From: Bacteroidia bacterium
GTDB lineage: Bacteria > Bacteroidota > Bacteroidia > Cytophagales > Cyclobacteriaceae
Direction of reading: 5' to 3'
NCBI GenBank assembly: GCA_030426345.1
Contig: JAUHYU010000001.1
Coordinates: forward strand, 1 to 64,000
DNA: 64,000 bases
The stretch's first letter is position 1; every line of letters starts with the position of its first letter. A program made the position numbers and the translations under genes. Below the pieces are notes generated by a model, which saw only the letters and a program-made list of their open reading frames with translations, had not been told where the DNA came from and made no database searches. Of this stretch, positions 1-64,000 are shown in pieces.

Positions 1-1399
1 TATAATTCATAGATTTCTCATCGGGATTATATCGAATCTGAGCCACCAATTTTCCATCCGGCAATTCTGCTACATGGGGTTCATGATAATTAGCCATATC
101 TTCATTTTCAGGAATAGCTATAGTAGAAATAACTTGCCAGCTTTTCCCTCCGTCTTTCGACTCTTCAACACTATTTACTTTTTTGCCATCTATCTTACCG
201 GTTCCAACATATAATAATCTTCCGTCTGCCAGTTCGATAGGACCATGTGGTGCTGTGCCATTTTGCTTCACAGGATCTTCCCATGTTAGTCCGTTATCAG
301 TAGACCGGCGCGTCCAGTTCCCCAGCCAATGCTCTCTGGTTTCTGCACTAAGTTGATCTGAAATCTCCTTCCAATCGGGATTATTTTCAAAATAACGTTC
401 TTCGTCAAAAGCCAAAGATGTAAACCAACTCATAACCAGGGTACCATCTTTGGTTTGTATAATACCTGCATCACGATCATCCAATGGTGTATCGCAAATA
501 GTTTCTGGTTCGCTCCATGTTTTACCATTGTCACGACTGCGTATTAGTTGCACCACACCATATGGGCAAACATGTCCCTCTCGATCACCGGAGAATACAG
601 CGAGCAATTCTCCTGATTTCGTTTTTGTAATGGTGGGCCAACCAATGTACTTGTTTTCTTGTTTGCACAATAACACAGATTCTATATGAGTCGCAATACT
701 TTTAGGATTGTCGAAATCTTTTCCGAAATCTCTCTCAGCATGCTTTTCTAAATATGCTTTATGAGCCTTTTTATTTAAAACTTGAACGTATGCTCCCCAG
801 CCGCCACCAGCCTGATCAATTTTCACGAGGAGTGTGTTGGTGCCTTTTTTTAATGAGACATTTGCTATTTCATCAGACCTTTCTGCTGTGCCATCAAGTG
901 GATGTTCGATGATCAGCTTACCGTTCAGCCAAACCTTTCCTGCATCGTTTATTCCAACATGAATATAGGCAGTTGATGTTTTATTGAATTCTAATTCTGC
1001 ATATAAATATGCGCAACTATTAACAGATTCTCCAAAAACTGAAACAAGATCAATGTACTCCTCATTCCAACTATGGAAATTAAATTTCACCTGTTTCCCA
1101 TTAGGTAAATTAACTGAAGTTCCGGTTTCTATTTTGGCTTTCGTTTCCCCACCAATTTCCTTTAGATAATCTGTATCGTATCCTTCTCTATTAGCCGGAC
1201 TGTCATTATTAGTAGCATAAAAATTGCTGGGAAACACACCTGCTACCAACCAGTTTTTTATATATACTGATTCAACGCTTTTGTCAATGATTGTTGCCGA
1301 TTGCTTTATTTGTGCAAACCCAGAAATACTCTGGAGTAATAAAAAAAGTGTAAGGATAGTAACCAATTTACTATTGCAAATTTGAATTTGATTGATCAT
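1..1399 (-). CDS. exo-alpha-sialidase-like (BNR/Asp-box) secreted protein, 3' end beyond window
   Basis: About 466 codons are visible before the window edge; the start is the ATG whose complement lies at 1397-1399. The protein opens with a signal peptide (ending near SISGFAQ). Next comes a region resembling a beta-sandwich carbohydrate-binding module (residues about 100-190, with KVWLNGKLIIEH and TNTLLVKIDQAGGGWGAY). A six-bladed propeller with Asp-boxes follows: SRDNGKTWSEP, STDNGLTWEDP and SKDGGKSWQ. Asp-boxes are structural marks of sialidase-fold enzymes and do not by themselves fix the substrate. It probably hydrolyses or binds an exported glycan. The C-terminus is not visible, so catalytic residues cannot be checked. 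Confidence 0.85.
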   Translation of the reverse strand, partial: MINQIQICNSKLVTILTLFLLLQSISGFAQIKQSATIIDKSVESVYIKNWLVAGVFPSNFYATNNDSPANREGYDTDYLKEIGGETKAKIETGTSVNLPNGKQVKFNFHSWNEEYIDLVSVFGESVNSCAYLYAELEFNKTSTAYIHVGINDAGKVWLNGKLIIEHPLDGTAERSDEIANVSLKKGTNTLLVKIDQAGGGWGAYVQVLNKKAHKAYLEKHAERDFGKDFDNPKSIATHIESVLLCKQENKYIGWPTITKTKSGELLAVFSGDREGHVCPYGVVQLIRSRDNGKTWSEPETICDTPLDDRDAGIIQTKDGTLVMSWFTSLAFDEERYFENNPDWKEISDQLSAETREHWLGNWTRRSTDNGLTWEDPVKQNGTAPHGPIELADGRLLYVGTGKIDGKKVNSVEESKDGGKSWQVISTIAIPENEDMANYHEPHVAELPDGKLVAQIRYNPDEKSMNY

Positions 1400-1530
1400 T
1401 CTAAGTGTGTATTTTCAGTGAATTACTTTATAAAGTCATTGATGCAGGAGCAGCTTCTTGCCAGCTTCCCCAATTTCAACTTAGCTCAAGACACATGGTA
1501 AAATAATGGTTTCTCCGTTCACAATATTTC

Positions 1531-1550
1531 CATGGAAAATCGATGCTTTA
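1531..1550 (+). repeat. dispersed repeat copy, AAAA subtype, degenerate
   Basis: CATGGAAAATCGATGCTTTA in the gap upstream of the sialidase-like gene and downstream of the receiver gene. It keeps the CATGGAAAA start and the GCTTT end of the family. Confidence 0.55.
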
Positions 1551-1590
1551 CTATGAGAAATCCCTATTAAGGGTAACTGATTGTATATAT

Positions 1591-2010
1591 CTATAATAAA
1601 AATCTTTCTTTTTCTAATTTATCAACAATCGCTGATAGTTGTTCGGGCTCAATGGGTTTAACGATATAATCTGATATTTCACTTATTTTATTTGCGCGAT
1701 CCACATCGACAGGATCAACCGAAGACGTAACCATATAAATGGTCACCTTTTTTCCCACTCGTGGTTTAATTTTAACATATTCTTCCATGAACTGAAACCC
1801 ATCCATCACCGGCATGTTAATATCTAAAAAAATTATATCGGGCAAATGCTGACTATTGCCGACATTATCGATCATGAAATTTATTGCCTCTTCCCCATCA
1901 GAAAAGATAAGTATTTTTTTGGCTAGGTTTTGAATCTCAATAGTTCTGGTAATAGTGAATTTGTAGATGTCATCATCATCTACAATACATATAATGAATG
2001 GCTTAGTCAT
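1591..2010 (-). CDS. single-domain response regulator (CheY-like receiver)
   Basis: 139 aa, a receiver domain only. It has the acidic pocket VDDDD near residues 10-14, the phospho-acceptor Asp in LDINMPVMDG (about residue 73), a T/S switch in MVTSS and the conserved Lys in YIVKPI. There is no output domain. It lies 3 nt downstream of the histidine kinase gene and is surely co-transcribed with it. It resembles Bacteroidota receivers that act in phosphorelays or by protein contact. The partner downstream of the relay is not identifiable here. Confidence 0.93.
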   Translation of the reverse strand: MTKPFIICIVDDDDIYKFTITRTIEIQNLAKKILIFSDGEEAINFMIDNVGNSQHLPDIIFLDINMPVMDGFQFMEEYVKIKPRVGKKVTIYMVTSSVDPVDVDRANKISEISDYIVKPIEPEQLSAIVDKLEKERFLL

Positions 2011-2013
2011 CGT

Positions 2014-3573
2014 TTAAAATTTTATCGTAAATATACTACCTTTTCCAACTTCGCTTTCAGCTGAAATTGTTCCTCCCATTTTTTCAATTTGGGTCTTTGT
2101 CATGAATAATCCAACACCTTTGGCTTCGGTATGTCTATGAAAGGTTTTATGAAGTCCAAATAGCTTATGACGATGCCTCTTTAAATCGATTCCCATCCCA
2201 TTATCACTTACAGTCAGCACTAATTGGTCATTTATTCTTTCCGTTTTTAACTCAATCTTAGGTGGGCGGCCAACAGTTCTATACTTGATGGCATTGGTCA
2301 ACAAATTAAGAAAAATACTTTCCAAATAACCACTATTATATTCTATTTCTAATGCATTCTCAAAATCACCTTTTATGCGCGCCCCTGTTTCTATAATCTG
2401 CGCACTGATTATTTCCGTCGTCTTTGAAAGAACATCTTCAAATTGTATAATTTCACGCTCATTGTCAGTATTCTCCTTAATTCTAAGCGCATCTACCAAG
2501 GTGTTAAGTGTTGAGGAAAGATGGATTATCACAGTTTCAAATTTTTCAAAAAGTGAATTTTTATCCTCTTCTGTTTCTGCCGTTTTATATAAATATAGAA
2601 GTGAATTAAGGTTACTTACCGGGGAACGCAGGTTGTGAGAAGTGATATGCACAAAATTCGCCAATTGAACATTCTGTTCTGTAAGTCTTTTTGTAAGCAC
2701 CTCAAGATCTTGTTTGGCCTCAATCAAACCATTTTCAACAACAGCTCTCTTCTGATCAATAAAATTTAATTCCCTCGATGTTCGCCATATCAAAAACAGA
2801 CTTGTCAAAATAAAGGAAAGTGCAAACAAAACGATACCATATTCAACCGACAATATTTTGTAGCGATATGATAGCACCGTTAGATATGCTAGGATCAAAG
2901 TAATAATAGTTAGTTGAGCAAATAAGCTACGTGCCATTTTATTCCCAATATTTACTCCTGTAAATAAGCCAGCAATACCCAATGAAGGGTTAACTAATGC
3001 AGCTGAAATAGATAAAATGAGAAAAGCAAGTGCTGTGTGAATAGCCATCGATGACAAAAAGGTAAATTTATAGAATATAGGAACATTAAAAAGGTATCCC
3101 ATAATGCCTATGAATGCCATTAGTGTAACAACATGAAGGAGTACCTGACATACAAGCCTGTAGTTCTTATTTTCAAATTGTATTCCAATAAATGAAGTTG
3201 CCATCAAGCAAAAGCAAATTGCAGTAAGTTGCGACATTCTACCTGGGTAATTCTGACTATCCGCATCAATGACAAAAAGCTGATCTATTCCCAAGTCATA
3301 GTTAAATAATTCCTGTGAAATGGTAAGAAAAGCCATAGAAAATACGATAAAGGCAAGCATAATTGATAATTGTAACCGTTTTTTTAAGCCAATAAGATAG
3401 GACGAAATACCCAGCAAAATAAAACCCAATGAAGTATTAAATTTCATAGTTGCGAAATCAGGGAATATACTTTTCAAAAAATCAATTTTGAAAACCCAAC
3501 CAAAAATCACGGCAATGCCAATTGCTATAATTATTACGCTTCCACTGAGGATAACACTTTGTTTTTTTCTCAT
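2014..3573 (-). CDS. membrane sensor histidine kinase
   Basis: 519 aa. About eight hydrophobic segments fill residues 8-265, so the sensor part is an integral-membrane module without a periplasmic domain. A short coiled coil follows (about 270-305), then the HisKA helix with the phospho-acceptor His in HITSHNLRSPVSNL. The HATPase domain shows the N box NLLTNAIKYR, the G1 box DNGMGID and the G2 box KGVGLFMTK. It is first in a two-gene unit with the adjacent receiver. The input signal is unknown. Confidence 0.93.
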   Translation of the reverse strand: MRKKQSVILSGSVIIIAIGIAVIFGWVFKIDFLKSIFPDFATMKFNTSLGFILLGISSYLIGLKKRLQLSIMLAFIVFSMAFLTISQELFNYDLGIDQLFVIDADSQNYPGRMSQLTAICFCLMATSFIGIQFENKNYRLVCQVLLHVVTLMAFIGIMGYLFNVPIFYKFTFLSSMAIHTALAFLILSISAALVNPSLGIAGLFTGVNIGNKMARSLFAQLTIITLILAYLTVLSYRYKILSVEYGIVLFALSFILTSLFLIWRTSRELNFIDQKRAVVENGLIEAKQDLEVLTKRLTEQNVQLANFVHITSHNLRSPVSNLNSLLYLYKTAETEEDKNSLFEKFETVIIHLSSTLNTLVDALRIKENTDNEREIIQFEDVLSKTTEIISAQIIETGARIKGDFENALEIEYNSGYLESIFLNLLTNAIKYRTVGRPPKIELKTERINDQLVLTVSDNGMGIDLKRHRHKLFGLHKTFHRHTEAKGVGLFMTKTQIEKMGGTISAESEVGKGSIFTIKF

Positions 3574-3830
3574 AAATATTCTTATCGCTAATTATTTTTT
3601 ATGTTACTAAAGCACAACTTAATGGTGCAGCCTAAATTTTGATTGATTTGGATTGGTATAGAATTAATTGAAAAGATACATTTTTAAGTCCCAAACAAAA
3701 TATCACTCAATCTTTACAATTTTTTTATATGTTCAGTAGCATTTTCGGTATGCTTTCTAAAATAGGGATATTCATTTGCTTAAGCAGTAGTCAAACCTAA
3801 CAGTTATTTTCTGAGATTGTTTGCCCATCT

Positions 3831-6419
3831 CTATTCAGAAAACATAGAAGGTGGAGCAGCATCCGACAAGGTCCCCCAGTTCTTATTTGGTTCTGGGCCC
3901 ATGGTAAAAATCATGGTACCGCCTTTTACGATTTCGTCATGGGAAATCCATGTTTTATCATAAGGAACACCATTAAGCGTGGCGGATTGTATGTAAATAT
4001 TATCGGATGATATATTTTCTGCTTTGACAGTAAATTCTTTATCACCAAAATAATCATCCAATTTTAGCGTAACCTCCTCAAAAAGCGGAGTCCCTATCAC
4101 AAATACATTTTGTCCGGGAGCTACAGGATAAAATCCCAAAGCACTAAATATATACCAGGCCGACATTTGCCCCATATCGTCGTTGCCGCACAATCCATTT
4201 GGCCCAATGCCATACATTTTATTTCGAATTTCATTTACCCATTTTTGGGTTTTCCATGGCTCGCCAACATAATTATATAAATATGAGACATGATGAACGG
4301 GTTCATTTCCATGAACATACTGACCGATTTTGCTCCACATTGGAGCATATTGCAGATCCCCTGATTCGTATGGTGTCATGGTAAATAATGTATCCAGTTT
4401 ATGGATAAACGCCTCTTTTCCTCCCATCAAATTCACCAAACCCTGAACATCATGTGGCACGTACCACAGGTATTGCCAAGCATTGGATTCTGTGAAATGT
4501 CGATTGGGGCTCACTCCTACCCAAAGAGGATCGAAGCAGCTATAATATGGATGCACGTCTGTGCGCACTATTTCTGGATAATCCGTACACATTTCCAGCC
4601 AAGATCCATCCTCCATTCGCGGGCGCATAAAACCAGTTTGCTCATCATAAAGGTTCTGGTAATACAATGCCCTATTGCTGAAATATTCATGATCTTCCTC
4701 TTTGCCAAGAGCTTTGGCAATCTCCGCCAAGCACCAATCATCATAAGCATCTTCTAGGGTTACTGATACGGACTCCCTGATTTTCTCTGCAGGAATGTAT
4801 CCTAAATCCATATAATAATCCAGACCATATCGGCTTTTTGGTCGATCACCCGGCTCCATTGCATTTTTTCGCATGGCCTCATAAGCCTTTTCCACATCAA
4901 AATCCTTGAGGCCTTTCATATGCGAATCAACAATGACAGATGTGGCATGATCCCCAATCATCACGGCCTGATAGTGGTTTTTATAACTGACATGTAGCGG
5001 AAGTCTGCCTCCCTGATCATACATAGTCAGAAAGGTGCGGATCATTTCATTTTGCCTTTGAGGCTCTAAATATGCCAAAAGTGGATGCTGCGCTCGGTAA
5101 GTATCCCATAGAGAAAAATCGACATAATATCGTTCATTTGGTGATCCATGGATTTGATCGTCAAAATGACTGTAATACGATCCATCTACATCGGAGAATA
5201 CTCTGGGGAACATACTCGAATGATACATCGATGTATAGAATATAGTTTTCTGATCTTCAGTCCCACCTTTGACGTCAATCTTATTCAACTTTTCATTCCA
5301 AATATCCCTTGCATCTTGATGCACTTTTTCAAAATCCCAATGTGGCAATTCGGCCGCAATATTCTTTTTAGCTCCTTCGATGCTTACAAATGAAATTCCA
5401 ACTTTAAGCAATACTTGTTCCCCCTCCGAAGTAGCAAAATTCACAAATGCTCCTACCCCATCATCACCCGACATTTCCTTTCGACCTTCATAAATATCCT
5501 CTCCATTCCATGTGCCGACTGAAGTAAAAGGCTTATCAAATTCCGCATAAAAATAGCAAGTCAGTGGTAGGTCATACGAACCCTCCATATCGCCCGTCAC
5601 ATATCCTTCGATTTCATGGTCGTTCAATACTTTTACATGGGTATCCCGACCGGGAGTAAGCGAATGGGTCACATCCAAAATGATATGCGCATTGTCTGAT
5701 TTGGGGAAAGTATATCTGTGAAGACCCACGCGTTCTGTAGCCGTGAGCTCCGCTTTTATACCATAATCCTTCAACTGTACCGAGTAGTATCCGGGACTGG
5801 CTTCTTCTTCGTCATGGCTATAAGCTGATTCAAAACCTTTAAATGTATTTTCTGTATAGTAGCCATCTTCATCCATATTATATTCATCTATGATGATTAG
5901 CTTTTCTTCATTGATCATGGTTTTTTGATGCTTTTTTTGCTCTTCTACAGATAGTTGGCCCCATGCCGCTTTTTCCACACCCGTCATTTTATCCAATCGC
6001 TGTTGCATTCTTTTAGCGGCTTCTGCATTGAGTTCCTTTTGTACTGCAGGCATCAAATCCAAATCTCCAATGGTTGGCATGACCATTACATTGTTATAGT
6101 GTGTCTTGGTAAACGGCCCCGTACCGCTAAGATGCGTATGACTAAAACCCAATATGGTTTTCTGATCGTAACTATACGCCCTCACACCTTGATAGCCGTT
6201 GTCAGGGCTAAGCTGCACCATTCCAAATGGCAGGCAAGCTCCAGGAAATGTATGGCCTCCGGCTGCTGTGCCAATCATCGGATCGACATAATCCACAGGC
6301 TGCTTGAAATCGCTGGTAGTGCAGTTTATAAAAAGGAAGGAAAGTAAAAATGTCCATAAAAAAGACAGTGGCGTAATCATTCTAAAAATCCGGAATCTTC
6401 CGGTAAAAAATTGATTCAT
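3831..6419 (-). CDS. GH92 family alpha-1,2-mannosidase-like lipoprotein
   Basis: 862 aa. The N-terminus has a basic n-region, a hydrophobic stretch and a lipobox-like Cys at about residue 33, so it is probably an outer-membrane or periplasmic lipoprotein. GH92 landmarks are present: VDPMIGTAAGGHTFPGA near the start, ELTATERVGLHRYTFP, and the C-terminal GNDDMGQMSAWY segment. GH92 enzymes are calcium-dependent exo-alpha-mannosidases acting on N-glycan or yeast-type mannans. It is about 80-100 residues longer than most members because of a charged, probably helical insert at roughly residues 120-195, after VMPTIGDLD. It stands alone with no SusC/D pair nearby. Confidence 0.93.
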   Translation of the reverse strand: MNQFFTGRFRIFRMITPLSFLWTFLLSFLFINCTTSDFKQPVDYVDPMIGTAAGGHTFPGACLPFGMVQLSPDNGYQGVRAYSYDQKTILGFSHTHLSGTGPFTKTHYNNVMVMPTIGDLDLMPAVQKELNAEAAKRMQQRLDKMTGVEKAAWGQLSVEEQKKHQKTMINEEKLIIIDEYNMDEDGYYTENTFKGFESAYSHDEEEASPGYYSVQLKDYGIKAELTATERVGLHRYTFPKSDNAHIILDVTHSLTPGRDTHVKVLNDHEIEGYVTGDMEGSYDLPLTCYFYAEFDKPFTSVGTWNGEDIYEGRKEMSGDDGVGAFVNFATSEGEQVLLKVGISFVSIEGAKKNIAAELPHWDFEKVHQDARDIWNEKLNKIDVKGGTEDQKTIFYTSMYHSSMFPRVFSDVDGSYYSHFDDQIHGSPNERYYVDFSLWDTYRAQHPLLAYLEPQRQNEMIRTFLTMYDQGGRLPLHVSYKNHYQAVMIGDHATSVIVDSHMKGLKDFDVEKAYEAMRKNAMEPGDRPKSRYGLDYYMDLGYIPAEKIRESVSVTLEDAYDDWCLAEIAKALGKEEDHEYFSNRALYYQNLYDEQTGFMRPRMEDGSWLEMCTDYPEIVRTDVHPYYSCFDPLWVGVSPNRHFTESNAWQYLWYVPHDVQGLVNLMGGKEAFIHKLDTLFTMTPYESGDLQYAPMWSKIGQYVHGNEPVHHVSYLYNYVGEPWKTQKWVNEIRNKMYGIGPNGLCGNDDMGQMSAWYIFSALGFYPVAPGQNVFVIGTPLFEEVTLKLDDYFGDKEFTVKAENISSDNIYIQSATLNGVPYDKTWISHDEIVKGGTMIFTMGPEPNKNWGTLSDAAPPSMFSE

Positions 6420-6623
6420 AATTTGGTAGTGGTTCCAATATCAAAAAAACAGGGACAAACAAGCTGGGCAAGAAAGCCAATATGATCATGTCCCCTATAT
6501 GCGCCCACAATATATATATTCCAATTATAATTATTGCACTGAAAATCCATGGAATCATTAGTATCTGCAGAAGAAGTCAATCTCCTGAGTTCATTGCTAT
6601 TGTTTTTTTTACAGTTTACAATT

Positions 6624-6643
6624 CATGGAAAAACAAGGCCTTT
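6624..6643 (+). repeat. dispersed repeat copy, AAAA subtype
   Basis: CATGGAAAAACAAGGCCTTT followed by more T. It lies about 70 bp beyond the stop codon of the GDPD remnant, the same relative place as the copies beside the two intact GDPD genes. Confidence 0.8.
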
Positions 6644-6714
6644 TTTCAAGTTTAAGGAGATATTATTTCAATAGGCACGCAGCAATTCTATATTTTGAAA
6701 TTCTACTTCTCTTC

Positions 6715-6815
6715 CTAAATTTTTGCCCTGCCAAAATAATCCTGATATATGCAATCGATCTGAAAAGCATCTGCTCCTGCTTCTATTAATTTTTTTAGCT
6801 TCCAGCTCGATGACA
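6715..6815 (-). pseudogene. 3' remnant of a third glycerophosphodiester phosphodiesterase
   Basis: Read on the minus strand this encodes KKLIEAGADAFQIDCIYQDY, then FGRAKI and a TAG stop. That nearly matches the C-termini of the two intact GDPD paralogues 3.5-5 kb away. Homology fades upstream of about 6815 and no start or catalytic region remains. The flanking 3' DNA, including the repeat at 6624, is also homologous to the 3' flank of the intact copies. It is a decayed or deleted member of the same array, now separated from it by the gene at 7050-10112. Confidence 0.8.
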
Positions 6816-7049
6816 TTGTATTGAATACTGCAACATGTTGTATATTTTAGGTTGAATTATAAATAACAAGGCGTCTCTAATAGTTTGAAACACTTTAAAA
6901 AACAATCCACAAAGAGTAAATTGATAAAATAATGGATTCAAGAATTTTGATGATAAAAATGTTTGAATTCTCATGCTGTTACAATGCTTTATCGATCTGT
7001 TTAAAAGAATCAAAAGACGAAATGTTTCTAATCGTCCAAAATTAAAAAT

Positions 7050-10000
7050 ATGAATAAGATTGCTTTATTATTATCAATCACGCTATGCATCATCGTTAGT
7101 TGTGAGCAAAAGACAAATGAGTCCAGAAATATGCCAATCAACGATATTGCTGGTAATAATGACGTAAAGCATTATATGGAGTCTTTTAAGGGTCTGGGTT
7201 CGATGTCAGATGGTACGCTGCCAAAAGGACCACAAGAATCTCTTGGTGATTTTGTGCTCGCAGAAGATCTTGAATTAGACCTGGTTTTATCCGAGCCACA
7301 AATAACCCAACCTGTGGATATTAGTTTCGATCATCGCGGAAGACTATGGGTGGTTCAATATAACCAGTACCCATATCCAGAAGGGGTAAAAGTAGTGGAT
7401 ATCGACAATCACAATAGGGTAGTTTTCGATAAAACTCCAAAACCACCGCCGGAAGGGATAAAAGGTGCAGATAAAATAACGGTGTTTGAGGATACAAATA
7501 ATGATGGGGTCTTTGATAAATCTACGGATGCAATTACAGGCTTGAATATTACAACAGGAGTGGTACTTGGTAGAGGGAAGATTTGGGTACTTACTCCACC
7601 TTATTTGGTAGCATACCCTGATCACAATGGAGACGGAATTCCTGATGGCTCTCCTGAAGTTCACCTAGAAGGGTTTGGACTTGAAGATACCCATGCAGTG
7701 GCCAATAATTTACGGTGGGGGCCAGATGGTTGGCTATATGGAGCTCAAGGTAGTACGACTATTGCGAATATTAATTCTGAAGCTTCTAAAAATGTTTATT
7801 TCAGTGGTCAGGCAATTTGGCGCTATCATCCGGAGAGCAAAATATTTGAAATATTCGCAGAAGGAGGAGGCAATACATTCGATGTTGAGATTGACAATAA
7901 GGGAAGAATATACTCCGGAGACAATGGAGTTTTTCGGGGATTTTATTACAAACAAGGTGGATACTATCAAAAAAATTGGGGCAAACACGGTGCCTTGACC
8001 AATCCTTATGCTTTTGGGTATCTTCCCGGAATGACGCTAGAAGGAGAAAAAACTCGTTTTACTCATGCATGGATTAAGTATGAAGAGGAAATATTACCGG
8101 CCAGATATCATGGTAAAATATTAGCCATAAATCCATTGCATAGCTTTGTAATCCTTACCAGACTGGAACAAATCGGTTCTACATTTTTAAACATTGATGA
8201 AGAAAAAATACTCCAATCTAACGACCACTGGTTTAGGCCTGTGGACATCAAATCAGGACCTGATGGATACATATATATTGCAGATTGGGGTGATAGCAGG
8301 TTATCACATGTAAGCCCACAAGATGATTGGGACAAGAAAACCGGCCGTATCTATCGATTGAGAGGCAAACAAAAAACAATTCCAGAAAGCTTCGATTTGA
8401 GCACATATTCTAGCTCACAACTAGTTGAATTATTGAGTCACAAAAGCAAATGGTATAGACAAGAAGCCCTAAGACAGTTTGGGGATAGAAAAGATAAATC
8501 AGTTCTTCCCCGATTGATGGATTTAATAAATACAGCAGATGCACAGACATCATTGGAAGCTCTTTGGGCAATTAACCTTACTGGAGGCTTGAGTGATGAG
8601 CTAGCTCTCAAAACCTTGAACCACACCGATCCTTATGTAAGATCATGGACGATCAGACTTCTGGGGGATCAGCGGCAAGTATCACCAAAGATAGCTCGTG
8701 AATTGATTGAACTGGCTGCTGTAGAAAGACATCCAGAAGTAATAGGGCAAATTGCTTCTTCCGCAAAAAGATTACCAGTAGAGGATGCAATTCCAATAAT
8801 TGAAAACCTTTTGAAAAATGAAAGCAATAATGGGGATGAGCACAACCTCATGTATGCTTGGTGGGCCTTGGAGTCCAAAGCGGAAGAAGGACGAAAATCA
8901 ATATTAGCCCTTTTTGAGCAGGAAGAACTTTGGAATAAGCCTGTGGTAGTTGAAGGGATATCGGAAAAGCTATCGCATCGGTATGCGGTAGCAGGCGGAA
9001 AGCAAAATTATGCCGCATGTGTTCGATTATTTGAACTGGCCCCATCTGAGAAGCATCTGAAAATTGTCCTTAATGGAGTCCAAAAGGGATTGAGTGGACG
9101 TGATTTTTCAGAAATTCCAGATGACCTCGCAAATGTGATGGAGAAATACCTCAATAAGTTTGGCCAAGGAAAGTTGTCCGTAGCGTTGCGCCAGAACGAT
9201 CAAGATGCTGTAGATGAAGCGCTGATTATCATTGCAGATCGTGATCAAGACCTTTTGGAGCGTTTAGCGTACATAAATATTTTTGGTGAAACTGACCAAC
9301 CTAAATCCATTCCAGTTTTATTAAAAATTGCTTCCAATGCCGATTATTCTGTAGCAATACGATTGGCTTGTCTTCATTCACTTCGTCATTATGATGATCC
9401 TGTTATTGGCGAACAATTGGCCATGGATTATTCGCATAAATTGAGATCAAACCCGGAGATCAAGCAAGCATCTTTATCGTTGCTTGCAAGCCGTGTTTCA
9501 TGGGCCAACGAATTTTTGGATCGAATAATTACTTTGAAGCAGATCAAAACTAGTGACATCCCAATTGATATTGTTAAACAATTAAAGCTATTGGACAATG
9601 ATAAAATTGTGGAAGATGTGGATAAATTATGGCCAGACGTTAAAATTGCCACTTCTGAGGAAAAGAGTAATCAAATATTAAAAATCAAAAATGCATTAAG
9701 CTCGGGCCATGGAAATATAGAAGATGGCAAAACTGTCTATACTACCTTCTGCGGAAGCTGCCATCGGTTATTTGATCAAGGAGGTACAATTGGACCTGAT
9801 CTGACCGGATACGACAGAAGCAACGTTAATTACATGGCACTAAATATTGTGAATCCAAATGCAGATATAAGAGAAGGATATGTCAACTATAAGGTCACGA
9901 AAAAAGATGGTCAGATTATATTAGGAATCATGACTGACAGAAGTGGAGGAAATGTTACTATCAAACAATTGGGAGGCGAAGAAATTACCATATCATCAGA

Positions 10001-10112
10001 AGATATTGAAGAGCTGACGGCACAAAAAACTTCGATAATGCCTGAGCATATCATAAAGACTATGACCGAGCAGCAGATAAGGGACTTGTTTGTCTATTTG
10101 GCCAAAAATTAA
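7050..10112 (+). CDS. PVC-type membrane-bound dehydrogenase / HEAT / cytochrome c lipoprotein
   Basis: 1020 aa. The signal peptide ends at a lipobox (CIIVSC), so it is a lipoprotein. Residues about 60-430 form a sugar-dehydrogenase-like beta-propeller (RWGPDGWLYGAQGST, KSGPDGYIYIADWGDSRLSH). Residues about 455-850 are helical HEAT-like repeats. The C-terminal 130 residues form a heme-binding domain with one CSGCH-type site, here FCGSCHRLFDQGG, followed by GPDLTGYDR. The layout matches large Planctomycetes/Bacteroidetes proteins thought to oxidise sugars or alcohols in the periplasm and pass electrons to heme. The substrate is unknown. Confidence 0.9.
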   Translation: MNKIALLLSITLCIIVSCEQKTNESRNMPINDIAGNNDVKHYMESFKGLGSMSDGTLPKGPQESLGDFVLAEDLELDLVLSEPQITQPVDISFDHRGRLWVVQYNQYPYPEGVKVVDIDNHNRVVFDKTPKPPPEGIKGADKITVFEDTNNDGVFDKSTDAITGLNITTGVVLGRGKIWVLTPPYLVAYPDHNGDGIPDGSPEVHLEGFGLEDTHAVANNLRWGPDGWLYGAQGSTTIANINSEASKNVYFSGQAIWRYHPESKIFEIFAEGGGNTFDVEIDNKGRIYSGDNGVFRGFYYKQGGYYQKNWGKHGALTNPYAFGYLPGMTLEGEKTRFTHAWIKYEEEILPARYHGKILAINPLHSFVILTRLEQIGSTFLNIDEEKILQSNDHWFRPVDIKSGPDGYIYIADWGDSRLSHVSPQDDWDKKTGRIYRLRGKQKTIPESFDLSTYSSSQLVELLSHKSKWYRQEALRQFGDRKDKSVLPRLMDLINTADAQTSLEALWAINLTGGLSDELALKTLNHTDPYVRSWTIRLLGDQRQVSPKIARELIELAAVERHPEVIGQIASSAKRLPVEDAIPIIENLLKNESNNGDEHNLMYAWWALESKAEEGRKSILALFEQEELWNKPVVVEGISEKLSHRYAVAGGKQNYAACVRLFELAPSEKHLKIVLNGVQKGLSGRDFSEIPDDLANVMEKYLNKFGQGKLSVALRQNDQDAVDEALIIIADRDQDLLERLAYINIFGETDQPKSIPVLLKIASNADYSVAIRLACLHSLRHYDDPVIGEQLAMDYSHKLRSNPEIKQASLSLLASRVSWANEFLDRIITLKQIKTSDIPIDIVKQLKLLDNDKIVEDVDKLWPDVKIATSEEKSNQILKIKNALSSGHGNIEDGKTVYTTFCGSCHRLFDQGGTIGPDLTGYDRSNVNYMALNIVNPNADIREGYVNYKVTKKDGQIILGIMTDRSGGNVTIKQLGGEEITISSEDIEELTAQKTSIMPEHIIKTMTEQQIRDLFVYLAKN

Positions 10113-10121
10113 TTTTCAATT

Positions 10122-10141
10122 CATGGAAAAACAAGGCTTTT
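10122..10141 (+). repeat. dispersed repeat copy, AAAA subtype consensus
   Basis: CATGGAAAAACAAGGCTTTT, identical to the copy at 14924. It lies 10 bp after the stop of the dehydrogenase gene and 52 bp beyond the stop of the convergent GDPD gene. Confidence 0.88.
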
Positions 10142-10192
10142 TAGCCTGTTTTAAAAGATATAATGGCAACAGGCATTAACAATTTTTTGGCT

Positions 10193-11098
10193 TTACTTCG
10201 ATTCCTGAATCTTCGCCCTACCAAAATAATCCTGATACACGCAATCTATCTGAAAACCATCCACGCCAGCTTCTATAAGCCGTTTGGCATCAAACTCAGC
10301 TTCGGTACGATGATCGTTGGGTGAATACCGAAATGTGTTTAGCGCCGGAATTACAAGCGCACCACTTTCTTGTACAGGTTTTATAAGATCGATCGGCCAA
10401 GTTCTCGGAACCCCAAACCAAAAATAACCGTGAAGATCCAACGATTCACCCTGCTTCACCTTGTCCAACATCTCACCTGGGAGCGTTATAAGGACTTTTT
10501 CCTTCAGATACTCTTCGGCCCTTGAGCCTCCAATGGTAATGCACGCCCTATCCAAATTATATTTGTCAATAAGATCGAGAATATGCTTGAAAAACTGATC
10601 ACTTCCTTCCCTTTCCTTTATATCGAACATAATGCCGAGGTTAAGCGAACGGCAAAGGGCAAGCATAGTGTCCAGCGAATTAACGGTCTCGTCTCCATTC
10701 AAAAAACCAATCTGCGTAACAGCCTCCAAGGTAAAGTCTGAAATCTCACCGTCAACACCACAAGCGTCCATCATGTTTGCGTCGTGAAAAACAACAGGCT
10801 GATGGTCACTGGTCTCCCGAACATCCAACTCAATCATGTCATATCTATTAGAAGCAGCCAACTTAACGGCCATCTGTGAGCATTCTGGTGCACCTGGCCC
10901 TACCACACCACCACGATGGGCAATCAGGAGTGGTTTGCGGGCACGCACCTTGTCAGCATCCCAAACATCTATAAGTTCTGGGATTGGAGATATTTTTACA
11001 GAAGAAGGATATTCCTGCGCCATGGTGTGGAAGGCATTTCCAAACAGCAGAAAAAATGTGAAACACGATGCGATGAACTTTTTAGCAATACCCAGCAT
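10193..11098 (-). CDS. glycerophosphodiester phosphodiesterase family protein, copy 1
   Basis: 301 aa with a signal peptide ending near HTMAQ, so it is exported. The GDPD TIM-barrel motifs are clear: IAHRGG at about 59-64, ELDVRET with PVVFHD at about 97-112, and a late FQIDCVYQDYF. Family members hydrolyse glycerophosphodiesters to glycerol-3-phosphate and an alcohol with a metal ion. It is the first of a tandem pair; the second copy lies 117 bp upstream, and protein identity is roughly 70-75% by eye. Dispersed-repeat copies sit on both sides of the gene. Confidence 0.92.
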   Translation of the reverse strand: MLGIAKKFIASCFTFFLLFGNAFHTMAQEYPSSVKISPIPELIDVWDADKVRARKPLLIAHRGGVVGPGAPECSQMAVKLAASNRYDMIELDVRETSDHQPVVFHDANMMDACGVDGEISDFTLEAVTQIGFLNGDETVNSLDTMLALCRSLNLGIMFDIKEREGSDQFFKHILDLIDKYNLDRACITIGGSRAEEYLKEKVLITLPGEMLDKVKQGESLDLHGYFWFGVPRTWPIDLIKPVQESGALVIPALNTFRYSPNDHRTEAEFDAKRLIEAGVDGFQIDCVYQDYFGRAKIQESK

Positions 11099-11139
11099 AG
11101 TCTTTGAAATGTGATACGTTATTTATTCAATCCCCAATC

Positions 11140-11159
11140 TATGGAAAAATGAGGCTTTT
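11140..11159 (+). repeat. dispersed repeat copy, AAAA subtype, between GDPD paralogues
   Basis: TATGGAAAAATGAGGCTTTT between the two tandem GDPD genes, 57 bp beyond the stop of copy 2. Confidence 0.8.
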
Positions 11160-11215
11160 TGATAGCTTATAAAGCAGTAATACTTCAATTGATCCTCTCC
11201 AAATACAATATTATT

Positions 11216-12121
11216 TCACTTCTCCATATAAATCTTCTCCCTACCAAAATAATCCTGATAAATGCAATCGATCTGAAAGGCATCTGCTCCTGCTTCTATG
11301 AATTGATTAGCCTCCACCTTGATTTCGGCACGATAGTTTTCGGGTGAATATCGGAATGTATTGAACGCTGGGATTACGAGAGCACCACATTCCTGCACAG
11401 GCTTTACGAGCTCAATCTGCCAGTTTGTTGGCATTCCAAACCAGAAATATCCATGAAGGTCAGGCGATTCGCCCTTTTTCACCTTATCCAACATCTCATC
11501 TGATAACTTGGTGAGTACTTTACCCTTCAGCAACTTTTCCGCCCTCGGACCGCCAATGGTAATGCATGCTCTATCCAAATCGTGCTTATCAATAAGTTCG
11601 ATAACATGGTTGAAAAACTGATCACTTCCCTCCCTTGATTTTATATCGAACATGATCCCAAAATTAAGCGAGCGGCAAAGGGCAAGCATGGCATCCAGCG
11701 AATTAATAGTTTCATCACCATCTAAAAAACCAATCTTCGTAACAGCCTCAAATGTAAAATCCTTGATCTCCCCATCAACCCCACAAGCCTCCTTCATATT
11801 TCGGTCGTGAAAGACAACGGGTATATGATCTTTGGTTTCCCAAACATCGAGTTCAATCATATCATATTTATTGGCAGCAGCCAATTTAATGGCCATTTGT
11901 GAGCATTCCGGAGAGCCCTTCCCTACCACGCCACCACGATGGGCAATCAGTAGTGGTTTGCGCGCTCGGACTTTGTCAGCATCCCACACGTCGATAAGTT
12001 CGGGAATTGGGGAAATTTCGACAGATGAAGGATGTTCTTGCCCCAAAGTGCTAAAAGAATTTCCTAAAAGCAGAAAAGCCATTGAACACAAAAGAATAAA
12101 ATTTTTAACCGTACTTATCAT
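11216..12121 (-). CDS. glycerophosphodiester phosphodiesterase family protein, copy 2
   Basis: 301 aa, the same length as its tandem neighbour. Signal peptide to about STLGQ. The motifs IAHRGGVVGKGSPE, ELDVWET and PVVFHDRNM are kept, together with the C-terminal FQIDCIYQDYFGREKI. The catalytic segments are intact in both copies and changes are spread through the barrel, so both are probably functional. It may form a two-gene transcript with copy 1, although the 117-bp spacer holds a repeat and could carry its own promoter. Confidence 0.92.
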   Translation of the reverse strand: MISTVKNFILLCSMAFLLLGNSFSTLGQEHPSSVEISPIPELIDVWDADKVRARKPLLIAHRGGVVGKGSPECSQMAIKLAAANKYDMIELDVWETKDHIPVVFHDRNMKEACGVDGEIKDFTFEAVTKIGFLDGDETINSLDAMLALCRSLNFGIMFDIKSREGSDQFFNHVIELIDKHDLDRACITIGGPRAEKLLKGKVLTKLSDEMLDKVKKGESPDLHGYFWFGMPTNWQIELVKPVQECGALVIPAFNTFRYSPENYRAEIKVEANQFIEAGADAFQIDCIYQDYFGREKIYMEK

Positions 12122-12168
12122 TGTATAATTTTTGAGTTATTAGGAGTAATTCTTATTCAATTTCAATC

Positions 12169-12188
12169 TATGGAAAAATGAGGGTTTC
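12169..12188 (+). repeat. dispersed repeat copy, AAAA subtype, outer edge of GDPD array
   Basis: TATGGAAAAATGAGGGTTTC, 47 bp upstream of the GDPD copy 2 start. The preceding bases (TTATTCAAT, then CAATC) also match those before the copy at 11140, so homology extends outside the core. Confidence 0.75.
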
Positions 12189-12227
12189 TGGTAAAATTTA
12201 AAACTGAAAATCCCTGAACTTTACATT

Positions 12228-12602
12228 TTATTTTTCTTTTGCGTAAATCATTTCTTTCAATGCAAATCCATAGCATTGGTTGTTGCTAAAGTCAATTGTC
12301 AAATTGTCTTCGGCAATCGAATATTTATGCATTGTAGGTGTCACCAGTATAAACATTCTTCCACTATAGCCAATCTCAATTGAGTCTTTGAACAATTTAT
12401 AATCAAAATGATCATAAACTAGATAACCATTAGATTTGAAAAAATCCTTATCAGAAGTAAAATAAAGTGTATCGCTTTTATCAATTGATATCCATGTCCC
12501 CAGCAGTTGCTTTTGATTTATTTCAACTTCGTCTTTAGAACAATTTGTCAATAATATGACAACGATTAGAAGAATGCCTAAACTCATTAAATTCCTTTTC
12601 AT
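12228..12602 (-). CDS. small lipocalin-like lipoprotein
   Basis: 124 aa. A lipoprotein signal ends at LLTNC. The mature part starts with a KQLLGTWISID segment typical of Bacteroidota lipocalin-like proteins, then alternating beta strands. The function is unknown; such proteins are usually outer-membrane-anchored and may bind small ligands. It has no partner gene in close register. Confidence 0.75.
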   Translation of the reverse strand: MKRNLMSLGILLIVVILLTNCSKDEVEINQKQLLGTWISIDKSDTLYFTSDKDFFKSNGYLVYDHFDYKLFKDSIEIGYSGRMFILVTPTMHKYSIAEDNLTIDFSNNQCYGFALKEMIYAKEK

Positions 12603-12842
12603 GACAATATTTTATAAAATTCCATCTATCCGCAAGTTCAACAGCCTATTTAGAGAATTGATTCACTACTTATAATAGACAATCCCAATACATGATTAGT
12701 TGGGTCATGCTTGGTACTAAAAATTAAGTATATGCGATACAAATGTTGCATTTTACCTCATGGCTACTAATAGATGAGAAAATAGGCCTTTTCGGATTTG
12801 AGCTCACAGATGTATCATAATAAAAACCTCATATTTTGTCGG

Positions 12843-13222
12843 TCAGTACATTTTGTTGGGATTAGCTGAATTTTTATGTATCTGTTGAATGGAATCCCAG
12901 TGCTCACAGATCTTTCCGTTTTCGTCAAACCTAAAAAAATCCATGGTGATGTATTCATCATTCCCCGGCCAAGCTTGGTGCGTATGCAACGCGACAAGAT
13001 CTTCTTCAGCAATACATCTAACAAATTCAATGGATTTATCAGGGTATTCCCTTTGCATTCTTTCGAAGTAGTCGATAAACCCTTGAGTACCATCCGCCAC
13101 ATCAGGATTGTGTTGGATATATTCCTTCCATACAAGCTGCTGTTTTATCGCATTTTTTGGGTCACCCAAATAAGCTGTTTTGTAGAATGCAATGCATTTT
13201 TTTTGTTCTCCTCAGTGTTCAT
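12843..13222 (-). pseudogene. SnoaL-like (NTF2-fold) protein, apparent frameshift near the N-terminus
   Basis: From the TTG at 13169 the frame encodes a 108-aa SnoaL/NTF2-like sequence (IEFVRCIAEEDLVALHTH, YITMDFFRFDENGKICEHWD). The first strand and helix of the fold are missing from it. They lie upstream in another frame: ATG at 13222 starts MNTEENKK, and the continuation AFYKTAYLGDPKNA needs one more A in the 8-base run at 13197-13204. Either the gene is frameshifted, the base call is wrong, or translation starts at TTG. SnoaL-like proteins are small enzymes or ligand binders; the substrate is unknown. Confidence 0.7.
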
Positions 13223-13286
13223 AGATTTTGCTTGTTAGGCATTTTTAAGTTGGGTGACGTTCACTGCAAGTGGCATTTATAGTTGG

Positions 13287-13922
13287 TTATTTTTTCGTCA
13301 GAGCTAAAGTTAGGCCTAAGATTGATAATACACTTACCTTGCTCCATGTAGTAATCTTCCAGATTTTCGGGTTGTTGATATGCTTGGTTAACCTACCGGA
13401 TAAGATAGAAATCAAGCTAAAAATTAATAAGGCTTGAATCATAAATATTAAACCGAGAATTATCATCTGAATCGTTACGTTAGTTCCGCTAGCACTCACA
13501 AACTGAGGTAAAAAAGCAATAAAAAATAATGACACCTTAGGATTCAATATATTCATTAAAAATCCTTTCCTAAGCAATGGAAATATGCTGCCCTTCCCAT
13601 TTGTCTCGTTTATCTCTAGATTTATATTTGGCTTATTCTTTTTTTCTTTAATGGCCAAATAGGCCAGATAAAACATATAAGCTGCTCCCAAGTATTTTAC
13701 TATTGAGAAAACAAATGCTGATTTTTGGATGATTATTGACAACCCCAATGCTGCAGCAAGAGTATGAATTAATACGCCTAATGAGAGCCCAATTGATATG
13801 GCAATACCATTCTTATGCCCTTTAGTCAGGCTCTCCGTCAGTACAAATAAATTATCAGGACCAGGCATCAATGATAGCAATACAGATGCTACTAAAAATG
13901 ATATAATTAATTCTATTTCCAT
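13287..13922 (-). CDS. LysE/RhtB family amino-acid exporter
   Basis: 211 aa, six predicted membrane segments. The family signature is near the N-terminus: LSLMPGPDNLFVLTESLTKG (about residues 17-36). Conserved NPKVSLFFIAFLPQF follows at about 126-140. Members export amino acids such as lysine, homoserine or threonine by proton antiport. Only the family can be assigned. About 65 bp separate it from the SnoaL-like gene on the same strand; that spacer contains a GTTAGGC motif on the plus strand. Confidence 0.93.
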   Translation of the reverse strand: MEIELIISFLVASVLLSLMPGPDNLFVLTESLTKGHKNGIAISIGLSLGVLIHTLAAALGLSIIIQKSAFVFSIVKYLGAAYMFYLAYLAIKEKKNKPNINLEINETNGKGSIFPLLRKGFLMNILNPKVSLFFIAFLPQFVSASGTNVTIQMIILGLIFMIQALLIFSLISILSGRLTKHINNPKIWKITTWSKVSVLSILGLTLALTKK

Positions 13923-14007
13923 ATTATATTATTTGTTCCAAGGTGATGTGTAAGTTACCACCACAAACCAGAGGAACATCAACCTAAAAGTAGCCAAAAC
14001 ACTAATC

Positions 14008-14027
14008 CATGGAAAAATGCTGCTTTG
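14008..14027 (+). repeat. dispersed repeat copy, degenerate AAAA subtype
   Basis: CATGGAAAAATGCTGCTTTG, upstream of the LysE gene. The GCTTT end is kept and the middle has diverged. Confidence 0.6.
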
Positions 14028-14066
14028 AGGCGGTTAATTGAACATTCCTCTCCGTTGCAAATATAT

Positions 14067-14219
14067 CTATAAGAAACTATTTTTTATTTGGTTCACCAGT
14101 TTGGTGCCGCCAGGATCGGCCTGCATTTTTAGGTTACAAAAATCCTCTGCCCATTTTGAGGTACGCATACGTAATGATGGGTTTTCTGTTTGTGCCATTT
14201 TTAGTATTTCTTTGACCAC
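14067..14219 (-). CDS. possible small ORF or gene remnant of about 50 codons
   Basis: From GTG at 14219 (or ATG at 14198) the frame reads VVKEILKMAQTENPSLRMRT and continues to KLVNQIKNSFL and a TAG stop. An AGGAGG lies directly before the GTG, but Bacteroidota rarely depend on one. The composition is protein-like, and the sequence looks like a C-terminal helix region. I do not recognise the family. It occupies most of the 385-bp gap between LysE and the next gene and may be a decayed 3' end. Confidence 0.3.
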   Translation of the reverse strand: MVKEILKMAQTENPSLRMRTSKWAEDFCNLKMQADPGGTKLVNQIKNSFL

Positions 14220-14307
14220 CTCCTAACCGATTTTTAGTTTAAGGGTTTTGATCTCTAGAATAAATTATCATTGGTACTTTTTACATATTTCTAGATATAT
14301 TTGAAGA

Positions 14308-14841
14308 ATGTCAAAATTACTTCTAGTCATATTTACATGGATTTTGTCCATTTCCTTTGTTGCCAAAACGCCTTGCCAACAACTGGAATATGATATCATC
14401 TGGCTCGGAAAAGTAGGCAAACTAAACATCAGCAGAACAACTGATGGGAAATTTATGCAGATTGAAACCAACTCAGAGGTAAAAATCCCATTTTATAAAC
14501 TGAACTGGATCACCAACACGAGTTTTGTCGACGGACAATTACAATCATCAAATTACCGTCAATTGCTCAATGAAAGAAAAAAAGAGTTTATGGAAATCAC
14601 CCAAATTTCCGACAGCACCTGGCAAGTGGCATCCGATATCGGCGTAAAAAAAGCTATTGAAATCCATCATCCTTTTTATGTTTCGCAACTATATTTTACG
14701 GAACCTAAGGAAATAGAGTATGTATTTTCAGAACGGTTTGCTCAATATTTAGAATTGATCAATCACGGAAATGGCCACTATAAGTTACTACTCCCTGACG
14801 ACAATCACTGCGAATATTTCTATGAAAATGGTTTTGTATAA
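14308..14841 (+). CDS. secreted DUF6134-like protein
   Basis: 177 aa with an N-terminal signal peptide (to about FVAKTPC). The rest is beta-rich with paired strands (LEYDIIWLGKVGKLNISRTT, YQLLNERKKEFMEIT) and resembles DUF6134, a Bacteroidota family of unknown role. No catalytic motif is visible. It is convergent with the OmpA-family gene. Confidence 0.6.
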   Translation: MSKLLLVIFTWILSISFVAKTPCQQLEYDIIWLGKVGKLNISRTTDGKFMQIETNSEVKIPFYKLNWITNTSFVDGQLQSSNYRQLLNERKKEFMEITQISDSTWQVASDIGVKKAIEIHHPFYVSQLYFTEPKEIEYVFSERFAQYLELINHGNGHYKLLLPDDNHCEYFYENGFV

Positions 14842-14923
14842 TGGTAAAGGCAAAAAACGGCTCAAAAACCATCAAAATGATTTTGGCAAATCCAGGCACT
14901 TAGAAAATTATACATTAACAATC

Positions 14924-14943
14924 CATGGAAAAACAAGGCTTTT
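14924..14943 (+). repeat. dispersed repeat copy, AAAA subtype consensus
   Basis: CATGGAAAAACAAGGCTTTT followed by TAG, between convergent genes. Identical over 20 bases to the copy at 10122. Confidence 0.88.
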
Positions 14944-14994
14944 TAGTGGCTTCTCACGGCCATCAAGCTTAAGACCCATGGGCTTTGGAAGTGT

Positions 14995-17310
14995 TCATAT
15001 TTCATTCAAGTCCACAAGGCGTACTTCCACACGTCTGCTTTCTTCTTTGCTTGCTCCTCCATTTTCTGATACACCGTATCCTTTGGCTATGATCCGTCTA
15101 CGGACAATACCTCTATGGTTCAGGTAATCCAATACAGAAATGGCACGCTGATTGGATAATTTTTTATTAAAATCCTTATTGCCTTCTGCTGATGCATAAC
15201 CAGAAATCTCAATTCCCAACCCGGGATGTACATTCAATTCATTCAAAATTTTATCTAAGTCATTATGATAAGAATTATCCAAATCACTGTGTCCTCCATC
15301 GAAATAAATATTCAGTGCTTTCACCAATAACTGCTTATCATAATTACCAGAAAACATCGTGACATTTTTTTGCTTTCCGGCTTCTTTCGTCACAAACATC
15401 GTTGGCAATGAATAAATAGTATCCCCGCTAAAACTCCTCTTTTCGAATTTACTTTCATCACTTTCATCGTAATAGTAAACTCTGGATGCAACTTGGATCT
15501 TGTCATTGTTATCTTCGAAATCAACTTCATCAATGGGATTTTTGATAAGCATTAATTCAACGAGATATTCAACACCTGCGGCATCTCCTGCCTCGATCAA
15601 ATCGCTCATGAGATCGTAGGCATCAATGCTATCATTTTCTATCAATTCTGCTTCATGCTCCATGCGCATTCCTGAAATCCGCTCTTCCTGAGTATTGTAA
15701 AAAGCATTTTTAACTGTCACCTCTTGCCCAACAACAACCTCAAATTGTTTGATGGTTTTCAAATAAATCATCTGATAAAGTTCATAAAATTCTGTCTGAT
15801 TGGGCACATCAATATTGAGGGTATAAGGCAAAAAACCTTCTGATTCAATGATCATTTCGTAGCTTTTGTTCGGAGGTAAAATCACGAGGTAATCCCCTGT
15901 TTTTTGATCAGGATGATAGACATAATCTATTTTTTGTTTAGTCTCGGAATCTACCATATAAATTTTCGTTGGCAAAGGTTTTCCTGTATCTGCGTTCAAA
16001 ATCCTGCCTTTGATCATTGTGAGTGGAATCGTTTCATAATCTTCAGGCATGTCCATCATATAGATATCCTGACCTCCCATTCCTCCTTTACGATCAGAAG
16101 AAAAATAGCCTCTTGACCCATCAGCTATCAAGGTAAAGTAGTTGTCATTAGCGGTGGTATTTATAGGATAGCCCATATTTTTAGGGCCCGTCCATTTCCC
16201 ATCTACAAATTCAGATTTATAAATATCATTTCCTCCCATTCCTTGATGACCGTCCGTGGTAAAGAACAACAGCTTTTCGTTGGGATGAATAAATGGTGCA
16301 TCCTCATTTGCTTTTGTATTGATGGTCGGCCCCAAGTTTGTTGCCCTACTCCATTTGCCTGCTGCATCACATGTTGAAGAATATATATCCATTCCCCCAT
16401 ATCCTCCGGGTCGGTTGCTTGCGAAATAAATCGTTTTGCCATCTGGAGTAAGACTCGCGGTGCTCTCCAAATATTTTGACTGTATGTTCTGCCCAAGGGG
16501 TATTGGCCTGCCCCATGAATCGCCATCTTTTTCCATTTTAAAAATAGAGCCACTTGCTTTGTCTCCAATAAAAATCAACATCTCTTGTCCATCAGCAGAA
16601 ATCCCTGCAGTGCCATAATTATTCTGAGTCTGTACTTCCACTTTTTTTGGAGCGGACCATATACCAGTTTCATTGTACGTTATCAGAATCGCCTCTGAAT
16701 TCCCTCCAGATGAATTTTGTTCCGCCGGTTTAAATACGGTGTAAGCCATGACACCTTCATCTGCAGATACCACAGGATTGTATTCCGTATATTCCGAATT
16801 GATTTCATCTCCCATGCGCTTGATAGAAACATTTTTAGGAATGCGCATGAGATTATAAGTGTTTTGTGTCTGCTCTATTTTCTTTTCTACATTAACCTTT
16901 TCATACTTATCACCTTCTACTAACTTCAAATGCCTGTTATAGCAAACAAGGGCCTGTTCGATTTGCCCATTATCAAAATAGGCATCTCCCTGATCCAAAT
17001 AATATTGATAAGGCAGTTCTTTGAACGAAGACGCATTTATTTTTTCAAAGTAGGCCAAAGACTTCACACGATCATTGACTTCTTTCGATTCTTTGAGGGA
17101 CTTAGCTAGTTTATAATCTAAATTTTCAACTTCTGCCCCTGCTTTTTCCAACTCTAAAAATAAGGGGAGTGCATCACGATAATTTTTTACCTGAAATAAC
17201 TTATCGGCCTTGCTTTGTACTTTTGAAATATTTATTCCTTGCCCGTAAGAACTAAATCCAACGGTTATAAGAAATATCAAGATCACCGTTCCTTTGATCG
17301 TTTTCATCAT
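14995..17310 (-). CDS. OmpA-family protein with TPR, PD40 propeller and carboxypeptidase-like domain (PorE-like)
   Basis: 771 aa, exported. In order: TPR-like helices (about 30-135), PD40/WD40-like propeller blades (about 175-410, with ASNRPGGYGGMDIYSS and FSSDRKGGMGGQDIYMMD), a carboxypeptidase regulatory-like fold (about 430-510), and a C-terminal OmpA peptidoglycan-binding domain (about 660-771, with LSNQRAISVLDYL and RRVEVRL). This is the domain order of PorE-type proteins, which tie outer-membrane machinery such as type IX secretion to the cell wall. Many paralogues exist, so PorE identity is an inference. Confidence 0.85.
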   Translation of the reverse strand: MMKTIKGTVILIFLITVGFSSYGQGINISKVQSKADKLFQVKNYRDALPLFLELEKAGAEVENLDYKLAKSLKESKEVNDRVKSLAYFEKINASSFKELPYQYYLDQGDAYFDNGQIEQALVCYNRHLKLVEGDKYEKVNVEKKIEQTQNTYNLMRIPKNVSIKRMGDEINSEYTEYNPVVSADEGVMAYTVFKPAEQNSSGGNSEAILITYNETGIWSAPKKVEVQTQNNYGTAGISADGQEMLIFIGDKASGSIFKMEKDGDSWGRPIPLGQNIQSKYLESTASLTPDGKTIYFASNRPGGYGGMDIYSSTCDAAGKWSRATNLGPTINTKANEDAPFIHPNEKLLFFTTDGHQGMGGNDIYKSEFVDGKWTGPKNMGYPINTTANDNYFTLIADGSRGYFSSDRKGGMGGQDIYMMDMPEDYETIPLTMIKGRILNADTGKPLPTKIYMVDSETKQKIDYVYHPDQKTGDYLVILPPNKSYEMIIESEGFLPYTLNIDVPNQTEFYELYQMIYLKTIKQFEVVVGQEVTVKNAFYNTQEERISGMRMEHEAELIENDSIDAYDLMSDLIEAGDAAGVEYLVELMLIKNPIDEVDFEDNNDKIQVASRVYYYDESDESKFEKRSFSGDTIYSLPTMFVTKEAGKQKNVTMFSGNYDKQLLVKALNIYFDGGHSDLDNSYHNDLDKILNELNVHPGLGIEISGYASAEGNKDFNKKLSNQRAISVLDYLNHRGIVRRRIIAKGYGVSENGGASKEESRRVEVRLVDLNEI

Positions 17311-17466
17311 AATTTATTTTCTAATAGCTGAAAAACAATTCAAACTTAGAGCAAAAAACAGCGATTACTGATTGAGTTTATATGGAAACATTACAGGGAA
17401 ATAAACTTTGATACTAATCGTCTAAAATACCTTGACGTGTTGATAATTTACCTGAACAGGTAAAAT

Positions 17467-17880
17467 TTATCTTTTACCAATTTTCAATTTGGAAATAAAA
17501 TTATTGATGGTACCAAGCAAAATGGCAGATGACATATTGCGCGCACCATAGGGATTTAGGGAATCCCGCCTTCGATTTCCCTCGGCATTAATCACTAATA
17601 AATTATCATTGGCTCTGAAATAAGAAATTGGCATAAAACCGGACGAGATAGTTTTGTTATCTTCAGTAAGTGCATAGGATTTATGAAGTTGTCCGGCTTC
17701 ATCAGAAACAGAAATTAATTCTGTTTGCTTTGGCCATGCCAACATTCGGTAGTCAATAATCCCAGATTGGATATTTGGGTATTCTGAAATAAATCTGGTT
17801 TGGGCTACCATAGTGATTTCACTTTGGGCAAATATTGCCCCTCCAGAAAACAATAAAAATATTAAGCATATACACTTCAT
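17467..17880 (-). CDS. small secreted protein of unknown function
   Basis: 137 aa with a clear signal peptide (MKCICLIFLLFSGGAIFAQ). The mature part has no family I recognise and ends in a basic tail (KLKIGKR). It is separated from the divergent gene at 18086 by a 205-bp region that contains a perfect 40-bp palindrome. Confidence 0.6.
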   Translation of the reverse strand: MKCICLIFLLFSGGAIFAQSEITMVAQTRFISEYPNIQSGIIDYRMLAWPKQTELISVSDEAGQLHKSYALTEDNKTISSGFMPISYFRANDNLLVINAEGNRRRDSLNPYGARNMSSAILLGTINNFISKLKIGKR

Positions 17881-17940
17881 ATCTTCCGATTCAGACCTTC
17901 AATATAAGAACAATGTAGGGGCCCAACAATATTCAGCCAA

Positions 17941-17980
17941 TAAAAAGCATCTAAAATCCATGGATTTTAGATGCTTTTTA
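17941..17980. repeat. perfect 40-bp palindrome made of two inverted dispersed-repeat copies
   Basis: Two 20-bp arms meet at CCATGG with no spacer and no mismatch. Each arm read outward is CATGGATTTTAGATGCTTTT, one change from the TTTT subtype consensus. The left copy is on the minus strand (17943-17962) and the right copy on the plus strand (17959-17978). It sits between divergent genes, so it is not a simple terminator at a shared 3' end. The 20-bp arms and missing loop predict cruciform or RNA hairpin formation. Confidence 0.95.
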
Positions 17981-18085
17981 TATCAAATTGTTTTGATTAT
18001 TTGTCTCACGATGATGCCTTCCATTTTTGAACCAGTGAAATTTTATATTTTTGTTTGTTTCTTCTAACACTTGAGAAAAGGGAAT

Positions 18086-18601
18086 ATGGAACTTAGAAAA
18101 GCACTTTTACGGGAGCATTCAAAAGCCAACACGGAATATCTAGTAGACAAAATCGGTACTGACCAGGAGGCATTTGACGAATTGATCATACTTTTTCTGG
18201 GAAATGAATATCGTGTAACCCAACGAGCAGCGTGGGTGGTAGGTAATTGTATCGAAGCCCACCCTTGGCTGGTAGAAAAGCATCTAAAATCCGTGATCGA
18301 AAACCTACAAAACCCGGTACATGATGCTGTAAAACGAAACGTTTTACGTGTATTGCAATATGTGGACATACCAGAAAATCTGTTGGGAATCACAACCGAA
18401 ATATGCTTTTCCTTGCTCAATTCAGCAAAATCGCCCATCGCCATCAAAGCACATGCCATGAGCGTGTTGTTTGATATTGTAAAAAAATACCCCGACTTAA
18501 AAGAGGAACTGAAAATCTCTATCGAAGACCAAATGCCCTTTGGGTCAGCTGGATTTGTCAGCAGAGGTAGGCGAATCCTAAAAGCATTGGAAAAGGTATA
18601 G
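18086..18601 (+). CDS. HEAT-like alpha-helical protein
   Basis: 171 aa from the ATG at 18086; a TTG 15 bp earlier is less likely. It is all-helical with HEAT/armadillo-like pairs (RVTQRAAWVVGNCIEAHPWL, NPVHDAVKRNVLRVLQYVDI). It has no signal peptide, so it is cytoplasmic. It probably mediates protein contacts; the partner is unknown. The codons for EKHLKSV (18275-18294) match an arm of the palindrome 300 bp upstream at 18 of 20 positions against the family consensus. The gene ends 5 bp before the stop of the convergent gene. Confidence 0.75.
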   Translation: MELRKALLREHSKANTEYLVDKIGTDQEAFDELIILFLGNEYRVTQRAAWVVGNCIEAHPWLVEKHLKSVIENLQNPVHDAVKRNVLRVLQYVDIPENLLGITTEICFSLLNSAKSPIAIKAHAMSVLFDIVKKYPDLKEELKISIEDQMPFGSAGFVSRGRRILKALEKV

Positions 18602-18606
18602 TTGCC

Positions 18607-21360
18607 CTACCGGCTTCTTTTTTCCTCAACGTTGTAAATCACTTCCTGATAGCCAATCTCCCCATTTTCGGAAATTGCCTCAACTACCACGAGCATCTCA
18701 CCAACATTATCCGTATTGTAAAAGGAGGTAGTATGTTTACCCAAGCTATCAACAACAACTTGTGGCTCCCAATGTACCAAAGCACGCAAGTCCGGTTTGA
18801 TCCAATCGTCCGGAGTGAGTTTTTCATACTTTGGCGCATAAAATTCGCGCTGTGTAGAAAAAGCGGGAACAGATGCCTGCACGATCCCTATGGGTTTTTG
18901 AACCCCATAAAGTCCTTTCCCTGCATAGGTATATATGGCAATAACGTTACCCTGATGTGGCACATCCAATGGGTGAACCCTCGGGAAAACCTCCATAAAA
19001 AGCTGAAAAAAGTTCTTAGCATACTCAATGATCTCAAAACTTTTGACCTCACTTGGGGGAATATAAGGGATAAGTGGGTAAGACTCCTTCGCTACAGGAA
19101 TACCATCAATCACCACAAGTGTTGGCTCAGGATTAGTTGCTTGCGCATACAAATCTCCACCGATTGTGAGAATTCTTACCTTACCCGGAAAATTGAACAA
19201 TAAAACACTATATAATCCATAAGACCATTTTGCTTCCTTTTCCCGTATTTCCTCCCCATCTATGACTATGTCTGGCTTACCATATGCATCAGCTATTTTC
19301 TGCCTTTCCGGGGTCATTCGATACTCTTCAATGACCACTTCGTCCAACATAATGTCTGAGGACAAACGGAAGGACTCTTCAACGTTTTTGCGCTCTATGT
19401 TTTTCTCAATAAATACGCGATTCACGCTATCCACCCCTTCTATCTCCTTAAGATGATCAAAAGAAATATTCGGCGATTTTTTTCCATCAAGTGTAATGGT
19501 ATAATTCTGTTTCTTTCCTGACTTCTTGGCACTTTGAATCAAAACACCCACATCATTTCCATATGCATCACTTATCCCAAAATTGAACCTGTCTAGGCTA
19601 TCTGTTATTTGAGATTGGGCAGATGGAACCTCTCCAAAGGTCATCATGGTCAGTTCTGCCTGTCTCCTTTTTTTCTTGTTCAGTATGCCACCCACAGTAC
19701 CTGATACAGAAAGTCCAGCCTCTGGCTGGTGCCGAAAGTGGTCTAATTCCATGGGTCTAGTATACAGGTATTTGCGCCATCCCTGAGTGAGCAAAAGTAC
19801 ATCCAGATCTTTTTCATGGGTTTTGATGCCTTTTTTAAAATATAAACCCGGACTCTCAATCTCTCCCTTCAAATCAGAACTCAACAAAAAGTGAGACAAT
19901 ATATTTTGACGCATATTTTGCATCTCGCCCATTTGACTTTTGTTCAACACCAATATGGATTTACTGGAATTTACTTTTTTACCATTTTTATCAATCGTCA
20001 CTATGTTAAGTGAAGTTTTTTCGCGCTGTGTGTATCTTTTTTTGTCCATGGAAATAGTAATGTTTAACCTGCTTTCCGGCCTCTCATTAAAGAATAGCCT
20101 CTCAGCAACAGGTTGCTTTGACGCATCCATCATGGTAAATGCTATTATGCCTTCCGGAAGTTTATCAGACGGAAACAAGACTCTCAGCACCCCTTCCTTT
20201 AGTCGCCCTTTGATTTCATAATCATCAATCCCTCTGCATGAACCCCGGAAGTAGATACTATCATTTTCCATGTAATTAGATGATGCAATCAAACGTATTT
20301 TACTTCCGGCCTTATTTACAGATAACACATTCCCAATATGGGCAATTTTGGGTAATGGAAATTTCAGTGGCAGCTGCTCATCTGATCCAGAAATAACCCT
20401 TGCAGAATAGAAATCAGCACTGTCCACATGTATCAAAGTGAAACTCCCCATGCCCAATTCATTGCTTTTAAAATAAGTCAGGATTTCACCATTCTCATTA
20501 ATTATTTCCCCTTCTACCTCCCTTCCTTTGCCGTTATGACCAATGGCTTTGAAACCCACGGTGCATTGCAGTCCATGTACCAGTTCCCCACTTTCGGGGA
20601 AAAATTGTAGATCTAGATATTCTTCATCCAAAGCAATGGTTTTGGAATAGGTGCGCCGGTTTTTAGTTCGAATCTGCAGGTTAAGGAACTGACAAGTATC
20701 AGGGACAGCATAATCCATTTGATATTTATTGTCCTTCCCTTTTTTGATTGACAATGAGTCCTTTTTATTATTCAAGGCAACAAAAACAGTAACATCCCTT
20801 TTGTGCAAGCTGTCTATAGCAAAAGGATCTATAGTCGCATGAAGAATATGCTCATTATCATCATGCTTTTCCAGAGTTATATCACCAATCGGCTTGGTGT
20901 TTTCTGTTGATGTAGTTGGGAATACATGAATGTATTCTTTAAAGAAAAAATCCTCATCAAAATTCCTGTTCCATTCCGTATATGCCCTTACCAAATAAAG
21001 CCCTTCGGGGTAATGCTGATTTAATTCAAAAAAACCACTCCCAATTCCATGGTGAAGTTTTATCACTTTCGTTTCGACAACTTTTTCATTCGACCCGATC
21101 AGTTCTACATATAACACTCCACTCAATCTGGTTGGGACATGATTTGAAGCATTTGCAACAATGGCCTTGAACCAGATAGTATTATCAGTTGTATAAACCT
21201 TACTGTCAAGTTGTAAATAAATCTTCTCAGCCAATGAAGCTTGGGCGTATATATCGCTGGTTTGTGAACGTGAAGGGTAAGTATGAAAAATGGAGATCGC
21301 AAGCGCTAAAACAATAATTTGAATATGTAGCTTCAAACGAAAATAAAAATCTCTATGCAT
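18607..21360 (-). CDS. large exported MG2 / TonB-plug-like protein
   Basis: 917 aa with a signal peptide. The N-terminal part is a macroglobulin-like MG2 domain (AEKIYLQLDSKVYTTDNTIW, about residues 42-135), followed by more beta-sandwich domains. A plug-like domain lies around 680-790 (MLDEVVIEEYRM, PTLVVIDGIP). Proteins of this architecture are common in Bacteroidota and are annotated as TonB-dependent-receptor plug or MG2 proteins, but there is no C-terminal beta-barrel. The function is unknown; a role at the outer membrane or in binding host proteins or peptidases is only a guess. Confidence 0.7.
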   Translation of the reverse strand: MHRDFYFRLKLHIQIIVLALAISIFHTYPSRSQTSDIYAQASLAEKIYLQLDSKVYTTDNTIWFKAIVANASNHVPTRLSGVLYVELIGSNEKVVETKVIKLHHGIGSGFFELNQHYPEGLYLVRAYTEWNRNFDEDFFFKEYIHVFPTTSTENTKPIGDITLEKHDDNEHILHATIDPFAIDSLHKRDVTVFVALNNKKDSLSIKKGKDNKYQMDYAVPDTCQFLNLQIRTKNRRTYSKTIALDEEYLDLQFFPESGELVHGLQCTVGFKAIGHNGKGREVEGEIINENGEILTYFKSNELGMGSFTLIHVDSADFYSARVISGSDEQLPLKFPLPKIAHIGNVLSVNKAGSKIRLIASSNYMENDSIYFRGSCRGIDDYEIKGRLKEGVLRVLFPSDKLPEGIIAFTMMDASKQPVAERLFFNERPESRLNITISMDKKRYTQREKTSLNIVTIDKNGKKVNSSKSILVLNKSQMGEMQNMRQNILSHFLLSSDLKGEIESPGLYFKKGIKTHEKDLDVLLLTQGWRKYLYTRPMELDHFRHQPEAGLSVSGTVGGILNKKKRRQAELTMMTFGEVPSAQSQITDSLDRFNFGISDAYGNDVGVLIQSAKKSGKKQNYTITLDGKKSPNISFDHLKEIEGVDSVNRVFIEKNIERKNVEESFRLSSDIMLDEVVIEEYRMTPERQKIADAYGKPDIVIDGEEIREKEAKWSYGLYSVLLFNFPGKVRILTIGGDLYAQATNPEPTLVVIDGIPVAKESYPLIPYIPPSEVKSFEIIEYAKNFFQLFMEVFPRVHPLDVPHQGNVIAIYTYAGKGLYGVQKPIGIVQASVPAFSTQREFYAPKYEKLTPDDWIKPDLRALVHWEPQVVVDSLGKHTTSFYNTDNVGEMLVVVEAISENGEIGYQEVIYNVEEKRSR

Positions 21361-21564
21361 ATTTAATTCGAGAATAAATCCACGTTAGCAAACGTACAAA
21401 GGGTATTTCACTTTTATAAAATAACCATGAGATCATCCACTTCTGCATTAAGTCATAGGCTTTTGTAATACTTCAAATAAAGATATAACCATTGCTGGTC
21501 TTCTTCGTTGCTTTAGTACATATAATTAGTAAACATAAATTAAAATATTTGTAAGTTTGACGCC

Positions 21565-22395
21565 ATGGAATCAACGTTTATTCAAAAAATATATCAAAAA
21601 CACAAGGATTGTACGAGATGCCCCTCTACTGTTTTAATCCCCAAGTTCTTCACTAATTTATTGGGAATATTGTTTCCCAATTTTGTCAGTAAACCTGTAC
21701 TCGATTTTAAGGAGTTTGAAACCCGTATTCAATCTTTGGAATTCGAATTAGTGCAAATCCTAGGACATGACGGAACAGATGAAAAAATAGATGCCATGCA
21801 GCAGGCAAGCGACTTTTTCGCTATCCTACCTGAAGTATATGATAAAATCCAGTTGGATGTTGATGCTATGTTTCAGGGCGACCCTGCAGCTAAAACGAGG
21901 GAAGAAGTCATTCGCTCTTACCCGGGGTTTTATGCCATTGCCGCATTTCGTATCGCCCATGCCTTGAGTAAAATCGGTGTTCATACCATCCCGAGAATGA
22001 TCACAGAGCATGCCCATGGCAAAACCGGAATTGATATTCATCCCAATGCTACAATAGGTGATTATTTCTGCATAGACCACGGAACGGGTGTTGTCATCGG
22101 CGAAACCTCAATAATTGGCAAACATGTAAAATTATATCAGGGAGTCACATTAGGTGCATTAAGCGTAAACAAAGAAGATGCTAAAATAAAGCGCCACCCA
22201 ACCATTGAAGACGGTGTCGTGATTTATGCAGGAGCAACCATCCTTGGTGGAAATACTGTCATTGGCAAGGATTCTATCGTAGGTGGCAACGTGTGGCTCA
22301 CGAAAAGCATCCCTGCAGAATCAAAAGTGTATTACCAGGCGCAAATGCATACCGACAACGGTAAAGAGAAACCAGACATGATCATATTCAAATAG
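21565..22395 (+). CDS. cysE: serine O-acetyltransferase
   Basis: 276 aa. It converts L-serine and acetyl-CoA to O-acetylserine, the first step of cysteine synthesis. An N-terminal helical domain (about 1-150) precedes a left-handed beta-helix of hexapeptide repeats with [40 protein letters not shown] and [20 protein letters not shown]. These include the catalytic Asp/His pair of the EpsC type. It is 2 bp upstream of the cysteine synthase gene, so the pair forms a cysteine operon. The 204-bp upstream gap holds no repeat copy. Confidence 0.96.
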
Positions 22396-22397
22396 CC

Positions 22398-23276
22398 ATG
22401 ACCATTTTTGACTTAATAGGAAATACTCCAATTGTGGAACTCAGCAATATTCCACAAAATAAAAATGTGAAAATTTACGGCAAATTGGAGGGAATGAACC
22501 CCGGTGGCAGTGTGAAAGACCGTGCCGCTCTTGGCATGATAAAAGGGGCTCTGGACCGTGGTGAGATAAAAAAAGGAGATCAACTCGTAGAAGCTACCAG
22601 CGGAAATACCGGCATTGCACTGGCAATGATTGCTGGATCCATGGGCGTTAACATGACCCTCGTAATGCCTGACAACGCTACGAAAGAGCGGGTACTATCC
22701 ATGGAAGCCTACGGTGCAAAGGTGATCCTGACTCCAGCAGAAAAAACAATTGAGCATTCCCGAGAGCTTGCAGAATCCATGGCAGAAAATGAAGGCTACC
22801 ATATATTAAACCAATTCGGCAACCACGATAATTCCCTTGCACACTATACAACCACCGGCCCTGAAATATGGGAACAAACTCATGGAAAAATCACGCATTT
22901 TGTTTCTGCCATGGGCACTACAGGCACCATTATGGGTGTTTCAAAATATTTAAAAGAAAAAAATCCTGATGTTCAGATTGTTGGATGCCAACCAACTGAG
23001 GGCAGCAATATCCCGGGAATCCGCAGATGGTCTCCGGAATTTTTGCCAAAGATATTTGAGCCTCATCGTGTAGATCGAACTGTGGATGTAAGTACAGAGC
23101 AGGCAACCGGCATGGCGAGACGGCTTGGTAAAGAAGAAAGTATTTTATCGGGCATGAGCAGTGGTGGTGCTTTTTTTGGGGCCTTGGAAATAGCCAAGGA
23201 ATTAGAATCTGGCATCATTGTTTTTATTGTTTGTGATATTGGAGACCGTTATCTAAGTTCGGATTTATTCGGGTAA
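22398..23276 (+). CDS. cysM: cysteine synthase (O-acetylserine sulfhydrylase, CysM-type)
   Basis: 292 aa, PLP-dependent fold-type II. The PLP lysine is Lys40 in GGSVKDRAAL. The phosphate and substrate loops are seen in EATSGNTGIALAM and in a glycine-rich GTTGTIMGV segment. It uses O-acetylserine from the adjacent gene and sulfide or thiosulfate to make cysteine. The short form, with RRWSPEFLP and a compact C-terminus, fits CysM better than CysK, but substrate choice cannot be read from sequence alone. Confidence 0.94.
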   Translation: MTIFDLIGNTPIVELSNIPQNKNVKIYGKLEGMNPGGSVKDRAALGMIKGALDRGEIKKGDQLVEATSGNTGIALAMIAGSMGVNMTLVMPDNATKERVLSMEAYGAKVILTPAEKTIEHSRELAESMAENEGYHILNQFGNHDNSLAHYTTTGPEIWEQTHGKITHFVSAMGTTGTIMGVSKYLKEKNPDVQIVGCQPTEGSNIPGIRRWSPEFLPKIFEPHRVDRTVDVSTEQATGMARRLGKEESILSGMSSGGAFFGALEIAKELESGIIVFIVCDIGDRYLSSDLFG

Positions 23277-23388
23277 CTAATACCACCTATAGTTCCTCAT
23301 TAAGCTCTTAAAACATCGCTTGATCCATTTATAAAAAGTCTATTGATTTAATTCCTTGATTTTTATTCCATAAATGAGTTAACGTATT

Positions 23389-23409
23389 CATGGAAATACC
23401 ACGGCTTTT
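23389..23409 (+). repeat. dispersed repeat copy, degenerate
   Basis: CATGGAAATACCACGG followed by CTTTTT, in the 173-bp gap between the cysteine operon and the acyltransferase gene. It has one base more than the consensus. Confidence 0.65.
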
Positions 23410-23449
23410 TACTATATTTTTGGACTTCAAACCTTAAAACCCAATACGC

Positions 23450-24556
23450 ATGCCTGAGCAGCCCAAACGATTGCTTTCCATAGATGCCTTGCGAGGATTT
23501 GACATGTTTTTTATTTCCGGAGGAGCATCATTTTTGCATATACTCCATGGCAAAACAGGAATTTCTTGGATAGATGTTCTCGGTAGCCAATTAGAGCATC
23601 CCGCCTGGAACGGCTTCACGTTTTACGACTTTATCATGCCCTTGTTCTTGTTCATTTCCGGAGTGTCGCTGAGTTTTTCCATTGGCAAAAATTCCGAAAG
23701 AGGCTTAGTCAAATCTGATTTATACGCCAAGGCATTTAAGCGTATGATTATCTTAATAATATTGGGCATTATCTATAAAAATGCACCTGTTCCATTTTTT
23801 GAGCCTTCTCAAATCCGCTACGGTAGCGTTCTCGGACGGATAGGGTTTGCTACATTTATCACGACCATTCTCATCCTCAACTTCAATTCGAAACAGAGGA
23901 TTTTATGGATTTCAGGCATATTATTGGCGTATTATGCTGCGCTTAATCTGATACCCGTCCCCGGATATGGGGCTGGGGATCTTTCCTTTGAAGGGAACCT
24001 TGTTGGCTGGTTTGACAGAAACTTTATGCCGGGCATATTGAAACAAAAAACCTACGATGAACTGGCCTTGCTCACCCAGTTTCCGGCATTATGTCTTACG
24101 ATTATGGGCGCATGGGCTGGAGATATTCTACGAAACTTAACATTTGACGCCAGAAAAAAACTTCAGCACTTAGTAGTAATTGGGTTTTCGAGCATTGTGA
24201 TTGGATTAATTTGGAGTTTGCACTTCCCTATCAACAAGCATTTATGGACTAGTTCATTTATTGCGCTGACCGGAGGTATGGGATTTTTGGCACTTTCATT
24301 ATTTTATTGGATCATCGATGTGATGCAATTTCAAAAATGGGCCTTCTTTTTCAAAGTAATCGGAATGAATTCGCTTGTCATTTATTTTGCTTACAGCTTT
24401 ATCAACTTTGATTATACAGCCAACAAATTGATTGGTGGCTTGATTAGCCCATTGGGTGAAATAACACAGGAGGTTTTGGTATCAATTGGCGAGTTAGGCC
24501 TGATATGGTTGCTCATGTATTTTTTATACAGAAATAGATTTTTCATCAAGGTTTAA
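23450..24556 (+). CDS. membrane acyltransferase, DUF5009 / heparan-alpha-glucosaminide acetyltransferase-like
   Basis: 368 aa with about ten membrane segments. The N-terminal signature RLLSIDALRGFDMFFISGG and the following FIMPLFLFISGVSLSFS match the DUF5009/NagX family, related to lysosomal HGSNAT. These proteins are thought to move acetyl groups to amino sugars across the membrane. The neighbour is an outer-membrane porin-like gene; amino-sugar genes lie 17 kb away. The substrate is inferred from the family only. Confidence 0.85.
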   Translation: MPEQPKRLLSIDALRGFDMFFISGGASFLHILHGKTGISWIDVLGSQLEHPAWNGFTFYDFIMPLFLFISGVSLSFSIGKNSERGLVKSDLYAKAFKRMIILIILGIIYKNAPVPFFEPSQIRYGSVLGRIGFATFITTILILNFNSKQRILWISGILLAYYAALNLIPVPGYGAGDLSFEGNLVGWFDRNFMPGILKQKTYDELALLTQFPALCLTIMGAWAGDILRNLTFDARKKLQHLVVIGFSSIVIGLIWSLHFPINKHLWTSSFIALTGGMGFLALSLFYWIIDVMQFQKWAFFFKVIGMNSLVIYFAYSFINFDYTANKLIGGLISPLGEITQEVLVSIGELGLIWLLMYFLYRNRFFIKV

Positions 24557-24596
24557 GGATAAATTTGTGATTGAAAAAACATGGTTTTTCATCAAT

Positions 24597-26021
24597 ATGG
24601 TTAATATAAAGACCAGGCGTACCAGCCTACTAATTTTCTGCTTTTTTTTTAACGCTGCATCCTTTGCACAAGATGCACATTATTGGACAGAACAATTCGG
24701 CAATAAATCCATGCTCCTGAGTGGCACCGTAAACGCCAGTGTTGAAGACCTCGGACTTGTATTTTACAATCCCGCCAGACTTTCGCAAATCCAAAACCCT
24801 GCTTTTGTGATCAGTGCCAAAGTGTATGAACTAACTTCTACTAAGATCAAAGACGGTTTAGGCGTAGGAAATGACCTCAGCAAGTCATCGTTTGGCGGCG
24901 CCCCCAACCTCGTTGCGGGGACCTTTAACATTCCATTTTTGAAAGGACATAGCTTTGCCTATTCATTCCTAACAAGGTTTAGAAATCAATCCGACTTCAA
25001 TGCACAAGAAGATTTTTTGGAAAACCAGGAAGTCAATGACTTACCATATACTTCCCTAATTGCAAAATTAAACTCCAATAACGGCATCAATGAAGAATGG
25101 TTTGGATTAACATGGTCTCGCAAAATCAATGATAAACTTAGCGGTGGAATCACCATGTTTGGGTATCAAAAAGACTACAGTAGTGGGCTTATTTTACAGC
25201 TCAATGGGTTGCAATATGATAATACAACCGACATGCTAGGCCGAAATAGAAATTTGAGTTACAATGCATATGGCTTACTTTGGAAAGCAGGTTTATCAGC
25301 AGAATTAAAAAATATCAACGTTGGCCTAACGATCACCACACCGAGAATGAACCTATTTGGAAGTGGCTCTACCACATATGAAGACTTTCAATCCGGTTTA
25401 GATTCTATAAAAAACATCCCAAACAGCGACCGCTATATCGAAAACCAACAGGATGATTTGTCCATCAAAGTTAGGTCTCCTGTGTCCATAGGTTTGGGAG
25501 TTGGTCTAAAGCTTCCACAATCCACCATCCACATTAGTAGCGAGTGGTATGCAGGCCTCCGAAACTATACTGTCATGGAATCTGAATCGTTTATTGGGCA
25601 ACAACCAAACGATACCATCAACTTAATGTTGGTAGATGATTTAAAATCTGTTTTGAATTTCGGTATTGGTATTGAACATCGATTTAACGAAAAGATATCG
25701 GTCTATGGTAGTGTGGCATCAGATTTTACAGCAGTGAATTCCGGAGCTGCTTATTTATATGAATTTAAAGACACTTTGGCTCATTCCAAGTTTGACGGAA
25801 ATCTCTTCCACATGGCTGGCGGAGTAGCCTTGAACATGAAATGGGCTGAACTAACCTTAGGGGCAACTTATGCAGCATCTAGTCGCAGCATCCCCAGGCC
25901 ATTCTATATTTTAGGAGAAGATCTGATTGGTGAACCAAAATATTCAAACCTCCTATATAAACGTTGGCGATTTATTGTTGGTTTTTCTTTTCCTTTCAGG
26001 GGAACAGTCATTAAGAATTAA
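24597..26021 (+). CDS. outer-membrane beta-barrel protein (FadL/OmpP1-like)
   Basis: 474 aa from the ATG at 24597, which gives a good signal peptide (to about ASFAQ); an in-frame GTG at 24567 is a weaker start. LGLVFYNPARLSQIQNPAFV resembles the FadL/OmpP1 N-terminus. Amphipathic strands alternate through the protein and it ends in an aromatic/basic strand (WRFIVGFSFPF). It is probably an outer-membrane barrel for hydrophobic compounds. It is separated by 40 bp from the acyltransferase gene and may be co-transcribed. Confidence 0.72.
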   Translation: MVNIKTRRTSLLIFCFFFNAASFAQDAHYWTEQFGNKSMLLSGTVNASVEDLGLVFYNPARLSQIQNPAFVISAKVYELTSTKIKDGLGVGNDLSKSSFGGAPNLVAGTFNIPFLKGHSFAYSFLTRFRNQSDFNAQEDFLENQEVNDLPYTSLIAKLNSNNGINEEWFGLTWSRKINDKLSGGITMFGYQKDYSSGLILQLNGLQYDNTTDMLGRNRNLSYNAYGLLWKAGLSAELKNINVGLTITTPRMNLFGSGSTTYEDFQSGLDSIKNIPNSDRYIENQQDDLSIKVRSPVSIGLGVGLKLPQSTIHISSEWYAGLRNYTVMESESFIGQQPNDTINLMLVDDLKSVLNFGIGIEHRFNEKISVYGSVASDFTAVNSGAAYLYEFKDTLAHSKFDGNLFHMAGGVALNMKWAELTLGATYAASSRSIPRPFYILGEDLIGEPKYSNLLYKRWRFIVGFSFPFRGTVIKN

Positions 26022-26052
26022 TTGTCCAAATTACGTGGTATTGCACAGACTT

Positions 26053-26919
26053 TCATATCAATTCCTTGATGCTTCCGATAAGTTCTGCTGAGGGTTGTAC
26101 TAAAGGCAACCGTACATAATTTTCACACTTACCTAGCTGATGCAAGGCTTCTTTAACGCCGACTGGGTTTGCCTCCTTGTACATGTATGGGTTTATCTTG
26201 CTCAATCTAGCCAAAAATGTTGTCGCTTTGGAAAATTCCCCATTAAGTGCAGCACGAGTCATGGATGACATTTCGACAGGAAAAGCATTGGCCAACACAG
26301 AGATCACGCCAACTGCCCCAATTGAAATCATTGGTACCGTGCACATGTCGTCTCCGGAAATGAGCAAAAAATCATCCTCTTTCCCTGCAACAATATCTAC
26401 AATTTGCCCAAAATCACCAGAAGCTTCCTTGATCCCAATAATGTTCTTATGTCTAGACAACTTTAGAGTTGTCTCTGCAGTCAAATTACTCCCGGTTCTG
26501 GATGGTACATTGTACATGATCACTGGTACAGGGCATGCATTTGCCACTTCAGTATAGTGCGCGACAATCCCTTTTTGGCTTGGTCGATTATAGTATGGGC
26601 TCACACTCAAAAGTGCATCGACTCCACTCCAGTCCATGTTGCGAACGTGCTCCACAATATCTCTGGTATCATAGCCTCCAGTACCATAAACTATCGGGAG
26701 TTTTTTTGGATTATTGTTGCGTACAAACTGCAGTAAATCTCTTTTTTCTTTTGTATTTGTTGTCGCTGATTCACCTGTGGTTCCATTCACCACAAAATAA
26801 TCAACCCCTCCTTGCGCGTTAAAATCTAACAATTTTTCTAATCCCGCATAATCTATCTGTAGTTCAGAATCAAATGGGGTTATGAGCGCCACGCCCGTTC
26901 CTGCGAATTTATTTTGCAT
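26053..26919 (-). CDS. dapA: 4-hydroxy-tetrahydrodipicolinate synthase
   Basis: 288 aa TIM barrel. It condenses pyruvate with aspartate semialdehyde in the lysine and peptidoglycan pathway. The Schiff-base Lys is about residue 164 (IIGIKEASGD), the proton-relay Tyr about 136 (IMYNVPSRTG), and the Thr-Thr pair lies in NGTTGES at about 46-51. The length is normal. It is followed by the DUF6913 gene and ligA on the same strand, an arrangement consistent with an operon. Confidence 0.96.
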   Translation of the reverse strand: MQNKFAGTGVALITPFDSELQIDYAGLEKLLDFNAQGGVDYFVVNGTTGESATTNTKEKRDLLQFVRNNNPKKLPIVYGTGGYDTRDIVEHVRNMDWSGVDALLSVSPYYNRPSQKGIVAHYTEVANACPVPVIMYNVPSRTGSNLTAETTLKLSRHKNIIGIKEASGDFGQIVDIVAGKEDDFLLISGDDMCTVPMISIGAVGVISVLANAFPVEMSSMTRAALNGEFSKATTFLARLSKINPYMYKEANPVGVKEALHQLGKCENYVRLPLVQPSAELIGSIKELI

Positions 26920-26926
26920 ATTTAAT

Positions 26927-29561
<2,635 letters not shown>

Positions 29562-29595
29562 CTACAAATAGAAAGGGGCTTTTAAGAGAATATAA

Positions 29596-31398
29596 CTATT
29601 TATCCAGCCACTTCTTATAAACCCTTTCCTGAAGTTTTGATTTGCTTTTGTCGAGCTCGTACGAATATCCTGTGCGCAAGTTTTCTCTTATTTCTACTTG
29701 GACAGTTTTTATAATCCCTTTTCTACTTACGAGAATTTCCGCCTTTTCGCCAATTTCTATTCTGTTGATCATAGCCTGAAAGTTGCTTGGCTTGACACGA
29801 AAACCATTGATCGAGATCAATTCATCGCCAGCATAAATTCCATTGTCATAAGCAGAACCTCCCCTAACGACGGAAGTCACCATAGCGGCATTTCCTTGAT
29901 TGGAAAAATTCAAACCTATGCTTTTAGAATTTTTACTAACCATGGATTTTAGGTGGATTCCGGCATATTCAAAGTACCTATTATAGTCAATATCTGTGGT
30001 GCCGGATACATAGTTCTCAAAAAAATAATCCATACTTGCTCCACTTGCCTCTTCGACAGCATTTTTTACATCTTCCGCCACAATTCCCTTTCCTTGTTTT
30101 ACATAAAAATGCTGATACAATCCATCCACAACATTGTCAAGCGACTTTTTTCCTTTTGACCCGTGAATGACCTCTAAATCTAACAAAGCCCCTAAAATCA
30201 ATCCTTTATTGTAATATGAAATTTGATTATTGTTGCTGTTTTCATTTCTACGGTAGTATTTGATCCAGGTATCAAAACTCGCGTCAGCTACGGATTGTAC
30301 TTGAGCACCTGGTGTATTTTCCAGCAGGGTGATCGCTCTAGTCAATTTTTTTAAATAAGCATCTTCGTCGTAAAACCCTGCTCTCAACATCAATTGATCC
30401 GCGTAATAGCTTGTGAACCCCTCCATCACCCAAAGCAAATCCGTATACACTTCTTCATCATAATCAATCTGATCGAGCACCTTTGGCTTCAACCGCTTAA
30501 CCATCCACAGATGAAAATATTCGTGAGCCGCCAATGCCAAAAAGCTATTGTAAGAATCGGCAGACCCGTAAGCCCATCTTTTAACACCTAGAACAGTGGA
30601 GTTGTAATGTTCCAATCCGCCGCCACCATCTTCAGAATGATGGACAATAAACTTATATTCATCATTAGGATTACTACCAAATATCGCCGTGGCCTTTTCT
30701 ACTATCTTTGTCAAATCTTCCTTTATCCGATCCGGATCATAATTTTCAGCTCCGTACATTATTACCTCATGAGGTATTCCTGCGGCAGAAAACTGGATAA
30801 TTTCATGATTGCCGATTTCGATTGGGGAATCCACCAAAATATCATAAGAAGGAACTTCAAATTCATTCGATGCCCTACCTGTTGGCTGCAATGTTGTGGA
30901 AACCTTCTTCCACTGACCGGGAACATTAATTTTCAAAATCGCAGACGAATCCTTCAAATCATCCACATACATCAGCAATGTATTGGCCATGATAAAAGCA
31001 TGGCTTTCATCCAGATAACTCATACGAACCTTTGTTCCCTCAAAGGCATAAACCTTGTAAGTAACCGTAACGTCCTCATTTTTGGCTTTATCTACACTCC
31101 AGGTATTCTTATTTTTCTTATGGAAATTCAATGCTTTTTGATCTCCAGTAACTGCCGTAAAGCTCTCCACATTTTTGGCATATTCTCTTACCAAATACGA
31201 TCCCGGCGTCCACACCGGCAATTTAAAATCGACTTGATCTTTGCCATATCCCTTCAAATGGACTTTCACATCAAAATAATGAGTATCGGGATTGGGCATC
31301 GAAACAACATATTCTATCATCTCTTCTTCAAGATGCTGAGACGCGTAAGAAGCCCAAGAAACAATGGTAAGCACTAATACAATAATCAGCTTATGCAT
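29596..31398 (-). CDS. M61-family glycyl aminopeptidase-like metallopeptidase with PDZ domain
   Basis: 600 aa from the ATG at 31398, which starts a good signal peptide (HKLIIVLVLTIVSWASYA); an ATG seven codons earlier is less likely. An N-terminal beta-rich domain (about 30-220) precedes the zinc site HEYFH and the downstream Glu in WVMEGFTSYYADQ. A PDZ domain (about 510-570, NGIYAGDELISINGFRV) is at the C-terminus. It is periplasmic or secreted and probably trims N-terminal glycine or alanine residues. A 12-bp exact match to the dispersed repeat lies in its codons for HLKSM (29941-29952). Confidence 0.92.
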   Translation of the reverse strand: MHKLIIVLVLTIVSWASYASQHLEEEMIEYVVSMPNPDTHYFDVKVHLKGYGKDQVDFKLPVWTPGSYLVREYAKNVESFTAVTGDQKALNFHKKNKNTWSVDKAKNEDVTVTYKVYAFEGTKVRMSYLDESHAFIMANTLLMYVDDLKDSSAILKINVPGQWKKVSTTLQPTGRASNEFEVPSYDILVDSPIEIGNHEIIQFSAAGIPHEVIMYGAENYDPDRIKEDLTKIVEKATAIFGSNPNDEYKFIVHHSEDGGGGLEHYNSTVLGVKRWAYGSADSYNSFLALAAHEYFHLWMVKRLKPKVLDQIDYDEEVYTDLLWVMEGFTSYYADQLMLRAGFYDEDAYLKKLTRAITLLENTPGAQVQSVADASFDTWIKYYRRNENSNNNQISYYNKGLILGALLDLEVIHGSKGKKSLDNVVDGLYQHFYVKQGKGIVAEDVKNAVEEASGASMDYFFENYVSGTTDIDYNRYFEYAGIHLKSMVSKNSKSIGLNFSNQGNAAMVTSVVRGGSAYDNGIYAGDELISINGFRVKPSNFQAMINRIEIGEKAEILVSRKGIIKTVQVEIRENLRTGYSYELDKSKSKLQERVYKKWLDK

Positions 31399-31419
31399 AA
31401 TTAAAAAATCTAATTCCAT

Positions 31420-31738
31420 TAAAAAAAGGGAATACTTTTTATATCACAAAATCGTGATAGCATTAATTCTCCATTACTTTTGATTTACAATGGTTTCATG
31501 GATTTTGAGGGGTTTTTCAGACCATAATCAGGTTATTCGATAGTCACATCCAACAAACTTGAGTGATAATTAAAACAAACATCTAAAGTTATCCCAAGAT
31601 CATTGAAATAATGGATAAGCATTTTTAACTTAGGCATCTAATTAAAGAATGATATTTTTTCATGCCTCAAAAAATCCATAGAAATCACAGTTATTTTGCA
31701 GGAATTATTTTTTATAGAAGATTATAAATCAACAATTA
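31420..31738. other. 319-bp divergent intergenic region with an inverted pair of repeat copies
   Basis: A forward repeat copy (31497) and a reverse one (about 31664-31680, GCCTCAAAAAATCCATA) face each other 150 bp apart. The promoters of the M61 and Gfo/Idh genes must lie here. I see no ORF worth calling. Confidence 0.55.
31497..31516 (+). repeat. dispersed repeat copy, TTTT subtype
   Basis: CATGGATTTTGAGGGGTTTT, four changes from consensus, in the divergent promoter region. Confidence 0.72.
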
Positions 31739-33091
31739 ATGGAAAAGAGTTCAAGAAGGGAGTTTTGTAAAAGCTCCACGAAATTTGCCATCGGGGCCGG
31801 ATTGGTATCCATGATGCCCATGACTTCCAGTTGTGACACTGCTAACCGAAAAATAGTAATTGGTGCCATTGGTTTGCGCAATATGGGGTTCAGTAACCTG
31901 CGGTCTTTTCTTAAAAACCCTGGAGTAGAATGTGCCGCCATATGTGATGTTGATGACGAAATACTGGAACGTAGGGCAAAAGAGGTTCAAGAAATTAATG
32001 AAGAACGCATCGCCAAAGGCGAAAAAATAACCATGAAAAAACCAGAGCTTTTCAAGGACTTCAGAAAGCTGTTGGAAAAGAAAGAAATAGATGCGGTGAT
32101 TATCGGCACACCGGATCACTGGCATTGCATGATGATGGTACTAGCCAGCGAGGCAGGTAAGCATGTATATGTAGAAAAGCCCATGGCCAATAGCATCGAG
32201 GAAACCCTTATCATGGAAAAAGCTGCTAAGAGGTACAATACGATAGTTACCGTGGGGCAATGGCAGCGAAGTGGCAAGCACTGGCACGATGCAGTCAATT
32301 TTGTAAAATCAGGCGAAATAGGCAAAGTAAGTCGCGTAAAAGCTTGGTCTTATACTTCGAAAGCAACACTGCCCGTCGTACCCGATGGTCCGGTGCCCGA
32401 CGGAGTAGATTATGACATGTGGCTTGGACCTGCTCCCAAAAGGCCTTTTAATCAAAATAGATTTCATTATAACTTTAGATATTACTGGGATTATGCGGGT
32501 GGACTAATGGCCGATTGGGGAGTACACATGCTCGATTTTGCCCTTTTCGGCATGGATGCAAAATATCCTAAGACCATTGCTGCCATAGGTGGAGATTTTG
32601 CCTATCACGATGCACGACAAACCCCCGACACCTTGAATGTGCTATATGAATTTGACGACTATGCCATATCTTGGGAGCATTCAGTTTGTCTCGGCAACGG
32701 GTCTTACGGCATGGGACATGGAGTTGTATTTCAGGGCAACAACGGCTCTGTATTGGTTAGTCGTGGTGGATGGCAAGTGATTCCTGAAAAAGAAATGGTA
32801 GATGGCAAGCGTGCAAATAAAATAGAAGCGAAACCATGGGCAGAAGGTCATAGCAGCTTGGACGAGCACGTAACGAACTTTCTCGATGTGATCAGAAATG
32901 GTGGCGAAGTAAATTGCACTGTAGAAATGGGTAAGAAGGTCGCTATGGTAAGTCACATGGGCAATATTGCCCACCGTACGGGGGAAAAATTGATTTGGGA
33001 CGAAAGCAACAATCGATTTGCCAACTCTGAAAAAGCAAACGATTTGATTTCCCCAGATTACAGTAGTCCGTGGACTAAACCAAATTTATAG
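31739..33091 (+). CDS. Gfo/Idh/MocA-family oxidoreductase, Tat-exported
   Basis: 450 aa. A twin-arginine signal (SSRREFCKSS) precedes a hydrophobic stretch with SSCD, so it is exported by Tat, possibly as a lipoprotein. A Rossmann fold follows (KIVIGAIGLRNMGFSN), then the family EKP motif (YVEKPMANS, about residue 140) and a C-terminal alpha/beta domain (MADWGVHMLDFAL). Members of this secreted subgroup act on sugars with bound NAD(P). The substrate is unknown. It stands alone. Confidence 0.9.
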   Translation: MEKSSRREFCKSSTKFAIGAGLVSMMPMTSSCDTANRKIVIGAIGLRNMGFSNLRSFLKNPGVECAAICDVDDEILERRAKEVQEINEERIAKGEKITMKKPELFKDFRKLLEKKEIDAVIIGTPDHWHCMMMVLASEAGKHVYVEKPMANSIEETLIMEKAAKRYNTIVTVGQWQRSGKHWHDAVNFVKSGEIGKVSRVKAWSYTSKATLPVVPDGPVPDGVDYDMWLGPAPKRPFNQNRFHYNFRYYWDYAGGLMADWGVHMLDFALFGMDAKYPKTIAAIGGDFAYHDARQTPDTLNVLYEFDDYAISWEHSVCLGNGSYGMGHGVVFQGNNGSVLVSRGGWQVIPEKEMVDGKRANKIEAKPWAEGHSSLDEHVTNFLDVIRNGGEVNCTVEMGKKVAMVSHMGNIAHRTGEKLIWDESNNRFANSEKANDLISPDYSSPWTKPNL

Positions 33092-33160
33092 GTTTATCAG
33101 CTCGCAGGTATCAATTATTATGTATATTCATATTTAGTAAATATAATAAACGATACGAAA

Positions 33161-33526
33161 ATGAATAATCTAGTACAATGGCTTGAGATTGCTACGGCAG
33201 ATATTGAAAGGGCTAAAGACTTTTATTCGAAGGTTTTTAGCTTAGAATTTCAATATATTGAAATGCCCGATAGTAAAATGTATATGTTTGGCGAACCGGA
33301 CAAAGTGGGGTCGGCAGGATGTTTGGTGCAGTCAAGTGGTAGCAAACCAAGTGCTGATGGCACCGTCATTTACTTTGCTTGTGAGGATGTCGCTAAGGAA
33401 GTACAACTCGTTGAAGAAGCAGGAGGTAAATTACTTATTCCGAAAACGGATATTGGAGAGTTTGGTTTTTTTGCACAGTTCATTGATTCAGAAGGTAATC
33501 GAATTGGCCTTCATTCAAATAAGTAG
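33161..33526 (+). CDS. VOC-family (glyoxalase/bleomycin-resistance fold) protein
   Basis: 121 aa, one VOC module: VQWLEIATADIERAKDFYSK at the start, FEYIEMP-like strand, and EFGFFAQFIDSEGNRIGLH at the end. Likely metal-site residues His/Glu are not all clear. These proteins act as small-molecule enzymes or binders. The gene is 70 bp downstream of the oxidoreductase gene and could be read through from it. Confidence 0.8.
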   Translation: MNNLVQWLEIATADIERAKDFYSKVFSLEFQYIEMPDSKMYMFGEPDKVGSAGCLVQSSGSKPSADGTVIYFACEDVAKEVQLVEEAGGKLLIPKTDIGEFGFFAQFIDSEGNRIGLHSNK

Positions 33527-33564
33527 AAGCTACCAAATTGAAAATTTAAATGATAAAAGGCTTG

Positions 33565-33584
33565 AATGGATTTTCGAGTCTTTT
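33565..33584 (+). repeat. dispersed repeat copy, TTTT subtype
   Basis: AATGGATTTTCGAGTCTTTT, three changes from consensus, between convergent genes. A second, partial copy follows 26 bp later. Confidence 0.65.
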
Positions 33585-33610
33585 TGATCAATCCAACCAC
33601 ACCTTGCTGC

Positions 33611-33623
33611 CATGGATTTTAGA
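33611..33623 (+). repeat. dispersed repeat, 5' half only
   Basis: CATGGATTTTAGA matches the first 13 consensus bases; the GGCTTTT end is absent. Confidence 0.65.
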
Positions 33624-33666
33624 TACATTCTGTGTATTTATTTTCGTATAAACCATTCAAGCATTA

Positions 33667-35037
33667 TTAAGAAGGTGGATTTCCAATGATATTACTGATA
33701 TCGAGCATGTAGATCTGTCTCCCAAGCCCTTCATGCGAAGAATCAATTGAGATTTTCTTTCCATCCGGGGTAAACCTCGGATGCAAGTCTATCCGATAAT
33801 ATCCGGCGTTGGTCATTATCTGCTTTCTATTTAAATGTGTTTCAAGCTTAGCCAGCGGGATTAATTTTTTTGATGGAATGTGGTACATATACAGATATAT
33901 GAATCCATCCATATTATAAGTATCAGTTAAAATCCAGTTTCCATCTGTAGAAAGTGTAATGTGGCCGTTTGGCGCCTCGAAATACATACTTTTGGGTTTT
34001 CCAGATCCGTCGTCTTTGAATAAAAAATAACCGCGAACAGAATCTTGCGCATCAGGTGGTGTATGCCACCCATTGTCCATGATCCATTCATCATCCAACC
34101 AAAAATGATGACTTGGTTCCTTATACAAATACCGAATATCCTCACCATTCATATCTGCGGAAAAACCTTCTGTTCTTGCCCGTTCGCCTGGTTTCGCATC
34201 CTTAACAAAGAAGATAAACCGCTTTCCTGAAGGGTTAAATCCCTCTCGAAAAAAATAGAGCGTGCGTTCCGAATCTACAACATGGCTTTCTGGATACATT
34301 AATTTCGCCATTTCTGCTATAGAAATAATAGGCTCCGCATTACCGGATTTCATGTCCATTTTCCAAATATTGACTCCTTCCGGCGCCCACTGTCCTTCAT
34401 ATGCATCCTCAATCCCCACATAATTGGTTCCTCCATGTTTCATCCGCTCATAATCGTGGGTAAGTGCTGTTTTCCCATCCGGGGAAATGGTATAAATCGA
34501 CCGGGGAAGCGTTCGTGTTTCTTTAGTGTGTGTATTGTACACACGGCTTACAAAACTTTTGCCATCATCCGAGCGATCATTCCAAACGATCTCTTCCGAA
34601 GACCCAGGAATCCATTGCAATCTGTTTCCTTGTTGCCAGTTCCAGGCTGTCGTTTTTCCAATCGTTGTCCACTCATTCCCATTCTCTAAATCGATAATGC
34701 CAATCTCTCCCTGATCAGTAGGCTCCACATCGCGACCCTCAATAAATACCCGCAACGCTATCATGTACCTGCCGCTTGAGTCAAACTGCTGCAATTCTTT
34801 GTACATACAATTGTAAAACCAAAAACCATGATCAGTTGGTTTTTCCGCCGTTCCCGGCGAGGTAATACGATCCACCTGCACATACTTAGAATCGGTTGAT
34901 GCGACAAGTGCTTCGAAATTGTCGTACATCGAATATGCTATATCGCTATCCGTGCTTTCTTTCTTCTTGTTGTCATTTGTACAACTGCCAATCAATATGA
35001 TCAATAGCAGGATAAAGTAGTGCTTTGGGTTTTTCAT
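33667..35037 (-). CDS. lipoprotein with PD40-type propeller, oligogalacturonide-lyase-like
   Basis: 456 aa from the ATG at 35037, chosen because it gives a proper lipoprotein signal ending IGSC; the upstream ATG would add nine residues. Propeller blades are marked by YTISPDGKTALTHDYERM, FFREGFNPSGKRFIFF, ITLSTDGNWILTDTYN and LHPRFTPDGKKISIDSSHEG. The conserved His-rich segments resemble oligogalacturonide lyase (PL22), which acts on unsaturated digalacturonate. The neighbouring pectate-lyase-like gene supports a pectin role. Family assignment is by pattern only. Confidence 0.65.
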   Translation of the reverse strand: MKNPKHYFILLLIILIGSCTNDNKKKESTDSDIAYSMYDNFEALVASTDSKYVQVDRITSPGTAEKPTDHGFWFYNCMYKELQQFDSSGRYMIALRVFIEGRDVEPTDQGEIGIIDLENGNEWTTIGKTTAWNWQQGNRLQWIPGSSEEIVWNDRSDDGKSFVSRVYNTHTKETRTLPRSIYTISPDGKTALTHDYERMKHGGTNYVGIEDAYEGQWAPEGVNIWKMDMKSGNAEPIISIAEMAKLMYPESHVVDSERTLYFFREGFNPSGKRFIFFVKDAKPGERARTEGFSADMNGEDIRYLYKEPSHHFWLDDEWIMDNGWHTPPDAQDSVRGYFLFKDDGSGKPKSMYFEAPNGHITLSTDGNWILTDTYNMDGFIYLYMYHIPSKKLIPLAKLETHLNRKQIMTNAGYYRIDLHPRFTPDGKKISIDSSHEGLGRQIYMLDISNIIGNPPS

Positions 35038-35150
35038 TCTAATGGTGCTTAATATTGGTTTCATAAATTATTGCAAGAGATAAGCTAATGATTTTTTCAA
35101 CAACCGTTGCAAACCTAGATAGTTAAAAATGACTATGCTATGCATTCTTA

Positions 35151-36503
35151 TCACTTATAGGCTTCCAAAAATTCACAAATCACGCCAACATTGTGATTAA
35201 AAAGCGCACTGGATATCCGGTCCTCCTGCCGATATTCTCCATTCCATTTTTGTACTGGTATCTCATCCCTAAACTTATCTTGATGAACAATCCACCGTCC
35301 CAGCTTATCTTGATCTTCAACAATTTCCCGAACCTTTGCAGCTAACTCCTGTTGAGAAATTTCATGATTAATTTTTGGGGTAGATATTCCTTCACTCACC
35401 TGTTGAAATCTTAAAATAGCCGCATCAAGGCCATTTTTTATATCTGTTTCGTAGCCATAACCTGTTCGCCTTTCCAAAGAAAGCTGGCTCAGAGAATCTA
35501 CTCTAATGCGCCCGCGGTCGTAATAAAGTGGCTTATTCGTTCCAATTTCCAGAAAACGTCCCCACTTTCCATTGGGCAATTGAGAGGCCTTCAACCATTG
35601 AATAGCATCAGGGATGGGCTCCAGAAAATGGCCATCACCGGTATGCTCATAAAGATCGATAAGGCTATTTATATTATACACACTGGCAGCTGGACAAACT
35701 GCTGGAGGTTCAAATGTGCGGGCCCAGGCGGGCTGAAGATATTCATTATACTGTTGCGCCCATCCGGGTTGTGGTGGGGGCAATTGCGAAATCATCATAA
35801 AACGACCAACTTTTCGCAAGCTTTTTTTCAAGTCCTCGTCGTCATAAAAAGAATCGGCTTCGATCATTACCCTGATACAATCATTGATCCCGTGATCGTT
35901 AAATGTAGCATAATCGTGGTAGTTTCCCTGCCATGGATATCTATGAGGCCAACCGCCATTATCTAGTTGCGATTCCAACATCATGTCCAGTGCCTTTTCT
36001 ACCGCTTCAGTTAGTTGCGGGTTGTCGATTTCCTGATCAAGCGCCATCAAAAAACTAATCGCACTTTGGGTTTGGTTGTCATCAAAACTAACCGATTTTC
36101 CCTTTGGACGATCAAAATATATTTTATGTTCCCAGCCTCCCAATTCATTCTGACCCTTGATCAGTGCGCTTGCCGCATCTTCCGCAGCTTGGAGAAAGTC
36201 CTTATTGCCAGTAATGCGATAGGCTCTCAAAAAGCTCATTCCAACCGCAGGAGTGCCTGGAGGTTGCACTTCGATGGTGCGATCATCTGTTTTCCCTTCT
36301 CCCCATTTTTCTTTTCCATCCAGAGTGTAATGATACACATAGCCCCCTTCGATCGCCAAGGTTTGCATATAGGTGATCCCCGTTTCGAGACTGCGCTCGG
36401 CCTCGGCAGCAAGTTTGACCAGGTCTTGTTTGTCTTGAGCTTGAGTGGGAACTATTGTAAAAAATTGAATCAGCAGGAGAATTGCGATGTTGATTTTTTT
36501 CAT
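35151..36503 (-). CDS. pectate lyase-like protein (PL10-type alpha/alpha barrel)
   Basis: 450 aa with a signal peptide (to PTQAQ). It is a helical toroid with DDNQTQSAISFLMAL, LDNGGWPHRYPWQGNYHDYA, TFNDHGINDCIRVMIE and the Trp/Arg segment PAWARTFEPPAVCPA. These match PL10 pectate lyases, which cut polygalacturonate by calcium-dependent beta-elimination. It lies 114 bp upstream of the propeller lipoprotein gene on the same strand, suggesting a two-gene pectin unit. The CCATGG at 35932 encodes the conserved YPWQ and is not a repeat copy. Confidence 0.82.
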   Translation of the reverse strand: MKKINIAILLLIQFFTIVPTQAQDKQDLVKLAAEAERSLETGITYMQTLAIEGGYVYHYTLDGKEKWGEGKTDDRTIEVQPPGTPAVGMSFLRAYRITGNKDFLQAAEDAASALIKGQNELGGWEHKIYFDRPKGKSVSFDDNQTQSAISFLMALDQEIDNPQLTEAVEKALDMMLESQLDNGGWPHRYPWQGNYHDYATFNDHGINDCIRVMIEADSFYDDEDLKKSLRKVGRFMMISQLPPPQPGWAQQYNEYLQPAWARTFEPPAVCPAASVYNINSLIDLYEHTGDGHFLEPIPDAIQWLKASQLPNGKWGRFLEIGTNKPLYYDRGRIRVDSLSQLSLERRTGYGYETDIKNGLDAAILRFQQVSEGISTPKINHEISQQELAAKVREIVEDQDKLGRWIVHQDKFRDEIPVQKWNGEYRQEDRISSALFNHNVGVICEFLEAYK

Positions 36504-36593
36504 TTGGGTATTTTTTTTAGAATAACATCAATGGCTTTCTGATGCTTACACTACAATAACGGCATAAAAGCACAATCCACAAAAAAATCGTTT

Positions 36594-36613
36594 CATGGAC
36601 TTTAAGGGCTTTT
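36594..36613 (+). repeat. dispersed repeat copy, TTTT subtype
   Basis: CATGGACTTTAAGGGCTTTT, three changes from consensus, upstream of the pectate-lyase-like gene. Confidence 0.8.
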
Positions 36614-36736
36614 TTCATCGTGGGCCTTATACTTCTCAATTGATTGGCTATCTGACTTCTTTGAATTATTCAGATAGATCTGCTTCCAACACGCACCCAC
36701 TCATAAATAAAATTGAGGCCATAGACGCCATAAAGC

Positions 36737-37459
36737 TTAGCGATAATTCTGTAGTTTAATAGAACTATGAAATATGTTGTCAGCAGTAAACCTACTTATT
36801 CTAAATTTTTCGGCTATACGTTGCTTTATGTCATTTATATCCAATCCAACTTCATAGTATAGATATCTTGCTTCCTTAGCCGCTTCAGAATACACTTCAG
36901 TTGTAATTTTTTTAATTGATGCATCATTTCGAGAACCACTATTTTGACTTCTTATTAACTGCTTTATTTCAATCAACTCAGCACTTATCTCATCAGTCTG
37001 TTTAATATTAGGCCGTATATCCATAAAAGCTGGGAAAATTGAATCGGTTGGAGATTCCAATATTTCAGTTATAGATTCTTTAATTTGAACCTTTAATTGG
37101 TCGGCCCATTTAGTTTTTTTCGTTTTGTATATAAGTACTCTCAAATGCCTGAGATCAAATGGTACTTTTTCTATTGAATCACTTACGATGATGACGGGTT
37201 TAGCGCATGCATGTGCTAAACCCAGTTCATACATTACGTTAGGATTTAAATCTGTGATATCAGCAATAAGTAATCTTGAGCTATTAATATACTTCCAAAT
37301 ATCTTTTATTATGGGTGAGGGTCTGAACAGATCATCTGCTCTTCTTGATTTAAATCCACTTTCTTTAATAGCCGATTTATAAATATCAACATAATACTCG
37401 TCGAATGGATCACCAAAAGGCATCATTACAAAACAAATATTTTCATTAGGATTTTTCAT
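36737..37459 (-). CDS. TIR / nucleoside deoxyribosyltransferase-like protein
   Basis: 240 aa, cytoplasmic. The first 130 residues form a flavodoxin-like alpha/beta fold with CFVMMPFGDPFDEYYVDIYK, SSRLLIADITDLNPNVMYEL, and GLAHACAKPVIIV. This pattern is shared by nucleoside 2-deoxyribosyltransferase-like and TIR-like domains. The Glu of MYELG is the expected catalytic residue for cleaving an N-glycosidic bond. The C-terminal 80 residues look helical and may bind DNA or partners (DINDIKQRIAEKFRISRFTA resembles an HTH). Such proteins occur in anti-phage systems, but no partner gene is adjacent here. Confidence 0.75.
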   Translation of the reverse strand: MKNPNENICFVMMPFGDPFDEYYVDIYKSAIKESGFKSRRADDLFRPSPIIKDIWKYINSSRLLIADITDLNPNVMYELGLAHACAKPVIIVSDSIEKVPFDLRHLRVLIYKTKKTKWADQLKVQIKESITEILESPTDSIFPAFMDIRPNIKQTDEISAELIEIKQLIRSQNSGSRNDASIKKITTEVYSEAAKEARYLYYEVGLDINDIKQRIAEKFRISRFTADNIFHSSIKLQNYR

Positions 37460-37608
37460 GTCTCAAATTACAACTAACCATAGAATAACAACTCCAAATG
37501 ACCATTATCTTCTTCCCAAATTTATGCTTATTGACTTAAAAAACAAGATACCTGAAAATTGGTGAGTTGGATGCTCTAGTTAACTTGCCAATTCCAATAT
37601 CACCATTT

Positions 37609-37628
37609 CATGGATTTTAGAGGCTTTT
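37609..37628 (+). repeat. dispersed repeat copy, exact TTTT consensus
   Basis: CATGGATTTTAGAGGCTTTT with three more T after it. It touches the 3' end of the gene that stops at 37634. Confidence 0.93.
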
Positions 37629-37633
37629 TTTGG

Positions 37634-38356
37634 CTATTTACCTGCGAGGAGCCGATCATCCTCACGATGATGCTGATTTATTCGCTTCCGAATCTTATGA
37701 TGAAATTTATTGATGATCCTGGTATGAAAAAATGGGTATAGATATTTGTCTCGAAACTTGGATTCGCTTTTGAAATAATTTTCATGCACGACTTCCGTAT
37801 CCCCATTTTCCAAAGCAGTCAAATGAATGATCTGCTTGCCTTGCGCCTTTCCGCCTTGTAAATAACTCATCTCAATAATCCTCTGCTCCTTATCGACATT
37901 CAATATCTCGAAGGCCACCGGAAGCTTATAAAATCCCATGAGCACCTTGAGATTGAGATAGTAGATCAACCCGTTTTCGAGGCCAAAATAAGGCTTGTCG
38001 GCGTAGTTAATTTCATCCGCTTGTCTGGAGTATAACATCGCAAAGGAAGACTTGCTATTGTTCCAAACTTTCGTTTGATCGGTATTTGCATATGCCTGCC
38101 AAACTTCCGCTTCACTTCCCTTCACAACATATTTTTTGGTATAGCTCCTGTACCCATCGTAGTCATTATCGGCGAGAGAGGGTTCCAAATCCGTGAAATA
38201 AACCTGATCACTATTTTGCTGTTCGCGGATGAGTTTCTTTACTGATTTTTGCTCAATTCTTGATAAATTGACAGAGCTAATTCTCACTTGTGCCAACAGG
38301 CAATTGGTAAAAAATACAGCAGCTGTGACAAAAGCAATTCTTAAAAATAAATTCAA
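37634..38356 (-). CDS. exported SRPBCC-like protein of unknown function
   Basis: 240 aa with a signal peptide (to CLLAQ). The core resembles a START/SRPBCC lipid-binding fold (SEAEVWQAYANTDQTKVWNN, VAFEILNVDKEQRIIEMSYL). The C-terminus is basic (KIRKRINQHHRED). Role unknown. Confidence 0.6.
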   Translation of the reverse strand: MNLFLRIAFVTAAVFFTNCLLAQVRISSVNLSRIEQKSVKKLIREQQNSDQVYFTDLEPSLADNDYDGYRSYTKKYVVKGSEAEVWQAYANTDQTKVWNNSKSSFAMLYSRQADEINYADKPYFGLENGLIYYLNLKVLMGFYKLPVAFEILNVDKEQRIIEMSYLQGGKAQGKQIIHLTALENGDTEVVHENYFKSESKFRDKYLYPFFHTRIINKFHHKIRKRINQHHREDDRLLAGK

Positions 38357-38490
38357 TTTGTAGTCCTTAAGGGTTAATTAGATACTTTCTAATGCCAGTT
38401 ATTTTTAGCTTATATAAAAATAAAGCTTCCAAAAGTAATCATCTTTTACCATCGGGCAAAAATGCCTTGATCCTTTTCAGGTAATGAAAC

Positions 38491-38511
38491 TATGGAAAAG
38501 GCATGCTTTTT
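38491..38511 (+). repeat. dispersed repeat copy, AAAA subtype, with local palindrome
   Basis: TATGGAAAAGGCATGC followed by TTTTT and then CCATG. The inner bases form a palindrome around GGCATGC, so this copy can pair with itself. It lies 12 bp from the stop of the LytTR gene. Confidence 0.65.
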
Positions 38512-38523
38512 CCATGAAACAGG

Positions 38524-39228
38524 CTATGCTTTAAATACCCGCTTCATCACGTCATCCTTGTAGCTGCGGCCTATCGGGATTAATTTATCCCCAATCTGTA
38601 CCTGATTTCCATCTAGGCTTTTGATCTTGCGGACGGGCACAATATACGAGCGATGAATCCGGATGAACTTGTCGCGGGGGAGGCTGTCTTCGATGGATTT
38701 CAAGGATTGTAAAACAATGATCCTGCGCTCCTTGGTATAGTACGAAACATATTCTTTTAGTCCTTCGATGTATAAAATATCATCGAGATCCACTTTGTAA
38801 ATCTTATGATCTGCATGCAATAATATTGAGTCAGGCTTTTGCTCAGGTACTTTTGTTATGTTTCGTTTCAAATCCAAATAATCCACCGCCTTGTTTACTG
38901 CTTTTATAAAACGCTCCAGAGCAAAGGGCTTGAGCAAATAATCAATTACATCCAACTGATACCCTTCGAGAGCATATTCTGAATAGGCTGTGGTAAAGAT
39001 AATGGCAGGCTTTTGCTGCATCGTTTTGATGAATTCCACGCCGGTTAGCTCCGGCATTTGAATATCTAGAAACAACAAATCAATTTGCTCTGACTGCATG
39101 ATGGCCATGGCTTCCATGGGATTTTTGCACTTTCCCCTTAGCTCAAGCATGGGCATCTTGGTCACATAAGTTTCCAATAGGTTTCTAGCTAATTGTTCAT
39201 CATCTACAATAAGGCATGTGTATTTCAT
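38524..39228 (-). CDS. LytTR-family response regulator
   Basis: 234 aa. A receiver domain (phospho-acceptor Asp in LLFLDIQMPELTGVEF, Lys in YLLKPFALERF) is followed by a LytTR DNA-binding domain (about 135-230, with SLKSIEDSLPRDKFIRIHRS). It is the output partner of the kinase gene 56 bp upstream. The divergent Spy-like gene is a plausible target. Confidence 0.95.
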   Translation of the reverse strand: MKYTCLIVDDEQLARNLLETYVTKMPMLELRGKCKNPMEAMAIMQSEQIDLLFLDIQMPELTGVEFIKTMQQKPAIIFTTAYSEYALEGYQLDVIDYLLKPFALERFIKAVNKAVDYLDLKRNITKVPEQKPDSILLHADHKIYKVDLDDILYIEGLKEYVSYYTKERRIIVLQSLKSIEDSLPRDKFIRIHRSYIVPVRKIKSLDGNQVQIGDKLIPIGRSYKDDVMKRVFKA

Positions 39229-39249
39229 TAGATTAATTTTTTAACCAGC

Positions 39250-39269
39250 CATGGATTTTCAGCCCTTTT
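39250..39269 (+). repeat. dispersed repeat copy inside a kinase-regulator operon
   Basis: CATGGATTTTCAGCCCTTTT occupies most of the 56-bp gap between the kinase and regulator genes of one two-component system. Confidence 0.75.
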
Positions 39270-39284
39270 TACCACATCAAATGA

Positions 39285-40370
39285 TCACGATACATTAATG
39301 CACAATTGCACTACAAATTCATTTTCCGCTTTTTCTATTTGAAGCTGATGTTTGTGTGGATATAAAAGTTCCAGTCTGCGCTTTACATTTTCTAGCCCTA
39401 CCCCACCAACTTTATCTTTGGTAAAATCCCCTTTCGGCACACTATTCCGCACTGAAAAGAGCAGTTGATTCCCTGTATTTTCAATCGTCAAATGAATCCA
39501 TCCATTAGTGGTATCCTCAATCTTGCTATGCTTAAAACTATTCTCAATAAAGGGTATAAAAATCATAGGTGCTATCATGCAACTTCTATCTGCTCCATCA
39601 AAATCAACCCGGATATTGGTCATTTCGTCATCTTTCAGTTTTTGTAGATCGATGAAATTATTAATATAATTAATCTCCTTATCTAGAGGCACGCGATCTG
39701 CATTGCAGTCGTAAATGATGTAGCGCAGCATGTCAGACAGCTTCAGGATCGTGCCCGGAGTTTTATCAGACTTGCTCACCGACAAGGCATAAATGTTATT
39801 GAGGGAATTGAAAAGAAAATGTGGATTGATCTGAGATCGTAAAAATTTCAATTCCGAATTCAGGTTTTCACTTTTCAAATCTGCCGCTTCCTTTTCCCGT
39901 CTAAGGGCAATCTGTGAAGTCTTAAAAGCTGTTGAGAGAAAATAAATCGCAAAATTCTGTGTAAACCAATATATCAAGCGCATCGTTCTACGTGGATTGA
40001 AAAACGGTTTATTTTCCATTCCGGGGTTTCCCCGTACCCATTTTCTATTCGGATCTTTGTGTGCATCAAAAAAACCAAATTTATCATATACCACAGGAAG
40101 GATATATTCATAAAAGAGATAGAAGCCAGCAAAGCACAGCAGCACCAAGCCAACATATTTCCAATATTTCTTTTGAATCAGATAGCGAGGGATGAGCAAC
40201 TCCATATTGACATAAGCCACGATTATCTGTGGTACAATAAGGATAGAACCGATCAACAACGCACGATCGGTATCTTCCCTTCCACTAAATACGAACACTG
40301 AAAGCGACAAATACCCACCCCAAAACAGGAGGTGCATTAAGAGGCTATATTTTTTAAAACTTCTAAACAT
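39285..40370 (-). CDS. LytS-type sensor histidine kinase
   Basis: 361 aa from the ATG at 40370; the longer frame would need a TTG start. About four membrane segments lie in residues 10-155. The His_kinase (PF06580-type) domain has the phospho-acceptor in SQINPHFLFNSLNNIYAL, an N-box-like FIPFIENSFKHS and the glycine loop VGGVGLENVKRRLELLYPHK. It pairs with the downstream LytTR regulator. Confidence 0.93.
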   Translation of the reverse strand: MFRSFKKYSLLMHLLFWGGYLSLSVFVFSGREDTDRALLIGSILIVPQIIVAYVNMELLIPRYLIQKKYWKYVGLVLLCFAGFYLFYEYILPVVYDKFGFFDAHKDPNRKWVRGNPGMENKPFFNPRRTMRLIYWFTQNFAIYFLSTAFKTSQIALRREKEAADLKSENLNSELKFLRSQINPHFLFNSLNNIYALSVSKSDKTPGTILKLSDMLRYIIYDCNADRVPLDKEINYINNFIDLQKLKDDEMTNIRVDFDGADRSCMIAPMIFIPFIENSFKHSKIEDTTNGWIHLTIENTGNQLLFSVRNSVPKGDFTKDKVGGVGLENVKRRLELLYPHKHQLQIEKAENEFVVQLCINVS

Positions 40371-40626
40371 TCTTTTTGCTAATAGGCTCTGAAAGTAACA
40401 GGTAAAACCTCCTATTCCAATAATATTCAACCAATTGCCTCATTATCTATACCAATGAAATTAACACCTCAATCTATAGGAATATTCCGGTTCAGCACAG
40501 CATTCGTTGATTTATCATCTGGGTTGGTTGAATATATTTTATAGACTCTCTCATTTTTTAAACCTTTGAAATGATTTAGCAGTCAAAGCATAACAAATAA
40601 ATTATTAACCTTTAAATTTTATTATC

Positions 40627-41019
40627 ATGAAAAAAGCAATGATTTTATCCGTTATCATGTTGGCTATCTGTGCATCCTATTCGTTCGCACAGCGCGGCCA
40701 AGGACAGAGAGAAAAACTAGAGCCGGAAGAAATGGCTAAGCGGCAAACAACTCAAATGAAGGAATCCTTGGATCTTACAGAAGAGCAACTGACCAAGGTT
40801 GAGGCTCTTAACCTTAAGTATGCTGAAAAAATGGAGACCTTAAGAGATGAAGCAAAAGCCGATCGGGAAGCCACGCGAAATGCCATGAAGCCTATCCGTG
40901 AGGAAAAGGATGCAGAGTTAAAAGCGTTGTTGACAACCGAGCAATACGAAAAGCTCGTCACCCTGCGCAAAGATTCTCAACCCAAAAGGGGAAAAGGAAG
41001 AGGTAGGGGTAAGAGCTAA
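40627..41019 (+). CDS. small Spy/CpxP-like periplasmic protein
   Basis: 130 aa with a signal peptide (to SYSFAQ). The mature part is helical and highly charged (TTQMKESLDLTEEQLTKVEA, LLTTEQYEKLVTLRK). That LTEEQ...LT.EQ pattern is seen in Spy/LTXXQ-type proteins. The tail is very basic (KRGKGRGRGKS). Related proteins are periplasmic chaperones or metal or stress sensors. It is divergent from the LytS/LytTR pair, which could control it. Confidence 0.7.
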   Translation: MKKAMILSVIMLAICASYSFAQRGQGQREKLEPEEMAKRQTTQMKESLDLTEEQLTKVEALNLKYAEKMETLRDEAKADREATRNAMKPIREEKDAELKALLTTEQYEKLVTLRKDSQPKRGKGRGRGKS

Positions 41020-41030
41020 ATTAGAACAAA

Positions 41031-41050
41031 AAAAGCCTCATAAATCCATG
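41031..41050 (-). repeat. dispersed repeat copy, reverse orientation
   Basis: On the minus strand it reads CATGGATTTATGAGGCTTTT, two changes from consensus. It lies between the Spy-like stop and a strong terminator hairpin. Confidence 0.82.
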
Positions 41051-41060
41051 AATTTTATTT

Positions 41061-41097
41061 AAAACAAAGAAGGGGCGGTTCGCCCCTTCTTTGTTTT
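41061..41097. terminator. bidirectional rho-independent terminator
   Basis: Perfect 17-bp stem (41061-41077 with 41081-41097) and a 3-nt GTT loop, GC-rich at the loop end (GGGGCG/CGCCCC) with A-run and T-run at the base. It sits between convergent genes and can end both transcripts. Confidence 0.92.
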
Positions 41098-41122
41098 ATT
41101 TTATGATATCAATAATATCCCA

Positions 41123-43099
41123 TTACAAGAAAAAATATCGCTTAAACCCTTCCATCGCTTCATATTCCGCAAGTCCAAGTTGATCGTACTGACATGCCAA
41201 GCCTTTGTTTCGATCCTCTGCACGTTGCCAGAATTCCCTACTATCTGATCCGGGAAACAATGCCGAATCTTTTTGAGATTGATGCTTGAATATTGCCTTT
41301 CGTTTGCGCATGAGCTCGTCTGGGCTCATCGGTACCGCCATTTCTATTTCGTTAATCGGCCATTCGTGCCATGCGCCACGATACAGCCATACCCAACAAT
41401 CCTTGATCCATGGCTCTTTTTTCAATTCATCAAGAGCCATAAAGATCGCGTTAAGGCAAACCCTGTGTGTGCCATGCGGATCAGAAAGATCTCCTGCCGC
41501 ATAGATTTGTTGTGGCTTGAGTTCTAATAAAAGATCTTTAATTATTTTAACATCTTCTGGGCCAACAGGTTTTTTCTTAACAGTTCCGGTTTCATAAAAT
41601 GGCAATTCCAGAAAATGGGCTTTATCATCCGTTAGGCCAACACTTCTACAACCAGCTCGAGCCTCTGCCTTACGGATCAGTCCTTTGATTTTCTTCACTT
41701 CAGGCTTATCAATCTCACCTGCTTTCTTCTCATTGATGTACTTGTTTACTTTTTTATACAAAGCAAGCGAATCTTTGTTTTGTACCCCTAACGCTTGGTC
41801 TACTTCCTGAAAAAAATCTGTGTGCTGTATCACATCTTCATCAAAGACCGCGATATTTCCAGACGTCTGATAAGCCACATGCACATCGTGACCTTGGTCA
41901 AACAACCGGATGAAGGTCCCTCCCATCGAAATCACATCGTCATCAGGGTGTGGGCTAAAAATGACCACACGTTTTTTGGCAGGTTTGGCACGCTCCGGCC
42001 TGTTGGTATCATCCGCATTGGGTTTACCACCTGGCCAACCTGTAATTGTATTTTGTAAGTCGTTGAAAACTTTGATATTGATATCATAAGCCGTGCCCAA
42101 ATCAGTAATAAGATCATTCATATGGTGATCATTATAATCCTTGTTGGTGAGTTTCAGTATTGGCTTATTCACTTTTTGACACAACCAAACCACACCTTTT
42201 TTGATCATAGCTTCATCCCATTTAGGTATATCTACAATCCAAGGTGTTTTAATTCGTGTTAGGTCCTCTGCCGAAGCTTCATCAAGGATAAGCGTTACAT
42301 TATCGTGATCCTGAAGTATGCTGGCCGGAACCTGATCAGTTTTTTGCCCCTCTACAATCTTTTGCACGATGGGAGCCTTTCCCTCACCCCATGCAAGCAT
42401 AAAAACCCTTTTAGCCTTGAACATGGTATCGATTCCCATGGTGATAGCTTTTCTTGGCACATTCCTTTCTCCATAAAAATCACTCGCTGCAGCAATGATC
42501 GTTGGCCTATCAAGGGTCACAAGACGTGTTTTAGAATCAATTGGTGACCCCGGCTCGTTAAATCCAGTATGCCCCCCACCACTCATGCCCTGAATGATCA
42601 CATCCAGGCCTCCATTTTTCTCAATCTTCGCTTCATATTTAGCACAAAACCCATTTACTTTATCAAGTGGCAAAGCTCCATTCGGGATATGGATATTTGA
42701 TTTATCCATATCGATATGATCGAAAAAATGCTCATGCATAAACTTTGAATGACTCTGAATCGACTCAGGATCCATGGGATAGAACTCATCGATATTAAAA
42801 GACATCACGTGTTTGAAGCTCAACCCCTCCTGCTTATGCATTCGAATCAATTCTTCATAAAAGACCACCATGGTTGACCCCGAAGCAAAACCAATCAAAC
42901 AGGGCTCCTTTCTGAGCTCCTTGATCTTTATCAACGAGGCGACTTCCATGGCCACTGCAATAGCTGCCGCGTTGGAATCTTTGTAAATAGTTGTTGGTAT
43001 TTTTTCAAACCTTAAAAATGATTTAAGATCTGATGAATTAGGGTAATTCAATGGAGATAAGATAGTATCATCTTTCTGTTTTGCGGCTATTTTACTCAT
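41123..43099 (-). CDS. glucosamine-6-phosphate deaminase fused to PIG-L/LmbE deacetylase-like domain
   Basis: 658 aa. Residues about 30-290 are a NagB domain (FASGSTMVVFYEELIR, FNIDEFYPMD, GMSGGGHTGFNEPGSPIDSK). Residues about 375-650 are a PIG-L deacetylase domain with the zinc motif HPDDDVISMGGTFIRL and a late SDPHGTHRVCLNAI. It would deaminate glucosamine-6-P to fructose-6-P and might deacetylate a GlcNAc-type substrate. This fusion is known in Bacteroidota. It is divergent from a plain NagB gene, giving the cell two isoforms. Confidence 0.9.
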   Translation of the reverse strand: MSKIAAKQKDDTILSPLNYPNSSDLKSFLRFEKIPTTIYKDSNAAAIAVAMEVASLIKIKELRKEPCLIGFASGSTMVVFYEELIRMHKQEGLSFKHVMSFNIDEFYPMDPESIQSHSKFMHEHFFDHIDMDKSNIHIPNGALPLDKVNGFCAKYEAKIEKNGGLDVIIQGMSGGGHTGFNEPGSPIDSKTRLVTLDRPTIIAAASDFYGERNVPRKAITMGIDTMFKAKRVFMLAWGEGKAPIVQKIVEGQKTDQVPASILQDHDNVTLILDEASAEDLTRIKTPWIVDIPKWDEAMIKKGVVWLCQKVNKPILKLTNKDYNDHHMNDLITDLGTAYDINIKVFNDLQNTITGWPGGKPNADDTNRPERAKPAKKRVVIFSPHPDDDVISMGGTFIRLFDQGHDVHVAYQTSGNIAVFDEDVIQHTDFFQEVDQALGVQNKDSLALYKKVNKYINEKKAGEIDKPEVKKIKGLIRKAEARAGCRSVGLTDDKAHFLELPFYETGTVKKKPVGPEDVKIIKDLLLELKPQQIYAAGDLSDPHGTHRVCLNAIFMALDELKKEPWIKDCWVWLYRGAWHEWPINEIEMAVPMSPDELMRKRKAIFKHQSQKDSALFPGSDSREFWQRAEDRNKGLACQYDQLGLAEYEAMEGFKRYFFL

Positions 43100-43198
43100 G
43101 TCACTTGCAGTTGTTAATGAATGCGCAATATTAAAAATTTAAAATCACGTTGCATATCTTTTTAGAGTAAAAAACCGTAAATAACCGCAAATAAATCA

Positions 43199-43206
43199 TA
43201 TTTTTG
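43199..43206 (+). promoter_or_regulatory. candidate -7 element (TATTTTTG) upstream of nagB
   Basis: TATTTTTG fits the Bacteroidota -7 pattern TAnnTTTG, 45 bp before the nagB ATG. I do not see a convincing -33 TTG at the right spacing, so the call is weak. Confidence 0.3.
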
Positions 43207-43250
43207 CGGAAATAGTTAGGATACCAATCGTATTATTAAATTAGCACAAA

Positions 43251-44057
43251 ATGAGAATTGTAATTAAACCGGAGCAACAAGAAGTCGCCGCATGGACTGC
43301 AAACTATATTATAGAAAAAATCAACGCAGCCAATCCTACCACAGACAACCCGTTCATCCTTGGGCTGCCAACCGGCTCTTCACCTGTGATGGCTTACAAA
43401 GAAATGATCAAACGACATCAACAGGGAGAAGTCTCTTTTAAAAACGTCGTGACTTTCAATATGGATGAGTATGTAGGTCTTGATGAGCACCATCCTCAAA
43501 GTTATCATGCATTTATGCATGATCATCTCTTTGACCACATTGACATCCCAAAAGAAAATATAAATATCCTGAATGGCAATGCTGCTGATCTCGCTGTGGA
43601 ATGCCAGCGCTATGAAGACAAAATGAAAAGCTACGGAGGCATCGATCTATTTTTGGGAGGAATAGGCCCTGATGGTCATATCGCTTTCAATGAGCCGGGG
43701 TCTTCACTTGTCTCACGAACCCGAGTTAAATCCCTAAACTACGACACCATCGTAGCCAATGCCCGTTTTTTTGATAATGACGTCACCAAAGTACCTACCA
43801 CGGCCCTTACTGTAGGAGTTGGCACGGTCATGGATGCAAAGGAGGTTTTGCTGATCATCACCGGATACAACAAGGCACGTGCGCTTCGTGAAGTAGTAGA
43901 AGGCGGCATCAACCACATGTGGACAGTATCTATGCTGCAGATGCACCAGCATGCCATTCTAGCTTGTGACGACCATGCCACAATGGAACTGCAGGCACAG
44001 ACTGTCAAATATTTTAAAGAGATCGAAGAGGTGATATTGGGCAATGGCCCTAAATAA
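43251..44057 (+). CDS. nagB: glucosamine-6-phosphate deaminase
   Basis: 268 aa, the standard NagB length. It converts glucosamine-6-P to fructose-6-P and ammonia. Motifs: LGLPTGSSPVMAYKEMIKRH at about 38-57, TFNMDEYVGLDEHHPQSYHA with the catalytic Asp, and FLGGIGPDGHIAFNEPGSSL with the catalytic His. It is divergent from the fused deaminase gene, with a 151-bp shared promoter region. Confidence 0.96.
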   Translation: MRIVIKPEQQEVAAWTANYIIEKINAANPTTDNPFILGLPTGSSPVMAYKEMIKRHQQGEVSFKNVVTFNMDEYVGLDEHHPQSYHAFMHDHLFDHIDIPKENINILNGNAADLAVECQRYEDKMKSYGGIDLFLGGIGPDGHIAFNEPGSSLVSRTRVKSLNYDTIVANARFFDNDVTKVPTTALTVGVGTVMDAKEVLLIITGYNKARALREVVEGGINHMWTVSMLQMHQHAILACDDHATMELQAQTVKYFKEIEEVILGNGPK

Positions 44058-44066
44058 CTTCAGCTT

Positions 44067-44086
44067 CATGGATTTTTAACTACTTT
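44067..44086 (+). repeat. dispersed repeat copy, 5' part only
   Basis: CATGGATTTTTAACTACTTT, 10 bp after the nagB stop. The GGC core is lost. Confidence 0.55.
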
Positions 44087-44118
44087 GGGTATCTTGCTGA
44101 TGCCAATATTGATAAACA

Positions 44119-45129
44119 ATGCACCTTTTCAATAATCTAAGTAAGCTAAAAACCACCACCGCTTTCAAAAAAAGGCATATCCTATGGGTTTTATGCCTTT
44201 TTTTGGCTTCATGCCAAAATGAAAAGAATGAAGTCTATACATTTAGCTTTGGTCACGTCTCTAATGAAGACCACACCTGGCATCAGGCAGCGTTGTATTT
44301 TGATCAAATACTGGATGAACGCACTGATGGAAAAGTAAGGGTCAATGTTTTCGCGGGAGAGCAGCTGGGCAAAGAAGTGGAGTTGATCCGCAGTATCAAA
44401 GCTGGGATTTCCGACATGACCATCACCGCCGGCACACTTCAAAACTGGAGTAAAGTAGCGGCATTTTCAGATATGCCTTTTCTGCTTAGGGATACTTTAC
44501 ATCTAAAAGCACTGGTAAATAGCGATATCGGAGCGTATATAGAAAAAGCCATTTTGCAAGATACAGGACTTCGGGTCATTTGCTATTTTCAGCGCGGCCC
44601 TCGGGAGCTAACCGCCAACAGGCCAATTAAAAACCCGGATGACTTAAATGGTTTGATTATCCGCATCCCAAATGTGCCATCATATGTCACGGCATGGCAG
44701 GCCCTCGGCGCCAAGCCCACTCCCATGGCTTTTTCAGAGGTTTTCACTGCGCTACAACAGGGAACAGTGGAAGCCCAAGAAAACCCATTGGCGATGATCA
44801 GTAGTGCCAATTTTGCAGAGGTACAAAAGTACCTGAACCTGACCAACCATGTGATCAGCTGGGGGTATGTGGTGATTGGTGAGCAACAATTTCAAGAACT
44901 TCCGGATGAGTACAAAGACATCTTTCTTGAAGCTGCCAGAGACATGCAGGTCTATGAACACCAACTATTCTTAGCTAAAGAAAAGACCCTTAGAAAAGAA
45001 CTCGAAGATAAGGGAATGCAATTTGTAGAAGTCGACAATCAAGCTTTTCAAAAAACCGGATCGGAGGCAGTTTACAACAGTCTGGATGAAGACATGAAGG
45101 ATTTATACCAAAAAATTAGTGCCCTTTAG
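44119..45129 (+). CDS. TRAP-transporter substrate-binding lipoprotein (DctP-type), orphan
   Basis: 336 aa. The signal ends in a lipobox (LFLASC). The fold shows TRAP DctP marks: FGHVSNEDHTWHQAALYF, GKVRVNVFAGEQLGKEVELI, the ligand Arg region RGPRELTANRPIKNPDDLNG and LRIRIPN-like strand. DctP proteins bind carboxylates or sugar acids in the periplasm and feed a DctQ/DctM membrane pair. Neither dctQ nor dctM follows; the next gene is unrelated. The membrane genes may lie elsewhere or have been lost. Confidence 0.9.
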   Translation: MHLFNNLSKLKTTTAFKKRHILWVLCLFLASCQNEKNEVYTFSFGHVSNEDHTWHQAALYFDQILDERTDGKVRVNVFAGEQLGKEVELIRSIKAGISDMTITAGTLQNWSKVAAFSDMPFLLRDTLHLKALVNSDIGAYIEKAILQDTGLRVICYFQRGPRELTANRPIKNPDDLNGLIIRIPNVPSYVTAWQALGAKPTPMAFSEVFTALQQGTVEAQENPLAMISSANFAEVQKYLNLTNHVISWGYVVIGEQQFQELPDEYKDIFLEAARDMQVYEHQLFLAKEKTLRKELEDKGMQFVEVDNQAFQKTGSEAVYNSLDEDMKDLYQKISAL

Positions 45130-45202
45130 CTTTATAAACCTGCAACACAGTATAAATCTGAATACAATCAATTGCATCGACAGGCGATTAACAGCCAAAG
45201 TT

Positions 45203-45222
45203 CATGGATTTTCAGGGCTTTT
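45203..45222 (+). repeat. dispersed repeat copy, last before a 7-kb repeat-free stretch
   Basis: CATGGATTTTCAGGGCTTTT, three changes from consensus. The next copy to the right is at 52284. Confidence 0.8.
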
Positions 45223-45345
45223 CATGACAGTTAATCGTGCATAGCCTCAATGGCCGACACAATTATTGCTTCTAAGGGCGGTTGCCCACAAATGAACTAC
45301 AAGCCAATTGTCTTGCTCTATTTATCTAACAATGAATTGTGATAG

Positions 45346-45394
45346 AATTAATTGCAGCGGAATTTCCCTATCGGAAATTCCGCTGCAATTAATT
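45346..45394. repeat. 22-bp perfect inverted repeat with 5-nt loop
   Basis: The left arm 45346-45367 pairs fully with 45373-45394 around CTATC. The core GCAGCGGAATTTCC is moderately GC-rich. No T-run follows, and the distance from the DctP stop (217 bp) is long for a terminator. It may be a stable hairpin left by an insertion or a site for a protein dimer. Confidence 0.9.
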
Positions 45395-45492
45395 AACTTC
45401 GTTGTACTTCAGAAAATCTAGCAGATTTCCTGCAACAAACCGTGGCAGCGATTTTGGAAACATAAGATTAAATCATTTTAAAGCGAGATAGC

Positions 45493-46368
45493 ATGAACAG
45501 GCTGATTGTGATTCTTTTCTATTTCTTCTTGTCTCCATCTATAGCGGAAGCACATCCAGGAGTTGGTATTGTTAAGGATGGTAAAGGCAATGTATTTTAC
45601 ACAGACTTGACGCATGTTTGGAAAATATCACCTGACGGCGAGCGGTCAATAGCTGTAAGAAATGTTCATTCGCATGAACTTTATCTTGATGCACAGGGTA
45701 ATCTTTACGGAGAGCATGAGTGGTATGAAGGAGAAGCTACCGACAAGTGGGGCAATTATGTTTGGTGTTTGAGCAAGGACGGTCTACTTAAAAAATCAAT
45801 TGCTGATGTTGAGGGGTTTCTCGACAACAATACATTGGTAAGAGATATTGAAGGCAACTCTTATTGGGTAAAAAAGTCAAGAGATTATCAAATTCTGATG
45901 AAACAAACCCGCAATAGTCAGAATATTTTATTCACAGAACATCAGTTTAAAGATATTCGCTGGACGTACTTTTCAAAAAATGACAAAAATCTGTATGTGG
46001 TAGATAATCTAAAAATAAAAAAAGTATCCCCATCAGGAAATGTAACAGTGATTGCCGATAATCTAAAAGAAACCAAACCGCCTTTTGAAGGTGTAGCAGA
46101 CCGTCATTACATATTTGGGATTTGGACAGATATGGATAATACAGATATGGATAATAATGTATTTGTAGCTGTTTATGGAGCAAGTCAGGTTAAGAAGATA
46201 GGTGCTAATGGTAAAATCACAACAGTATTCGAATCAGAATCTGGTTGGTCACCATGTGGCGGAATGATAGCACCGGATGGAACTAAATGGATTATGGAAT
46301 TTTCAAAAAACAATAAAACTCAAGTAAGAAAAATTAACCCGGAAGGCAAACAAACCCTCTATAGATAA
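45493..46368 (+). CDS. secreted NHL/SMP-30-like beta-propeller protein
   Basis: 291 aa with a signal peptide (to IAEAH). Repeated propeller blades: GVGIVKDGKGNVFYTDLTHV, ELYLDAQGNLYGEHEWYEG, NVFVAVYGASQVKKIGANGK. It might be a lactonase-like enzyme or binding protein; no catalytic set can be read. A 15-bp tandem duplication inside the gene (around 46128-46157) gives TDMDNTDMDN. First gene of the accessory island. Confidence 0.68.
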   Translation: MNRLIVILFYFFLSPSIAEAHPGVGIVKDGKGNVFYTDLTHVWKISPDGERSIAVRNVHSHELYLDAQGNLYGEHEWYEGEATDKWGNYVWCLSKDGLLKKSIADVEGFLDNNTLVRDIEGNSYWVKKSRDYQILMKQTRNSQNILFTEHQFKDIRWTYFSKNDKNLYVVDNLKIKKVSPSGNVTVIADNLKETKPPFEGVADRHYIFGIWTDMDNTDMDNNVFVAVYGASQVKKIGANGKITTVFESESGWSPCGGMIAPDGTKWIMEFSKNNKTQVRKINPEGKQTLYR

Positions 46369-46406
46369 AAAATTAAAAAACAACCGTAACCAATTAGAAA
46401 CACACA

Positions 46407-46706
46407 ATGGAAAGCAAAATAAAATATCAATTTTCTGCAAAGCTATGGAAACATAACTCCGAAGGTGGTTGGTATTTTATAACCATCCCTAAAAATTATT
46501 CTAAAGAAATAAGGAGTAATCTGATATGGCAAGAAGAAGGGTGGGGTCGAATGAAAGCTTCCGCAATAATAAAGGACGAGAATTGGAATACGTCAATTTG
46601 GTTTGATACAAAAGAAAAAAGCTATATTCTTCCGATAAAATCAGAGATTAGAAAAAGGCTATCACTCAAAGAAGATAATTTACTAACAGTTAGCATTTTA
46701 ATTTAA
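46407..46706 (+). CDS. DUF1905 domain protein
   Basis: 99 aa, a single beta-barrel-like DUF1905 module (YQFSAKLWKHNSEGGWYFIT, WGRMKASAIIKDENWNTSIW). The function is unknown. It is 38 bp after the propeller gene and 13 bp before a VOC gene, a set of small cassette-like genes on one strand. Confidence 0.85.
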   Translation: MESKIKYQFSAKLWKHNSEGGWYFITIPKNYSKEIRSNLIWQEEGWGRMKASAIIKDENWNTSIWFDTKEKSYILPIKSEIRKRLSLKEDNLLTVSILI

Positions 46707-46719
46707 TAAACAACAGAAC

Positions 46720-47067
46720 ATGGTAGAATCAGACAATCATATTAATTACGTAGAATTTAAAGCAAAAGACCTAACAAAAATAAAATCCTTTTACCAAGAA
46801 ATTTTCAACTGGAAATTTAAAGATTATGGACCTGATTATATAGCGTTTTCAAATAGTGGATTGGAGGGTGGTTTTGAGAAGTCAGAGGATGAAATAGTCA
46901 ATGGTGCATTGATAGTATTATACCACTCTAGCCTTGAAAATCTGAAACAAACTATTATTAAGTCACAAGGAACAATCTCAAAAGACATTTTCTCATTCCC
47001 TGGTGGACGTAGATTTCATTTTATTGATCCAGCAGGAAATGAATTAGCAGTTTGGTCGGATAAATAA
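46720..47067 (+). CDS. VOC-family protein
   Basis: 115 aa glyoxalase-fold module: HINYVEFKAKDLTKIKSFYQ at the start, GGRRFHFIDPAGNELAVWSD at the end. It is distinct from the VOC gene at 33161. Such genes often confer tolerance to small toxic molecules; the ligand is unknown. It ends 28 bp before a 56-bp inverted repeat. Confidence 0.85.
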   Translation: MVESDNHINYVEFKAKDLTKIKSFYQEIFNWKFKDYGPDYIAFSNSGLEGGFEKSEDEIVNGALIVLYHSSLENLKQTIIKSQGTISKDIFSFPGGRRFHFIDPAGNELAVWSDK

Positions 47068-47094
47068 TAATTCATAAAATAAAAAACTGGCTAC

Positions 47095-47150
47095 AACAAT
47101 TAAGCTCTAATGCAGTGAAGTAAGGCTTTGGTTCATTGGAGCGCGTGTTG
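47095..47150 (+). repeat. left copy of 56-bp inverted repeat
   Basis: Matches the reverse complement of 52458-52513 at 55 of 56 positions. Just to its right, GCGTGTTG and CAACACGC (within 47143-47164) form an 8-bp stem with a 6-nt loop. That hairpin is absent beside the right copy, so the two flanks differ. Confidence 0.92.
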
Positions 47151-47270
47151 AGTTCACAACACGCTATATAGCAAATAGGGCTTTCGATTGTTTACGAAAG
47201 ATCAGTCCTATTTACAAACACCACCAAATGGAATTGGCCGTACGCAAATATTCCATTTGAGCTTTTAAGA

Positions 47271-48554
47271 ATGGATAAATTAAAAAAAATAGGTTTAAAA
47301 GAAGCTATTTCTATTGGGATTGGCGGAATGGTTGGTGGTGGAATTTTTGCAGTCCTAGGACTTGCAGTATCACTTGCCAAAGGCGGAACACCAATAGCCT
47401 TTTTATTCGCTGGTATTTTGGCATTAATAACTTCTTACAGTTATGTTAAGCTATCAACAAAGTATCCTGATAGAGGAGGCACTGTTAAATTTATCAACCA
47501 AGGTTTCGGAAAAACAATCTTTAGTGGCGGAATTAATAATCTTTTGTGGATAAGTTATATTATTATGCTTTCACTTTATGCTTCAGCATTTGGGTCTTAC
47601 GCACCAAATTTATTAGAGTTAACGCACGACAAAACAATTGATTCGCACATTTATGCAAGTGGAATAATTGTTTTAGCTACATCGATTAATTATTATAGTA
47701 TTGCTGTAGTAGGCAAAATAGAATCTTACGCAGTAATTATCAAATTGGTAATTCTGGTTTCCTTCATTTTTATAGGTGCTTATGGGTTAATTGGAAATCC
47801 AAACGTAGCTCAATTAGCGGTTTCGCAATGGGAAGCACCTATCAAGTTATTTGCAGGCGGGATGGTTATTTTTGTTGCTTATGAAGGGTTTGAACTTATT
47901 GCAAACGCGGCGCCTGATATAATTAATCCTGAAAAGAATATTCCAAAAGCCTATTACTACTCTGTGATTTTCGTGATTATGCTATATATCATTATAGCAT
48001 TTGTAACTGTAGGCTCACTACCATTTCAAAAAATTGCAACTGCACAAGATTATGTTTTGGCAGAAGCGGCAAAACCAATGTTAGGAAAAATTGGTTTTTC
48101 TATTATTACAGTTGCAGCCTTGATATCAACTTTTTCTGCTATTAATGCCTCCTTGTACGGAGGAAGCAAGGTTAATTACGAAATTGCTGAGGACGACGAA
48201 CTACCACATCATTTTTTAGCAAAATTTTGGAATCAGCCCATTGGCTTAATGATTACAGCAATAGCTACGCTAATTTTAGTAAACGCACTTAAATTGGAAA
48301 GTATATCAACTGCAGGAAGTGTTGGCTTTTTACTGATTTTTGGAGTTGTTAACCTTGTTGGATATCAATTATCCAAGGAAACAGGCAGCAACAAAATGAT
48401 TCCATTAGTAGGTTTTGTTTTATGTATAATTGCCACAGTAATCCTAATTAATCAACAATACACTTCAAATACTATTGGTGTTCTTATTGCGCTCACAATT
48501 ATTGTGTTTTGTTTTACAGTCGAATGGATTTATAAGAAGACAGAAAAGAAATAA
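47271..48554 (+). CDS. APC-family amino-acid permease
   Basis: 427 aa with about twelve membrane segments. The N-terminal signature GIGGMVGGGIFAVLGLAVSL (about 17-36) is the APC substrate-site loop. GMVIFVAYEGFELIANAAPD (about 202-221) is the matching helix 6 motif. It probably imports an amino acid or amine by cation symport; the substrate cannot be read. It lies inside the inverted-repeat segment and is more AT-rich than core genes. Confidence 0.92.
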   Translation: MDKLKKIGLKEAISIGIGGMVGGGIFAVLGLAVSLAKGGTPIAFLFAGILALITSYSYVKLSTKYPDRGGTVKFINQGFGKTIFSGGINNLLWISYIIMLSLYASAFGSYAPNLLELTHDKTIDSHIYASGIIVLATSINYYSIAVVGKIESYAVIIKLVILVSFIFIGAYGLIGNPNVAQLAVSQWEAPIKLFAGGMVIFVAYEGFELIANAAPDIINPEKNIPKAYYYSVIFVIMLYIIIAFVTVGSLPFQKIATAQDYVLAEAAKPMLGKIGFSIITVAALISTFSAINASLYGGSKVNYEIAEDDELPHHFLAKFWNQPIGLMITAIATLILVNALKLESISTAGSVGFLLIFGVVNLVGYQLSKETGSNKMIPLVGFVLCIIATVILINQQYTSNTIGVLIALTIIVFCFTVEWIYKKTEKK

Positions 48555-48829
48555 AACTGTGCCCCATACCGTCCAAACTCCATGCGATCGAACGCATTTG
48601 AAACACCTGTTTCATTCGCGATATTTAAAACTAAATATATCATCTGGGAAACAAAATCTCTCAGATAAACCTAAACAACTTTCGAAATATGTCACCCTAA
48701 AATTCAACAAAACTATCCCTCGGATAGCTGTAACGCCTATCTATCAGTTTCTATCAACGTTATAAATCCCTACATTCGCATGGTGTTTACACTGTGGTGC
48801 GTTAGCCACAAGCTTGGAAAAACAATAAA

Positions 48830-50462
48830 ATGGCAAAAAAAATAGCATTGATTCTTTCAGCATCTATCTTAAATGGATGCTCTGTAAATGAAGAAATTCA
48901 AAATTTAGTACCGAATGAAACTGGTACAGCTCCAAATTATTGGTGTACATGGTACTGGCAAAACTACCTAATCCTCAAAGGACAAGAAGTAACAAATCCT
49001 GATGCAGGAACTGTTTATACCAATCAAGCTGCAAGGGAAGGAATGACCGAAGAAAACATCTTTGGAGTACAAGGCATGGCTGTAATAATGTTACCGAAAA
49101 CCAGAAGCGATTATTACTTTGTGATCGATCACGGTTGGCAAGATAAAAGTATTCCTGAAAACACTTTCTTTACTTTAATGATGGATACAATTGATTTTCC
49201 TCGCTATGCCCATCTAAACCCACAGGAAAAGATTAAGCAAATGAATATCGATATTAAAGCTTTAGGATGGAAAGGGCTTGGATTATGGGTTAGAGGAAAT
49301 CCCTCTGAGAAAGAAATGAGAAAATTTGTCGAGTGGAGCAAGTACGCGGAGGTTCAATATTGGAAGATAGACGGGGGAGATATAAAATATTATTACGCAT
49401 CAAAAATTAAGAATGAAATTTACCCAGCACTAACATTAGAGCATATTACAGGAGCCGGACCAATAAATGCTAAATGGAATATTCCAGGATTATCTATTTA
49501 TCCATCAGTCTATAATAGAGAAGAAGCAGTTTCTCAAAAACTGGAGGCTTCACTAAATTCAGCAACAAAAAAAGTGGAAAAATCATTAGACGTTATTAAA
49601 AATACAGATGTATTTAGAACATATGATGCAGCACCATTGTTGGTGAGTACAACTACCTTGCAAAGAATACATGATATTTTGGTGGAAACTGTAGGGAATA
49701 GTGAGTATAAAGCGTTTTTAAACATTCAGGATGATTGCAATATTGCAGCAGCTTTAGGATTGCTTGTTGCAGTTAAACGACACCCAATGAAAACACCTAG
49801 AATGTACAAAAGGTAAAGACTTCCATTTGCAAATCTCGGGTGAACGTCATGTAGACCAACGTCTAAATGAAATGGATAGACTTGCATTATGGCAGCGTAT
49901 TGCGCCTCCTATGCCTGCTGGTTATGGTACTTATCTGTTTTCAAAACACAATCTTGTAGACAGTATTATTTTCCAAGAAAATGATACTTGGTTTAAAGCT
50001 ACTCATGAAAAAATGGTTCGACAAAGTGCTCCTGCAATTATGGCTCGAAATATTGTTCTCCCTGAGGTGAATCATAAAGAATTAGTACCATATGTGATGA
50101 CTTCCAAATTCCCAAATGGGGCAATTGCAATTGCTACAGAAGGTAGAGTTACTCCTAGTCAAAGTTGGATACATCCTAGGGCTGACATTATTTTGAAGGA
50201 GTCAGAGGTAAATAAACCTATTGGAATATTTGGGTATTATGAATCTTTAACTTTAGAATTTCTACAAATCTTACCTGATAATATAAAGATTTATGGTCAG
50301 GATTTATTGTCAAAAAAAGCAATCAATATCACTAAAAAAGTAAAGATTCATGAAAATATGATAATAATTCAAGGTGGTTTAATTGAATAAATAGGTACAA
50401 TGGGAGGAGATAAAGACGATATCTCAGTTCCGGGAATGGTTATTAAAATCATCTCTAATTGA
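48830..50462 (+). pseudogene. TIM-barrel glycosidase-like protein, frameshifted and with a nonsense codon
   Basis: Two frames join into one protein of about 540 aa. Frame one starts at 48830 with a lipobox-like ILNGC and carries YYFVIDHGWQDKS and YWKIDGGDIKYYYAS, the look of a GH27/GH36/GH97-type barrel. It stops at 49816. Dropping one A in the AAAACACC around 49790 joins it to frame two (ECTKGKDFHLQISGERHVDQ, WIHPRADIILK). A TAA at 50388 then interrupts the C-terminal beta-sandwich, because GTMGGDKDDISVPGMVIKII continues in frame to a TGA at 50462. The two lesions suggest decay. Confidence 0.78.
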
Positions 50463-50795
50463 AACAATAGAGCCAGTGCCTAACAATAAATATAGGTCAT
50501 TTGACGGATTGAGCTAAATTTGAAATGAGTGCAATAAATAGAGGTTTTATAGTTGGGAGCTAGAAATGCCAAACGCTCCGCATTCAAGCAGTTGCAGAAT
50601 AATTTGCTTCGCTACGATTGCCCTGTCTCGTACCTCGCCGCGACTTCCACAATCGAAATTATCCAGCAACGCGCCTCAAACAAATGCATGAAACATAATT
50701 TAACCGGTACGTTCACAAGCGATTTACACTTTGGCCAGTTGTGGTTAATGTGAGCAACAAATAGAAAAAATACGACAATAAAAGAAGCCGTTTAA
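50463..50795. other. 333-bp noncoding stretch in the island
   Basis: I see no gene here. The bases 50545-50760 are more GC-rich than the neighbours and resemble the non-coding linkers between cassette-like genes in Bacteroidota islands. No named feature can be supported. Confidence 0.4.
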
Positions 50796-50977
50796 AAAAG
50801 TCTTGACGATATAAACGTACTTGACAAACTATATGATAGTTCACAACCATATAATAAAATATGCCTATACGACTTTGGTTCAGCGAAAACACCACCAGAG
50901 ACAATTTTGGTACTTTTAGAAGATTTTATACGAAATGGTGATTCTCGTGTTAAGAGAATAAAACAAGAAGGTGATTC
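50796..50977 (+). pseudogene. fragment of an unidentified coding sequence, cut by the transposon junction
   Basis: An open frame reads KSLDDINVLDKLYDSSQPYN and continues KICLYDFGSAKTPPETILVL to near IKQEGDS. It has no start codon of its own (a TAA lies just before it) and is broken directly by the recombinase fragment at about 50978. The codon pattern is protein-like and AT-rich, like the other island genes. I do not recognise the family. Confidence 0.4.
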
Positions 50978-51079
50978 ATTGGCCATGCACACATCCAGAC
51001 CACCATGATGTACCTGCATGTGGCCAAGTTGGAAAGGTCGCTGGTGCATAGCCCTTTTGACAAACTCTACGCACGCTGA
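50978..51079 (+). pseudogene. C-terminal stub of a tyrosine recombinase/integrase
   Basis: Thirty-three codons encode IGHAHIQTTMMYLHVAKLER and end SLVHSPFDKLYAR. This is the end of a phage-integrase-type catalytic domain, with the conserved GH and the nucleophile Tyr in MMYLHV. The catalytic Arg/Lys parts are missing. In Bacteroidota such a recombinase commonly precedes an IS91-family transposase, and here its TGA overlaps the start of that frame. Confidence 0.85.
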
Positions 51080-52215
51080 GACCTAAATATGAGGTCAGCG
51101 ATATTATCCATCTTCATGGTTCTTGTTTTATAAACAGGTTCAACCCCATAGCGCAAGTCAGGAAGACACTCCGTGCTTTGTCTTTGTGCAGGACAAAGAC
51201 GCTGGGTGGCCATATCACGGTTTGTACTTCCTGCGGTGTGGAGTCGATCAGCTACAACTCCTGCCGCAACCGACACTGCCCCAAGTGTCAGATCACCAAT
51301 CGTGAACGGTGGATCATGGATCGGGAAAGCGAGCTGCTGCCCGTTCCCTACTATCATATTGTCTTCACTTTGCCGCATTGCTTCAATGAATTGTTGCCTA
51401 AATATGACAAACAGGTTTACAGTGTTTTGTTTTCGTCAAGTTGGCAGACCATCCAAACCTTTGCTGGAGACCCCAAATATCTGGGGGCCAAAACCGGGAT
51501 GGTCTCCATCCTGCACACATGGGGACAGCAGCTCTGGATGCACCCGCACATACATTGCATCGTTCCCGGAGGCGGGATTACACAATCCAACAAATGGAAA
51601 AACTGTACATACAAAGGCAAGTATTTGTTCCCCAAAAGGGCATTGAGCACAGTATTCAGGGCAAAGTATATGGCTGCCCTGAGGCAGAAAGTCGAAGTGC
51701 CGCAGCACATCGCCAAGCAGGCCTTCAAAACCAAGTGGGTGGTTTACGCCAAACGCCCCTTTGCCTCGCCCAAAACAGTAGTCGAATATCTGGGCAGATA
51801 CACCCACAAGATTGCCATCTCTAATCATCGGCTTATTGATGTCAACGAAGACAAGGTCGCCTTTCTTTACAAAGACTATCGGGATGCGGCCAAGAAAAAG
51901 CAAGTGTCTTTATCCGGTCTTGAGTTCCTTCGCAGGTTCGCCGGCCACATCCTGCCTCGTGGTTTTGTGCGCATCAGGCATTATGGATTTTTGGCTTCCA
52001 GAAACAAACCAAGGGAACTCAATATCGCCAAGCAAAACCTACACCAACCTGAATGGAGAAAGATCAAATATTCGTGGGTACTAATTGCCAAAGATAAGCT
52101 CAACTACAACCCTGAGATGTGCCCACATTGTAAAACCGAAAGCCTGATCGTCATAAAAGTGATTGATCCGCAAAGAGGGCCTCCCTGCTTTAGAAAACAA
52201 CAATCCAATGGATAA
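51076..52215 (+). CDS. IS91-family (HUH/Y2-type) transposase
   Basis: The frame is open from a CTG at 51076 (about 379 aa); the first ordinary start is TTG at 51178. The homologous N-terminus RPKYEVSDIIHLHGSCFINR begins at the CTG, so the native start codon seems lost or non-standard. Next is a zinc-binding domain (TVCTSCGVE, SCRNRHCPKCQ), then the HUH motif in HPHIHCIVPGGG and the Tyr-bearing YLGRYTHKIAISNHR. A second Cys pair lies at MCPHCKTE. IS91 elements move by rolling-circle replication. Its GC content is clearly higher than that of the neighbouring island genes. Confidence 0.9.
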   Translation: MRPKYEVSDIIHLHGSCFINRFNPIAQVRKTLRALSLCRTKTLGGHITVCTSCGVESISYNSCRNRHCPKCQITNRERWIMDRESELLPVPYYHIVFTLPHCFNELLPKYDKQVYSVLFSSSWQTIQTFAGDPKYLGAKTGMVSILHTWGQQLWMHPHIHCIVPGGGITQSNKWKNCTYKGKYLFPKRALSTVFRAKYMAALRQKVEVPQHIAKQAFKTKWVVYAKRPFASPKTVVEYLGRYTHKIAISNHRLIDVNEDKVAFLYKDYRDAAKKKQVSLSGLEFLRRFAGHILPRGFVRIRHYGFLASRNKPRELNIAKQNLHQPEWRKIKYSWVLIAKDKLNYNPEMCPHCKTESLIVIKVIDPQRGPPCFRKQQSNG

Positions 52216-52283
52216 TAGTGACTTCAAAGATATACACTTAACAAAGCTGCTCCACAGAGCGGGCGGGAAGGCTATGGGCTTTT

Positions 52284-52303
52284 CATGGATTTTAGGGGAT
52301 TTT
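52284..52303 (+). repeat. dispersed repeat copy beside the IS91 transposase
   Basis: CATGGATTTTAGGGGATTTT, two changes from consensus, 69 bp after the transposase stop and the only copy between 45.3 and 53.3 kb. Confidence 0.85.
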
Positions 52304-52457
52304 TTGGCAGTATACCTGACTTGGAGTATCTCAAGGCAGGTCGGCTACCGTCATTTCCTTTACTGCACAACGCCCAACTCAATGAAGTGCTGACTTCAAA
52401 ACCATCATAAAACCATTCAACCCCCATAGCCAACCCCGCCACCGAAAGGTAGTAGTC

Positions 52458-52513
52458 CAACACGCGCTCCAATGAACCAAAGCCTTACTTCGCTGCATTA
52501 GAGCTTAATTGTT
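52458..52513 (-). repeat. right copy of 56-bp inverted repeat
   Basis: Inverted relative to 47095-47150 with one mismatch. It overlaps the last six codons of the gene that stops at 52498. Confidence 0.92.
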
Positions 52514-53136
52514 TGTGTGGAGTTTTTACTCCATTTTTTTCTCAATATCCATTTTGTTAGTTGGGTTACGGCTATACCTACTAATCCGGCAATTAGTAAT
52601 GTGATTCTTAACCGCCAAAAAAAGCCATATGATTCATCTAAAAAGATATTAGATAATACTGCCGCAGCAACTAAATAGTAAAGAAAAATCTCAGTTCTAT
52701 TTAGTTCGTAAACCTTTGTAGCGTTTTTCCAATTCCTATATTTATCGTTACCAGGAAATCTTTTGGTAAGCTCGATCAGGTCTTTCTCAGCTTCCTTTAT
52801 CTTTTTCAAATAATAGTTAACTGATGCTCTATCAAAAACTAAGGCTTCATAGTAAGGGACTTCAAACAAGTCAATTTCTTTATAATCCGGATGTTTTTCC
52901 AACAGATTTATTGCTCTGTCAATAATTTTTAATGCATTGGTGTAGTTTTCTCGTAAAGTTAAGCTATGAGCATAATCACAATTTAACCTTGTGACCTTAT
53001 CATAAATTTCATTATTTTTTTCAATCTTTTGGCCTTCAATCAAGATTCGATTTTGTTCAAAAAAATCAATAAACTTTTGAGGCTCATGATTTAAATCTTG
53101 ATTGTATGCCTCGCTATATAATTCGTTAAAAGTCAT
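52498..53136 (-). CDS. TPR-like membrane protein of unknown function
   Basis: 212 aa. Residues 1-130 are helical and TPR-like (YTNALKIIDRAINLLEKHPD, VNYYLKKIKEAEKDLIELTK). Two hydrophobic segments lie at about 147-195 and a basic tail follows (WILRKKWSK). It is probably anchored in the inner membrane by its C-terminus. The last codons and stop are supplied by the right 56-bp inverted repeat. I do not recognise the family. Confidence 0.65.
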   Translation of the reverse strand: MTFNELYSEAYNQDLNHEPQKFIDFFEQNRILIEGQKIEKNNEIYDKVTRLNCDYAHSLTLRENYTNALKIIDRAINLLEKHPDYKEIDLFEVPYYEALVFDRASVNYYLKKIKEAEKDLIELTKRFPGNDKYRNWKNATKVYELNRTEIFLYYLVAAAVLSNIFLDESYGFFWRLRITLLIAGLVGIAVTQLTKWILRKKWSKNSTQTIKL

Positions 53137-53303
53137 TTTTTAAATTCCACACAACAATGAATATAGCGCACTCAGTGCCCTTTATCTGATATATGGCATG
53201 CACATTTGTCTTGAAATTAGCTATAAATGGTAATATTCCCATGGAAGGTTGTAATATAATGTTCGCTTTATACCTATGAACAAAGCCATCTGTAAGTATC
53301 TCA

Positions 53304-53323
53304 AAAAGTCTTTGAAATCCATG
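53304..53323 (-). repeat. dispersed repeat copy, reverse orientation
   Basis: On the minus strand CATGGATTTCAAAGACTTTT, three changes from consensus, at the outer edge of the RAYT hairpin cluster. Confidence 0.68.
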
Positions 53324-53408
53324 GCACCCGCTCTATGGGATTTAGCCCCATGAAAATTTGACACTTTTTCAAAAATATATTGCTGCGAAGAAGTGGACAA
53401 TTTGGATT

Positions 53409-53457
53409 CGGATTACAAATCCTATGATACCTATTCGACATTACAAATATCGAGTAG
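53409..53457 (+). repeat. 49-bp direct repeat, left of RAYT
   Basis: Matches 54072-54120 at 43 of 49 positions. Each copy holds two hairpins with an AYA loop: GGATT/AATCC and TTCGACATT/AATRTCGAR. Confidence 0.92.
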
Positions 53458-53523
53458 CCGATGATGCACACGCTCTTTGGGATTTGCAATCCCGAAGCTC
53501 TATCGTTGGATTTATAATCCAAA

Positions 53524-54054
53524 TCAACCAATTAGGCTAAGTTCCAAATGCCCCTTTCTTGTCCCATAAAAATCCCCTGCACTGCTCAACAGATATTCTT
53601 CTTCCTTTTCAACAATCCCTGCCTGAACCGGGTTTGCATGGATATACGCTACTTTGGATCTATAAAAATCTTCACTCCATATTTCTTCGCCATGATACCC
53701 CTCTTCCCAAAACCAGATTTTACCTTCATATTTCAACGCTTTCAACAGCCATGCTTTTCGGCTTTCCCGGTTATTTTCTTCAATGGCCTGGTAAATCGCT
53801 TTAGAGGTGAACTTTTTAAAATCCCGGATTATATCACTTAAATTATCGTTTTTAGCCCTTACTATCAAATGACAATGGTTGCTCATGATGACCCAAGCAA
53901 ATATTTCCAACCCCTTGCTTGCCTGATAATATTTCAAACTGTCCATTAGGATATCCACATATTCAGGGCGCGTGAATACATCTGCCCATTGATGGACCGT
54001 AAAAGTCACATAATGTGCAGCACCCTGATCCCTGACTACATAAGCAAAACCCAT
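53524..54054 (-). CDS. RAYT: REP-associated Y1 tyrosine transposase
   Basis: 176 aa. The HUH motif is H60-C61-H62 in VIMSNHCHLIV, and the nucleophile Tyr is about residue 137 in VAYIHANPVQAGIV. This is the single-Tyr transposase fold of the IS200/IS605 relatives called RAYTs. RAYTs nick short palindromic repeats and are thought to spread them, but are themselves seldom mobile. Here 49-bp direct repeats made of two hairpins lie on both sides, so they are the likely substrates. The reading frame is intact. Confidence 0.92.
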   Translation of the reverse strand: MGFAYVVRDQGAAHYVTFTVHQWADVFTRPEYVDILMDSLKYYQASKGLEIFAWVIMSNHCHLIVRAKNDNLSDIIRDFKKFTSKAIYQAIEENNRESRKAWLLKALKYEGKIWFWEEGYHGEEIWSEDFYRSKVAYIHANPVQAGIVEKEEEYLLSSAGDFYGTRKGHLELSLIG

Positions 54055-54071
54055 AGGTAAATATATTAATG

Positions 54072-54120
54072 CGGATTATAAATCCTATGATACGAATTCG
54101 ACATTATAAATGTCGAATAG
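54072..54120 (+). repeat. 49-bp direct repeat, right of RAYT
   Basis: Partner of 53409-53457. The hairpin at 54096-54118 has perfect 10-bp arms around ATA; the one at 54073-54085 has 5-bp arms around ATA. It lies 17 bp upstream of the RAYT start codon. Confidence 0.92.
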
Positions 54121-54146
54121 CAGAATAGCAGAAATAGCGGTTCCAA

Positions 54147-55940
54147 CTAAATCACTTGCTTCAAATACACATAATAAGCTCCGACTTCTACATCATTTTC
54201 GTCGATCAGCCAAGTTTTGATCTCCTGTTCGCCGGGTTCTAATTCTAGCTCAAAAACTGCATTTAGCGCATCTTTTGTGACTTCTTGACTTTGTTCCTGA
54301 TCACCAACTTTCAATTTGGCCGTCACCACATTGATCGGTATTCCCTCAGGGTATGGGTTTCCTCCGTCAATTTTATCTCCCAGAGGGACTACGGCTCTAA
54401 ATCCCGCCCTTGACTCCTCAGGATAGCGATGCAACGCGATGGAATATTTGCCCTCTTTTTGCACATCGATGATCCAAAATCCATTAGGATTTTTATTCAG
54501 CCGAACTTGCGTTTGGTTCCATGCAGGATATTTGCCATCGTCTGGATGGATGTCATGGCTTGTCAATCGTACCGTCTCCTGATTAAAACCAACCGGAATA
54601 GGGTTGATTTCATCTGATCGCTGCGAAACCCGCGTCCACCAAGTTTCATAATCTTGGCGCATGGCTTCAACTACTTCTGGAAAATCAATGGAAATATCCG
54701 TCGTTTGTCCAGGGTCTTTTTGTATATCGTAAAGCTCCTCTCCCCGGATCAACCGATACTGATCTGTCATAATAGAAGCAGCTTTCCATTTTTTCAGAAA
54801 TTCAAGACGCTGTGTATCGGTGATGATAGTTCTTGATTTCCATGGATTTTTGGGGCTTTTTAGCAGTGGAGCGAGGCTCTCTCCTTCAAAAGGCAATGAA
54901 GGCTTTTCATTGATTTTGCATAGATCTAAAAGCGTCGGAACCACGTCGGTGTAAGAAGTGATAAAATCAACATCCCGACCTCCTCCAATATTTCCTTCAG
55001 GCCAATAGATGAAAAATGGCACGCGATGTCCACCTTCATAAGGCGAACCTTTTTTGCCTCGCATGCCTGCGTTATATCCTTTTCCGGTAGGGAATCCATT
55101 TTTACCCAATTGAATCCCCGCAGCGGATCCATTATCTGTCATGAAAATCAAAATGGTATTTCTATCCAAATCCCATTCCGTGAGTTTCTTTCTCAATAAG
55201 CCAAGGTTTTCATCGGCATTGGTAATCATCCCATAAAAATTGGGGTTGGGAATTGAATCATTTGCACCATACATGTCTATGTATTTTTGTGGCACATGAA
55301 ACGGACCATGAGGCGCATTGGTGGCGATGTAGCAAAAAAATGGTGCTTCCTTTTTAGATTCGATAAAGTTCAAGGCCTCATCAAACCATATATCCGTACA
55401 ATATCCCTCAAATCTTTCCGGCACGCCATTTCTAAAATAGGTATCATCAAAATAGTCATTGTTCCAATAATCCGGCGTTTGACCAACTCCTCCGCCCCCA
55501 TGGATTACAGTAGTTTCAAAGCCGCGATCCTGTGGGCGATAAGGATAGTTGTCGCCCAAATGCCATTTTCCAAACATCCCGGTACTGTAGCCATTATTTT
55601 TCAACATGTCAGCAATGGTAGTTTCTCCCTGTCTCAAAAAATTACGACCTATGATCGTATGCCAAACGCCAACTTCATTGCAATTGCGTCCTGTCATCAG
55701 CCCGGATCGGGTCGGTGCACAAGTAGTTCCGACATGAAAATTCGTCAGCCTGATACTCTCCGAATGAAGCTTGTCCATCTCGGGGGTTTTGATCCATGGA
55801 TTTCCAAGGCATGCGACGTCGCCGTAGCCCTGATCATCCGTCATGATCAAAATGATATTGGGTTTTTGAGGCTCTTTCTTTTCTGTACAACTAAAAAGAA
55901 AAGAGGCAGTTACAGCAATTAAAATGCATTTAATTTCCAT
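54147..55940 (-). CDS. formylglycine-dependent sulfatase lipoprotein (S1 family)
   Basis: 597 aa. The lipoprotein signal ends LFSC. The metal site IILIMTDDQGYGD (about 29-41) precedes the FGly motif CAPTRSGLMTGR (about 75-86, Cys modified to formylglycine). GKWHLGD and HGPFHVP follow. The C-terminal 130 residues form an extra beta-sandwich (VRLNKNPNGFWIIDVQKEGK). It removes sulfate esters from a polysaccharide. Its start overlaps the hydrolase stop, so it is the last gene of a four-domain operon. A repeat copy (54841) lies in its codons. Confidence 0.94.
   Translation of the reverse strand: MEIKCILIAVTASFLFSCTEKKEPQKPNIILIMTDDQGYGDVACLGNPWIKTPEMDKLHSESIRLTNFHVGTTCAPTRSGLMTGRNCNEVGVWHTIIGRNFLRQGETTIADMLKNNGYSTGMFGKWHLGDNYPYRPQDRGFETTVIHGGGGVGQTPDYWNNDYFDDTYFRNGVPERFEGYCTDIWFDEALNFIESKKEAPFFCYIATNAPHGPFHVPQKYIDMYGANDSIPNPNFYGMITNADENLGLLRKKLTEWDLDRNTILIFMTDNGSAAGIQLGKNGFPTGKGYNAGMRGKKGSPYEGGHRVPFFIYWPEGNIGGGRDVDFITSYTDVVPTLLDLCKINEKPSLPFEGESLAPLLKSPKNPWKSRTIITDTQRLEFLKKWKAASIMTDQYRLIRGEELYDIQKDPGQTTDISIDFPEVVEAMRQDYETWWTRVSQRSDEINPIPVGFNQETVRLTSHDIHPDDGKYPAWNQTQVRLNKNPNGFWIIDVQKEGKYSIALHRYPEESRAGFRAVVPLGDKIDGGNPYPEGIPINVVTAKLKVGDQEQSQEVTKDALNAVFELELEPGEQEIKTWLIDENDVEVGAYYVYLKQVI
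54841..54860 (+). repeat. dispersed repeat copy inside the sulfatase gene
   Basis: CATGGATTTTTGGGGCTTTT, two changes from consensus. Read on the coding strand it encodes LLKSPKNPW, between the alkaline-phosphatase-like core and the C-terminal part. Confidence 0.75.
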
Positions 55941-56856
55941 GATTTAAGGGGATTAGGTCAATGGCAACGTCTGTCAGCATTTCGTGCCTTCCTTCAAAGA
56001 TCACTACTGAAACATGCTTGTACGTTCTCTTGAAAATAATTTGGCGTTCTCCAATTTTCTCATCCGTAAGCTCCGGAAAAAACCGCATCGAGACCAAATT
56101 TAAAATCTCTTGGTCGGTGATCAAATCAGCATCAGCGGCGCCAAGATCCTTGATCACTTTATTATAAAATCGCAAAGAATGGGAAATAGGCACATCGCCG
56201 GAATAGCCATCGTGTACGCCTGCATAGAGCGTGAGCGGCGCATCTTTGCGAATGTTTACAGGAGTATCCATAAATAGCGGAGAACGGCGGTGGGCTTCCT
56301 CTGTATTTAGCACATCGCCGGTAGAACTCGTGGCCGCCAAAACATGGTCAGCATAACGATTCTTTCTACCCACTGACTGATAATAATAGTTTTCAATATC
56401 TGACAAAGGCACCCAGGCCGAAAACGAAGCAATATCATACGTTGAATTCATGTAGGAAAGTAAAGTGGAATAACCTCCTCCACTCACACCAATTACGTGG
56501 ATATTCCTGGGATCTGTATTTGAATTTTTTATTGAAAATGAAATAGCATCATCGATATCTTGAATGGCATATTTACTACCGCAAGCTTTAGGGGTTTTGT
56601 TTGGCCCGCGAAAATCAGGGTGAATATAATTCCAGTTATTTGCCAAAATTTCATCAATTAGCGGATCTTCCTGAGTGTAGCCACCACTCCAGGTATGCAA
56701 GCTAACAATCAAAGGTTGTGGGCTTGTAGAGGTGGATTTATAGAAATATGCTTTTTGAATTTCCCCATCCAAAGTTGTTGGGACATCGACCACTTTTACT
56801 TGATTCGGCCACTTTTTTTTCGCCTCATCGTCCCAGCGTTTTTGGTAGTTTTATCC
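55930..56856 (-). CDS. alpha/beta hydrolase, S9 peptidase-like; probably the C-terminal half of a frameshifted fusion
   Basis: The ATG at 56793 gives 287 aa, but the frame is open from a TAA at about 56855 and encodes NYQKRWDDEAKKKWPNQVKV before the ATG. That reads like a linker. The nucleophile is in GVSGGGYSTLLSY; a HxE-like GRHEMLTD is near the end. The fold is that of prolyl-oligopeptidase or acetylxylan-esterase-type hydrolases. Adding one A in the A-run at about 56851 would fuse it to the SGNH protein. It may remove acyl groups from the same glycan the sulfatases act on. Confidence 0.75.
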
Positions 56857-57533
56857 AGAAATGTCGAGATACTGCGAGCGATCATCTTGTTGCCTTTGTC
56901 GTTGGCATGTACGCCATCAATAGTCAAATCGTCAAACTGTGGTTTCATCTCATGATAGATATCGATAAAATGACATTGCTGATCAACAGCTACCTGCATA
57001 AACCCTGGAAGCAATTGCTGCACCCGCTGATCTGCTCCTTGATATTTTTCCTTTAGCTGTGAATCCGGACCATAGGGTGGCGGAGTCACGATATAAATTT
57101 CTGTTAAGCCACTAACAAAAGAATCATGCTTTTTTATGGAAATTAGGAGCTTTTCAAGGTTTGAAATGATCTCATCCTTTCTACCTTCAAATACTTTCTT
57201 GCAATCATTCGTGCCGAGCAAGATCACGATATCGTCAACACTTCCTAAAGTAGTTTTTGAGGCAGCATCATTCAAGTAAACATCAATTTTTTTCAATGTA
57301 TTGAGCTTTTCCTGTTGGTTGTTATCAAACCCAATCGTGTTCCCAGAAACGGAATAATTGAAAATACTATCTTTCGGCCTCATGGATTTTAGTTGGTTTA
57401 CCCAACCAATCTCACTCGCTCCATTTGAATCACCGATAGTGACTACCGCCCGTTGCCCCCAGACATCAGAGAAAAACGATAAAAAGCATACTAAAATCCA
57501 TGGAAATAAACTTCTACTTTGTCTTGTATTCAT
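56796..57533 (-). CDS. SGNH/GDSL esterase, probably the N-terminal half of a fusion
   Basis: 245 aa from the ATG at 57533, 4 bp after the preceding sulfatase stop. The signal peptide runs to about VWGQ. SGNH blocks are clear: TIGDSNGASEIGW (block I Ser), ILLGTNDCK (block III Asn) and DGVHANDKG (block V Asp/His). It is probably a carbohydrate esterase. The last residues after LDKTTKN look out of frame. Its hydrophobic signal core PWILVCFL is encoded by a reverse repeat copy (57482-57502), and NQLKSM by another (57381). Confidence 0.85.
   Translation of the reverse strand: MNTRQSRSLFPWILVCFLSFFSDVWGQRAVVTIGDSNGASEIGWVNQLKSMRPKDSIFNYSVSGNTIGFDNNQQEKLNTLKKIDVYLNDAASKTTLGSVDDIVILLGTNDCKKVFEGRKDEIISNLEKLLISIKKHDSFVSGLTEIYIVTPPPYGPDSQLKEKYQGADQRVQQLLPGFMQVAVDQQCHFIDIYHEMKPQFDDLTIDGVHANDKGNKMIARSISTFLDKTTKNAGTMRRKKSGRIK
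57381..57400 (+). repeat. dispersed repeat, 5' half, inside the SGNH gene
   Basis: CATGGATTTTAGTTGGTTTA; the first 12 bases are exact, four changes in all. Confidence 0.6.
57482..57502 (-). repeat. dispersed repeat copy encoding the SGNH signal peptide core
   Basis: On the minus strand CATGGATTTTAGTATGC then TTTT: the consensus with one inserted base. It reads PWILVCFL in the coding frame. Confidence 0.7.
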
Positions 57534-57537
57534 AATT

Positions 57538-59085
57538 TTATTTTTTCTCAATTACTTTGTCGTCGTGGTAATATGACCTCAATCTCGCCAACTCCTGTTC
57601 AAGTTGCGTTTGGATTTCAGCATATTCCGGATCGTTGTACACACTTTTCATTTCCTGCGGATCTATTTTAAGATCAAACATTTCCCTTTCTCCCAGCTCA
57701 TAGTAGTTGATCAATTTGTAGCGCTCCGTTCTCACACCAAAGTGCTTCTGAACGGCATGTGCTCCAGGATATTCATAATAATGGTAATAAATGGATTTTC
57801 GCCAGTCCTCAGGCGTTTTACCTTTAAGCAGCGGCACGAGGCTTTGCCCTTGCATCTCCTTTGGAATTTTCAATCCTGCTATATCCAAGAACGTCTCAGC
57901 ATAGTCGAGATTTTGCACCATATCCATATTCACAGATCCAGGCTTCACAACACCCGGCCATTTTACGATCAGCGGCATATGCAGCGATTCTTCGTACATC
58001 CAGCGCTTGTCAAACCAGCCATGCTCGCCAAGATAAAAACCCTGATCAGAACTATAGACGATAATCGTGTTTTCTGCCAATCCACTTTCGTCCAGATAGT
58101 CCATCAACCTGCCGATGTTGTCATCTACTGAAGCAATGCAGCGCAAATAATCCTTGATATATCGCTGATATTTCCATCTCACTAAATCTTTTCCTTGGAG
58201 ATTTGCTTCTAAAAATGCTTTGTTTTTTGGTCCATAAGCGGCATCCCATGCTTTGAGTTGCTCAGGAGTAAATCGCTTTTTACGCGCTTCCCATACCTTT
58301 TTTCCTCGCGTGTCAGCAGTGTCCTTCACTACCTTCAAATCCCAAGAAAACCGCATATGCCTGTCGATTTCCATCTCCTGAGTCGCCGCTCCACTCGCGC
58401 GATTCTCATAGTTGTCAAACAAAGTTTCTGGCTCGGGGATTGTGACGCTGTCATACATATTCAGGTACTTTGGCGCAGGCATCCATGGTCTGTGGGGTGC
58501 TTTTTGTTGTGTCATGAGCATGAAAGGCTTGCTTCTATCCCGCCCATTTTTCAGCCAATCAATTGAAACATCCGTCACAATATCTGTGACATATCCTTCG
58601 ATTCGCTCCATGCCATCTGGTGTGCGAAAATCAGGGTTATAATATTGCCCTTGCCCGGGCAATACTTTCCAATAATCAAATCCAACCGGCTCGCTTTTCA
58701 AATGCCACTTGCCAATCATGGCAGTTTGGTATCCTCCTATTTGAAGTATTTTGGGGAAAGTTACTTGTGTGCTATCAAATGTATCTCGATTGCTTTTAAA
58801 TCCATTGACATGGCTGAATTTCCCTGTTTGGATCACCGCCCTACTCGGGCCACAGATGGAGTTGGTACAAAATGAATTTCTAAAAATCATTCCTTCCGTT
58901 GCCAACCGATCAATGTTTGGCGTTTTGTTGATCACCGATCCATAGGCACTGATGGCTTGCAGTGCATGGTCATCCGTGAATATGAAAACTATGTTGGGCT
59001 TGGTTTCCACTTTCGCGGAATCCTTCTTGTCCCCACACCTTACCAGAAAAAATACTGGCACCAAAAAAATAAGTATTCTAGTCAT
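57538..59085 (-). CDS. formylglycine-dependent sulfatase lipoprotein, GlcNAc-6-sulfatase-like
   Basis: 515 aa. The lipoprotein signal ends LVRC. Metal site [18 protein letters not shown]; FGly motif [18 protein letters not shown] with the canonical C-x-[34 protein letters not shown] near the C-terminus. The pattern is closest to S1 sulfatases of the N-acetylglucosamine-6-sulfatase or iduronate-sulfatase group. It is first of the operon that continues through SGNH/hydrolase to the second sulfatase, so these proteins likely strip sulfate and acyl groups from one glycan. Confidence 0.95.
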
Positions 59086-59247
59086 CTATCTGGGATTTAA
59101 ATGTTTCGAAAAGTCAAATAGCGAATATACTTTATTTACATAAAAATGCGTGATATCAGTACTGATTGTTATTAATCCAAATTAAAAAAAATCCATATGT
59201 GTTTAACAAACCGTAGGCCTTCGGGTTAATTCTAATGCAAGAGTCAT

Positions 59248-59259
59248 CCAAAATCCATG
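59248..59259 (-). repeat. dispersed repeat half that supplies a start codon
   Basis: CCAAAATCCATG on the plus strand; the final ATG is the start of the OmpA-like gene at 59257. Only the CATGGATTTT half remains. Confidence 0.55.
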
Positions 59260-59667
59260 AAACTTATATACGCCATTTTGTTCACGTTGGGCAGTCCGTG
59301 TTTTCTGATGGCACAGGAGGGCCCGCAATACCAGATCAGTATATATTTTGGCGGAGGCAGTTATTACATTTCGCAGGAACAACAAAGAGCAATCGAGGAA
59401 TTCATACAGAACATCCCCAACGTAGAGCAATTTAATATCACTATTCACAGCCATACAGATAATATCGGTGGGGTGGAATTCAACAATTGGCTATCGAAGA
59501 TGCGCAGTCAGTCGGCCATAGAACAGTTACTGTTGCAAAATATCCGCCATGAAATGATGGAGATCAAAGACTTTGGGCTGCACAACCCCGTCTATGACAA
59601 TTCGACTTGGGAAGGGAAATTAAAAAATCGAAGGGTAGATATTTTTTTATGGCCGTTGGTTTTGTAA
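59257..59667 (+). CDS. small OmpA-like periplasmic protein
   Basis: 136 aa with a signal peptide (to CFLMAQ) and almost nothing else but an OmpA_C-like fold: SQEQQRAIEEFIQNIPNVEQ, ITIHSHTDNIGGVEFNNWLS, MRSQSAIEQLLL and KNRRVDIFL. This is a bare peptidoglycan-binding domain without a barrel or lipobox. Its ATG is part of one repeat copy, and a second copy in the same orientation overlaps its stop codon. Confidence 0.8.
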   Translation: MKLIYAILFTLGSPCFLMAQEGPQYQISIYFGGGSYYISQEQQRAIEEFIQNIPNVEQFNITIHSHTDNIGGVEFNNWLSKMRSQSAIEQLLLQNIRHEMMEIKDFGLHNPVYDNSTWEGKLKNRRVDIFLWPLVL

Positions 59668-59685
59668 AAGCGTTGAAAATCCATG
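59666..59685 (-). repeat. dispersed repeat copy overlapping the OmpA-like stop
   Basis: On the minus strand CATGGATTTTCAACGCTTTT, four changes from consensus. Confidence 0.65.
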
Positions 59686-59917
59686 AAGTTGGCATCTTAT
59701 ACAAATCCTCAGGAAGACTTCATAAATACATTTTAAGATTATAATAAAACCAGTCCCAAGACAAATAACGGTCTAGCCATTTTAGCAAATACTTGAGGTA
59801 ATGCCTATTGACACTATTCAGTACTTTCTATCAGATGTATGCTTTTATCAAAACTTGAGCCATCCCCAAATTTTACACTTCATAGATTTGCCCCATACAA
59901 AAACTAAAAATTTAGAA

Positions 59918-60457
59918 ATGAGGAAATTTAATTATTTGATGATCGCGGCTATGTTTGGCATTTCCGCACTGGTATTTACAGGGTGTTCTAAGGACAATGA
60001 AGAGGACACAACTGCTTCAGAGTTAAAATTAGTTGGTACTTGGACATATGTTGACACAGAACTAGGTTTAACGGTAGAAGGAAAAGATGCAAAGGCATGG
60101 CTAATTGAAAATGGTGCTACCGAACAAGAAGCAACTGAGATAGTTAGCGATTTAGAAGGAGATTTTTATGACATTTTTGAAGATGGCAACGTATTCGTAT
60201 TCACTGACGATAATAAATATACATTATCTTGGCCAGACGAAGATGATTATGATGGAGATTGGGAATTTAATGCAGATAAAACCAAAATCATTTTTGACGG
60301 TGATGAAGGCGGTGAGGGTGAAATTGAATTTGACATCATGAGTATGACCAGCAAAGTCTTTCTGATGGGACATGATTACAGCGAATCTTTTGATCTAAAC
60401 GATGATGAAACCGATGAAGAGGTGACTATGCTAGTAACATACAAATTCACTAAATAG
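59918..60457 (+). CDS. acidic lipocalin-like lipoprotein
   Basis: 179 aa from the ATG at 59918, chosen because it starts a lipoprotein signal (to VFTGC); the open frame runs 39 codons further upstream without a signal. LKLVGTWTYVD at the start of the mature part is the lipocalin-like mark. The protein is unusually acidic (FTDDNKYTLSWPDEDDYDGD, DGDEGGEGEIEFD). Its ligand is unknown; the acidity might bind calcium. A hairpin terminator follows. Confidence 0.78.
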   Translation: MRKFNYLMIAAMFGISALVFTGCSKDNEEDTTASELKLVGTWTYVDTELGLTVEGKDAKAWLIENGATEQEATEIVSDLEGDFYDIFEDGNVFVFTDDNKYTLSWPDEDDYDGDWEFNADKTKIIFDGDEGGEGEIEFDIMSMTSKVFLMGHDYSESFDLNDDETDEEVTMLVTYKFTK

Positions 60458-60507
60458 AATTGTAAAAAACTTATCCTATACGGACGACAAAAATATAAAG
60501 CTTATAA

Positions 60508-60540
60508 ATAGCCTTGGTATAATTCCAGGGCTATTTTTTT
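60508..60540 (+). terminator. rho-independent terminator of the lipocalin-like gene
   Basis: ATAGCCTTGG pairs with CCAGGGCTAT around a 6-nt AT loop, followed by eight T. The same terminator family follows both sialidase-like genes. Confidence 0.85.
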
Positions 60541-60561
60541 ATCTTTATTTATTACAATCAC

Positions 60562-60648
60562 CATGGATTTCATATAGTTCTTCCATCTATTTCCATCCTT
60601 TAGTCGAATAGGTAGAACTAATGTGATTAGAAGAGCACCCAAAATCCA
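60562..60648. repeat. paired-end repeat element, about 90 bp, degenerate
   Basis: The left end is CATGGATTT; the right end, inverted, is CACCCAAAATCCAT. The inside (TAGAACTAATGTGATTAGA) is similar to the inside of the element at 63550 (TAGACTAATGTCATTATA). Shared ends and interior argue for one element. Confidence 0.7.
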
Positions 60649-60955
60649 TAACAATCTACAGTCTTAAGTGTAACAAAGGCTCTATCATTTAAAGCAGGCT
60701 GATTCAGAGAGAACCTCACTTGCAAAATCACATCTTCCTGAGGGATAGCGCTCCTCTGTTCCTTTCCTAAAACGGCTAGACTCAGGCTAATAGCTAATTT
60801 ATTCTGCTCATAAAATTGATATTAAAGAAGAGTTCCTGAGAAACAGGGAAATAATTGCTAATTTTAAACCAAGGAGAATTTGCAATTTAGCACTCCATTT
60901 ACACTATTCACTTTGACCATTATTATCACAATTAACCCATTAAAAAATTTACCCA

Positions 60956-62137
60956 ATGAAGAAATTTGCATTACTATTTTTTAGCCTTTCGATCTGTTAC
61001 TGTTTAAATGCACAACAATTCGATGATTCAAAAGTACCGGGGGTTGTTGTGACATATAGTCCCGCATCTTCGGGGAAATATATAGGCTCACCCAGTTTAG
61101 CCATTCTTCCAAATGGAGACTATGTGGCTTCTCATGATTTTTTTGGACCTGAATCCAATGAACATGTGAGAGCAACTTCTAAAATTTATACTTCTAAAAA
61201 TAAAGGTAAAACATGGAGCGAGATAGCTGAGATTGATGGGGCATTTTGGTCTAAGCTTTTCGTTAATCAAGGAAATCTTTGGTTTTTAGGTACTGACAGA
61301 CATCATGGGAATACACTTGTCAGGCTTTCAGAAGATGGAGGAAACACCTGGACCAACCCTATCAATGCGACAAATGGATTAATCTTAGAAGGGGAATATC
61401 ATTGCGCACCAATGGCTATTCTTACCTATAATGGTAGGATTTGGAGAGGTATGGAAAGTGCTATGGGACCAATTAAAAAGTGGGGTAAGCGCTATGGAGC
61501 GTTTATGCTTTCTGCTCCAATTGACGCGGACTTACTAAAAGCTGATAGTTGGACTAGCAGCAATATTCTTTACTATGATTCAACTTACCTTGATGGAAAT
61601 TTTGGCGGCTGGCTTGAAGGCAACGCAGTGGTAGATAAGAAGGGACAAATGTGGGATATCCTTAGAGTGGATGATCGCTCTACATTAGACGAAAAAGCAG
61701 CATTTGTTAAGATTAGTGCAGACGGTAAAAATGCTTCTTTTGATATCAAAACTGGCTTTAAGGATTTTCCGGGTGGCAGCAAAAAATTCATCATCAAATA
61801 CGATGAGCCTTCTGGACTGTATTGGACTTTAGCTAATGTAATCCCTGAAGAGATAAAAAAGGATAATGAAGGAACAAATCCTGCCAAGATCAGAAATACC
61901 CTAGCATTATTTTCTTCGCCAGATTTAGTGCAATGGGATCAAAGGAAAGTGATTTTACAGCATTCAGATGTTACCAAACATGGTTTTCAATATGTTGATT
62001 GGATGGTCAAAGGGAAGGATATCATATTTCTATCTAGGACGGCCTACGATGACGGTGTTGGCGGGGCTAACAATAATCATGATGCTAATTTCCTAACCTT
62101 TCATAAGATCAAGAAATTTAGAAAAACGCTAAAATAA
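60956..62137 (+). CDS. sialidase-like (BNR/Asp-box) secreted protein, tandem copy 1
   Basis: 393 aa with a signal peptide (to CLNAQ). Propeller blades carry Asp-boxes: SKNKGKTWSE and SEDGGNTWTNP. YIGSPSLAILPNGDYVASHD near residue 35-55 is like the Arg-triad blade of sialidase-fold enzymes, but a full catalytic Arg set cannot be confirmed by eye. Its target could be a sialic-acid-like or other exo-sugar. The gene downstream is a close copy (about nine residues in ten). Confidence 0.85.
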   Translation: MKKFALLFFSLSICYCLNAQQFDDSKVPGVVVTYSPASSGKYIGSPSLAILPNGDYVASHDFFGPESNEHVRATSKIYTSKNKGKTWSEIAEIDGAFWSKLFVNQGNLWFLGTDRHHGNTLVRLSEDGGNTWTNPINATNGLILEGEYHCAPMAILTYNGRIWRGMESAMGPIKKWGKRYGAFMLSAPIDADLLKADSWTSSNILYYDSTYLDGNFGGWLEGNAVVDKKGQMWDILRVDDRSTLDEKAAFVKISADGKNASFDIKTGFKDFPGGSKKFIIKYDEPSGLYWTLANVIPEEIKKDNEGTNPAKIRNTLALFSSPDLVQWDQRKVILQHSDVTKHGFQYVDWMVKGKDIIFLSRTAYDDGVGGANNNHDANFLTFHKIKKFRKTLK

Positions 62138-62154
62138 GTACTAAATCTTAAAGA

Positions 62155-62187
62155 ATAGTTCTGGGATATCCTAGGACTATTTTTTTT
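62155..62187 (+). terminator. rho-independent terminator of sialidase-like copy 1
   Basis: ATAGTTCTGGG pairs, with G-T wobbles, to CCTAGGACTAT, then eight T. Homologous to the terminator at 63501. Confidence 0.85.
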
Positions 62188-62204
62188 GTCTTTATTATAA
62201 TAAC

Positions 62205-62224
62205 CATGGATTTTAGAGGCTTTT
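62205..62224 (+). repeat. dispersed repeat copy, exact TTTT consensus
   Basis: CATGGATTTTAGAGGCTTTT, 17 bp after the terminator T-run, between the tandem sialidase-like genes. Confidence 0.93.
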
Positions 62225-62298
62225 TAATACGCAAGCGATGGTTATCAAACCTAAAGTAGCCGTGATTTGATGCAATTAACCCACTAAAAAATTTACCA

Positions 62299-63483
62299 AT
62301 GAAGAAATTTACATTACTATTTTTTAGCCTTTCGATTTGTTATTGTTTGAATGCACAACAATTCGATGATTCAAAAGTCCCGGGGGTTGTTGTGGCATAT
62401 AGCCCCGCCTCGTCAGGAAAATACATAGGCTCACCCAGTTTAGCCATTCTTCCAAATGGAGACTATGTGGCTTCTCATGATTTTTTTGGACCTGAATCCA
62501 ATGAATATGTGAGCGCGATTTCTAAAATTTACACTTCAAAAAATAAAGGTAAAACATGGAGCGAGATAGCTGAGATTGATGGGGCATTTTGGTCTAAGCT
62601 TTTTGTCAATCAAGGAAAACTTTGGTTTTTAGGCACCGACAGACATAATGGAAATACGGTTATCAGGCTTTCAGAAGATGGAGGGAGCACCTGGACCAAC
62701 CCCAGCAACTCGGCAAACGGATTACTCTTAGAAGGAGAAGAATATCATTGTGCACCTACGGCAGTACTAACGTATAATGGTAGGATTTGGAGAGGTATGG
62801 AAAGTGCTCTGGGACCAATTAATAAGTGGGGTAAGCGCTTTGGAGCATTTATGCTTTCTGCCCCAATTGATGCGGACTTATTAAAAGCGGATAGTTGGAC
62901 TAGCAGCGACATACTCTACCATGATTCAACTTTACTTAATGGGAACTTTGGAGGTTGGGTTGAAGGTAACGCAGTAGTAGATAAGAAAGGGCAAATGTGG
63001 GACATTCTTAGAGTGCATGATCCCTCAACATTGGAGGAAAAAGCAGCATTTGTTAAGATTAGTGCTGATGGTAAAAATGCTTCTTTTGATCCCAAAACAG
63101 GCTTTAAGGATTTTCCGGGTGGCAGCAAAAAATTTACCATCCATTACGATGTGCCTTCCGGACTGTATTGGACTTTAACTAATGTAATCCCCGAAGAGGT
63201 AAAAAAGGATAATGAAGGAACAAATCCTGCCAAGATCAGAAATACCCTGGCATTATTTTCTTCTCCTGATCTAGTGCAATGGGATGAAAGAAAAGTGATT
63301 TTGCAACATCCAGATGTTGCAAAGCATGGTTTTCAATATGTTGATTGGATGGTAAAAGGAAAGGATATCATATTTCTATCTAGGACAGCCTACGATGATG
63401 GCGTCGGCGGAGCTAGGGATAATCACGATGCTAATTTCCTGACTTTTCATAAGATCAAGAAATTTAGAAAAACATTAAATTAA
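62299..63483 (+). CDS. sialidase-like (BNR/Asp-box) secreted protein, tandem copy 2
   Basis: 394 aa with the same signal peptide and motifs as copy 1 (SKNKGKTWSE, SEDGGSTWTNP). One codon is gained near LLEGEEYH. Changes cluster in a few stretches (NSANGLLLEG, RVHDPSTLEEK), while the presumed active-site blades are unchanged. Reading frame and terminator are intact, so both copies should be expressed as separate transcripts. Confidence 0.85.
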   Translation: MKKFTLLFFSLSICYCLNAQQFDDSKVPGVVVAYSPASSGKYIGSPSLAILPNGDYVASHDFFGPESNEYVSAISKIYTSKNKGKTWSEIAEIDGAFWSKLFVNQGKLWFLGTDRHNGNTVIRLSEDGGSTWTNPSNSANGLLLEGEEYHCAPTAVLTYNGRIWRGMESALGPINKWGKRFGAFMLSAPIDADLLKADSWTSSDILYHDSTLLNGNFGGWVEGNAVVDKKGQMWDILRVHDPSTLEEKAAFVKISADGKNASFDPKTGFKDFPGGSKKFTIHYDVPSGLYWTLTNVIPEEVKKDNEGTNPAKIRNTLALFSSPDLVQWDERKVILQHPDVAKHGFQYVDWMVKGKDIIFLSRTAYDDGVGGARDNHDANFLTFHKIKKFRKTLN

Positions 63484-63500
63484 GTACTAAAACTTAGAAA

Positions 63501-63532
63501 ATAGCCCTGGGATACCCTAGGGCTATTTTTTT
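63501..63532 (+). terminator. rho-independent terminator of sialidase-like copy 2
   Basis: ATAGCCCTGGG and CCCTAGGGCTAT form the stem around an ATA loop, followed by seven T. Confidence 0.88.
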
Positions 63533-63549
63533 GTCTTGATTACGGTCAT

Positions 63550-63648
63550 CATGGATTTTAGAGGCTTTTTACCTATTTTTCTTCCAAAGGTCAATCGGTT
63601 AGACTAATGTCATTATACTTCCACGAAGAAAAGCCTCCAAAACCCATG
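63550..63648. repeat. paired-end repeat element, 99 bp, both ends well kept
   Basis: The left end 63550-63569 is the exact consensus. The right end 63629-63648 is inverted with two changes. Between them are 59 bp with no ORF. It looks like a REPIN-like or MITE-like unit. Confidence 0.85.
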
Positions 63649-63855
63649 AAAACCTATAGGTTTCCATTTCGCACTTTTCATGAAATAACAAGGACATCTT
63701 GATACTTTGCTCGATAAGATTAAATTTGAAAAGCAATTGCACTCATTGGGTGCGGTCTTTTGTTAAACATGTGAAAATTGGATTTAGAAACAGCAGCATG
63801 GGGTTATACCCCAATTATATTAACAACTACTGAATAAATTATTTCAATTTGGATT
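63649..63855. other. intergenic DNA before the window edge, nothing recognised
   Basis: AT-rich DNA without a supported gene or repeat. Confidence 0.4.
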
Positions 63856-64000
63856 TTGAGAGAACGTTTCAAATTGAACAATATAATCTTGACATCATTA
63901 ATCGCCATTCTCAATGGCTTTTCTTTCTATTTACTTGTTCAAATGATCAAGGGCGCTTGGCCAACTTTTTTGCCATATTTAGGAATTGGAATTTCAACAA
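63856..64000 (+). CDS. possible start of a membrane protein, cut by the window edge
   Basis: From TTG at 63856 or 63874 the frame reads NNIILTSLIAILNGFSFYLL and continues VQMIKGAWPTFLPYLGIGIS to the edge. Two hydrophobic helices are evident. It resembles the N-terminal membrane part of AraC-type regulators with membrane segments, but too little is visible to name it. Confidence 0.4.
   Translation, partial: MRERFKLNNIILTSLIAILNGFSFYLLVQMIKGAWPTFLPYLGIGIST

Follow-up and report, generated by a model that had tools for sequence, protein, structure and literature searches.

Two divergently transcribed genes in the window, by which we mean the whole 64-kb stretch of DNA analysed here, are separated by a perfect palindrome, raising the question of whether this sequence is an operator, an insertion, a terminator or an element of some other kind. 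The 40 bp from 17941 to 17980 are identical to their own reverse complement, as the original prediction had claimed, and one further pair in fact extends the palindrome to 42 bp (17940-17981) with 0 mismatches. Given its base composition, a 64-kb sequence should contain about 1e-7 perfect 40-bp palindromes by chance, and the second-longest perfect palindrome within the window measures 18 bp. The palindrome is composed of two head-to-head repeat copies with a common CCATGG, and each arm matches a dispersed repeat exactly, bearing out the earlier suggestion that the repeat unit can be a half-site (Table 1). When its RNA fold was compared with those of shuffled sequences, the palindrome gave a hairpin of about -22.6 kcal/mol (z -7.5), flanked on both strands by an A-tract on the 5' side and a U-tract on the 3' side. 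Searches of the 64-kb window returned no Rfam family and no tRNA gene.

The divergent location had been read correctly: the palindrome lies 60 bp from the start codon of the gene at 17467-17880 (-) and 105 bp from that of the gene at 18086-18601 (+), which encodes the protein P0001. Neither flanking protein belongs to a Pfam family; congeners encode an ortholog or a related protein for each. In the congener G003 the two genes are again adjacent, with an intergenic region of similar length from which the palindrome is absent, so that the window palindrome is probably young, in line with the recent origin proposed for it. Another gene is found directly upstream of the P0001 ortholog in G001, G002 and G005; the gene that occupies this position in several congeners is absent both here and in G003.

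Table 1. Positions of the palindrome, its flanking genes and further copies of the repeat unit in the 64-kb window.
Feature	Position	Strand	Evidence
Perfect 42-bp palindrome, two half-sites sharing CCATGG	17940..17981	.	self-complementarity and RNA fold
Left half-site CATGGATTTTAGATGCTTTTT, 0 mismatches to CATGGAWWWWNNNNGCTTTTT	17942..17962	-	
Right half-site CATGGATTTTAGATGCTTTTT, 0 mismatches	17959..17979	+	
Flanking gene, 137 aa, no Pfam family	17467..17880	-	G003 orthologous protein, 46% identity over residues 46-137
Flanking gene P0001, 171 aa, no Pfam family, in-gene copy inside	18086..18601	+	orthologs in 5/6 congeners
In-gene half-site in P0001, 2 mismatches, encodes part of EKHLKSV	18275..18295	-	gapless in all orthologs
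In-gene half-site, 1 mismatch, antisense in gene 3831-6419	5916..5936	+	
In-gene half-site, 0 mismatches, antisense in gene 54147-55940	54841..54861	+	
Single intergenic half-site, A-tract CATGGAAAAACAAGGCTTTTT	10122..10142	+	
Single intergenic half-site, 0 mismatches, A-tract form	14924..14944	+	
Single intergenic half-site, 0 mismatches, no hairpin	37609..37629	+	
Single half-site between convergent genes, 0 mismatches	41030..41050	-	
Single intergenic half-site, 0 mismatches, no hairpin	62205..62225	+	
Single intergenic half-site, 0 mismatches	63550..63570	+	

The repeat unit across the genome and the genus

The repeat unit is an asymmetric 21-bp word with the consensus YCATGGA-WWWW-NNNN-GC-TTTTT, which has the same profile in coding and intergenic copies and carries AT-tracts about 10-11 bp apart. 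Since a free-running weight matrix was drawn towards weak AT-rich matches, we counted copies using fixed patterns with controls. At up to 2 mismatches, CATGGATTTTAGAKGCTTTTT was found at 590 places in the 5.1-Mb genome (reversed-pattern control, 0), and the 20-mer CATGGAWWWWNNNNGCTTTT has 710 perfect copies genome-wide (control, 0). Within 464 kb of sampled sequence there are 237 sites at up to 2 mismatches, or about 0.5 per kb (one per 2 kb), from which we estimate roughly 2,400 sites in the genome, more than half of them inside genes. The spacing of sites in this sample is near random (CV 0.95), and the core is strict, with 65 perfect copies as against 2 that carry a single change in ATGG. 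Exact copies show no conservation of their flanks outside the 21-bp unit, save where a second arm is present. An unbiased scan of the 464 kb for gapped pairs of 5-letter words placed CATGG-n10-CTTTT at the top, with 141 occurrences against 5.1 expected, the other leading entries being mostly shifted or reverse-complement forms of the CATGGA motif. The two strands are used near-equally along five stretches of 60-124 kb, on which we found no replichore strand bias of the Chi or KOPS kind. The density of sites per kb is higher between genes than within them, by about 2.4-fold when up to 2 mismatches are allowed and about 8-fold when the limit is 1.

Other repeats were also noted in the window. 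The genes at 60956-62137 and 62299-63483 are tandem duplicates (86-93% DNA identity), and an exact copy of the word follows each of them. A gene for a RAYT-like Y1 transposase (53524-54054, -) is bordered by 56-nt repeats at 53406-53461 and 54069-54124 that are 86% identical to one another and unrelated to the CATGGA word, and which thus form a separate REP/RAYT unit. A 56-nt inverted repeat (47095-47150/52458-52513, 98% complementary) encloses 5.3 kb and may mark the ends of a mobile element, and a perfect 22-bp inverted repeat with a 5-nt spacer (45346-45394), about 220 bp downstream of a gene ending at 45129, belongs to a different hairpin family.

The copies within genes were compared with an expectation obtained by permuting synonymous codons within each gene. 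Across 329 confident genes, 19, 32 and 77 sites were identified at 0, 1 and 2 mismatches, as against 0.4, 3.8 and 15.6 expected; at up to 1 mismatch the total is 51 observed against about 4.5 expected. Because these sites lie in both sense and antisense orientation and in several reading frames, the signal in genes acts at the level of DNA. The genome of congener G006, processed in the same way as a negative control, has almost no sites. We then looked for insertions as gaps in ortholog alignments, following the approach of Redfield and colleagues on Haemophilus (PMC1626085). The sites in PurD, MnmE and P0001 aligned without gaps in all congeners found. When the comparison was widened to 18 alignments covering 12 sites, 15 contained no gap and the remaining 3 only gaps of 1 or 2 residues. 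None of these 18 alignments of 12 in-gene sites contained a block gap of 7 residues, the size of the motif; the in-gene copies thus arose by substitution, and the proposal that the palindrome might represent an insertion finds no counterpart in the way they align to their orthologs.

Within the genus, the motif is all but limited to one species. In a sample of 394 other genomes from the phylum, the 20-mer CATGGAWWWWNNNNGCTTTT never exceeds two occurrences per genome, and its counts in congeners are 42 (G003), 32 (G002), 25 (G005), 5 (G006), 3 (G004) and 0 (G001). The few matches in G003 prefer a different base before GC and, with no more than 1 mismatch allowed, all lie between genes. Two congeners subjected to the same gapped-word scan yielded other, rarer and purely palindromic words. 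G003 and G006 have short inverted-repeat words of a different kind, CTGTGnnnCACAG and GCTCCnnnGGAGC, nearly all of them intergenic. Viral contigs gave no exact match to the word. A concatenated tree of four genes from seven congeners had several nodes with support too low to locate the gain or loss of the motif.

Overlapping pairs as putative terminators

The word also forms pairs. We identified 111 overlapping head-to-head palindromes in this genome, compared with about 0.3 expected under independent placement, and a further 4 in congener G002, so that the full dimer noted in the window does recur elsewhere and the search for further dimers excludes the idea that no second one is to be found. 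A few tail-to-tail pairs of the word are also present (G000:C36:21116-21163; for example with 6-bp spacing), and are far rarer than the head-to-head overlap. Among 48 listed palindromes in which all fixed positions are matched, 39 are perfect over 36 bp, and 26 distinct sequences occur. At the two most variable positions of the N4 segment, the arms are complementary in 42 of 48 and 43 of 48 palindromes, whereas permutation gives 20.9 and 18.5 (maxima 31 and 29). In an unbiased sample, arm complementarity is bimodal, at 0-11 of 17 positions for single copies or 15-17 for pairs, and paired copies are therefore a class of their own as opposed to decaying remnants.

The palindromes form stable hairpins with a T-tract alongside on both strands, as expected for a bidirectional terminator, while the two single copies that we folded formed no hairpin better than shuffles (z 1.2 and 0). 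For 53 palindromes with clear context, where gene calls came from a simple script and many of the neighbourhoods sampled had been selected for containing a palindrome, 20 lie between convergent genes, which account for 10% of intergenic length (p about 1e-7), and 6 between divergent genes, which account for 29%, the window copy being among these few. When the flanking genes are co-directional, 25 of 27 palindromes are closer to the upstream stop codon, at a median of 31 bp. Genome-wide, then, palindromes are located at 3' ends, with the window copy as an exception, and their placement and predicted folds make them look like bidirectional intrinsic terminators. The view that the palindrome is not a terminator is not supported by its family, with 20/53 convergent and 6/53 divergent. 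The window copy itself, placed as it is between two start regions, cannot terminate either neighbouring gene.

Weighing the explanations

Sequence-specific DNA uptake is, in our assessment, the best explanation of the word, a view we hold with moderate confidence because its features match those of the uptake sequences of Pasteurellaceae and Neisseriaceae and because readings as a terminator alone, a mobile element or a regulator site do not account for the single sites. The last of these had been the original prediction, namely a dimeric protein bound at CCATGG, which fails for roughly 2,400 sites of which more than half are inside genes. The placement and dyad symmetry of the window palindrome would suit an operator at which a dimeric protein regulates the divergent gene pair, but the palindrome is not conserved at the G003 locus, its family sits mostly at 3' ends, and the sequence of the arms is free to vary while the arms pair, which is unexpected for an operator, leaving this explanation very improbable. 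The word could also be no more than ordinary intrinsic-terminator sequence, reused because it makes good bidirectional terminators, an idea that fits the hairpin with its A- and T-tracts, the position of the palindromes at 3' ends and the co-variation of their arms. It leaves unexplained the single sites that make up most copies, which have low arm complementarity and, in the two cases folded, no hairpin (z 1.2 and 0), along with the in-gene sites found on both strands at several times the expected number and the fixed CATGGA core, and we judge it improbable as a general account. For the single sites, a terminator-only reading is refuted by the lack of a hairpin, the low arm complementarity and the in-gene excess.

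An origin as a mobile repeat of the REP or MITE type, dispersed by a Y1/RAYT enzyme or another transposase, would be in keeping with the copy number, the species restriction, the inverted pairs and the presence of Y1 transposases, one of them near copies of the word (C126). We nonetheless consider this origin quite improbable, given in-gene copies without block insertion in ortholog alignments, flanks that are not conserved outside 21 bp, a window RAYT gene bordered by its own different repeat, and viral contigs without a match. RAYT/Y1 transposase as the spreader was rejected, since the borders of the window RAYT are another repeat and the in-gene copies are not insertions. There is more to be said for a genome-wide site of an unknown chromosomal protein with a role in nucleoid organisation, segregation or occlusion, selected at thousands of positions, with head-to-head pairs reused as terminators: the strong core and phased AT-tracts resemble a protein-binding site, and spacing is near random (CV 0.95). 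Occlusion and segregation sites of known kinds occur in tens to hundreds of copies and are shared broadly across a lineage. Against such a site stand the lack of strand bias along contigs, the near restriction of the motif to one species of the genus and the fact that the word has altered conserved proteins locally, and we regard it as unlikely. Another DNA-binding process could also be what drives the word.

Under the uptake explanation, a receptor for DNA at the surface or in the periplasm would prefer DNA that carries the YCATGGA-W4-N4-GC-T5 word, and import followed by recombination would raise the frequency of the word through point substitution in coding and non-coding DNA. Head-to-head copies that overlap at CCATGG would form a hairpin made of A-tract, stem and T-tract, that is, a bidirectional intrinsic terminator, and such pairs would have been retained at gene ends. 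The window palindrome would be one of them, unusual in lying between divergent genes, where our guess is that it would at most block read-through in both directions. From what is directly observed, namely the abundance, species restriction and form of the word, its enrichment in genes without block insertion, and the geometry, arm co-variation and 3'-end placement of its pairs, we infer that the pairs terminate transcription and, more tentatively, that preferential DNA uptake may have caused the word to accumulate, as such uptake would cover the strict core, the AT-tracts, the substitution origin, the intergenic excess, the lack of orientation bias and the terminator pairs.

The machinery is one point at which the case differs from precedent. 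Uptake sequences are to our knowledge established only in Neisseriaceae and Pasteurellaceae, two families of Proteobacteria, and are read by minor pilins of the type IV pilus (ComP is known to do so, and ComN is predicted to). A search of the genus gave no PF00437 match over the cut-off for a type IV pilus or type II secretion ATPase, so that the receptor route of Neisseria and Haemophilus is missing. ComEC is present in all congeners and this genome encodes a protein with three HHH_3 stretches, but as neither tracks the motif they provide weak support. None of the congeners examined shows a clear uptake dialect of its own, which counts against the uptake reading. Members of the Bacteroidota can nevertheless undergo transformation. 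The combination of ComEC with no type IV pilus ATPase would be as in the pilus-free transformation of Riemerella, where a transposon screen for genes essential to transformation recovered ComEC, DprA, ComF and RecA, together with proteins that resemble no known machinery, with an HHH protein among the hits (PMC8459023). Riemerella columbina has been reported to favour its own DNA, and an analysis of its k-mers by the same authors established no clear word (PMC7965970). In the openly licensed literature that we searched, we found no paper tying uptake sequences to Bacteroidota, Bacteroidetes or Flavobacter, although an earlier report may exist; the sole Cytophagales match there concerns an earthworm symbiont of another group.

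We put forward, tentatively, that a lineage of Bacteroidota without type IV pili may have independently evolved an uptake-sequence system based on a 21-bp word, with a new mode of pairing, overlap at CCATGG, that makes bidirectional terminators. If so, a new class of sequence-specific DNA receptor would be implied, genome-wide self-recognition of DNA would have evolved again with other machinery in Bacteroidota that have no pilus ATPase, and the word would offer a direct handle on how pilus-free Bacteroidota select DNA for uptake. An otherwise puzzling perfect palindrome would also be explained.

Relation to known systems

Several known classes of sequence share part of this pattern. HIP1 of cyanobacteria is a very abundant short word found in coding and non-coding DNA of one lineage, with a function that is unsettled; the word described here is likewise abundant, short, both genic and intergenic and limited to one lineage, but is an asymmetric 21-bp sequence with AT-tracts where HIP1 is an 8-bp palindrome. 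REP/RAYT elements are also short dispersed sequences, present singly or as inverted pairs and enriched mostly between genes, and they differ from the word in that its in-gene copies show no block insertion and the window RAYT has distinct flanking repeats of its own. Bidirectional intrinsic terminators resemble the palindromes in having an A-tract, a paired stem, a short loop and a T-tract, and in lying just past stop codons and between convergent genes. Unlike ordinary terminators, the palindromes have a centre and flanks that are set by the repeat (TCCATGGA, with GC beside the T-tract), and they belong to a far larger set of single, non-hairpin copies.

The closest likeness is to uptake sequences; apart from machinery and dialects, the word behaves like a USS or DUS in all the sequence features tested, for which reason we class it as uptake-sequence-like and not as proven. 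Copy number, an origin by substitution in coding DNA, an excess in non-coding DNA, the lack of orientation bias, a strong core and inverted pairs tied to terminators by placement and hairpin are all found here, the type IV pilus machinery of known cases being the point on which it fails; the published features that it matches are those of PMC1626085, PMC3630211 and PMC1939737. Like the USS of Pasteurellaceae, the word has a high copy number in genic and intergenic DNA in both orientations, a strong core flanked on one side by two AT-rich segments spaced by roughly one helical turn, and an origin by substitution, not insertion (PMC1626085). It differs from the USS in its core, CATGGA as against AAGTGCGGT or ACAAGCGGT, in its phylum, in being less dense (about 0.5 per kb with up to 2 mismatches allowed) and in the lack of a detected type IV pilus ATPase. 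With the DUS of Neisseriaceae it shares thousands of copies, many inverted pairs tied to transcription terminators, and a sequence and presence that differ between species (PMC3630211). The DUS is without flanking AT-tracts, which the word possesses, and whereas the inverted pairs of DUS are mostly non-overlapping, with S. muelleri as the exception, the pairs described here overlap at CCATGG.
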